A stretch of 33,549 nucleotides of DNA from Bacillota bacterium (GTDB taxonomy: Bacteria; Bacillota_I; Bacilli_A; Erysipelotrichales; Erysipelotrichaceae), in assembly GCA_030526175.1 (NCBI GenBank), contig JAUNDJ010000014.1:1-33549 (forward strand), read 5' to 3'. The notes under the pieces were generated by a model that had not been told where the DNA came from, ran no database searches, and saw nothing but the letters and a program-made list of their open reading frames with translations. Each line of letters opens with the position of its first letter. The stretch's first letter is position 1. Of this stretch, positions 1 through 33,549 are shown one piece after another. The position numbers and the translations under genes were made by a program.

Positions 1-54
1 ACTGCTTTTTTAAAAACTATCACTATATTTAGATGCTTGTTACCAAAGTCAGGT

Positions 55-83
55 ATTATAAAACCTTTTGGAGATTTTCACAA
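55..83 (-). promoter_or_regulatory. Promoter for a leftward gene beyond the left edge
   Basis: On the minus strand a -35 TTGTGA (78-83) and a perfect -10 TATAAT (55-60) are separated by 17 bp. It points out of the window and lies just after the terminator of the small membrane protein gene, so it most likely drives the next leftward gene, which is not in the window. No coding sequence can be recognised in bases 1-54. Confidence 0.5.
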
Positions 84-84
84 A

Positions 85-114
85 CGAGAAAAAGGATGAG
101 TTATTCCTCATCCT
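85..114 (-). terminator. Terminator of the metG-small protein operon
   Basis: An 8-bp stem (93-100 with 107-114) is followed on the minus strand by a T-rich run. The stop codon of the small membrane protein (101-103) lies in the loop, so the terminator overlaps the end of the gene. Confidence 0.7.
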
Positions 115-289
115 CTATTTTATGAACTAATTTTTTCATCAGAAAGACCCTGATAAGCCCTAATACAATGATAAATATTCCTACAAACGTTATATTTTTT
201 GTTTGATTCATAATACCAAATAAAGCCACTATAACGCCCAATCCAGCTAATTGTATTTGTCGAAAAATCAGTTTTTGTTTATCGTTCAT
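101..289 (-). CDS. Small two-helix membrane protein downstream of metG
   Basis: This 62-residue protein has two hydrophobic stretches, roughly residues 13-27 and 33-51, joined by a short polar turn. The tail is charged (KKLVHKIEDEE). I do not recognise the family. The start codon lies 3 nt after the metG stop, and I see no clear Shine-Dalgarno sequence, so translation is probably coupled to metG. A terminator overlapping its stop codon shows that it is the last gene of the metG transcript, which places it under the Met T-box. Function is unknown; the placement is seen in the sequence and the co-regulation is inferred. Confidence 0.65.
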   Translation of the reverse strand: MNDKQKLIFRQIQLAGLGVIVALFGIMNQTKNITFVGIFIIVLGLIRVFLMKKLVHKIEDEE

Positions 290-292
290 ATC

Positions 293-2209
293 TTAGCGTA
301 CAGTAGAACCGTTTTTTACTTCTTTGTCTGGAGTGATTACACAAGTTTTCTTTTTACTATCGGCACTTAAGATCATTCCATTTGATTCAATACCATGAAT
401 TGTAGTTGGAGCTAAGTTTGTCACAACAACAACTTGTTTTCCAAGCAATTCTTCTGGTTTGTAGTATTTAGAAATTCCACTTACGATTTGACGCGTTTCT
501 TTCCCAAGATCCACTTTGCATACTAACAAGTGTTTTGCTTCTTCGTGTTGGTAACATTCTTTTACTGTACCAACTTTTAATTCTACTTTTGAAAAATCTT
601 CAATTGTGATTTTTGGTTCTTCGGCTTTTTTCTTTGCTTCTTTTTGATTTTCTACTTCTTTCATAAACTTAGCAGCATCAATACGAGCAAATAATGGTTC
701 CATTTTTTCAGCTACTTTAATTTCTGTTTCTAATTGACCAAATTCTGTAATTGTATCAAAATCACGTTTTTCTGTTCCAATCGCATCTAAGATTTTCTTT
801 CCAGTTTCTGGTAAGTAGCTTTCTAATAAAACTGCTGAAATACGAATTGCTTCTAATAAGTTATATAAAACTGTTGCCAAACGATCTTTCTTATCTTCTT
901 CTTTCGCAAGAGCCCATGGCATAGTTTCATCAATATATTTATTTGATCTTCTTAATAATGCGAAAATTTCATTTAGTGCATCAACGACATGGAAGTTTTC
1001 CATTTTTGCTTCTACTTTCGCTAAACAAGAAGTAGCCATTTCTTTTAATTCTTTGTCCACATCTTCTTCAACACCAGGGTTTGTCACAACTCCATCAAAG
1101 TATTTATTTTCCATCGCAATAGTACGAGATACTAGGTTTCCTAAGATATTGGCTAAATCAGAATTAATACGTTCAATAACTAAATCCCAAGTAATTGTTC
1201 CGTCTTGTGCAAAAGGCATTTCATGTAAACAATAATAACGAACGGCATCAACACCAAATGCTTCAACCAATTCTTCGGCATAAATTACATTTCCTTTAGA
1301 TTTAGACATTTTTCCATCCCCAATCAATAACCATGGGTGTCCAAATACTTTCTTAGGAAGAGGTTCTCCCAATGCCATTAAGATAATTGGCCAAATAATA
1401 GTGTGGAAACGTAAGATATCTTTTCCAATAATGTGTGTTCCTGGCCAGTATTTTTTGTACATTTCTCCACTTTCTCCATCAGGGTTATATCCTAATGTAG
1501 TGATATAGTTAGAAAGTGCATCGATCCAAACGTATACAACGTGTTTGTCATCAAAATCTACTGGAACACCCCAAGTAAATGAAGAACGTGACACACATAA
1601 ATCTTGAAGCCCTGGTTTAATAAAGTTATTAATCATTTCATTTCTTCTAGATTCTGGTTGAATAAAATCAGGGTGCTCTTCGATATATTGTGTTAATTGC
1701 CCAGCGTATTTTTGCATATTGAAGAAATATGCTTCTTCTTTTGCTGGTTGAACTGGACGACCACAATCTGGACAACATCCGTCTACTAATTGAGATTCAG
1801 TCCAGAAGCTTTCACATGGTGTACAATACAATCCTTCGTAATATCCTTTATAGATATCTCCTTGATCGTATAACTTTTTAAAGATTTTTTGAACAGTTTT
1901 TACGTGTTGTTCATCTGTTGTACGAACAAAATAATCGTAACTTGTATTCATTAAATCCCAGTTTGATCGAATTTTCCCAGCAACTTCATCCACGAATTGT
2001 TGTGGAGTAACACCAGCAGCTTTCGCTTTTTCTTCAATTTTAATACCATGTTCGTCTGTTCCTGTTTGGAAGAAGACATCATATCCTTGTGCTCTTTTAA
2101 AACGCGCAATCGCATCGCTTAAAATAATTTCATAAGTATTCCCAATATGAGGTCTACCTGATGTATAAGCAATTGCCGTAGTTAAATAATAGGGTTCTTT
2201 TTTTATCAT
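293..2209 (-). CDS. metG: Methionyl-tRNA synthetase
   Basis: MetRS charges tRNA-Met with methionine in the cytoplasm. The 638-residue product shows the class I signature PHIGN near residues 20-24 and KMSKS near residue 299. A zinc-binding insert with cysteines in CTPC and CCPDC patterns lies near residues 126-149. A C-terminal tRNA-binding OB domain of the Arc1p/EMAPII type runs from about residue 535 to the end. I chose the ATG of MIKKEP at 2207-2209 because GGAGG lies at the right distance; the longer open frame upstream runs into the T-box leader and is not conserved-looking. Expression is controlled by the Met T-box directly upstream. A 62-residue membrane protein gene follows 3 nt after the stop. 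Confidence 0.97.
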   Translation of the reverse strand: MIKKEPYYLTTAIAYTSGRPHIGNTYEIILSDAIARFKRAQGYDVFFQTGTDEHGIKIEEKAKAAGVTPQQFVDEVAGKIRSNWDLMNTSYDYFVRTTDEQHVKTVQKIFKKLYDQGDIYKGYYEGLYCTPCESFWTESQLVDGCCPDCGRPVQPAKEEAYFFNMQKYAGQLTQYIEEHPDFIQPESRRNEMINNFIKPGLQDLCVSRSSFTWGVPVDFDDKHVVYVWIDALSNYITTLGYNPDGESGEMYKKYWPGTHIIGKDILRFHTIIWPIILMALGEPLPKKVFGHPWLLIGDGKMSKSKGNVIYAEELVEAFGVDAVRYYCLHEMPFAQDGTITWDLVIERINSDLANILGNLVSRTIAMENKYFDGVVTNPGVEEDVDKELKEMATSCLAKVEAKMENFHVVDALNEIFALLRRSNKYIDETMPWALAKEEDKKDRLATVLYNLLEAIRISAVLLESYLPETGKKILDAIGTEKRDFDTITEFGQLETEIKVAEKMEPLFARIDAAKFMKEVENQKEAKKKAEEPKITIEDFSKVELKVGTVKECYQHEEAKHLLVCKVDLGKETRQIVSGISKYYKPEELLGKQVVVVTNLAPTTIHGIESNGMILSADSKKKTCVITPDKEVKNGSTVR

Positions 2210-2229
2210 TATTACATTCCTCCTAAAAA

Positions 2230-2434
2230 ATAAAAAAGCTTTCATCCAAGGACGAAAGCTTCGCGGTACCACCTTAGTTTATGCATAAAAATGCACCTCA
2301 AATCGTTAACGCCGATATACGTCCTTTATGGAAGCTCCAAGACCATCTTCACCTAACATCCTTTACATGATTCCACCAAACACATGCTCTCTATCAAATT
2401 CCATTAGGATACTCTTCTTTTCATTGCTGTAGCA
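2230..2434 (-). ncRNA. T-box riboswitch with Met (AUG) specifier, upstream of metG
   Basis: The minus-strand leader carries the conserved T-box element TGGTACCGCG (2262-2271), followed by a strong terminator stem (about 2234-2261) and a T run. The Stem I base contains GAAGAGTA followed by CCTAA, which pairs with TTAGG on the 3' side. After TTAGG comes GTGAAG-ATG-GTCTTGGAGC, the usual specifier-loop layout, giving the specifier codon ATG at 2344-2346. AAGG before the T-box can pair with CCTT after it to form the antiterminator. Known for the family: uncharged cognate tRNA pairs with specifier and T-box bulge and allows readthrough. Here uncharged tRNA-Met should induce metG. Confidence 0.9.
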
Positions 2435-2439
2435 TACCT

Positions 2440-2469
2440 ATTATAGCTTACAAATATAAGAAAAGACAA
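2440..2469 (-). promoter_or_regulatory. metG T-box promoter
   Basis: Perfect -10 TATAAT (2440-2445) and -35 TTGTCT (2464-2469) with an 18-bp spacer. The -35 lies inside the descending arm of the upstream gene's terminator, so the two signals share bases. Confidence 0.6.
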
Positions 2470-2486
2470 GAACGAATTCTTGTCTT
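2459..2486 (-). terminator. Terminator of the RDD-PHP gene
   Basis: A 9-10 bp stem (2464-2472 with 2477-2485) with a TTCG loop on the minus strand, followed by TTTTC. It starts inside the stop codon of the RDD-PHP gene (2485-2487) and overlaps the -35 of the metG promoter. Confidence 0.75.
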
Positions 2487-4074
2487 ATTGTGCTGCTTTT
2501 GTGATTACGCGTACTAATGGAAGTGCTTTTTCCGGACAATTTGTCATACCCATTTTATAATTTGGTTTAATTGCTCCATGATAATCACTACCACATGTGA
2601 TAAATCCTTTGTGCGCTTTTGTAACCTTTAATAAAGCTGTCATTGTTTGTGGATGCACCAATGGAGAGAAACATTCTGTTCCATCAAATCCACTCTTGAT
2701 TAATACTTCAATTCCATCATCACTAATCGAATCCATATGCCAACTTGAAAGAATGGCAATACCATTCGCATCGTGAATCGCATCAATTAATGTGCGAATA
2801 TCCGGATAGTCTCCTTGTACATAACATGGGCCTTTTGTACCAAAAATTCCATGTTTAAATCTTGCACGTGCTTCTTTCTCTGATTTAGACATTTTAATAT
2901 ATTTTTGAACCATTGGAAGCTCACGTACCGTTTTATTATTAAAGACCATTTTAGTGATATCTTCTGGTGTAATTGTTTGGAAACGAGAAGAAGAGATAAT
3001 AGAATCTACATCGATACCAATACCACTAAATTCTTCAAATTTCTTTACACGTAACATTGAAATATTCTTTTCTCTTTTTAAAGACTCTCTTTCAAATTCT
3101 TCAAAAACAGGATTATTCCAATCAATATAGTAGCCTAGCACACGAATTCTAACACCATTATATTGTCCGTCTAATTCCACTCCAGGAATATATTGGATAT
3201 TGTACAATTGGGCAAAACGTTCGGCTGCTGCATTGGCTCTTGCACAGTTATGATCGGTAATCGAAATAACTTGCATTCCATTTTCTTTAGCTTGTCTAAA
3301 GATTTCTTCAATATCGTATGAGCCATCATCACTATAAGTTGAACGAATATGTAAATCAATAGGACAAATTCCTTCCGGTGTTTCAGAAACAATTGGAATC
3401 GGCTGTACAACTTCCGGTTGTACTGGCTGTACATTTTCAACTGCAGGTTTCTTTATTGTACCTTTTACTTCAACATTTGAATAATCTGGTTCATTGACTA
3501 AAACCAATCCAAACGCTAAATCGAATAAGTTTTGTTGGTTTGGAGTAATTAATATTACAATACCGGTAATAATCCACCATACAATAATTCCAACAATTTG
3601 GAAAAAGTATCCAAATACTACAAGCGGAATCCCAAATCCTAAAGCTTGTCTTAAAATCAACATCAAAGGAGCGGCTTCCTTTTTATTTCTTTGTACGATT
3701 TTAATACCTGTTAATGTCCCACCAATGGTTTGTCCTTTTGTCGATGCAGTAAATACACCTAACAATACCGCTCCGATGATAAATAACATCGCATACATGA
3801 TATAGAATAAGAAATCAAATAAAAGCGGTGGTATGATACCACATAAAATCAACAAGAATTCAATCACCCATAAATACACAGGTAACAAACAAATATTTAT
3901 ATCTATTAAAAAGCAATAAAAATGGCTTTGGTAATCCTTTAAATTTCGTCCTAATGGTTTTGCATTTTGATATGCGCCATTACGATATAGTTGAGATTTT
4001 TTTAGAACAACGTTGTAATTAATAATCAGATCACGAATTTTTTGACCTAAACCTAGTTTACTAGAAATCCCCAT
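2485..4074 (-). CDS. RDD membrane domain fused to a PHP-type phosphoesterase domain
   Basis: This 529-residue protein has two parts. Residues about 45-205 are hydrophobic with several membrane segments and read as an RDD-family domain, including GGTLTGIKIVQRN and a final hydrophobic stretch before NLFDLAFGL. After a Pro/Val linker, residues about 237-529 form a PHP domain. Its motifs are DLHIRSTYSDDG (H242), SITDHN, PGVEL, a histidine in SSWHMDS, and GSDYHG near 495-500. In most PHP proteins motif I is HxH; here the second histidine is Arg244 (codon CGT at 3343-3345). The other ligands look intact, so metal binding may be altered rather than lost. The gene has its own promoter and terminator. 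Known PHP domains hydrolyse phosphoesters or act in DNA polymerases; the substrate here is unknown. The fusion tethers the domain to the membrane. Confidence 0.8.
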   Translation of the reverse strand: MGISSKLGLGQKIRDLIINYNVVLKKSQLYRNGAYQNAKPLGRNLKDYQSHFYCFLIDINICLLPVYLWVIEFLLILCGIIPPLLFDFLFYIMYAMLFIIGAVLLGVFTASTKGQTIGGTLTGIKIVQRNKKEAAPLMLILRQALGFGIPLVVFGYFFQIVGIIVWWIITGIVILITPNQQNLFDLAFGLVLVNEPDYSNVEVKGTIKKPAVENVQPVQPEVVQPIPIVSETPEGICPIDLHIRSTYSDDGSYDIEEIFRQAKENGMQVISITDHNCARANAAAERFAQLYNIQYIPGVELDGQYNGVRIRVLGYYIDWNNPVFEEFERESLKREKNISMLRVKKFEEFSGIGIDVDSIISSSRFQTITPEDITKMVFNNKTVRELPMVQKYIKMSKSEKEARARFKHGIFGTKGPCYVQGDYPDIRTLIDAIHDANGIAILSSWHMDSISDDGIEVLIKSGFDGTECFSPLVHPQTMTALLKVTKAHKGFITCGSDYHGAIKPNYKMGMTNCPEKALPLVRVITKAAQ

Positions 4075-4102
4075 TACTAAATCCCCACCTTTTCTTGTCT
4101 AT

Positions 4103-4131
4103 TATCCCATGTTCATTATCCATAGTCAAGA
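4103..4131 (-). promoter_or_regulatory. Promoter of the RDD-PHP gene
   Basis: -35 TTGACT (4126-4131) and -10 GATAAT (4103-4108) with a 17-bp spacer, about 30 bp before the start codon. Confidence 0.6.
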
Positions 4132-4149
4132 AAACAAAATAAGCGGTAA

Positions 4150-4179
4150 AAAACAAAAAAGTCCTTTTTTCAAGGACTT
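4150..4179 (-). terminator. Terminator of the surface protein gene
   Basis: An 8-bp stem (4159-4166 with 4172-4179) followed on the minus strand by a T run. The stop codon at 4178-4180 lies within the stem. Confidence 0.7.
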
Positions 4180-5242
4180 AGTTTGTTCTTTTTTTCTTTG
4201 TCAATAAAGCAAGTACCGCCACCGAAATCATACATAGAACACTATAGAATGTTAAATTAGACGATACGGATGTATTTACTGTGCGAGAAGTAGTAGCGCC
4301 ATTTCCTGATAAGGAAATACGAATATCTCTTGCCGCATTGTATAATTTTGCAAAGCTTTGGCTTCCAGCATCGTACAAAATTGCGTTTACTTCACTTTTT
4401 TCTGCTGTCGACAATTCATACCATGCATTATAACCATTTAATAAAACATGATAATTTCCTGTTGTAACTGTCTTAATAATCGAACCGTTTAATACACAAT
4501 ATGAATTCACAAAGTTTTGTGCAGTTGTTTGATCGGCACTTTTTGTTGTTTGTTGTGCTTCAACATTTACAGTTTCAACGTTTACTTTATTCTCCACTTG
4601 TACTTCAGATTCGATTGTTTGCATATCTAAATTTGCAGTCACTACTTCTTGCGTAGCTGGTGCTTCGGCTACAAATAAGACATTTTCCACTGCCGCTTGT
4701 GCATCTGCTTCTTGATCGACTACAATTTCTTCTTCTGCTTCTGGATTTGTTTCTTCATCCGCTGGAGCATTTTCTACTTCAGGTTGTTCTTCCGCAGGTA
4801 CATTTTCCGGACCTACAACTTCTTCAGGTTGTTCTTCCGCAGAAGCTTCCTCTGATTTTTCCGCATTCACTTGCTCATTCATTTGGATAGCCGCTAATAC
4901 AAAATCATTATAAAGAACACCTGTATTTTCTAAAACAATCGCATCAATTTCTGCTCTTGTTTCTTCAGGCAATTGGTCATAGATTTGTTTTCCTAATAGA
5001 ATGATTTCATAATTTTCAAGTGTAACTTCTGTATGAAAATTTGAGACATTTACAATTTGACCCAATTCATCAACAATTTCCATTTGATATTTAGCATATA
5101 CTTCAACAAATTCTGTGGCATTTGTAATAACTACTTGTTCGCAATAACTATATTCATCCATCGCATAAATAGGTGCAACCGGATAAGCTAACGAAGATAC
5201 CATTATCCCCGCAAATAGAGTTCCTAGATGTTTTTTATTCAT
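4178..5242 (-). CDS. Secreted, C-terminally anchored protein with a duplicated domain and acidic linker
   Basis: The 354-residue product starts with a signal peptide (residues 1-27, cleavage probably after PIYA). It ends with a hydrophobic segment (about 330-347) followed by KKKRTN. This tail resembles a sortase substrate, but no LPxTG-like motif is seen before the helix, so it may simply be membrane-anchored. Two related domains flank an acidic Pro/Glu-rich linker (about 125-200). Residues 77-103 and 263-289 align as NY-x-[IV]-[IL]-L-x-G...L...[RK]-x-E-[IV]-x-AI-[LV], and residues 43-50 match 242-249. The start has TAGGAGTG at good spacing. It lies 42 nt after dxr in the same direction and may share that transcript. 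Function unknown; a cell-surface role is inferred. Confidence 0.75.
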   Translation of the reverse strand: MNKKHLGTLFAGIMVSSLAYPVAPIYAMDEYSYCEQVVITNATEFVEVYAKYQMEIVDELGQIVNVSNFHTEVTLENYEIILLGKQIYDQLPEETRAEIDAIVLENTGVLYNDFVLAAIQMNEQVNAEKSEEASAEEQPEEVVGPENVPAEEQPEVENAPADEETNPEAEEEIVVDQEADAQAAVENVLFVAEAPATQEVVTANLDMQTIESEVQVENKVNVETVNVEAQQTTKSADQTTAQNFVNSYCVLNGSIIKTVTTGNYHVLLNGYNAWYELSTAEKSEVNAILYDAGSQSFAKLYNAARDIRISLSGNGATTSRTVNTSVSSNLTFYSVLCMISVAVLALLTKKKRTN

Positions 5243-5284
5243 GTTATCACTCCTAACTACCGTTTTATTGTACCTTATTATTTC

Positions 5285-6424
5285 TTATTGGTCTAGCCAA
5301 AGATTCCGTACGAATTCCCTTGCTCTCAAATCGCTTTCTTCCAATTCTTCAAGAGTAGGATTTTCAATATATGTTGCATTATCTACTGCCTTTTGAATAC
5401 TTTCTTCAATCTGCAAGAATGAAATCTTTTCTTCTAAAAACAATTGAACCGCTTGTTCATCCGCACCATTAAATACAGCACCTAGATTTCCTTCTTTTTT
5501 CCCGACTTCATAAGCCAATTGACACATTGGATATCTTTCGAAATCCATTTCCTTAAAATGAAGATCGTGTGTTTTTGTCATATCATAAGGACGATCTTCT
5601 TTCAATACAGGCCGATCTGGATAACAAAGTGCATATTGGATTGGCAGCCTCATATCTGCAGAACCTAATTGTGCCATTACCGCATTATCGTTATATTCAA
5701 CCATTGAATGGACAACACTTTCTTTATGAAGAACGACATCAATTTTATCGTAATCCAAATCAAATAGAAAATGAGCTTCGATTACCTCAAATCCTTTATT
5801 TACCATTGTGGCACTATCAACCGTAATACGTTTCCCCATAGACCAGTTTGGGTGATTTAAAGTTTGTTCTACAGTAACATTCCCTAATTCGTCTCTAGTC
5901 TTGTCCCTGAAACTACCACCACTAGCCGTGATAATCAATCTTTTAATGTCTCGTTTCGAATTTCCTTGCAAGCATTGGAAAATAGCTGAATGCTCCGAAT
6001 CAATTGGATATAATTTAGTTTCTGTTCTTTTCAAAGTTTCTCTAACTAGCATTCCTCCTGCAACAAGACTTTCTTTATTAGCAAGAGCAACATCGATTCC
6101 TTTTTCCAAAGAAGCCAAAGTTGGTTTTAGTCCTCTAAATCCTACAACTGCATTTACTAAAATGTCATATTCCACATTTTGTATACAATCGACCATGCAT
6201 GTATTGCCTTCATATATTTTACCTTCAAAACCTTCTATTGTGATTGGTTTTGCCATCCCAACTACTTGAATAGATGGATGTTTTTTCACAATTTCTTTTA
6301 TCACATCTGTTTGTGTTCCGGCACAAACACCGACTAATGTAAATAAATCTGGGTGTTGTTCTACTACATCCACAGTTTGTAATCCTATGGAACCAGTTGC
6401 TCCCAATAATAAAATACGTTTCAT
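5285..6424 (-). CDS. dxr: 1-deoxy-D-xylulose 5-phosphate reductoisomerase
   Basis: Dxr converts DXP to MEP using NADPH, the committed step of the MEP isoprenoid pathway. The 379-residue protein shows the N-terminal NADPH-binding GATGSIGLQT, then ANKESLV, the metal and substrate site DSEHSAIFQC, TASGGSFRD, the flexible loop HPNWSMGKRITVDSATM and NKGFEVIEAHFLF. I start at ATG 6422-6424 because GAGGTG precedes it by six bases; an in-frame GTG three codons earlier lies within this ribosome-binding site. The promoter sits directly behind the glgP terminator. ispF of the same pathway lies elsewhere in this window, so the pathway is not one operon here. Confidence 0.97.
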   Translation of the reverse strand: MKRILLLGATGSIGLQTVDVVEQHPDLFTLVGVCAGTQTDVIKEIVKKHPSIQVVGMAKPITIEGFEGKIYEGNTCMVDCIQNVEYDILVNAVVGFRGLKPTLASLEKGIDVALANKESLVAGGMLVRETLKRTETKLYPIDSEHSAIFQCLQGNSKRDIKRLIITASGGSFRDKTRDELGNVTVEQTLNHPNWSMGKRITVDSATMVNKGFEVIEAHFLFDLDYDKIDVVLHKESVVHSMVEYNDNAVMAQLGSADMRLPIQYALCYPDRPVLKEDRPYDMTKTHDLHFKEMDFERYPMCQLAYEVGKKEGNLGAVFNGADEQAVQLFLEEKISFLQIEESIQKAVDNATYIENPTLEELEESDLRAREFVRNLWLDQ

Positions 6425-6442
6425 ATTATTCACCTCGTTAGT

Positions 6443-6451
6443 ATTATAACA
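6443..6451 (-). promoter_or_regulatory. Extended -10 promoter of dxr
   Basis: TGT-TATAAT on the minus strand: a perfect -10 (6443-6448) with an upstream TG. No good -35 is visible, because that position is occupied by the glgP terminator hairpin. The extended -10 may compensate. Confidence 0.45.
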
Positions 6452-6477
6452 GAAAAAAGCACCGTTAAACGGTGCTT
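6451..6477 (-). terminator. glgP terminator
   Basis: An 8-bp GC-containing stem (6457-6464 with 6470-6477) followed by a T run on the minus strand, ten bases after the glgP stop. Confidence 0.85.
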
Positions 6478-6486
6478 AATTTAATA

Positions 6487-8895
6487 CTATTCAAAATTTA
6501 CTTTGTCTAAGTTCCAAATTTGAGTAGCGTATTCTTCGATAGTTCTGTCTGATGAGAAATATCCAGATTTAGCAATGTTAATTAACATTGTGCGTGCCCA
6601 TCCGCTTCTGTCTCTATAGCGTTCAGAAACACGACGTTGTGCATGGTTGTATGCATCAAAGTCTGCTAATACATAGAATTCATCGTTTTTCATCATTAAA
6701 TCATTGTAGATTAAACGGAATTCTTCAGTATCATTTGACCAAGTACGATTACGTAATGATTCAACTACGCGACGAACTGCTCCATTTTCATTATAGTAGT
6801 TCCATACATTGTAAGAGTTTCTACGTTTTAATTCATTGATGTCTTCAACATGTAAACCGAAGATTTCAGCGTTTTCGTATCCAACTTGACCAACGATTTC
6901 TACGTTAGCTCCGTCTAATGTACCTAATGTAATGGCACCATTCATCATATATTTCATGTTACCAGTACCAGAAGCTTCTTTTCCAGCAGTAGAGATTTGT
7001 TCTGATACGTCTGCAGCATTTAACAAGATTTCAGCAATAGATACTGAGTAGTTAGGAATAAATACAACTTTTAAGTATTTATTTGTTTCTGGGTCGTTGT
7101 TAACTTTGTTAGCAACCATGTTAATTAATTTGATAATTTCTTTAGCTAATGCATAACTTGGAGCAGCTTTTGCTGAGAAGAATACAGTTCTTGGATAGAT
7201 TCTGTAATATGGGTTTTGTTTCATTTCCAAGTAAGTGTGCATTACACCTAAAATATTTAATAATTGACGTTTATAAGCGTGTAAACGTTTAGCTTGGCAG
7301 TCGAAGATTGAGTTTACATCAATTTCAATACCTAATTCTTTTTTAACATATTCAGCTAAAATTTGTTTACGTTCTAATTTAACATCCATGAAACGTTTTT
7401 GTAAGATAGGATCGTCAACGTGTGCCATTAATTTTTCTAAATCTTGTGGGTTTGTTTTAAAACTATCTCCGATTGTTTCTTCTAATAAAGATGTTAATTG
7501 AGGGTTCGAGTACAATAACCAACGACGGTGAGTAATACCATTTGTTTTATTATTGAACATTCCTGGATATACAGTGTTGAAATCTTTCATTACATCATCA
7601 ATTAAGATTTGTGAGTGAAGTGCAGCAACACCGTTTACGCTGTGACTACCTACGATAGCTAAGTGAGCCATGTGAACTTGGTTATCTTTTAAAATTGAAA
7701 CAGCGTGGAATAAATATCCTAATCCTTTAGCTTCAACTTCCGCTTTGAAACGACGTTCAATTTCTTGGATGATCATGAATACACGTGGTAATAATTTTGC
7801 CACAACTCCTTGATCCCATTTTTCTAATGCTTCTGCCATTACTGTGTGGTTTGTATAAGCTACAGTTTCACGAACGATAGCCCAAGCTTCGTCCCAACCA
7901 TAGTTGTAGTCATCACATAAACGACGCATTAATTCTGGTACTACTAATACTGGGTGAGTATCATTTAATTGGATTGCAACTTTTTTTCCTAAATTATCTA
8001 AAGAAGGATATACACGTAAGTGTGATTTTAAGATTTGATCTACACCAGCACATACGAAGAAATATTCTTGTTTTAAACGTAATTCTTTTCCTTCTGGAGT
8101 TGAATCATCAGGATAAACGTTAGTTGTCAACGCTTGAACATCATTTAAGTATTTTTGTAAGTTTCCTGCTTGAGCAAATTCTTCATCTACTTGAGCATCC
8201 CATAAACGTAATGTGTTTGTAGTTTTAGTTTGGTAACCAACGATTGGTTCATCATATGGTACTGCTTTCACTACGAAATCAGGATAGTGTTTGCAGTGGA
8301 AGTGTCCAAATTGATCCATACGACCATCTACAAAACCACCAAATTTAACGCTAGTTGCGTGTTGTGGTTTCCAAATTTCCCATACGTTTCCATTTTTTAA
8401 CCAGCAGTCTGGTAATTCAACTTGTTTATTGTCTACGATTTTTTGTTTAAACAATCCATAACGATAACGGATACAGTTTCCGTGACCTGCATAATTTAAT
8501 GATGCAAGTGAATCTAAGAAACAAGCAGCTAAACGGCCCAAACCACCATTTCCTAATCCAGCATCACTTTCCATTTCTTCCATGTCATTGATGTTCATTC
8601 CAAGTTCATCTAAACCTTCTTTAACAACATCATAAAGACCTAAGTTCATAAGATTACTTGTGAATAAACGACCCATTAAGAATTCCATTGAGAAATAGTA
8701 AAGTTGTTTAGTTCCGTGTTTGTTTACTGCATTTTTTGATTCTTTCCAATTATACCCGATGTGTTCACGAACCATGTTACCTAATGCGATATAACGTTCA
8801 ATCGCATAAGTATCTTCGAATTCGCGTCCGTAAGTTCTTGAAACTTCTTGTTTAAAACTTTCGATAAATTTTTGTTTTGACTCAAAGTTGTTCAT
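6487..8895 (-). CDS. glgP: Glycogen/maltodextrin phosphorylase
   Basis: This PLP-dependent GT35 enzyme releases glucose 1-phosphate from alpha-1,4-glucans. The 802-residue length is typical of the family. The PLP lysine is Lys648 in EASGTGNMKYMMNG, and the N-terminal SMEFLMGR and GNGGLGRLAACFLDS motifs are intact. It starts at ATG 8895 with GGGAGGA at good spacing. No other glycogen genes are adjacent, so the substrate may be glycogen or imported maltodextrin. Two tandem promoters and a perfect cre site precede it, suggesting control by carbon catabolite status. A short hairpin sits at the predicted mRNA 5' end, just before the ribosome-binding site. A winged-helix regulator gene lies directly upstream. 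Confidence 0.96.
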   Translation of the reverse strand: MNNFESKQKFIESFKQEVSRTYGREFEDTYAIERYIALGNMVREHIGYNWKESKNAVNKHGTKQLYYFSMEFLMGRLFTSNLMNLGLYDVVKEGLDELGMNINDMEEMESDAGLGNGGLGRLAACFLDSLASLNYAGHGNCIRYRYGLFKQKIVDNKQVELPDCWLKNGNVWEIWKPQHATSVKFGGFVDGRMDQFGHFHCKHYPDFVVKAVPYDEPIVGYQTKTTNTLRLWDAQVDEEFAQAGNLQKYLNDVQALTTNVYPDDSTPEGKELRLKQEYFFVCAGVDQILKSHLRVYPSLDNLGKKVAIQLNDTHPVLVVPELMRRLCDDYNYGWDEAWAIVRETVAYTNHTVMAEALEKWDQGVVAKLLPRVFMIIQEIERRFKAEVEAKGLGYLFHAVSILKDNQVHMAHLAIVGSHSVNGVAALHSQILIDDVMKDFNTVYPGMFNNKTNGITHRRWLLYSNPQLTSLLEETIGDSFKTNPQDLEKLMAHVDDPILQKRFMDVKLERKQILAEYVKKELGIEIDVNSIFDCQAKRLHAYKRQLLNILGVMHTYLEMKQNPYYRIYPRTVFFSAKAAPSYALAKEIIKLINMVANKVNNDPETNKYLKVVFIPNYSVSIAEILLNAADVSEQISTAGKEASGTGNMKYMMNGAITLGTLDGANVEIVGQVGYENAEIFGLHVEDINELKRRNSYNVWNYYNENGAVRRVVESLRNRTWSNDTEEFRLIYNDLMMKNDEFYVLADFDAYNHAQRRVSERYRDRSGWARTMLINIAKSGYFSSDRTIEEYATQIWNLDKVNFE

Positions 8896-8920
8896 ATATT
8901 ATCCTCCCGACACAAGTCGT

Positions 8921-8949
8921 ATTATACAGATAATAAATTGCGTTTTCAA
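8921..8949 (-). promoter_or_regulatory. glgP proximal promoter P2
   Basis: -35 TTGAAA (8944-8949) and perfect -10 TATAAT (8921-8926) with a 17-bp spacer. The transcript would begin close to CGAC-TTGT-GTCG, a small hairpin directly before the ribosome-binding site. Confidence 0.7.
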
Positions 8950-8951
8950 GA

Positions 8952-8980
8952 AAATTAGCACACTCCAATTAAATTGTCAA
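8952..8980 (-). promoter_or_regulatory. glgP distal promoter P1
   Basis: Perfect -35 TTGACA (8975-8980) and -10 TAATTT (8952-8957) with a 17-bp spacer, lying immediately upstream of P2. Confidence 0.6.
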
Positions 8981-8992
8981 CCTTTTAAAAAA

Positions 8993-9006
8993 TGTAAGCG
9001 TTTACT
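8993..9006. promoter_or_regulatory. cre site (CcpA operator) upstream of glgP
   Basis: TGTAAGCGTTTACT matches the cre consensus TGWAARCGYTWNCW at every position. It lies 13 bp upstream of the P1 -35 and directly after the stop codon of the upstream regulator gene. A site upstream of -35 is more typical of CcpA activation than repression; that direction is inference. Confidence 0.75.
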
Positions 9007-9008
9007 TT

Positions 9009-9413
9009 TTATCGATAGAAACACTTCACTTCGTACTTCCATCTGTATCCAACGCCACGTTCTGTATCAATAAGTTCTTCATCTAATAGTTCTTTTAATT
9101 TTTCCTTTAGTCTGTGCACGCATTGATTTAGGGCGTTTTCAGATAAAGGCGATGCACAATCACTTAAGATGTTACAAATGTTTTCACGCGAATGAATAAT
9201 CGTTGGATCCATAATTAAAATTTCCAAAAGAATCATTGAATTCTTAGTTAATTTTGTACTTTTGTCTCCATATTCCACTGTTAATGAACAAGGAATAATT
9301 TTTAGTCCATGCGTTTCATAATATGGATTCTGATTTGCAAATTTAGTACCAGCATAGCTCATTTCTTTTTCTGCAACTAAGCCGAAATAAGGATTTGAGG
9401 ATTTATTACCCAC
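9009..9413 (-). CDS. Winged-helix (OmpR/PhoB-type) DNA-binding protein, 5' end interrupted
   Basis: The C-terminal half (about residues 40-128 of this frame) reads as a transcriptional regulatory protein C-terminal winged helix: SLTVEYGDKSTKLTKNSM, then the recognition region ENALNQCVHRLKEKL and the wing GVGYRW. There is no receiver domain. The start is uncertain. GTG 9411-9413 has an AAGGAGG, but about 15 nt away, which is too far. Upstream, the same frame stays open back to a TAA at 9492-9494. Before that lies a well-formed start (see 9492-9533). The gene therefore looks like a 174-codon frame broken by one nonsense codon. Its neighbour glgP, 114 bp downstream, is a possible target, but that is inference. 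Confidence 0.55.
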   Translation of the reverse strand: MGNKSSNPYFGLVAEKEMSYAGTKFANQNPYYETHGLKIIPCSLTVEYGDKSTKLTKNSMILLEILIMDPTIIHSRENICNILSDCASPLSENALNQCVHRLKEKLKELLDEELIDTERGVGYRWKYEVKCFYR

Positions 9414-9491
9414 AAAATAAGCACTTTGTCCTCCTTCTACTTCTTTAAGGTTTCGATGTTTTTTAAGACCTGCAATAAAGTCTAAGCGTTG

Positions 9492-9533
9492 TTATTCGCT
9501 TTCAAAAAATAGGGTTAATTTTTCTTTTTTCAT
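9492..9533 (-). pseudogene. 5' segment of the interrupted winged-helix gene (or 13-residue leader peptide)
   Basis: ATG at 9531-9533 follows AAAGGAAG at proper spacing and encodes MKKEKLTLFFESE before an in-frame TAA at 9492-9494. The frame then continues without another stop (QRLDFIAGLKKHRNLKEVEG...) into the winged-helix protein. This fits a recent nonsense mutation (for example CAA or GAA to TAA), a translated leader peptide, or a sequencing error. Sequence alone cannot decide. Confidence 0.5.
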
Positions 9534-9640
9534 TTTTTTCTTCCTTTCTCTATCGCATTGACTCGTCGTTAAAATCAACGCGAAAATCACATTAATATTA
9601 TCTGAACCCATACTTACATTAAAATTATATTGGTGAAAAA

Positions 9641-9671
9641 AGCAAAAAAAAATTGAGATTTCTCTCAATTT
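9641..9671 (-). terminator. Terminator of the ispF-dtd-DUF951-ychF-M50 operon
   Basis: A 9-bp stem (9650-9658 with 9663-9671) with a GAAA loop on the minus strand, followed by a run of T. It abuts the stop codon of the M50 protease gene. Confidence 0.8.
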
Positions 9672-10300
9672 TATAAAATGTTTATACAAATATTCGAAAA
9701 GATATCAATTAAATTGCTTGTCAAAAGTGAAATTGGACCGCCAATCAATCCGCTTAAAATCAGTGCAAAAAGGATAATTGTCCAAATTTTATTCTCCTGA
9801 ATTGCTTTGTAATATATGTCATCTGGTAAAAAAGCAAACAAAACTTTTGACCCATCCATAGGTGGAATTGGGATCAAATTGAATATTCCTAACGATGCAG
9901 AAATTGTTGCTGTATAAGACAAAATTGTTTGAATTACTCTTCCCGCAATCCCCATCGAGTATAAGAAACGATACGTACCATAAAACAAAACAACGCAAAT
10001 AAAAGATAGTAAAAAATTAGCCATTGGTCCTGCAAAAGAATTCCATACTATTCCCGTTTTTCTATCTTTATAGTATCGCGGATCAATAGGGACTGGCTTA
10101 GCCCAACCAATCCCAAAAATCAACATACAAATCAATCCAGCAACATCAATATGTGCTAAAGGATCTAGAGTCAATCTCCCTTTTTCTTTAGCAGTTGGAT
10201 CGCCCATCAAGTAAGACACAAGAGCATGTGCCATTTCGTGAACACCTAACGCAAGAATAACGGCAATTCCTCTATAGAAATAAGATTGAATATCCATCAT
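9671..10300 (-). CDS. Site-2 protease family (M50) intramembrane metalloprotease
   Basis: The 209-residue protein is mostly hydrophobic, with about five to six membrane segments. It carries the zinc motif HEMAH near residue 21 and the second motif NLIPIPPMDGSKVL, where the aspartate of MDG supplies a ligand. It lacks a PDZ domain and so resembles the short YwhC-like site-2 proteases rather than RseP. The dxr-linked rseP found in many Firmicutes is not seen here. It is the last gene of a five-gene operon and starts 8 nt after the ychF stop, with AGGAAATGG as ribosome-binding site. The substrate is unknown. Confidence 0.88.
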   Translation of the reverse strand: MMDIQSYFYRGIAVILALGVHEMAHALVSYLMGDPTAKEKGRLTLDPLAHIDVAGLICMLIFGIGWAKPVPIDPRYYKDRKTGIVWNSFAGPMANFLLSFICVVLFYGTYRFLYSMGIAGRVIQTILSYTATISASLGIFNLIPIPPMDGSKVLFAFLPDDIYYKAIQENKIWTIILFALILSGLIGGPISLLTSNLIDIFSNICINIL

Positions 10301-10308
10301 ACCATTTC

Positions 10309-11412
10309 CTAAACATTGAATCGGAAATGCATTACGTCCCCATCTTGAGCAACGTATTCTTTTCCTTCAAGTCGTAATTTTCCAGCTTCTTTAATAGCTT
10401 GTTCACTTTCTAAAGCGTCAATATCTTCAAAACGATACACTTCTGCACGGATAAATCCACGTTTAAAGTCTGTGTGGATAACACCTGCACAGTCAGGAGC
10501 TTTCATACCTTTTTTGAAGGTCCAAGCACGACATTCATCACTACCAGCTGTTAAGAATGTGCACAAATCCAATACTGCATATGCTTTTTGAATTAAAATA
10601 TCCAAACCAGAACAAGTTACTCCTAGTTCAGCTAAGAATTCATCTCTTTCTTCTTTGTCTAAACCAGATAGTTCTTCTTCCATTTTTGCACACAAAGACA
10701 CAATTCCACTATTTTCACTAGCTGCATATTCTGCAACTCGTTGATAATAGTCATTGCTTTCAGGATCCATTACCCCTTCTTCATCTAAGTTGCATACATA
10801 AATAACTGGTTTATTTGTTAGTAAATTGTATCCTTTTAAAATCATTGCTTCGTCTTCATTTGTTTCTAAAGCACGAGCTGGTTTTCCTTCTTCTAATAAT
10901 GGTTTTAAACGTGTCAATAAAGCCATTTCTTCTTGTGCTTCCTTATCTTTTGCACTTTTCGCTTTTCTTTCTACTTTAGAAATTCGATTTTCAACAGTTT
11001 GAAGATCGGCCATAACTAATTCTAAATTGATAATTTCAATATCACGAATAGGATCGATTGAAGACTCAACGTGTGTAATATTTGGATCGTCAAAACAACG
11101 AACTACGTGACAAATCGCATCTGTTAAGCGAATGTTTGATAAGAATTGGTTTCCTAATCCTTCTCCTTTGCTTGCTCCACGAACAAGTCCTGCAATATCT
11201 GTGAATTCAAAAGTTGTGTAAATCGTTTTCTTTGGTTTAAAGATTTCCACCAAACGGTCTACACGTGCATCTGGTACTTCTACTACACCTACATTAGGTT
11301 GAATTGTCGCAAATGGATAGTTTGCAGCTTCCACTTGACTTTTTGTGATCGCATTAAATAAAGTAGATTTCCCTACATTTGGTAATCCTACGATTCCTGC
11401 TGTTAATGCCAT
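10309..11412 (-). CDS. ychF: Ribosome-binding ATPase/GTPase YchF (Obg-like family)
   Basis: YchF is a conserved translation-associated P-loop ATPase that binds ribosomes. The 367-residue protein has the P-loop GLPNVGKSTLFN, the G3-like DIAGLVRGASKGEGLGNQFL, the NLDE motif in the G4 position, a coiled-coil insert near residues 125-160, and a C-terminal TGS domain ending AQDGDVMHFRFNV. The start has GGAGGA seven bases upstream, formed by the last codons of the DUF951 gene. That gene ends 3 nt before this one, so they are co-translated. Confidence 0.97.
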   Translation of the reverse strand: MALTAGIVGLPNVGKSTLFNAITKSQVEAANYPFATIQPNVGVVEVPDARVDRLVEIFKPKKTIYTTFEFTDIAGLVRGASKGEGLGNQFLSNIRLTDAICHVVRCFDDPNITHVESSIDPIRDIEIINLELVMADLQTVENRISKVERKAKSAKDKEAQEEMALLTRLKPLLEEGKPARALETNEDEAMILKGYNLLTNKPVIYVCNLDEEGVMDPESNDYYQRVAEYAASENSGIVSLCAKMEEELSGLDKEERDEFLAELGVTCSGLDILIQKAYAVLDLCTFLTAGSDECRAWTFKKGMKAPDCAGVIHTDFKRGFIRAEVYRFEDIDALESEQAIKEAGKLRLEGKEYVAQDGDVMHFRFNV

Positions 11413-11415
11413 ATT

Positions 11416-11625
11416 CTATTCCTCCGATTCTTCTGCTTTTCTAATAACTTTTTTAATCTTCTTTTCGAATTTTTGTCTTGGCATTAATACGCTAGCTCCA
11501 CAACCAATACATTTAATTCGAATATCTGCACCCATACGTATAATTTTCCACTCTTTCGATTTGTGACATGGGTGTTCTTTTTTCATTTCAATAATATCAT
11601 TTAATCCGTATTCTATTTGTAACAT
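11416..11625 (-). CDS. DUF951 family protein
   Basis: The 69-residue protein matches the DUF951 pattern: a short beta start (MLQIEYGLNDIIEMKK), HPCHKSKEWKIIRMGADIRI, then KCIGCGASVLMPRQKFEKKIKK. The conserved HPC and CIGC cysteines suggest a metal site. A lysine-rich helical tail follows. In Firmicutes this family commonly lies next to ychF, as here. Its molecular function is not established; a role near translation or RNA is inferred from neighbourhood. AGGAG precedes the start. Confidence 0.88.
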   Translation of the reverse strand: MLQIEYGLNDIIEMKKEHPCHKSKEWKIIRMGADIRIKCIGCGASVLMPRQKFEKKIKKVIRKAEESEE

Positions 11626-11633
11626 ATTTACTC

Positions 11634-12083
11634 CTAAAACATTTCTTGACTATCGTAAATAATGGTAATCGGACCATCATTTAACAAATCTATTTTCATG
11701 TCTGCACCAAACACCCCAGTTTGTACAGGAATTCCAGATTTTTTTATTTCTTCATTAAAGAAATCATACAAAGGAATGGCTACTTCTGGTCTAGCCGCAT
11801 CTGTAAATCCCGGACGATTTCCTTTTTTACAAGAAGCATATAAAGTAAACTGTGAAATTGATAAAATTGCTCCTCCAACATCCGATAAACTTTTGTTCAT
11901 TTTTCCGTTTTCGTCTTCAAAAACACGTAATTTTGTTAGTTTATTAACCATTTTTGATACTAATTCTTCTGTATCATCATGCGTGAATCCAACAAAAACG
12001 CAATATCCTTTATCAATTTTTGAATACAATTCGCCTTCAATTGTACACGAGGCATGTTTTACTCTCTGTATAATTAATCGCAC
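11634..12083 (-). CDS. dtd: D-aminoacyl-tRNA deacylase
   Basis: Dtd hydrolyses D-amino acids (and glycine) from mischarged tRNAs, a proofreading step after aminoacylation. The 149-residue protein has the catalytic SQFTLYA motif and the C-terminal NDGPITI motif (Gly-cisPro type). I start at GTG 12081-12083 ([11 protein letters not shown]) because GGAGGA lies just upstream and residues before it do not resemble the family. The start overlaps the end of ispF by 10 nt, so the two genes are translationally coupled. Confidence 0.95.
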
Positions 12084-12556
12084 GTATCTTCCTCCAATAG
12101 GCATACACACATAGAGACAATTCCTTCTTCGTGACCAACGAATCCTAATTTTTCTCCTCGTGTGGCTTTGATAGAAACTTGATCTACATGACAATGAAGA
12201 CATCTTGCGATATTTTCTCTCATTGAAATAATATGCGGTGCCATTTTAGGTTTTTCCGCTAAAATTGTAGCATCTACGTTTCCTATCTTATATCCTCTTT
12301 CACGCATCATATTATATACACTTTCTAACAAAAATAAAGAGTTAACTCCCTTATACTTTGGGTCGGTATCAGGAAAATGTTTCCCTAAATCTCCTAAACA
12401 AAGGGCTCCTAAAATGCTTTCTGTAATCGCATGCGTTAAAACATCAGCATCTGAATGCCCCAACAATCCTTTTGTATGTTCGATTTTTACACCACCTAAA
12501 ATCAAGTCTCTTCCTTCAACTAATTGATGAATATCTATCGCTTGTCCTATTCTCAT
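12074..12556 (-). CDS. ispF: 2-C-methyl-D-erythritol 2,4-cyclodiphosphate synthase
   Basis: IspF makes the cyclodiphosphate intermediate of the MEP isoprenoid pathway. The 160-residue protein shows the metal ligands DIHQLVEG, then [26 protein letters not shown] and [18 protein letters not shown], all typical. I start at ATG 12554-12556 ([10 protein letters not shown]), with GGAGG eight bases upstream; a longer in-frame start upstream would overlap the leader. It is first in the operon ispF-dtd-DUF951-ychF-M50. Its promoter is not clear; TATTAT upstream is a possible -10. Confidence 0.96.
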
Positions 12557-12623
12557 ATCATTTTCCTCCACCCATATAATACAAGAAAAGTCTTCCATTT
12601 GAAAATTGATTCAATCTTCTAAA

Positions 12624-12656
12624 AAAGAAAAAAAACTTGGTGTTACCCAAGTTTTT
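12624..12656 (-). terminator. Terminator of the NlpC/P60-like gene
   Basis: A 10-bp stem (12631-12640 with 12647-12656), TGTTAC loop, followed on the minus strand by eight T. It lies a few bases after the stop codon. Confidence 0.85.
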
Positions 12657-12663
12657 GTTTGAT

Positions 12664-13695
12664 TTATTCAAAAACGATGTAGTAGTCAGGACTACCTTGC
12701 CCTGTTACTTCACTATAATAAATTGTTTGTCCATCGAAGTTACCGTGAACACACATTCCGTCTCCAACATAAACAGCGATATGGTCAACTCCTCTACCAC
12801 CGTTGTAATAATAAGCTAAGGCTCCGACTTGTGCTTCATAAGTGACTGTACCATAGTATTGATATTGATCCGGCCAACATACAGGAACACCTTGAACTCC
12901 CGCATTAATTAACGCTTGAGTAGCAACTTCTGTACATTGCCAACCATTTGTTACACCAATTAATCCCATAGCAGCATCTGCAATAGCTTGACCAGTAGAT
13001 GTTGCTTCATATACAGGTTCTTCGTAAATTGGTTCATCATATACTGGAGGAGCAATAATTTCTTCTTCGTATACTGGCTCATCATATATAGGTTCGTCAA
13101 TTACTGGTTCTTCAACTTCTTCTTCGTAAATAGGAGTGTTATCAAGAATATCTTCTTCATAAACATCTTCTACAGATGGAACTTCCTCTTCTACGACTAC
13201 TGGAGTTTCTTCTTCCACTTCGATTACTTCTTCAACAACTGGAGTTTCTTCAACTACAGGTGCTTCTTCAACAACTTCTTCAACGTATGTATTTTCTTCG
13301 GCAATCACTGTTTCTTCGGCTTCTGAAACAGGTGCTTCTAATTCTTCATAGATTACTTCTTCAGTAATTTCGGCTTCTTGTGAATTAATTTCTTCTACAT
13401 ATTGTTTTGTTGTTCCTACAATGTTTTCTGAAACATTGTCAGAAATTGTAGTAGAGACTGTTGCGACTGAAACTTTATCAGCATCTTTGTCTACGGATCC
13501 GTTTTCCTTAAAGAACCAACTTTTTCCTTCAATTTCTTGCCAACCCTTAGCAACTCTAGCTTCACCATTTACCATGTTATCTGGTTGAGCATCCGGTTGA
13601 TTTCCTTGAGCGTAAATAGTTGCAACTACAGGTAAACTTGAAGCCACACATAATGCCGCAGCAATTTTACTACCGTTTTTTTCAACAAAATTCAT
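12664..13695 (-). CDS. Secreted NlpC/P60-like cell-wall hydrolase with acidic repeat linker
   Basis: The 343-residue product starts with a signal peptide (about 1-29, ending ATIYAQG). A single cell-wall-binding-like repeat follows (GWQEIEGKSWFFKENGSVDK, near 51-70). Next comes a long acidic Val/Glu/Pro linker (about 95-230) containing five to six degenerate (V/I)YxEP units. The C-terminal domain (about 234-343) reads as NlpC/P60 or CHAP-like. Candidate catalytic residues are Cys254 in WQCTEV, His305 in VDHIAVYVGDG and His317 in VHG. Such enzymes cleave peptidoglycan stem peptides outside the cell. It has a good promoter and AAGGGGG ribosome-binding site. The exact subfamily is uncertain. Confidence 0.82.
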   Translation of the reverse strand: MNFVEKNGSKIAAALCVASSLPVVATIYAQGNQPDAQPDNMVNGEARVAKGWQEIEGKSWFFKENGSVDKDADKVSVATVSTTISDNVSENIVGTTKQYVEEINSQEAEITEEVIYEELEAPVSEAEETVIAEENTYVEEVVEEAPVVEETPVVEEVIEVEEETPVVVEEEVPSVEDVYEEDILDNTPIYEEEVEEPVIDEPIYDEPVYEEEIIAPPVYDEPIYEEPVYEATSTGQAIADAAMGLIGVTNGWQCTEVATQALINAGVQGVPVCWPDQYQYYGTVTYEAQVGALAYYYNGGRGVDHIAVYVGDGMCVHGNFDGQTIYYSEVTGQGSPDYYIVFE

Positions 13696-13733
13696 TTCTA
13701 CTATACCCCCTTTTCTGGAATAAGTTCAGACTT

Positions 13734-13762
13734 ATATTAACATATCATAGCCAATTAATCAA
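13734..13762 (-). promoter_or_regulatory. Promoter of the NlpC/P60-like gene
   Basis: -35 TTGATT (13757-13762) and -10 TAATAT (13734-13739) with a 17-bp spacer; the -10 is extended by TGT. Confidence 0.6.
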
Positions 13763-13953
13763 CCAAGCCCCCTTTTTTTCAAGTTTTTTTCAAACAAACT
13801 TGTACACATAATATAAACAATACTATAATTTATCAATCATTTCCCATCGTATAACAGCATTTAAAAAAGACTTTATTTTAAGCTTTTTTTCAAATTCATA
13901 GACTAAATAAAAAGAGATAAATTCCTATTCTACAAAAAACAGTTGTATACATT

Positions 13954-13976
13954 TTATACACATTTTGTGTGGATAA
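13954..13976. promoter_or_regulatory. Inverted pair of perfect DnaA boxes
   Basis: TTATACACA (plus strand, 13954-13962) and TTATCCACA (minus strand, 13968-13976) both match TTATNCACA and face each other across 5 bp. The centre is a 13-bp palindrome ACACATTTTGTGT, so a repressor operator is an alternative reading. Confidence 0.45.
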
Positions 13977-13993
13977 TCACTCTCTTTTCCATA

Positions 13994-14024
13994 TAAAAAA
14001 AGTGCCCAATTTTCATTGGACACT
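13994..14024 (-). terminator. tpiA terminator
   Basis: A 10-bp stem (14001-14010 with 14015-14024, one wobble pair) with a GAAA loop and seven T on the minus strand. A second small palindrome GATGTT-AA-AACATC (14026-14039) sits between it and the stop codon. Confidence 0.85.
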
Positions 14025-14045
14025 AGATGTTAAAACATCAAATAA

Positions 14046-14798
14046 TTATTTAGTTGCGTCGATAATTTCTTTGAAAGAATCAACTTTTAATGAAGCTCCA
14101 CCAATTAAAGCACCATCGATATCTGGGCAAGCCATATATGATTTAATGTTAGTTGGTTTTACAGATCCACCATATTGAATACGTACAGCTTCAGCAGCTT
14201 CTTCATTGTACATTTCTTTTACAGTGTCACGAACACATTTACAGCAGTTTTCAGCTGTTTCTTCGTTAGCTGATTTTCCAGTTCCGATAGCCCAGATTGG
14301 TTCATAAGCGATAACGATTTTAGCTACTTCTTCAGCAGTTAATCCAGCTAATGATCCATTTAATTGAGATTTAATAACATCTGCAGTTTTTCCAGCATCG
14401 TATTCTGCTTCAGTTTCCCCGATACATAAGATAGGGATGATGTTGTCAGCTAATAAACGTTTACATTTAGCAGCACATGCAGCATCTGTTTCGTTGTAGT
14501 AAGTTCTTCTTTCAGAGTGACCAATGATACAGTAAGTGATTCCAACTTCTTTTAACATTGGAACAGATACTTCACCAGTATATGCACCTGAATCTTTTTC
14601 GTTGCAGTTTTCAGCAGCGATGATTAAGTTTTTAGCGTTTTTAACACATACGTCTAAATCTACATATGGAGCACCGATTCCATAATCAGCAGCTTCTTCT
14701 CCAGTTAAGATTTCTTCGATTCCCTTCATGAAAACTTCTGCTTCAGAAGGTGTTTTGTTCATTTTCCAGTTTCCAACGATAATTGGTTTTCTTGCCAT
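14046..14798 (-). CDS. tpiA: Triosephosphate isomerase
   Basis: TpiA interconverts DHAP and glyceraldehyde 3-phosphate in glycolysis. The 250-residue protein shows the substrate lysine in GNWKMNKT, the catalytic histidine in IIGHSERR, the catalytic glutamate in AYEPIWAIGTGKSA, and the C-terminal YGGSVKP and GALIGGASL motifs. I start at ATG 14796-14798 (MARKPIIVG) after AAGGAG; an in-frame TTG upstream overlaps this ribosome-binding site. It follows pgk by 18 bp and ends at a strong terminator, so pgk-tpiA is one transcript. Confidence 0.98.
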   Translation of the reverse strand: MARKPIIVGNWKMNKTPSEAEVFMKGIEEILTGEEAADYGIGAPYVDLDVCVKNAKNLIIAAENCNEKDSGAYTGEVSVPMLKEVGITYCIIGHSERRTYYNETDAACAAKCKRLLADNIIPILCIGETEAEYDAGKTADVIKSQLNGSLAGLTAEEVAKIVIAYEPIWAIGTGKSANEETAENCCKCVRDTVKEMYNEEAAEAVRIQYGGSVKPTNIKSYMACPDIDGALIGGASLKVDSFKEIIDATK

Positions 14799-14816
14799 TT
14801 TAATATTCTCCTTCAA

Positions 14817-16001
14817 TTATTTTTCGCTAATGATTGCGATACCAGGTAATGTTTTACCTTCCATGTATTCTAATGATGCTCCTCCACCAGTTGAAACATG
14901 AGAGAATTTGTCTGCATATCCTAATTGTTTAGCAGCTGCAGCAGAGTCACCACCACCGATTACAGTAATAGCATCTTCTAATTCAGCGATTGCAGCACAT
15001 ACTTCTTTAGTACCAACTGCGAATTTTTCCATTTCGAATACACCCATAGGTCCATTCCATACAACAGTTTTAGCTCCAGCTAAAGTGTCTTTGAATAATT
15101 GAACTGATTTAGGACCAATGTCTAATCCCATCCATCCATCAGGGATTTCACCAGCATCAGCTACACCAGTGTTAGCATCTTCAGAGAATGCATCAGCGAT
15201 TACTGTATCTACAGGTAATACTAATTTGTCTCCAGCTTTTTCTAAGTATTCTTTTGCTAATTCAATTTTATCTTCTTCTAATAATGAAGTACCAACTTTA
15301 CCACCTTGAGCAGCTTGGAATGTATAAGCCATACCACCACCGATGATAACTTTGTCAGCTTTCTTTAATAAGTTGTCAACAACATCGATTTTTGATGAAA
15401 CTTTTGAACCACCGATAATAGCAACGAATGGGTGAGCTGGTTCATCAACAGCTTTTCCTAACATAGTAACTTCTTTTTCTACTAAGAATCCTAATCCATT
15501 TTCAGCAATGTTAGTTGGGATTCCTACTGTAGAAGCGTGAGCACGGTGAACTGATCCGAATGCATCTTCAACGAATACATCACCTAATGAAGCCCAATAA
15601 GCACCTAATTCAGGATCGTTTTTGCTTTCTCCTTTTTCGTAACGAGTGTTTTGAACAACAACGATTTCTCCTTCTTTTAATTCAGCAACTGCAGCTTCTA
15701 ATTCAGGACCACGAGTTACAGGACAGAAGCTTACTTTAGTTCCAGGTAATAATTCACCTAAACGAACAGCAGCAACTTCTAAGTTGTTTTTAACTTTGTC
15801 TTCTTCAGTTTTAACTTTTCCTAAGTGTGAGAATAAGACAACTTTAGCATTGTTTTCAATTAAATATTTAATTGTAGGTAATGCCATTTGAATACGGTTG
15901 TCATCAGTGATAACACCATCTTTTCTAGGTACGTTGAAATCAACACGTACTAAAACCTTTTTTCCAGCAACGTTAAGGTCTTTAACAGTTTTTTTAGCCA
16001 T
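14817..16001 (-). CDS. pgk: Phosphoglycerate kinase
   Basis: Pgk makes ATP from 1,3-bisphosphoglycerate in glycolysis. The 394-residue protein has the N-terminal [10 protein letters not shown] signature, the substrate site [18 protein letters not shown], the [10 protein letters not shown] motif, and the nucleotide-binding WNGPMGVFE and GGGDSAAA motifs. AGGAGG precedes the start. It is first in the pgk-tpiA operon; gap is not in this window. An extended -10 and a cre-like element lie upstream. Confidence 0.98.
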
Positions 16002-16034
16002 GAATAATCCTCCTACTGTTTATACGTTTCCTCT

Positions 16035-16043
16035 ATTATATCA
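16035..16043 (-). promoter_or_regulatory. Extended -10 promoter of pgk-tpiA
   Basis: TGA-TATAAT on the minus strand, with a perfect -10 at 16035-16040, about 35 bp before the pgk start. No strong -35 is visible. Confidence 0.45.
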
Positions 16044-16077
16044 CACCATGAAAATATTTGAATATTAAGAAAGAAAA

Positions 16078-16089
16078 AGAACGCTTTCA
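16078..16089. promoter_or_regulatory. Possible cre-like element upstream of pgk
   Basis: Minus-strand TGAAAGCGTTCT keeps the cre core (TGAAAGCGTT) but misses the right-hand CA. It lies about 40 bp upstream of the pgk -10, where CcpA could activate. Weaker than the glgP site. Confidence 0.25.
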
Positions 16090-16142
16090 TAAACTAAATT
16101 TTGTGAATTTTTTCTCTTGTTCGTAATTATAGTGTAATTAAT

Positions 16143-16185
16143 CAAAAAAACCTCCTTAAAAAGTAAGTACTTTTCAAAGAGGTTT
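16143..16185 (-). terminator. rlmH terminator
   Basis: A long imperfect hairpin: AAACCTC pairs with GAGGTTT, and the inner arms AAAAGTA/TACTTTT extend it to about 18 bp. Seven T follow on the minus strand. Confidence 0.8.
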
Positions 16186-16189
16186 CTTA

Positions 16190-16657
16190 TTATTTATGAT
16201 AATTACGATTGTTGTTAATCATGTAGCCACGATATATTTGTTCCAAAATCAGCACACGTGTCATTAAATGAGTAAACGTTAAATCACTTAATTTCCAACG
16301 ATAGTTCGCTCTTTTTACTAATTCTTCACTTGGTCCTAAAGAACCTGCGATCACAAATACTAAATGCTTACTTTGCCAAGCTTCGATTTTTTTCGCAAAC
16401 GATTCGCTATCTAACATTTGTCCATGTAAATCCAAAAGAACCACAAAATCGGAATCCTTTATTTTCGAAAGAACTCGTTCTCCTTCTTTTTGTTTAATTA
16501 GTTCCATTTCTTTTTCACGTTCAACATGATCGTTTGGTTCATCTTTTAATTCAAGGACTTCTACCTTATTAAACGCAGATAATCGTTTTACATATTCAGC
16601 TTCTAAAGAACGTAACGCTTTGTCTTTGTTCTTTCCAACCGCATAAATAGAAATCAT
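16190..16657 (-). CDS. rlmH: 23S rRNA (pseudouridine1915-N3)-methyltransferase
   Basis: RlmH is a SPOUT methyltransferase acting on Psi1915 of 23S rRNA in assembled ribosomes. The 155-residue protein shows the N-terminal ISIYAVGKNKDKAL, the SAM-knot sequence FVIAGSLGPSEEL, and the C-terminal LTFTHLMTRVLILEQIYRGY ending NYHK, all family-typical. Its ATG shares a base with the glyA stop codon (TAATG), indicating coupled translation. Confidence 0.97.
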   Translation of the reverse strand: MISIYAVGKNKDKALRSLEAEYVKRLSAFNKVEVLELKDEPNDHVEREKEMELIKQKEGERVLSKIKDSDFVVLLDLHGQMLDSESFAKKIEAWQSKHLVFVIAGSLGPSEELVKRANYRWKLSDLTFTHLMTRVLILEQIYRGYMINNNRNYHK

Positions 16658-17883
16658 TAAAGAACAGCCTCTGCTGGGAATTGACTAGTTAGAGCCAATA
16701 CTTGTTCTTTAACACGAGCACAAGTTTCTTCATTATTTGCTTGTAACACTTCAATCATCCATTGCGTTACTTGTTCAAATTCTTTTTCTTTAAATCCACG
16801 GCTAGTCATAGCAGCACTTCCTAAACGAATACCACTAGTAACAAATGGTTTTTGTTGGTCGTAAGGAATTGTGTTTTTGTTACAAGTAATTCCAGCTTCA
16901 TCTAATAATTTTTCCGCTTGTTTACCAGTCATACCAATAGATGCCATAACATCGACCATTAATAAGTGATTGTCCGATCCACCAGATACAACACGGAATC
17001 CAGCTTCTTTGAACCCTTTTACCATTACTTGAACATTTTTGATAACTTGAGCAGCATATTCTTTAAATGCAGGTTGACTTGCTTCATATAGAGCAATTCC
17101 TTTAGCCGCAATCACGTGTTCTAATGGTCCACCTTGCATTCCTGGGAATACTTTAGAATCTAATTTTTTCGCAAATTCTTCTTTACAGAAAACCATACCA
17201 CCACGAGGTCCTCTTAATGTTTTGTGAGTTGTTGTTGTGACAAAATCACAATATGGAATTGGAGATGGGTGTAAACCAGCTGCTACTAAACCAGCAATGT
17301 GAGCCATATCCACCATTAAGTAACATCCAGCTTTATCCGCAATTTCTCTTAATCTTGGGAAATCAATAATTCTTGAATAAGCACTAGCTCCCGCCACGAT
17401 TAATTTTGGTCTTACTTCTAAAGCCAATTTTTCTAATTCATCATAGTCAATCAATTCAGTTTCTTTATTTACGTTATAAGCAACGAAATTATATAAAGTA
17501 CCAGAAAAGTTCATAGGGTGACCGTGAGTTAAGTGACCACCAGCGGCTAAGTCCATTCCTAATACAGTATCCCCTGGTTGAAGCAATACATTATAAACAG
17601 CCATGTTAGCTTGAGAACCAGAGTGTGGTTGTACGTTTACATGATCTCCACCAAATAAGTCTAAAGCTCTTTGAATTGTAAGACTTTCTGCCTCATCCAC
17701 ATGAACGCATCCACCATAATATCTTTTTCCTGGATATCCTTCTGCATATTTGTTTGTAAGACAGCTACCTTGCGCTTCTTTTACTTCAGCAGAAACAAAG
17801 TTTTCACTCGCAATTAATTCAATATTTCCTTGTTGACGCTTTGCTTCTTTTTCGATGATTGAAAACATTAATTCATCTCTCAT
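16657..17883 (-). CDS. glyA: Serine hydroxymethyltransferase
   Basis: GlyA converts serine and tetrahydrofolate to glycine and 5,10-methylene-THF. The 408-residue protein has the N-terminal [11 protein letters not shown] and [15 protein letters not shown] motifs, [12 protein letters not shown], and the PLP lysine near residue 221 in [20 protein letters not shown] precedes the start. It lies 49 nt after the unknown acidic protein gene, with no terminator between, and is coupled to rlmH. Confidence 0.98.
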
Positions 17884-17932
17884 AATATAATCCTCCTAAA
17901 CTTTAAAATTACTCTATCACATTTGTTGGAAA

Positions 17933-18547
17933 TTAAATACATTCTTTCACTAACAATAGCCCTTTTTGATCAAATAGAATGTTTTTTATGCTTTGAATAT
18001 CTTCATAACGAATCGTGTCATACTCTGCTCTATTCACTAGAATATACATTTGTTGCAACAATAAGCGAACTTGAATCCAATCTTGTTGATTTCCGAATCC
18101 TTCATCACTCAATTTCCGAATATTCTCATCATTCATTAATACAAAATAATAATTGTATAATGTGGTCATATTCACATTTTTGAATCCATCAAAAAGGTTT
18201 GAAAAAATCGGATATTGATATTTTCGACACATATTCAATACCGCTTTTCCATAAAATAAGGCAGAAGCTGAAAAGTCGCTTTCTTTCACATCCTCATAGT
18301 ATTGTTCCAATTCTGAAGCTTGTTCCATTTCATCCAAAACAGTACCAGGAAGATCCGCATACTCTTCTTCCTCAATATTCAAAAAAGAATACATATCCTG
18401 TGCTTCTTCTTCCACTTCTTCCTCTTGTGGTTTATTCATATTCTTCATCATGTCTTGTGCCATATTGGCCAAGTTTTCTTTTTCTTCATCACTCATACTA
18501 TTCAATATTTGTGATACTTTCGAAAAATCTATATCTTTAAAATTCAT
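17933..18547 (-). CDS. Uncharacterised acidic protein upstream of glyA
   Basis: I do not recognise this 204-residue protein. I start at MNFKDIDFSK (ATG 18545-18547) because GAGGAG precedes it. Residues 5-45 are helical and charged, followed by a Glu-rich stretch (about 40-75, EEEVEEEAQ and NIEEEEYADLP). The second half (about 95-204) is rich in Tyr, Leu and Asn and looks like an all-helical fold. There is no signal peptide or membrane segment. It precedes glyA and rlmH on the same strand without a terminator, so it may be co-expressed with them. Function unknown. Confidence 0.7.
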   Translation of the reverse strand: MNFKDIDFSKVSQILNSMSDEEKENLANMAQDMMKNMNKPQEEEVEEEAQDMYSFLNIEEEEYADLPGTVLDEMEQASELEQYYEDVKESDFSASALFYGKAVLNMCRKYQYPIFSNLFDGFKNVNMTTLYNYYFVLMNDENIRKLSDEGFGNQQDWIQVRLLLQQMYILVNRAEYDTIRYEDIQSIKNILFDQKGLLLVKECI

Positions 18548-18592
18548 GATTATCTCCTCTTTTCCCATTTTTATATGTTGTATCACAATCCT

Positions 18593-18624
18593 AAAAAAAT
18601 GAAAAGCGATGATTTCTCATCGCT
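18593..18624 (-). terminator. polC terminator
   Basis: An 8-bp stem (18605-18612 with 18617-18624) with a GAAA loop, followed on the minus strand by TTTCATTTTTTT. The polC stop codon (18623-18625) overlaps the stem. Confidence 0.75.
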
Positions 18625-21600
18625 AAAATAATGTCATTTGATTTTCTTCATCCAATCCTTCTAAAGCGTTCATTTGTTCCAATTTTTCTAACAATGTTTT
18701 GGAAATCTGCGAGCGTTTTAAAACATCTTCTTTTGAAAGGAAAGGTTTTTCTTCTCGAGCTGCTACAATCGATTTACCTACGTTAGCCCCTAATCCATCC
18801 AAGGCAGTAAACGGAGGAATAATCGCTTTTTCATCATCCGGATCCATTATAAATTCTGTTGCAGCCGAACGATTAATAGAAATATTAGAGAAATGGAATC
18901 CACGAACTGACATTTCCAAAGCCAATTCCAATACATCATAGATTGCCAATTCTTTATCCGACACTTTTTGTGTCTTATCCGCTCGTGCCGCTTTAATATT
19001 AGCCATACGCTGACGAATGGCTTGTTCTCCTGCAATCATGGTTTGAATATCGTACGCATCACAACGAATCGAGAAATATTGACAATAATACGCTCTTGGA
19101 ATATGCACCTTAAACCAGGCAATACGAACTGCCATCATAACATACGCTACGGCATGGGCTTTCGGGAACATATACTTGATTTTTAAACAAGAATCAATAA
19201 ACCAATCTGGTACCTTACAAGCTTTCATTTCCGTAATCCATTCTGGTTTTAGACCTTTTCCCTTACGAACGCTTTCCATGATTGTAAAGGCAAGTTTGGG
19301 TTTCATACCATACCCTAATAATTCAACCATGATATCATCACGACACCCAATTACTTCATTCAACTTACAAATGCCTGCATCAATCAAATCTTTGGCATTT
19401 CCTAACCAAACATCGGTTCCATGGGACAATCCAGATATTGTGACTAATTCGGCAAATGTTGTCGGTTTTGTCATTTCCAAAATACCACGAACAAATGGTG
19501 TTCCAAACTCTGGAATACCAGCTGCTCCAGTAATTTCCGAATAGCGCGTTGTATCAATATTTAATGAATCACAGCTTGAAAAAATCATCATCGTATCTTT
19601 ATCATTCATAGGAATTGTTCGAACATCCACACCTGTAATTCTTTCCATCAATTTCATCGCTGTTGGATCGACGTGGCCCAAAATATCAAATTTTAAAATG
19701 TTGTCGTGAATTTGATGGAAGTCGAAGTGTGTTGTTTTCCATTCAGCATAGGGGTTATTAGCTGGATATTGTACCGGTGTAAAATCATGAACGTCCATAT
19801 CCAAAGGAACCGTTACAATTCCTCCTGGGTGTTGTCCAGTCGTACGCTTTACACCTTCACATTCGTGTGATAAATCTCGTCGTTTGGCTTCTGAAAAAGG
19901 AGTCATTTCCAATCCCATTTCTTCTTCATACCCTTTGACATATCCATATGCTGTTTTTTCTTGTACCGTACCTACGGTTCCAGCTCTAAATACGTGTTCG
20001 TCTCCAAATACTTCTTTTAAATACGCATGGGCGTTGGGTTGATATTCTCCTGAGAAGTTAAGGTCTATATCTGGAACCTTGTCTCCTTCAAACCCCAAGA
20101 AAGTTTCAAATGGAATATCGTGTCCATCACCTCGCATAACAGCTCCACATTCTGGACAAATTTTATCGGGTAAGTCAAATCCAGAAACCCCAACATAATC
20201 TTCAAAAAATTCATAATGATGACACTTTTTACATACATAATGTGGTTTTAAAGGATTTACTTCGGTAATTCCTGACATGGTCGCTACAAAGCTCGATCCC
20301 ACCGAACCACGAGATCCTACTAAGTAACCATCGTCGTTACTCTTTTTTACGAGCAAGTGGGAGATGTAATATACCACATAATATCCAGCTCCAATAATGG
20401 CATCCAATTCTCTTTTTAATCGAGCCGTTACAATTTCTGGTAAATCTTCTCCATACGTTTGTTTTGCGGTTTGATAACAAATATCACTCAACATTTGGTC
20501 CGAATTGGGAATATCAGGTGGATACAACTTATCTTTAATCGGATAGATTGGTTCGGTTAACTCTGCCATTTTCCGTGTATTTTCTACAACGATTTCATAC
20601 GCTTTATCTTCTCCAATCCACGCGAATTCTTTCAACATTTCATCGGTTGAACGAAGATATTGATCGGGTGTGGAGTTAGCTCGACGCGCTTGGGCATTAT
20701 AGGTATATAACGGGTGTCTAGAGTTTCCAATAGCTTTGGCATTGATATAAATATCTCGAACTCGTTTTTGATTTGGATGTACATAGTGTGCATCTCCGCT
20801 GGCAATAACCATCTTATTTTTCTTTTCCGCAGCATCTAGAATAAAAGTTAAAATCTGTTTTAACTGTTCTATCCCTTGTACAGCATGTCGATCTAATAAG
20901 TTTTTGTATACAGACAATGGTTGTACTTCAATATAGTCATAGAAGTCCATCGCATCCAACAAGTCTTTTTCACCTCGTGTGTGTGCCAATTCAAAAATTT
21001 CTCCATTTTGACAAGACGAACCAATTAACAAGTTCCCATTTTGACGGAATTTTTCTAACTCTTCACGAGGAATTCTTGGTTCAGCCACTACCGAATCTCC
21101 CGCATCTTTTCCAGAAGATTTTCCATTAAACGCTAAATATTTCGTATGCGATAGAGTAATCAATTCAAAAAGCTCTTTCAATCCATCTTTGTTTTTGGCA
21201 AACACAGTTACGTGTGAAGGTCGTACTTTTTTTATACTATTTTCTCTTTGTTGACTCTGCAATGTGTCTAAGGTTGCATTGTCACCAATATCATTAAACA
21301 TATGGCATAGACATTGACTTAATACATCCGCATCGTAATCCGCACGGTGGGCTCCTTCTCCATCATAATCCACTCCATAGTGTCGACATACTGCTCCTAA
21401 GTTATATCGTTTTTGTTCCAAAAGTGCATAAGCAAGTGGTAACGTATCGACCCAAGGATTTTTTAATTCTTCTTTTCCACATTGTCGACAAGCGGCATTT
21501 AAAAAGCCAATGTCAAAGGAAGCATTGTGCGCAACCAATACCGAATCTCCAATAAAATCTAAAATTTTATCTATACAATCTTCAATTGGTCTAGCCTGGT

Positions 21601-22948
21601 CTACATCCTTTTGATTAATATGTGTTAATTCCGATATATTTGCTGGAATTAATCGTTTTGGATTGATAAAGAAATCTAAGCGAGCTACCTCTTCGCGATT
21701 CTTCATTTTGACAGCCCCAAATTCGATAATCGCATCCATACGATTCGAGAATCCTGTCGTTTCTAAGTCGAATACTACAAAGGTTGCATCTTCCAAAGAA
21801 CGATGATCGTTATTATGAACAATCTTATATTCACGATCAACCATGCTCATTTCACATCCATACAACATTTTGAATTCTCGTTCAGGATTGGCTTTTAATA
21901 GTGCTCTAATTTTGTGTTGTGCAAAAGGGAAGGCTTGTACAACCTGGTGATCACAAACACCAATAGATGTCATCCCCCAATCGAATGCTTGTTGGATATA
22001 TTCTTCAATCGCACAGACTCCATCCATTTCGGAAAACGTCGAGTGCACATGCCATTCAACACGTTTTTCTTTAGCCGTATCTTTTCTTTTAGTCACCTGT
22101 GCTGCCTCTAATTTAGAAATGGTAAACGAATCACAATGTGAAAAGTTATCATATTCCAATCGACCTGTTACTTTTACTGTTTGTCCTTTTTTTACTTGTT
22201 CGATTTCTTCACGAGTACATCTAACACTTTCGAATCGTTTGCACATTAAAGCTTCTTCATAATCGCTTATGAATAAGGTTTGGAGTAATTTTCCATTTTT
22301 TAGTTCACGATTCTCCATCGCAAAAATATGTCCTTCAAACATAACATTGGACATTCCTGCTTGTAAATCGGCAATTTTCAACAAAGTTGCATCTTCTTTT
22401 TTATATGAATATCGTTTCTTCTCTTCTTTTACAGGTTCAACCACTGGTTGTACTACTTCCATTTCATGAATTTCTATTTCCTGTGCATCTTCAATCAACT
22501 TACACACAAAATCCATTTTAATTCCAAATTTTTTTAAATCCTTCTCTAATTCTTTAAGATTTTTTTGAAGAAGTGCAAAACGTTCTTCATCTTTTGTTTG
22601 AAAACAAGCACAGTTATTCTCAAAATACGGATGTAAAAAACGAAATACTTTTAGTTTTGGATTTAATGAAACACAATATTCAGTATATGCGTTTAACTCG
22701 CTCATACTGACTCTCTTATCCCGACATGTAATAAACATCTCTACAGAAACATGAATATTAAGCATCAATTGTGAAAGGACTGCCTGATAGACTTCAAAAG
22801 GAAGTGGATGATCTAGTTCTAAACTTAAATCTAAAACTTTCTTTTTCGAATGGAAAACCGGTTCTTTTACATAAGTTGCTGTTTCAAAAAAAGGTAAATA
22901 TTTTTCTTCCACTAATTTCTGAAACACATCATATACACGATTTGCCAT
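18623..22948 (-). CDS. polC: DNA polymerase III alpha subunit, Gram-positive type (PolC)
   Basis: PolC is the main replicative polymerase of low-GC Gram-positive bacteria. The 1441-residue protein has an N-terminal domain, an OB domain near residues 190-285, a PHP domain beginning HVHSTFSEMDG near 301, split by a DEDD 3'-5' exonuclease (FDLETTGFS near 391, VAHNASFDIGFL, HRADYDADVL). A zinc finger (CKKC...CPEC) spans about 905-930. The polymerase motif DIDLNFSGEYQ near 961 carries catalytic aspartates. All key motifs look intact. It starts 12 nt after the rnc stop and has AGGAGG, so coaD-rnc-polC is probably one operon. Confidence 0.98.
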   Translation of the reverse strand: MANRVYDVFQKLVEEKYLPFFETATYVKEPVFHSKKKVLDLSLELDHPLPFEVYQAVLSQLMLNIHVSVEMFITCRDKRVSMSELNAYTEYCVSLNPKLKVFRFLHPYFENNCACFQTKDEERFALLQKNLKELEKDLKKFGIKMDFVCKLIEDAQEIEIHEMEVVQPVVEPVKEEKKRYSYKKEDATLLKIADLQAGMSNVMFEGHIFAMENRELKNGKLLQTLFISDYEEALMCKRFESVRCTREEIEQVKKGQTVKVTGRLEYDNFSHCDSFTISKLEAAQVTKRKDTAKEKRVEWHVHSTFSEMDGVCAIEEYIQQAFDWGMTSIGVCDHQVVQAFPFAQHKIRALLKANPEREFKMLYGCEMSMVDREYKIVHNNDHRSLEDATFVVFDLETTGFSNRMDAIIEFGAVKMKNREEVARLDFFINPKRLIPANISELTHINQKDVDQARPIEDCIDKILDFIGDSVLVAHNASFDIGFLNAACRQCGKEELKNPWVDTLPLAYALLEQKRYNLGAVCRHYGVDYDGEGAHRADYDADVLSQCLCHMFNDIGDNATLDTLQSQQRENSIKKVRPSHVTVFAKNKDGLKELFELITLSHTKYLAFNGKSSGKDAGDSVVAEPRIPREELEKFRQNGNLLIGSSCQNGEIFELAHTRGEKDLLDAMDFYDYIEVQPLSVYKNLLDRHAVQGIEQLKQILTFILDAAEKKNKMVIASGDAHYVHPNQKRVRDIYINAKAIGNSRHPLYTYNAQARRANSTPDQYLRSTDEMLKEFAWIGEDKAYEIVVENTRKMAELTEPIYPIKDKLYPPDIPNSDQMLSDICYQTAKQTYGEDLPEIVTARLKRELDAIIGAGYYVVYYISHLLVKKSNDDGYLVGSRGSVGSSFVATMSGITEVNPLKPHYVCKKCHHYEFFEDYVGVSGFDLPDKICPECGAVMRGDGHDIPFETFLGFEGDKVPDIDLNFSGEYQPNAHAYLKEVFGDEHVFRAGTVGTVQEKTAYGYVKGYEEEMGLEMTPFSEAKRRDLSHECEGVKRTTGQHPGGIVTVPLDMDVHDFTPVQYPANNPYAEWKTTHFDFHQIHDNILKFDILGHVDPTAMKLMERITGVDVRTIPMNDKDTMMIFSSCDSLNIDTTRYSEITGAAGIPEFGTPFVRGILEMTKPTTFAELVTISGLSHGTDVWLGNAKDLIDAGICKLNEVIGCRDDIMVELLGYGMKPKLAFTIMESVRKGKGLKPEWITEMKACKVPDWFIDSCLKIKYMFPKAHAVAYVMMAVRIAWFKVHIPRAYYCQYFSIRCDAYDIQTMIAGEQAIRQRMANIKAARADKTQKVSDKELAIYDVLELALEMSVRGFHFSNISINRSAATEFIMDPDDEKAIIPPFTALDGLGANVGKSIVAAREEKPFLSKEDVLKRSQISKTLLEKLEQMNALEGLDEENQMTLF

Positions 22949-22960
22949 AATACCTCCTAA

Positions 22961-23644
22961 CTATTTCGCCATTTTATTAAATGCATCTTTAGCAGCTTTT
23001 TGTTCTGCTTTTTTCTTCGTACTGCTTGTTCCTGTCCCTAATAAAATATCGTCTAAATAAACTCCCATTGTAAATGTTGGTGAGTTACTAGGACCTATTT
23101 CTTCTAATAATCTGTATTGAATTGTTTTTCTAGAATCCGCTTGGATTACTTCTTGTAGATGTGTCTTATAATCCGTCACATCTTCACTTTTCTCTTGTTT
23201 AAACACAGGTTTCATATAAGTTGTTAAAATTTCATCACAAGCCTTATATCCTAAATCTAAATAAATAGCCCCAATACAAGCTTCAAATTGATCGGCAAGA
23301 ATACTTTTTCTACTTCTTCCTCCTGATTTTTCTTCTCCCACTCCAAGAAGTAGATATTCATACCATCCTAGTTCAATATTTAATTTTGCTAATGTTGGTT
23401 CACATACAGTTTGTGCTCGCAATGTAGTCATTTGTCCTTCGCGAAGAGGCGGTTCCATATGCATCAGTTGATCCGCAGACCAGATTTGCAAGACAGCATC
23501 TCCCATAAATTCTAATCGTTCGTTATTGTTAGATACATTATGGTGTTCATTCGCATAACTTGAGTGCGTACAAGCTTCTATATATAAACTTTCATTTTTT
23601 GGATGATATCCGCTTTTTTCCATCCATTCGACAAATTTTTTCAT
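22961..23644 (-). CDS. rnc: Ribonuclease III
   Basis: RNase III cleaves double-stranded RNA, including rRNA precursors. The 227-residue protein has the catalytic signature NERLEFMGDAVLQ near residues 40-52 and the second acidic motif DQFEACIGAIYLDLG. A C-terminal double-stranded RNA-binding domain ends KKKAEQKAAKDAF. I start at ATG 23642-23644 (MKKFVEWMEK), one base after the coaD stop, with AAGGAG upstream. It is not beside smc/ftsY as in many Firmicutes but between coaD and polC. Confidence 0.96.
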   Translation of the reverse strand: MKKFVEWMEKSGYHPKNESLYIEACTHSSYANEHHNVSNNNERLEFMGDAVLQIWSADQLMHMEPPLREGQMTTLRAQTVCEPTLAKLNIELGWYEYLLLGVGEEKSGGRSRKSILADQFEACIGAIYLDLGYKACDEILTTYMKPVFKQEKSEDVTDYKTHLQEVIQADSRKTIQYRLLEEIGPSNSPTFTMGVYLDDILLGTGTSSTKKKAEQKAAKDAFNKMAK

Positions 23645-23645
23645 A

Positions 23646-24119
23646 CTATTTTTCTCCTTGAAGTGTATCCAATACACACTTTGGCACAAATTCAGAAATA
23701 TCCAAATTATATGCCATTAATTCTCTTACATTACTACTTGAGTGATGTGCATATTCATTTTTAGTAAATAAACATACTGTATCCATCGAATTATCAATAT
23801 AATGATTCATATGTGCCATATTTTGTTCATAGTCACAATCTACACCATTACGAATCCCTCTTACAAATACATTCGCTCCTACTTTTCTTGCTGCATCCAC
23901 TGCCAGTCCTTCTTGAATTCTGACTTCAACATTATCTAAATGCGCGCAAGCTTGAGCAATCCAAATTCTTCTTTGTTCCGCATCAAATTTGTTTCTTTTT
24001 TGAGAATTGGGTGTTACGAAAACAACAAGTGAATCAAACATTCGACTTGCTCTTTCTATAATATCCACATGTCCCAATGTTACAGGATCAAAAGTCCCAC
24101 AAAATACTGCTTTTGCCAT
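23646..24119 (-). CDS. coaD: Phosphopantetheine adenylyltransferase
   Basis: CoaD makes dephospho-CoA in coenzyme A biosynthesis. The 157-residue protein shows the nucleotidyltransferase motif GTFDPVTLGH, the RGIRNGVDCDYE region and the C-terminal HHSSSNVREL, all typical. GGAAAGGG lies upstream. A TATAAT sits about 18 bp before the start, just behind the upstream terminator, so it likely heads the coaD-rnc-polC transcript. Confidence 0.97.
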   Translation of the reverse strand: MAKAVFCGTFDPVTLGHVDIIERASRMFDSLVVFVTPNSQKRNKFDAEQRRIWIAQACAHLDNVEVRIQEGLAVDAARKVGANVFVRGIRNGVDCDYEQNMAHMNHYIDNSMDTVCLFTKNEYAHHSSSNVRELMAYNLDISEFVPKCVLDTLQGEK

Positions 24120-24147
24120 ACATACCCTTTCCTTATATTATATATAT

Positions 24148-24180
24148 GTAAAAAAGAAGAATTACATCTTCTTTTTTTAC
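24148..24180 (-). terminator. Terminator of the SEDS gene
   Basis: A 13-bp stem (24148-24160 with 24167-24180) made of A/T-rich arms; on the minus strand the descending arm itself supplies the T run. It could work in both directions. Confidence 0.65.
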
Positions 24181-24191
24181 ATCATAGTCTA

Positions 24192-25415
24192 TTATACACT
24201 AATTCGTGAATTTTTCTTTCCAACTGTACTGATAATTTTTTGACAGATTCCCATAGAAATCATAATGCTTATTAATGAACTTCCTCCACGAGAAACAAAC
24301 AATAATGGAATACCCGTAAGAGGAACTAAACACGATACACCACCAATATTCAAAAAAAAGTGAATAAATATATATCCAATATTCCCCACAATGACGATTC
24401 TTGAACAAGGATCGGAACACCTTATGGCATAATAAAATAATCGCCACAAAATAATCACGTAACAAACACCAATAATCATTAATCCAAATATTCCTGTTTC
24501 TTCTATAATGAGTGCGAATATATAGTCGGTATCCACCTGTGTCAAATACCCATATTTTCGAGTTGAATTTCCAAAGCCTTTTCCAAAAAAATCAGAATTC
24601 CCCATTCCATACAAAGCGTTGGCTGGTTGATATCCAGTATTATATAAGTCATCGTAAGGATTAAACGTATTATGAATACGAACTGGAATGTGATCCAAAC
24701 CTGTTCCTTGTAAAATGTCCTTTTGATAGTAAAACAGAGCGCATAAAGCTATACAAACAATTATGAATGAAGTGAAAATAGCAACCATGAATCTCTTAAA
24801 CTTTTTAAGAATATGTAGTTCTGGAACTAAAACACAGATAAAATAAACAAAATTAATAACGAAAAAAGTCCCCCAGTCTTTTTGAAAAAGCATTATTATA
24901 TTCACAACAAGAAAAGAAAAAAGAGGGAAACTATATAAATCGTACCAAGTTTTCTTTGGCTTCTTTTTTGCGACATATATACTATCCGCAACAACTAATA
25001 TCGCGAACAATTTCGCAAATTCTGATGGTTGTAGCGAAAAATTTCCCAAGCTTAACCAGGCTTTTGTACCGTTGATTGCTTCCGTACTAGCAGCCAATCC
25101 CATCAATATCCAAAGCATACTTAACAAAATATTCTGGATAGAATGATATCTAGAAAAGGTGAATAGACGATTACATAAGCAAGAAAATATGTAGCCAATC
25201 ACAATATAGATAATTTGTTTCATGACAATTCCTAACAAGTTTTCTCCTAGACCAACATTTGCAGAAGCAATCATCAAAAAGCCAAATATGATCAATATGC
25301 AAACGGAAAGATGTATCAATGTATCATATCCCGATGTATATTGAGTAAAGAATCGGAATAAATCTCGGGAACGAATTCGTGTTTTTTTTTGAATGGATTT
25401 TGTTTGTGTTTTCAT
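24192..25415 (-). CDS. SEDS-family peptidoglycan glycosyltransferase (RodA/FtsW/SpoVE)
   Basis: SEDS proteins polymerise glycan strands from lipid II together with a class B PBP, in elongation (RodA) or division (FtsW). The 407-residue protein has about ten membrane segments. It shows the conserved WLSLGNFSLQPSEFAKL, the extracellular aspartate region QVDTDYIFALIIEETGIFG, and the C-terminal LTGIPLLFVSRGGSSL. Where most family members have SYGGSS, this one has SRGGSS. It is not possible to tell RodA from FtsW by eye. No class B PBP is adjacent. AGGAG precedes the start. An extended -10 (TGT-TAGAAT, 25436-25441) lies upstream, divergent from def. Confidence 0.92.
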   Translation of the reverse strand: MKTQTKSIQKKTRIRSRDLFRFFTQYTSGYDTLIHLSVCILIIFGFLMIASANVGLGENLLGIVMKQIIYIVIGYIFSCLCNRLFTFSRYHSIQNILLSMLWILMGLAASTEAINGTKAWLSLGNFSLQPSEFAKLFAILVVADSIYVAKKKPKKTWYDLYSFPLFSFLVVNIIMLFQKDWGTFFVINFVYFICVLVPELHILKKFKRFMVAIFTSFIIVCIALCALFYYQKDILQGTGLDHIPVRIHNTFNPYDDLYNTGYQPANALYGMGNSDFFGKGFGNSTRKYGYLTQVDTDYIFALIIEETGIFGLMIIGVCYVIILWRLFYYAIRCSDPCSRIVIVGNIGYIFIHFFLNIGGVSCLVPLTGIPLLFVSRGGSSLISIMISMGICQKIISTVGKKNSRISV

Positions 25416-25435
25416 TGTTTCTCCTAGCGGATACT

Positions 25436-25444
25436 ATTCTAACA
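25436..25444 (-). promoter_or_regulatory. Extended -10 promoter of the SEDS gene
   Basis: Minus-strand TGT-TAGAAT (-10 at 25436-25441), about 20 bp before the start codon. The matching -35 position overlaps the -35 of the divergent def promoter and is poor. Confidence 0.35.
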
Positions 25445-25459
25445 TAATTATTTTGAAAG

Positions 25460-25489
25460 TTGCGAATTACCGTATATTCTTGATATACT
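25460..25489 (+). promoter_or_regulatory. def promoter
   Basis: -35 TTGCGA (25460-25465) and -10 TATACT (25484-25489), spacer 18 bp, extended by TGA. This is the first rightward promoter after the long leftward block. Confidence 0.55.
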
Positions 25490-25523
25490 GAACATTGTCA
25501 AGAAATCAAAGTAGGTGAAGAAT

Positions 25524-26075
25524 ATGGTATTAACTAGTAAAGATATTATTTTAGATACAGATCCTCGTATTCGTCAAAAAAGTGAAAAAGTCACTCTTCC
25601 ACTTTCTGATGAGGATAAAGAATTATTATATGCGATGCGAGATTATGTTGAAAATTCTCAAGACGATGAATTATGCGAACAAATGGGATTACAACCTTCT
25701 GTTGGGATTGCCGCAATTCAACTTGGTATCCCTAAACAGATGATTGCCATTGTTGTAGAAGATGAAAACGGACTTCATGAAGTAGCTCTTGCGAATCCTC
25801 GTATTGTTTCCGAATCTGTGCAAAATGCATACTTAGAAAATGGAGAAGGATGTCTTTCTGTAAAAGATGAACATCCAGGTCACGTGTTCAGACACGCAAG
25901 AATCAAGGTTAAAGCTTACGATTTACTTCAAGATAAAAATGTTACTATTTCTGCAAGTGGATATTTTGCTATTGTATTACAACACGAGATAGATCACTTA
26001 TCTGGAAAACTATTCTACGATCGTATCGATGAAAACGATCTTTGGAAAGAAGATTCAGAAGCTGTAGTTTACTAA
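25524..26075 (+). CDS. def: Peptide deformylase
   Basis: Def removes the N-formyl group from new proteins. The 183-residue protein has the three metal-site motifs: SVGIAAIQLG (usually GxGLAAxQ; the first Gly is Ser here), EGCLS with Cys110, and QHEIDHLSG with His154 and His158. Its insert before EGCLS resembles the Gram-positive type II enzymes. I start at ATG 25524-25526; an in-frame GTG three codons earlier overlaps the AGGTGA ribosome-binding site. It has its own promoter and terminator. rnjA lies downstream, a def/rnjA neighbourhood also known from Bacillus. Confidence 0.96.
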   Translation: MVLTSKDIILDTDPRIRQKSEKVTLPLSDEDKELLYAMRDYVENSQDDELCEQMGLQPSVGIAAIQLGIPKQMIAIVVEDENGLHEVALANPRIVSESVQNAYLENGEGCLSVKDEHPGHVFRHARIKVKAYDLLQDKNVTISASGYFAIVLQHEIDHLSGKLFYDRIDENDLWKEDSEAVVY

Positions 26076-26103
26076 AGATTTGGAACTTCCAAATCTTTTT
26101 TTC
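26075..26103 (+). terminator. def terminator
   Basis: A 9-10 bp stem (26076-26084 with 26088-26096), ACT loop, then seven T. It starts in the stop codon of def. Confidence 0.85.
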
Positions 26104-26181
26104 ATATTGACTAACCTCGTTGTTTTTTACAAAAATATTACTTTTTCTTTCAGAACATATGTTTATTTCGAACAAATATTT

Positions 26182-26190
26182 TGGTATACT
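26182..26190 (+). promoter_or_regulatory. Extended -10 promoter of rnjA
   Basis: TGG-TATACT with -10 at 26185-26190, about 37 bp before the rnjA start. No clear -35. Confidence 0.4.
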
Positions 26191-26227
26191 ATATGGTAGT
26201 ATTACTATAAGAAATGGAGTATAAAGT

Positions 26228-28027
26228 ATGCTGGCAAAAAACGACTTTAATCAGCATGCGAACAATAATAAGCATAGTGCAATCAATAATCACGTGGAAG
26301 AAAACGACACTTTAATCTACGCATTAGGTGGATTGGGTGAAGTCGGAAAAAATATGTATTGTTTTGAACACGATAATGAAATATTAATTGTTGATTGCGG
26401 TGTTTTATTTCCAGGAGATGATTTATTAGGAGTGGATTATGTAATTCCTGATTATCACCACCTTATTCGCATGAACAAAAAAAGAAAAACTTTAATTATT
26501 ACTCACGGTCACGAAGACCATATTGGTGGAATTCCTTATTTATTAAAACAAGTAACAATTGATGCCATCTATGCACCTCGTTTTGCTAAAGCATTAATTC
26601 ATAAGAAATTAAGTGAACACAAAGGATTAGAATCCACAGCCGTTATTGAAATCAATGACAACTCTAGTGTTTCCACTAAATATTTTACAGTAGGATTTTT
26701 TAACACAATTCACTCTATTCCAGACTCCCTTGGTGTATTTATCACTACACCAAATGGTACCATCGTTCACACAGGAGACTTTAAATTTGACTTAACGCCT
26801 GTTGGGACAAATGCAGATTATCAAAAAATGGCTTACATAGGAGCTATGGAACCGGATTTATTAATGAGTGATTCTACAAACTCTGGTGTAGAAGAATTCT
26901 CAATTTCTGAAAAAGAAGTAGCTCAAGAAATTTTTTCAATTATGCACCGAACAAAACACAGATTGATTGTTTCTACTTTCGCTAGTAACGTTCATCGTGT
27001 TGCACAAATTATTGAAGCGGCAATTAAATGTGGAAGAAGAGTTATCGTATTTGGTCGAAGCATGGAAAATGTTGTTGATATTGGTCGAAAAATGGGAACA
27101 ATTCATGCTAAGAATAGCGATTTTATGACACCAGAAGAATTACAAGTCGTACCTGATGAAAAAACTTGTATCATTTGTACCGGATCACAAGGTGAGCCAT
27201 TAGCCGCTCTTTCTAGAATCGCAAATGGAACGCATAGATATATTCACTTAAAAACAACAGATACAATTGTATTCTCCAGCAACCCAATTCCTGGAAATCA
27301 ATCCAGTGTCAACAAAGTATTAGACAACCTATTTAGAAGTGGAGCAACAGTTCTTACTCGTTCTGTCTTAACAAATTTACACACAACAGGTCACGCTTCT
27401 AAAGAAGAACAAAAATTAATGTTACAATTAATTCGACCTCATCATTTTATGCCAATACACGGTGAGTATAAAATGTTAGTTCAGCACAGACAAACGGCAA
27501 TTGAAACGGGAATTCCTAAAGAAAAAGTTTTCATTTGTGCTAACGGAGATATTTTAATTCTTAGAAACCGTCAAGTTATTCAAAGTGACTGGCGTTATCA
27601 GGGAGATGATATTTACGTTGACGGTAATGATATCTCTGGTTTATCCACTGCTGTATTAAAGGATCGTCGAATTTTAGCCGATAACGGATTGGTATCGGTA
27701 GTCATTGCGATTGATTCAAAAACAAATAAAATATTAATGAGACCAGTTATTGTATCGAGAGGATTCGTATTTATCAAAGATAGCCAAGGTTTAATTAAAG
27801 AAGCTGAATTTATTGTTTATAACTCTTTACAAGAAAAAATGAAAGAGCGGACTACTTTTGGAGAATTAAAAAACTGTGTCCGTTCTACGCTAGAACCTTT
27901 CTTATATAAGAAGACTCGACGCAATCCAATCGTTATTCCTGTAATCATCAACTCGAAACAAACTATGGAAGAATTACAGAATAAACGCAAGACTTCAAGA
28001 AGAGTACCAAGAAACAGAGAAGAATAG
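26228..28027 (+). CDS. rnjA: Ribonuclease J
   Basis: RNase J is an exo/endoribonuclease of the metallo-beta-lactamase/beta-CASP group, central to mRNA turnover and rRNA maturation in Firmicutes. The 599-residue protein has a 25-residue Asn/His-rich N-terminal extension, then LGGLGEVGKNMY, the metal motif THGHEDHIGG (His93, His95, Asp97, His98), HTGDFKFD, SDSTNSG, the beta-CASP region with STFASNVHRV and TGSQGEPLAAL, and GHASKEEQKLM. GGAG lies upstream of the start. In Bacilli rpoY often precedes rnjA; it is absent here. Metal-site residues look complete. Confidence 0.96.
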   Translation: MLAKNDFNQHANNNKHSAINNHVEENDTLIYALGGLGEVGKNMYCFEHDNEILIVDCGVLFPGDDLLGVDYVIPDYHHLIRMNKKRKTLIITHGHEDHIGGIPYLLKQVTIDAIYAPRFAKALIHKKLSEHKGLESTAVIEINDNSSVSTKYFTVGFFNTIHSIPDSLGVFITTPNGTIVHTGDFKFDLTPVGTNADYQKMAYIGAMEPDLLMSDSTNSGVEEFSISEKEVAQEIFSIMHRTKHRLIVSTFASNVHRVAQIIEAAIKCGRRVIVFGRSMENVVDIGRKMGTIHAKNSDFMTPEELQVVPDEKTCIICTGSQGEPLAALSRIANGTHRYIHLKTTDTIVFSSNPIPGNQSSVNKVLDNLFRSGATVLTRSVLTNLHTTGHASKEEQKLMLQLIRPHHFMPIHGEYKMLVQHRQTAIETGIPKEKVFICANGDILILRNRQVIQSDWRYQGDDIYVDGNDISGLSTAVLKDRRILADNGLVSVVIAIDSKTNKILMRPVIVSRGFVFIKDSQGLIKEAEFIVYNSLQEKMKERTTFGELKNCVRSTLEPFLYKKTRRNPIVIPVIINSKQTMEELQNKRKTSRRVPRNREE

Positions 28028-28049
28028 AAGTTCTATCTTCTCTTTTTTT
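28016..28049 (+). terminator. rnjA terminator
   Basis: A 12-bp stem (28016-28022 and 28024-28028 with 28032-28043, one bulged A), followed by seven T. The ascending arm lies in the last rnjA codons and includes the stop. Confidence 0.8.
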
Positions 28050-28086
28050 GTGCTATCGTTTTATAGAAAGGATAGGAAACATAAGC

Positions 28087-28932
28087 ATGAAAAAAGTCAT
28101 CTCTATTTTTATTCCTACAATATTTTGCCTATGTATCGGAATATTAACTATTTTTTACTATGCATACAGTATTGTTCCCTCTTCCCTTTCCCTGCATTAC
28201 GATACCTTTTATAATTCTAAAATACCTAACAATATGGACAATATTACTATTGTCTATTTCTCCGATTTACTCTATGGAGAATTGACACCGTATGAAACCA
28301 TAAAAAACACCTTTAATAAAATAAAAAAATTAAATCCTGACATCATTATTTTCGGAGGAGATCTTTTTGATCAAAACTATTCTATTTCTAAAAAGGACTA
28401 TCAAACTATTTCTTCATTATTGGATAGTATGGAAGCACCTTTAGGAAAATATGCAGTTTATGGTGAAACGGATTTAGAAGAGTCTCATAAAACAAAAGTA
28501 GATGATTTATTTTTTAAGAATAATATTGAAATTCTAGATAACACAAGCATTCGAGTGGGTAATCGTTCTAAAAAAGGAATTCGTTTTATCGGAATCACCA
28601 ATACTCAGGATATCCCAAAAATATTAGAATCCACTTCTTCTGAAGAGTTCAATATTCTAATAACGCATCAGCCTGACTCCTTATTAAAAGAAGAGTTTTC
28701 GCTATCTTTCATTGATTATGCTTTAGCCGGACATTCTCATAGTACACAAATCACATATCCTATTTTAGGTGGATATGAATCATTTCTTGGTAGTCAATCT
28801 ATTAACCGCTCTCATCAAAGTCCGACTTCTTTTCCTTACTATATTACTTCTGGTATTGGTTGTACGAATACGAAATTCCGTTTTAATGCAACACCAGAAG
28901 TCTGTTATTTTGTTCTACGAAAAACAAATTAA
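28087..28932 (+). CDS. Membrane-anchored metallophosphoesterase-like protein with degenerate metal site
   Basis: The 281-residue product has one N-terminal membrane segment (about 4-26) and an extracytoplasmic calcineurin-like phosphoesterase fold of the YkuE/YaeI type. Conserved parts are Asp60 in SDLLYG, GGDLFD (Asp92, Asp95), His194 in THQPD, and GHSH (His216, His218). Motif I normally reads SDLHxG, but Leu62 replaces the histidine. Motif III normally reads GNHD, but here it is GETD (126-129), losing both the Asn metal ligand and the catalytic His. The frame is intact, so it is a maintained variant, perhaps non-catalytic. I start at ATG 28087 after AGGAAA. No terminator follows before tRNA-Asn copy 1. 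Confidence 0.8.
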   Translation: MKKVISIFIPTIFCLCIGILTIFYYAYSIVPSSLSLHYDTFYNSKIPNNMDNITIVYFSDLLYGELTPYETIKNTFNKIKKLNPDIIIFGGDLFDQNYSISKKDYQTISSLLDSMEAPLGKYAVYGETDLEESHKTKVDDLFFKNNIEILDNTSIRVGNRSKKGIRFIGITNTQDIPKILESTSSEEFNILITHQPDSLLKEEFSLSFIDYALAGHSHSTQITYPILGGYESFLGSQSINRSHQSPTSFPYYITSGIGCTNTKFRFNATPEVCYFVLRKTN

Positions 28933-28948
28933 ATTTTTAAAAATGCAC

Positions 28949-28977
28949 TTGCATTATTCATATACTGATGCTATTAT
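28949..28977 (+). promoter_or_regulatory. Promoter of tRNA-Asn copy 1
   Basis: -35 TTGCAT (28949-28954), 17-bp spacer, -10 TATTAT (28972-28977) extended by TGC. The same arrangement precedes all three copies. Confidence 0.6.
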
Positions 28978-28989
28978 AATTAGGCAGTT

Positions 28990-29065
28990 GCCTGAATAGC
29001 TCAGTAGGTAGAGCATCCGGCTGTTAACCGGCAGGTCACAGGTTCGAGTCCTGTTTCAGGCGCCA
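28990..29065 (+). tRNA. tRNA-Asn (GTT), copy 1
   Basis: A 76-nt cloverleaf with encoded CCA. The acceptor stem is GCCTGAA/TTCAGGC, the anticodon loop CTGTTAA gives anticodon GTT (Asn), and the T arm contains GGTTCGAGTCC. It is the first of two tandem copies 202 bp apart; a third lies at 33200. The upstream metallophosphoesterase gene has no terminator of its own, so its transcript may read into this tRNA. Confidence 0.97.
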
Positions 29066-29076
29066 TGTGTAAATCA

Positions 29077-29102
29077 AGAGATGAGAAATCATCTCTTTTT
29101 TT
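29077..29102 (+). terminator. Terminator of tRNA-Asn copy 1
   Basis: An 8-bp stem AGAGATGA/TCATCTCT with a GAAA loop and seven T. Identical in all three copies. Confidence 0.85.
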
Positions 29103-29150
29103 ATAATCAAATCGGTACAGAAAAAAATTAAATATTTTTCTAAAGTCCAG

Positions 29151-29179
29151 TTGCATTATCCGTATACCAATGTTATTAT
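29151..29179 (+). promoter_or_regulatory. Promoter of tRNA-Asn copy 2
   Basis: -35 TTGCAT (29151-29156), 17-bp spacer, -10 TATTAT (29174-29179) extended by TGT. Confidence 0.6.
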
Positions 29180-29191
29180 AATTAGGCAGTT

Positions 29192-29267
29192 GCCTGAATA
29201 GCTCAGTAGGTAGAGCATCCGGCTGTTAACCGGCAGGTCACAGGTTCGAGTCCTGTTTCAGGCGCCA
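29192..29267 (+). tRNA. tRNA-Asn (GTT), copy 2
   Basis: Identical to copy 1 over the whole tRNA, the short leader TAGGCAGTT and the 3' flank including the terminator. The promoter spacers differ, so the duplication is not brand new, while the transcribed part has stayed identical. Confidence 0.97.
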
Positions 29268-29278
29268 TGTGTAAATCA

Positions 29279-29304
29279 AGAGATGAGAAATCATCTCTTT
29301 TTTT
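29279..29304 (+). terminator. Terminator of tRNA-Asn copy 2
   Basis: Same GAAA-loop hairpin and T run as copy 1. Confidence 0.85.
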
Positions 29305-29330
29305 ATTAATCTTTTCTTTATTGACCAACA

Positions 29331-29352
29331 AAAAAAGAGCATTTCTGCTCTT
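29331..29352 (-). terminator. rnpB terminator
   Basis: A 7-bp stem (29335-29341 with 29346-29352), GAAA loop, then T run on the minus strand, just after the 3' end of the RNase P RNA. Confidence 0.85.
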
Positions 29353-29354
29353 CT

Positions 29355-29703
29355 TTGAAATTCAAAATCCATAAGCCATGTTCTGTATTAGACAGTTATT
29401 TATCTATAACATTTCTGTTATCCGGGGTTTGCTTCATTTCACATTCCCTCGGTTCCCCTACCAAATTTGGGTTTCTCGCTTGTGGGGTTTACCCGTTCCA
29501 CCTGATATGTTTCCATATCAGCTCGTCTCTGTGGCACTTTTAAAGTCCCTTTCCATAGATTTACATCCTTAGGTTAGAGAACAGCCGTCAGGATTGCTCC
29601 TGCCTAGACTTATTGATTAATCTAGCACAAACACTACAGTCATCTCAGACTGTGCGAGCATGGACTTTCCTCTAGCTTACGCCAGCAACTGTCGAAATTT
29701 GAA
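29355..29703 (-). ncRNA. rnpB: RNase P RNA (class B, Bacillus type)
   Basis: The catalytic RNA that matures tRNA 5' ends. Conserved blocks on the minus strand are GAGGAAAGTCCATGCTCGCA (5' P4 region), GAGATG and TAGTGTTTGTGC, AAGTGCCACAGAGACG, GGTGGAACGGGTAAACCCC, AAGCGAGAAACCC, GGTAGGGGAACC, and the 3' P4 partner ACAGAACATGGCTTA. These follow the Bacillus subtilis arrangement. The ends can pair (about TTCAAAT with ATTTTGAA), giving a length near 350 nt. The exact ends are estimates. The 5' end lies at the gpsB stop codon, with no terminator between and no clear promoter at the right distance, so it may be processed from a gpsB-rnpB transcript. Confidence 0.95.
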
Positions 29704-30039
29704 TTATTCATTTCCTTCTGCATTAAATACAGCAGCTTCCAAACGTGCGATACGTTTTAAAATATCAACTTGATCTACACTAGCTGAAGCCATAGACGTT
29801 TCAGCAGCTAGTTGATTTTCCTTTTGTAAAGTTTGGATTGTTTGTTGAAGTTCTTTATTTTTTTCTTCATATCGAGCTAATGCTTTTCCAAGTTCGGCAA
29901 TTTTTTCTTCAAACAATTGATAGTCTTCAATAATTTGATCTAAAAATTCATCTACTTCTTCACATGAAAAACCACGAACATCTACATGAAACTCTTTATC
30001 ATAAATATCTTTAGCAGTTAAATTCAATTCTTTTGCCAT
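29704..30039 (-). CDS. gpsB: Cell division/peptidoglycan regulator GpsB (DivIVA family)
   Basis: GpsB is a small coiled-coil protein that links class A PBPs and other wall enzymes to the division and elongation sites. The 111-residue protein has the DivIVA/GpsB N-terminal domain (LTAKDIYDKEF, VRGFSCEEVDEFLDQIIEDY) and a coiled coil to about residue 75, then a short C-terminal helix (VDILKRIARLEAAVF), matching GpsB length rather than DivIVA. I start at ATG 30037-30039 (MAKELNL), with GGAGG eight bases before. It diverges from recU-ponA, whose PBP1 is a likely partner, and runs straight into rnpB. Confidence 0.93.
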   Translation of the reverse strand: MAKELNLTAKDIYDKEFHVDVRGFSCEEVDEFLDQIIEDYQLFEEKIAELGKALARYEEKNKELQQTIQTLQKENQLAAETSMASASVDQVDILKRIARLEAAVFNAEGNE

Positions 30040-30065
30040 TTTCAAGTCCTCCAACTTCATAAGAT

Positions 30066-30094
30066 ATTATCTCTTTTTTATTTTAAAAAATCAA
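30066..30094 (-). promoter_or_regulatory. gpsB(-rnpB) promoter
   Basis: -35 TTGATT (30089-30094), 17-bp spacer, -10 GATAAT (30066-30071) on the minus strand. Its -35 is 7 bp from the -35 of the divergent recU promoter. Confidence 0.6.
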
Positions 30095-30101
30095 CTGCAA
30101 T

Positions 30102-30130
30102 TTGAATGTTGATATCAATTCATATATAAT
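30102..30130 (+). promoter_or_regulatory. recU promoter, predicting a leaderless mRNA
   Basis: -35 TTGAAT (30102-30107), 17-bp spacer, perfect -10 TATAAT (30125-30130). The recU ATG begins only 7 bp after the -10, so transcription should start at or next to the start codon. The spacer contains the perfect palindrome TTGATATCAA (30109-30118), a possible operator. Confidence 0.65.
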
Positions 30131-30137
30131 ACCTTTG

Positions 30138-30722
30138 ATGAGTACTATTAAGTATCCAAACGGATCAGCTCCACAAAAAACAACTTCTGTACGAGATTTT
30201 CACAGTGGAAGAGGTATGAATTTAGAAAACGATATTAATGACTCAAATAAATTTTATCGAGAAAGTAATATCGCTTTGATTTATAAAAAACCCACTCCCG
30301 TCCAAGTTGTTCGTGTAGACTATCCTGATAGAAAAAAAGCAAAAATTACGGAAGCCTATTACCGTACTCCATCGACCACCGACTACAATGGGATTTATCG
30401 AGGGAAGTATATAGATTTTGAAGCAAAAGAAAGTGCTAATAAAACTTCTTTTCCATTATTTATGGTACATCCACACCAGATATCTCACCTAGAAAAGGTA
30501 CATATGCATGGAGGTATTGGATTCTTTATTATTCGTTTTAAAGAATACGGTGTAACCTATCTTGTTGACAGTATGGTACTAATCAAAGAAATTAAGCGAA
30601 CAGAAAAAAGTTCCATTCCCTACAAATGGTTTGAAGAGAATGGACATGTTATTAAAGAGGGGTTGTGTCCACGTTTAGCCTACTTAAAGGTCGTGGATGC
30701 TTGTTATTTTAAGGAGGATTGA
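30138..30722 (+). CDS. recU: Holliday junction resolvase RecU
   Basis: RecU cleaves Holliday junctions in Firmicutes and is linked with chromosome segregation. The 194-residue protein starts MSTIKYPNG and contains RGMNLENDINDSNKFY, YKKPTPVQVVRVDYP, the catalytic region TTDYNGIYRGKYIDFEAKE and KTSFPLFMVHPHQISHL, all matching the family. The ATG at 30138 is fixed by the conserved N-terminal YPNG. There is no Shine-Dalgarno sequence, and the -10 box is 7 bp upstream, which fits a leaderless mRNA. The last codons form the AAGGAGG of ponA, so the two genes are an operon. Confidence 0.96.
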   Translation: MSTIKYPNGSAPQKTTSVRDFHSGRGMNLENDINDSNKFYRESNIALIYKKPTPVQVVRVDYPDRKKAKITEAYYRTPSTTDYNGIYRGKYIDFEAKESANKTSFPLFMVHPHQISHLEKVHMHGGIGFFIIRFKEYGVTYLVDSMVLIKEIKRTEKSSIPYKWFEENGHVIKEGLCPRLAYLKVVDACYFKED

Positions 30723-30726
30723 AAAA

Positions 30727-33075
30727 ATGGCACTAAAGAAGAATAAAATTCCAAAGCGAAAATTGGCTCCTACAAAACCTGTTGAAGAAGTGCAAGATGT
30801 CGAATTGCCAGAAGAAAAATCAAAACGCAAATTAGATATTTGGAATAAAATGGCCATCGGCGTTCTTACTCTATTCTTGGTTGGATGTATTAGTGTGTTT
30901 TTCGTACTAGTAAATATTATCAACGATCCAGAAGGTATGCGCTTTAGTAAAGATGGTTTATCCACATTATCAAACTCACGTATCTTTGATTCAAATGGAA
31001 CTTTAGTCTACGAATTTGGTGAAGAAATTCGTGAAGATGTGAAATACGATCAACTTCCTCAAACTGTTATCGACTCATTCTTATCTATTGAAGACTCTCG
31101 TTTCTTTGAACACAATGGATTTGACTTACCACGTTTCTTGTCTGCAGCAATGGCAAACCTTCAATCTGGAGCCTTTTCTCAAGGTGGTTCCACATTGACA
31201 ATGCAAATGATTGACAATGCCTTCACTACAAACCAAGAAAAGAAATTAATAGAACAAAAAGGTTCAATTAGTAAACTTGAACAAGTTAAATTAAAAATTC
31301 AAGAAATCTATTTAGCTTTGGTAGCTGAACAAAGCATTAGTAAAGAATCCGTTTTCGAATATTATGTAAACCGTATCTGGTTTGGTTCTGGAAATAATAC
31401 ACGTGGTATTCAAAAAGCTGCGGAATATTATTTTAGTAAAGATGTTTCGGAATTAAACTTAAGTGAAGCTGCATTCTTAGCTGGTTCAGTAAACGCTCCA
31501 AATGAATATAACCCATTGGGAAACTTATACGATTTTGAAAACGACCACTTAGAAGCGGGTCAAAAACGTCGAAACGTTACATTAGAATTAATGTTAAATC
31601 ATGGTTATATTACTGAAGAAGAATTTGAAATGACTCGAGCAACTAAATTATCTTATAGATTAAAGTTATTAGAAACAAAGGTTGCTGCCGATCCAAATGA
31701 AGCTTATATTAACCAAGTTATTGATGAAGTTATTGAATTAACAGGACAAGACCCTGGAATCATTCCAATGGATATTTACACTTGTTTAAACACTGAAGTG
31801 CAATATCAAGCCGATCAAATTTGTAAAGGAAATGTTATTCCTTTCCCAGACGATTACTTTGATGTTGGTTTTGCGGTTATTGATAACGCAAGTGGAGAAA
31901 TCATTGCCGTAGGTCCAGGAAGAACATATCACGAGCAAGCCGTAAAAATTGATAACTCAACAGACCGAAAACAACCTGGTTCTTCTATGAAACCAGTCGT
32001 TGCCTATAGTTCAACATTTGATCTATTGGGATGGTCAACAGAAGCAACAGTACCGGATATTAAAAAAGATTATTGGCACAATGGCTCTTATTTGAATAAC
32101 TCCGATGGTAAATTCCTTGGAAATGTAACTCTAGCATATGCATTAGGTGTTTCTAAAAACACTTGTGCTGCACAAGCCATGGAAGATTTAATTAATGTTA
32201 CTGGATATGATTATTGGATTAACTTCTTAAGAGAATGTGGATACGATGAAGATGTTTGTCAAAACTTTAATGAACAATACTCTATTGGTGGTGCAAATAT
32301 GTGGGCAAGTCCTATTCAACAAGCAAGTGCTTATTCCATGTTTGCGAATAGAGGTGTGAGAATTGATGCTCACCGTGTTCGATCTGTTATTCGCCGTAGT
32401 GACGGAGAAGAAACAGCAAGAAATGCGGCTTCTCACCAAATCTTATCTAGTGGTGCAGCCTTTATGACAAGCTTCTTATTATATAAAGTTGTAAATGGTG
32501 GATATCAAAACTTTAACAATAAATTAATGGATGATTATCCTTGCTATGGTAAATCAGGTACTTCCGACTGGGGTAGCGATGGTCTCCAATATGGAATTCC
32601 ACTTGCTGCAATTCGTGATGAATGGTCTGTAGGTTACACTTCTCAATTCACGGTTGCTGTATGGTCTGGATATACAGCGGTTGGATTTACGCAAGGGTTC
32701 TACATTCCTACAGCTTATGTTTCTTCTTATACGCAAGCATTTGACATTTCAAACTATTTGTTAGACTTCTGTCGCCAATATGGAAACTATGTCGAAATTC
32801 CTGTACCAGAAGATGTCACTCAATATGGTAATGGTTATATTCGTACGGAATCGGTAAATGGTCCAGGTGGTCCTAATGTTTACTACGAACCGGAAGAAGA
32901 GGAAGAAGAAGAGTATTACGAACCGGAAGAAATTCCTGAAGAAGAGGAAGAAGAACCAGGAAAAGAAATCGAGGAGGAAGAAGAGGAAGAGGAGCCAGAT
33001 AAACATAGTTCAACTGGAGCAATTCGCTTACCAAACTTTTTCAATCTATTTAATTTTTCCTACTGGTTTCATTAA
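30727..33075 (+). CDS. ponA: Class A penicillin-binding protein (PBP1-type)
   Basis: A bifunctional glycosyltransferase/transpeptidase that builds peptidoglycan outside the membrane. The 782-residue protein has a basic cytoplasmic N-terminus, one membrane segment (about 42-65), and a GT51 domain with EDSRFFEHNG (near 122) and GGSTLTMQMIDNAF. The transpeptidase has SSMK (Ser419), SKN (476-478) and KSGT (609-612). The C-terminus has a Tyr/Pro/Glu-rich acidic tail (about 720-760) and ends in an aromatic stretch. I start at ATG 30727, with AAGGAGG upstream; the upstream in-frame start lies within recU. The recU-ponA order with gpsB nearby is conserved in Firmicutes. Confidence 0.95.
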   Translation: MALKKNKIPKRKLAPTKPVEEVQDVELPEEKSKRKLDIWNKMAIGVLTLFLVGCISVFFVLVNIINDPEGMRFSKDGLSTLSNSRIFDSNGTLVYEFGEEIREDVKYDQLPQTVIDSFLSIEDSRFFEHNGFDLPRFLSAAMANLQSGAFSQGGSTLTMQMIDNAFTTNQEKKLIEQKGSISKLEQVKLKIQEIYLALVAEQSISKESVFEYYVNRIWFGSGNNTRGIQKAAEYYFSKDVSELNLSEAAFLAGSVNAPNEYNPLGNLYDFENDHLEAGQKRRNVTLELMLNHGYITEEEFEMTRATKLSYRLKLLETKVAADPNEAYINQVIDEVIELTGQDPGIIPMDIYTCLNTEVQYQADQICKGNVIPFPDDYFDVGFAVIDNASGEIIAVGPGRTYHEQAVKIDNSTDRKQPGSSMKPVVAYSSTFDLLGWSTEATVPDIKKDYWHNGSYLNNSDGKFLGNVTLAYALGVSKNTCAAQAMEDLINVTGYDYWINFLRECGYDEDVCQNFNEQYSIGGANMWASPIQQASAYSMFANRGVRIDAHRVRSVIRRSDGEETARNAASHQILSSGAAFMTSFLLYKVVNGGYQNFNNKLMDDYPCYGKSGTSDWGSDGLQYGIPLAAIRDEWSVGYTSQFTVAVWSGYTAVGFTQGFYIPTAYVSSYTQAFDISNYLLDFCRQYGNYVEIPVPEDVTQYGNGYIRTESVNGPGGPNVYYEPEEEEEEEYYEPEEIPEEEEEEPGKEIEEEEEEEEPDKHSSTGAIRLPNFFNLFNFSYWFH

Positions 33076-33100
33076 TACAATATAATATAATACAATTCCT

Positions 33101-33136
33101 AGGAGATGGACTTAATTTAATCTGTCTCCTTTTTTT
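33101..33136 (+). terminator. recU-ponA terminator
   Basis: A stem AGGAGATGGA/TCTGTCTCCT (33101-33110 with 33121-33130, two wobble pairs), followed by T run to 33136. Confidence 0.8.
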
Positions 33137-33158
33137 AATAAAAAAACAAAAAAATCAC

Positions 33159-33187
33159 TTGCATTATACATTTACAAGTGATAATAT
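33159..33187 (+). promoter_or_regulatory. Promoter of tRNA-Asn copy 3
   Basis: -35 TTGCAT (33159-33164), 17-bp spacer, -10 TAATAT (33182-33187) extended by TGA. Unlike the other copies, the spacer is flanked by an 8-bp inverted repeat ATCACTTG/CAAGTGAT. Confidence 0.6.
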
Positions 33188-33199
33188 AATTAGGCAGTT

Positions 33200-33275
33200 G
33201 CCTGAATAGCTCAGTAGGTAGAGCATCCGGCTGTTAACCGGCAGGTCACAGGTTCGAGTCCTGTTTCAGGCGCCA
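33200..33275 (+). tRNA. tRNA-Asn (GTT), copy 3
   Basis: Identical to copies 1 and 2, including the nine-base leader and the 3' flank with terminator, although it lies 4 kb away beyond ponA. It is the last housekeeping gene before the S24 remnant. Confidence 0.97.
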
Positions 33276-33286
33276 TGTGTAAATCA

Positions 33287-33312
33287 AGAGATGAGAAATC
33301 ATCTCTTTTTTT
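33287..33312 (+). terminator. Terminator of tRNA-Asn copy 3
   Basis: Same GAAA-loop hairpin and T run as the other two copies. Confidence 0.85.
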
Positions 33313-33320
33313 ATTTTACT

Positions 33321-33344
33321 AAAAAATAAGTATTTCTACTTATT
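33321..33344 (-). terminator. Terminator of the S24 fragment
   Basis: An 8-bp stem (33325-33332 with 33337-33344), GAAA loop, T run on the minus strand. It includes the stop codon of the S24 fragment, suggesting that the original gene's 3' end is intact. Confidence 0.65.
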
Positions 33345-33465
33345 CGAAATCCGAGCGTGAATACAATACCTTTCCAATCACTCTTACAGGTAATGTTTCC
33401 ACTTCTTTTGCAGTAAAATATCGATTACCAACTTCAGGATTGGCTGCTTCCAATATCCAAAGCCG
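33340..33465 (-). pseudogene. C-terminal fragment of an S24 (LexA/phage repressor-like) peptidase
   Basis: A 41-codon open stretch reads RLWILEAANPEVGNRYF, then TAKEVETLPVRVIGKVLYSR. It resembles the C-terminus of S24 peptidase-type repressors (an EANP block followed by VRVIGKV). It has no start; an in-frame TAA (33466-33468) lies directly upstream and a TAG (33487-33489) seven codons further. Beyond them the same frame is open to the window edge (33490-33549, ending EEAGMKHKNF), without a family I recognise. The gene is therefore broken, or a short tail of one gene follows the end of another. Known roles of the family are SOS or phage repression by autocleavage. Confidence 0.5.
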
Positions 33466-33549
33466 TTACTGAAAACTTATAAAAAGCTAAAAGTTTTTAT
33501 GTTTCATTCCTGCTTCTTCGAGTATGCTTTTGACCAGATTTCTCTATGT

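Follow-up and report, generated by a model that had tools for sequence, protein, structure and literature searches.

The stretch of DNA analysed here, which we refer to as the window, comprises 33,549 nucleotides of contig JAUNDJ010000014.1 from a gut-type bacterium of the family Erysipelotrichaceae. An open reading frame on its minus strand (2485..4074, ATG start) encodes a protein of 529 amino acids (P0001) that consists of an N-terminal RDD membrane domain (residues 54-187; 3514..3915, minus strand), a linker rich in proline, valine and glutamine (approximately residues 193-239; 3358..3498, minus strand) and a C-terminal PHP domain (approximately residues 240-529; 2488..3357, minus strand), the last delimited by profile match, predicted model and fold match. 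A sequence-only reading of the gene had proposed this fusion, and profile searches bear it out: PF06271 (RDD) matches residues 54-187 with E 7e-8 and 33.3 bits against a gathering cut-off of 24.1, and PF02811 (PHP) matches residues 240-304 with E 1.4e-10 and 42.2 bits against 26.4, so that the RDD assignment, which had been put forward without such a search, holds. The AlphaFold2 model of the protein, built from 41 sequences, has a mean pLDDT of 90.2 and a pTM of 0.57, the two halves being separated by a disordered part of the linker (residues 206-231, pLDDT below 50).

The neighbouring genes are shared among many of the 51 loci that encode a fused relative. Downstream lies metG (methionine--tRNA ligase, identified by Pfam and NCBIfam; 293..2272, minus strand), and a gene of the same cluster is found downstream within six open reading frames in 43 of the 51 loci, at a distance of at most 410 bases in 31; three of the eight loci that lack it are at or near a contig edge. 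This cluster was formed by single-linkage BLAST, and its Pfam and NCBIfam identity rests on the member in the window. Upstream lies P0002 (354 amino acids; 4178..5242, minus strand), a surface-type protein with a leader that by eye resembles a signal peptide, a C-terminal transmembrane segment and a basic tail; its model (mean pLDDT 68) contains two folded alpha/beta regions with a disordered linker between them. P0002 has no Pfam match above cut-off in a search to E 1 and no match among solved structures at Foldseek E <= 0.001. The motif ...NY..IL.G...W..LS... occurs in it twice, around the disordered acidic linker, and the protein evolves fast (20-37% identity to relatives in 18 loci) while its position upstream of the fusion gene is kept. 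Further along the window are a 134-residue protein with an OmpR-type winged helix (Trans_reg_C) and no match to a receiver domain (9009-9413, minus strand), whose cluster is present in 14 of the 51 loci, mostly beside a glycogen phosphorylase cluster, and a small M50-type membrane peptidase of 209 residues (9671-10300, minus strand), in which RseP models match the C-terminal stretch only.

The PHP half can be placed among solved structures by means of the predicted model. Residues 237-529 match CV1693 (2yb1) with Z 26.2 and an rmsd of 3.1 over 267 residues, and approximately the same stretch also matches BAD_1165 (3e0f), RNase AM (7ug9, Z 25.7) and the RNase AM of Vibrio cholerae (9etk). Taken over RNase AM (also named YciV or RNase RNM) and CV1693 together (7ug9, 9etk and 2yb1), the common fold covers approximately residues 235-529 with Z of 25.6-26.2, and the first histidine and the aspartate of motif I, the TDH motif, the glutamate and the D-x-H ligands all align with the window protein. 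The model thus shows a predicted RNase AM / nucleoside-bisphosphatase fold. The nearest solved structures are of enzymes that act on 3',5'-nucleoside bisphosphates and 5'-phosphorylated RNA; a signalling nucleotide or a lipid-linked phosphate, which the sequence-only reading had suggested as substrate, remains speculative for the window protein. Membership of a characterised family of equivalent function does not follow from the fold: the window protein scores 75.2 bits with NF041577 (3',5'-nucleoside bisphosphate phosphatase; 400 needed), 53.7 bits with NF047791 (RNase RNM / RNase AM; 375 needed) and 64.4 bits with NF041661 (phosphoribosyl 1,2-cyclic phosphate 1,2-diphosphodiesterase; 500 needed). 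It differs from RNase AM and CV1693, with which it shares 20-26% identity, in the replacement of three of the nine metal ligands and in the fusion to a membrane domain.

The metal site was compared position by position. The second motif I histidine of RNase AM, His15, is presumably a further ligand of Mn-alpha. PMC9410882 names His13, Glu72 and Asp255 as ligands of Mn-alpha, Glu72, His83 and His198 as ligands of Mn-beta, and Asp20, His45 and His257 as ligands of Mn-gamma. In the alignment, the nine positions are occupied in the window protein by His242, Arg244, Asp250, His275, Glu300, Arg311, Ser444, Asp497 and His499; six of the nine residues of the trinuclear PHP site are kept, and positions 2, 6 and 7 are Arg244, Arg311 and Ser444. 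Position 3 is assigned to Asp250 because, in the proteins without an RDD domain, it is the residue preceding the glycine that is invariant. Motif I reads D240-L-H242-I-R244 (codons 243-245 at 3340..3348, minus strand; Arg244 at bases 3343-3345), which confirms the arginine that had been noticed at the second motif I histidine. The same reading had regarded the remaining PHP motifs as kept and Arg244 as the single deviation, and on both counts the alignment disagrees. The segment VRIRVLG carries Arg309 and Arg311 (codons 309-311, R-I-R; 3142..3150, minus strand), the latter at the place of the Mn-beta ligand His83, a position at which a metal-binding histidine is found in RNase AM and in almost every related PHP protein lacking an RDD domain. 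The segment SSWHMDS aligns with the canonical AHPG and has Ser444 (2743..2745, minus strand) at the metal-binding histidine of the AHP motif, His198 of RNase AM. We rejected SSWHMDS as a kept motif: its His446 is two residues away from the ligand position, and six of the 25 members of the clade described below have N, Q or R there instead of histidine. Judged by these residues, the Mn-beta site is lost, both of its own ligands being replaced, the Mn-alpha site is damaged by one arginine, and the Mn-gamma site (Asp250, His275, His499) is complete.

Arginines in place of PHP metal ligands are documented in DNA polymerases. In PMC3666897, the PHP domain of E. coli DNA polymerase III alpha is described as a variant PHP domain, that is, one with the PHP fold in which some ligands are replaced, and Arg203 and Arg10 occupy two of the metal places. 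The window protein falls under this description, though it is no polymerase, and shares with polymerase III alpha the incomplete ligand set, the arginines and the retained fold. The positions differ: that source gives arginine at positions 1 and 9, phenylalanine at 4, glycine at 7 and aspartate at 5 for the polymerase, whereas the window protein has arginine at positions 2 and 6 and serine at 7 and keeps the Asp-His-His gamma site. No active PHP subfamily with arginine at the position of Arg244 was met among the sequences aligned here or in the literature used for other points. A search of open-licence PubMed Central found no paper on an RDD-PHP fusion, and PMC12419801 does not appear to describe one either. 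The combination of a membrane fusion with graded erosion of the metal site in one family was likewise not found in the open-licence PubMed Central literature searched.

The RDD half of the window protein has hydrophobic stretches at residues 50-115 and 134-181 and model helices at 45-62, 64-77, 83-111 and 136-176. The RDD family is named for one conserved arginine and two conserved aspartates, to which His51, Asp58 and Asp185 probably correspond here by alignment. Both aspartates are invariant in our alignment. At the start of helix 1, just ahead of the Pfam-matched region, where the arginine is expected, His51 is present in all 27 rows of the Arg clade and the Merdibacter group (both described below) that cover the position, and arginine in 19 of the 22 other fused rows that do so. 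Compared with RDD membrane proteins such as that of Halobacillus andaensis (PF06271; PMC5996927), the window protein scores above the Pfam cut-off and has the conserved helix-1 aspartate; it differs in the helix-1 histidine, common to the Arg clade, and in the added C-terminal PHP domain. For that one RDD protein, the source reports Na+(Li+,K+)/H+ antiport, for which R35 and D42 are dispensable and other residues are needed; from their spacing of 7, R35 and D42 probably correspond to His51 and Asp58. The proposal that the RDD domain tethers the PHP domain to the membrane fits this evidence.

A search of 315 order-level genomes at E <= 1e-50 finds relatives of the fused protein in 51, every one belonging to the same family group as the window, Erysipelotrichaceae (Holdemanella, Faecalicoccus, Faecalitalea, Catenisphaera, Floccifex, Ileibacterium, Allobaculum, Merdibacter, Traorella and Absicoccus); at least two of the 51 proteins (G002 and G163) end at a contig edge. 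At E <= 0.001, Pfam recognises the PHP domain in 51/51 and the RDD domain in 50/51 of them (RDD in 24/24 and 26/27 of two sets). No fused relative outside Erysipelotrichaceae was found among 395 genomes of the class (E <= 1e-25) or 392 of the phylum (E <= 1e-20), where matches outside the family covered the PHP part alone. An apparent second RDD-PHP protein in a Clostridium metagenome-assembled genome (L134, match to 85-510) was rejected, as the match extends across two genes, a neighbouring one of DUF1980_C type and a PHP gene distinct from it. Two metagenome-assembled genomes of the RUG series labelled Erysipelothrix rhusiopathiae (L108 and L115) have the fusion beside neighbours of gut Erysipelotrichaceae type, and their species label may be doubtful. 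A scan of contigs with the peptide patterns ISITDHN[CN] and R[VIL]R[IV]LGYYI, limited to the best 80 matches, tilts towards the Arg311 type and was not used for frequencies.

Incomplete metal sites prevail among the fused proteins. All nine ligands are present in only three (G027, G165 and the Traorella protein G283, locus L129), two are missing in ten, three in 22 and four to eight in 16, so that 48 of the 51 lack at least two. By comparison, 32 of 33 related PHP proteins without an RDD domain from the same order have all nine; these controls are PHP-only matches for which the DNA was taken, a partial list and no random sample, in which one gene found twice (L202, L023) is counted once. The sole exception (L199, G035:C10) has eight, with a glutamate for the histidine at site 6 that may be an alternative metal ligand. 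One control, L184 (G003:C13), differs N-terminally: it is a second PHP protein of 515 residues with nine ligands, whose N-terminus by eye resembles a HAD phosphatase, making it another PHP fusion. The three intact fusions have the same domain order as the window protein and a similar length (485-554 residues) and can be aligned with it; they differ in possessing all nine ligands. The genome of G165 also encodes, two open reading frames downstream of the intact fusion gene, an RDD-half paralogue (L061) with a long Lys/Glu-rich tail instead of a PHP domain.

The window protein belongs to what we call the Arg clade, 25 proteins from 12 genera, of which 23 (10 genera) have arginine at 244 and two have leucine, the latter with further ligands gone. 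We rejected a sequencing error or isolated oddity as the origin of Arg244, because the arginine recurs in 23 of the 25 members and is encoded by four different codons (CGT, CGC, CGA and CGG). One protein outside the clade, G084, also has Arg at 244. Arg311 is more widespread (41 of the 51 fused proteins) and is found in all 25 members of the Arg clade, in 3/3 of the Merdibacter group (G257-G259) and in 7/7 of G158-G164.

A tree of 57 rows was computed with the ligand columns left out, including 249 and 309; column 250 was kept, a single column among 494 that is not expected to affect the result. The intact G283 is sister to four eroded proteins (G282, G284, G285 and G286), with the intact G027 next outside, and the intact G165 is sister to the remaining 44 fused proteins, all eroded, the relevant branches having 96-100% support. 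Since intact fusions thus branch beside separate eroded groups, there were at least two onsets of erosion, each starting from a fused ancestor with an intact site; the origin of the window protein is best explained by descent from such an ancestor, an RDD-PHP fusion with the RNase AM / nucleoside-bisphosphatase fold. In the Merdibacter group, the sister of the Arg clade, position 244 is still histidine, with Arg311 and Ser444 already in place; it follows that the beta site was lost before the motif I histidine became arginine. Parsimony places the latter change once, on the branch leading to the 25 proteins. Arg244, which had been treated as particular to the window protein, is consequently the final step in a stepwise loss of ligands that runs through the whole family. 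Arg279, Arg309 and Arg334, a gain of positive charge, are further residues common to the Arg clade and its Merdibacter sister group; position 279 is lysine in all 29 other tree rows. In other lineages, for example G009, G017 and G256, the gamma site is lost.

Within the Arg clade, Arg309, Arg311, His242 and Glu300 are present in all 25 proteins, Asp250, His275 and His499 in 24, and Asp497 in 22. Of the 295 PHP columns, 63 are invariant, including His242, Glu300, Arg309, Arg311 and Trp445. Parsimony counts no change at 242, 300, 309, 311 and 334, one at 244, 250, 275 and 499, three at 444 and 497 and four at 446, the mean PHP column having 5.0; as one change or none is counted in 92 of the 295 columns, the pocket sites are well conserved and not outstanding. 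The ratio dN/dS of the PHP half was estimated for 12 pairs by the Nei-Gojobori method with our own script and is 0.015-0.088 in the nine pairs where dS is unsaturated, being rough for five of these nine because dS exceeds 1. A pair in which the site is wrecked differently (G282 and G284) has 0.045. The PHP half is under purifying selection.

The reading we favour, and consider somewhat probable, is a membrane-anchored variant PHP protein that may bind a phosphate-bearing ligand and would have lost classical hydrolysis or retain it very weakly; it draws on residue identities, on the predicted model and on analogy. By analogy to E. coli DNA polymerase III, the guanidinium groups of Arg244 and Arg311 may replace the alpha and beta metals, one metal may still bind at the gamma site, and the pocket would hold a phosphate-bearing ligand, for example a nucleotide or a 5'-phosphorylated RNA end. 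Water would no longer be activated between Mn-alpha and Mn-beta. PMC9410882 proposes that in RNase AM these two metals coordinate the attacking water, and reports that the changes D20A, E72A and D255/H257A disrupt activity; because of this proposed role of the two metals, hydrolysis should be lost or very weak in the window protein. That the gamma site is kept almost without exception speaks for one bound metal and a real ligand. The protein would then be a membrane-attached module binding phosphate ligands, with the RDD domain as an anchor or regulated partner and the PHP domain, as we assume, in the cytoplasm. The suggestion of changed metal use, or of a binding rather than catalytic role, had been made from Arg244 and fits more strongly than was known then, with three ligands replaced instead of one. 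Against binding alone stands the good conservation, within the Arg clade, of six of the nine ligands, including the whole gamma site and the aspartate that may activate water (Asp226 in the M. tuberculosis PHP exonuclease): the reduced metal centre could still catalyse something. A further point against this reading is that, at E <= 1e-10, only 18 of the 25 Arg-clade genomes contain a separate PHP relative, the other seven (three of them at least 98% complete) having the fused protein or nothing at that threshold, so that a substitute enzyme of this kind elsewhere in the genome is not general.

We therefore weighed a remodelled but active phosphoesterase, which we regard as somewhat unlikely. 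It would work with one or two metals, gamma and alpha, the latter held through His242, Glu300 and Asp497, with the new arginines as electrophilic catalysts and a changed substrate at the membrane. The gamma ligands (24/25 each), Glu300 and His242 (25/25) and Asp497 (22/25) in the Arg clade agree with such an enzyme, as do Arg279, Arg309, Arg311 and Arg334, each in 25/25, and the low dN/dS. However, both non-bridging Mn-beta ligands are gone, and in RNase AM single changes such as D20A or E72A suffice to disrupt activity (PMC9410882). The PHP domain of PolC, with one Asp-to-Asn change, is reported in PMC3666897 to be inactive though metal-binding, and sister lineages of the fusion persist without the gamma site.

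A PHP half serving as a structural scaffold or protein-protein interaction module, without a small-molecule ligand and needed for folding or for tethering a partner, is in our judgement very unlikely. The loss of different ligand combinations in different lineages would suit it, as would the PHP domain of E. coli DNA polymerase III, reported in PMC3666897 to have a structural role; yet in the Arg clade the columns of the pocket rank with the better conserved ones, and a pure scaffold would have no need to retain the gamma site. A relaxed gene decaying towards loss is highly improbable: ligand loss in 48 of the 51 fused proteins, the further decay of two Arg-clade members (G016 and G306) and a copy in Allobaculum sp. 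Allo2 (L130) that is broken over several frames despite a complete-genome record, which may be an assembly error, are outweighed by the dN/dS values, which largely refute general decay, and by the 63 invariant columns across 25 proteins, an internal stop being counted in one order-level match (G282) and in none of the others.

The P0002 family is found upstream of the fusion gene in 20 of 25 Arg-clade loci against 0 of 26 other fused loci (one of the five Arg-clade loci without it, G002, ends at a contig edge), and a dxr cluster precedes it in 15 loci. These shared neighbours are compatible with an operon; they do not establish that the genes act together, as mere conservation of the entire block could give the same picture. 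A more specific and unlikely proposal is a membrane receptor derived from a dead enzyme, in which a single-metal pocket (Arg244, Arg279, Arg309, Arg311 and Arg334) would sense the phosphate of a cytoplasmic nucleotide or RNA end, gate or regulate the RDD domain and work with the co-inherited, surface-anchored P0002.

The incomplete metal site in a protein whose two Pfam domains both score well calls for caution in annotation by domain match. The fused proteins of Erysipelotrichaceae form a natural series within one family, leading from the intact fusion through loss of the beta metal and replacement of the motif I histidine by arginine to a nearly wiped-out site, and the intact relatives without an RDD domain serve as controls for this series. 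The family consequently offers a testable case of the transition from a metalloenzyme to a binding protein, and of arginines taking the place of metals in PHP domains beyond the DNA polymerases.
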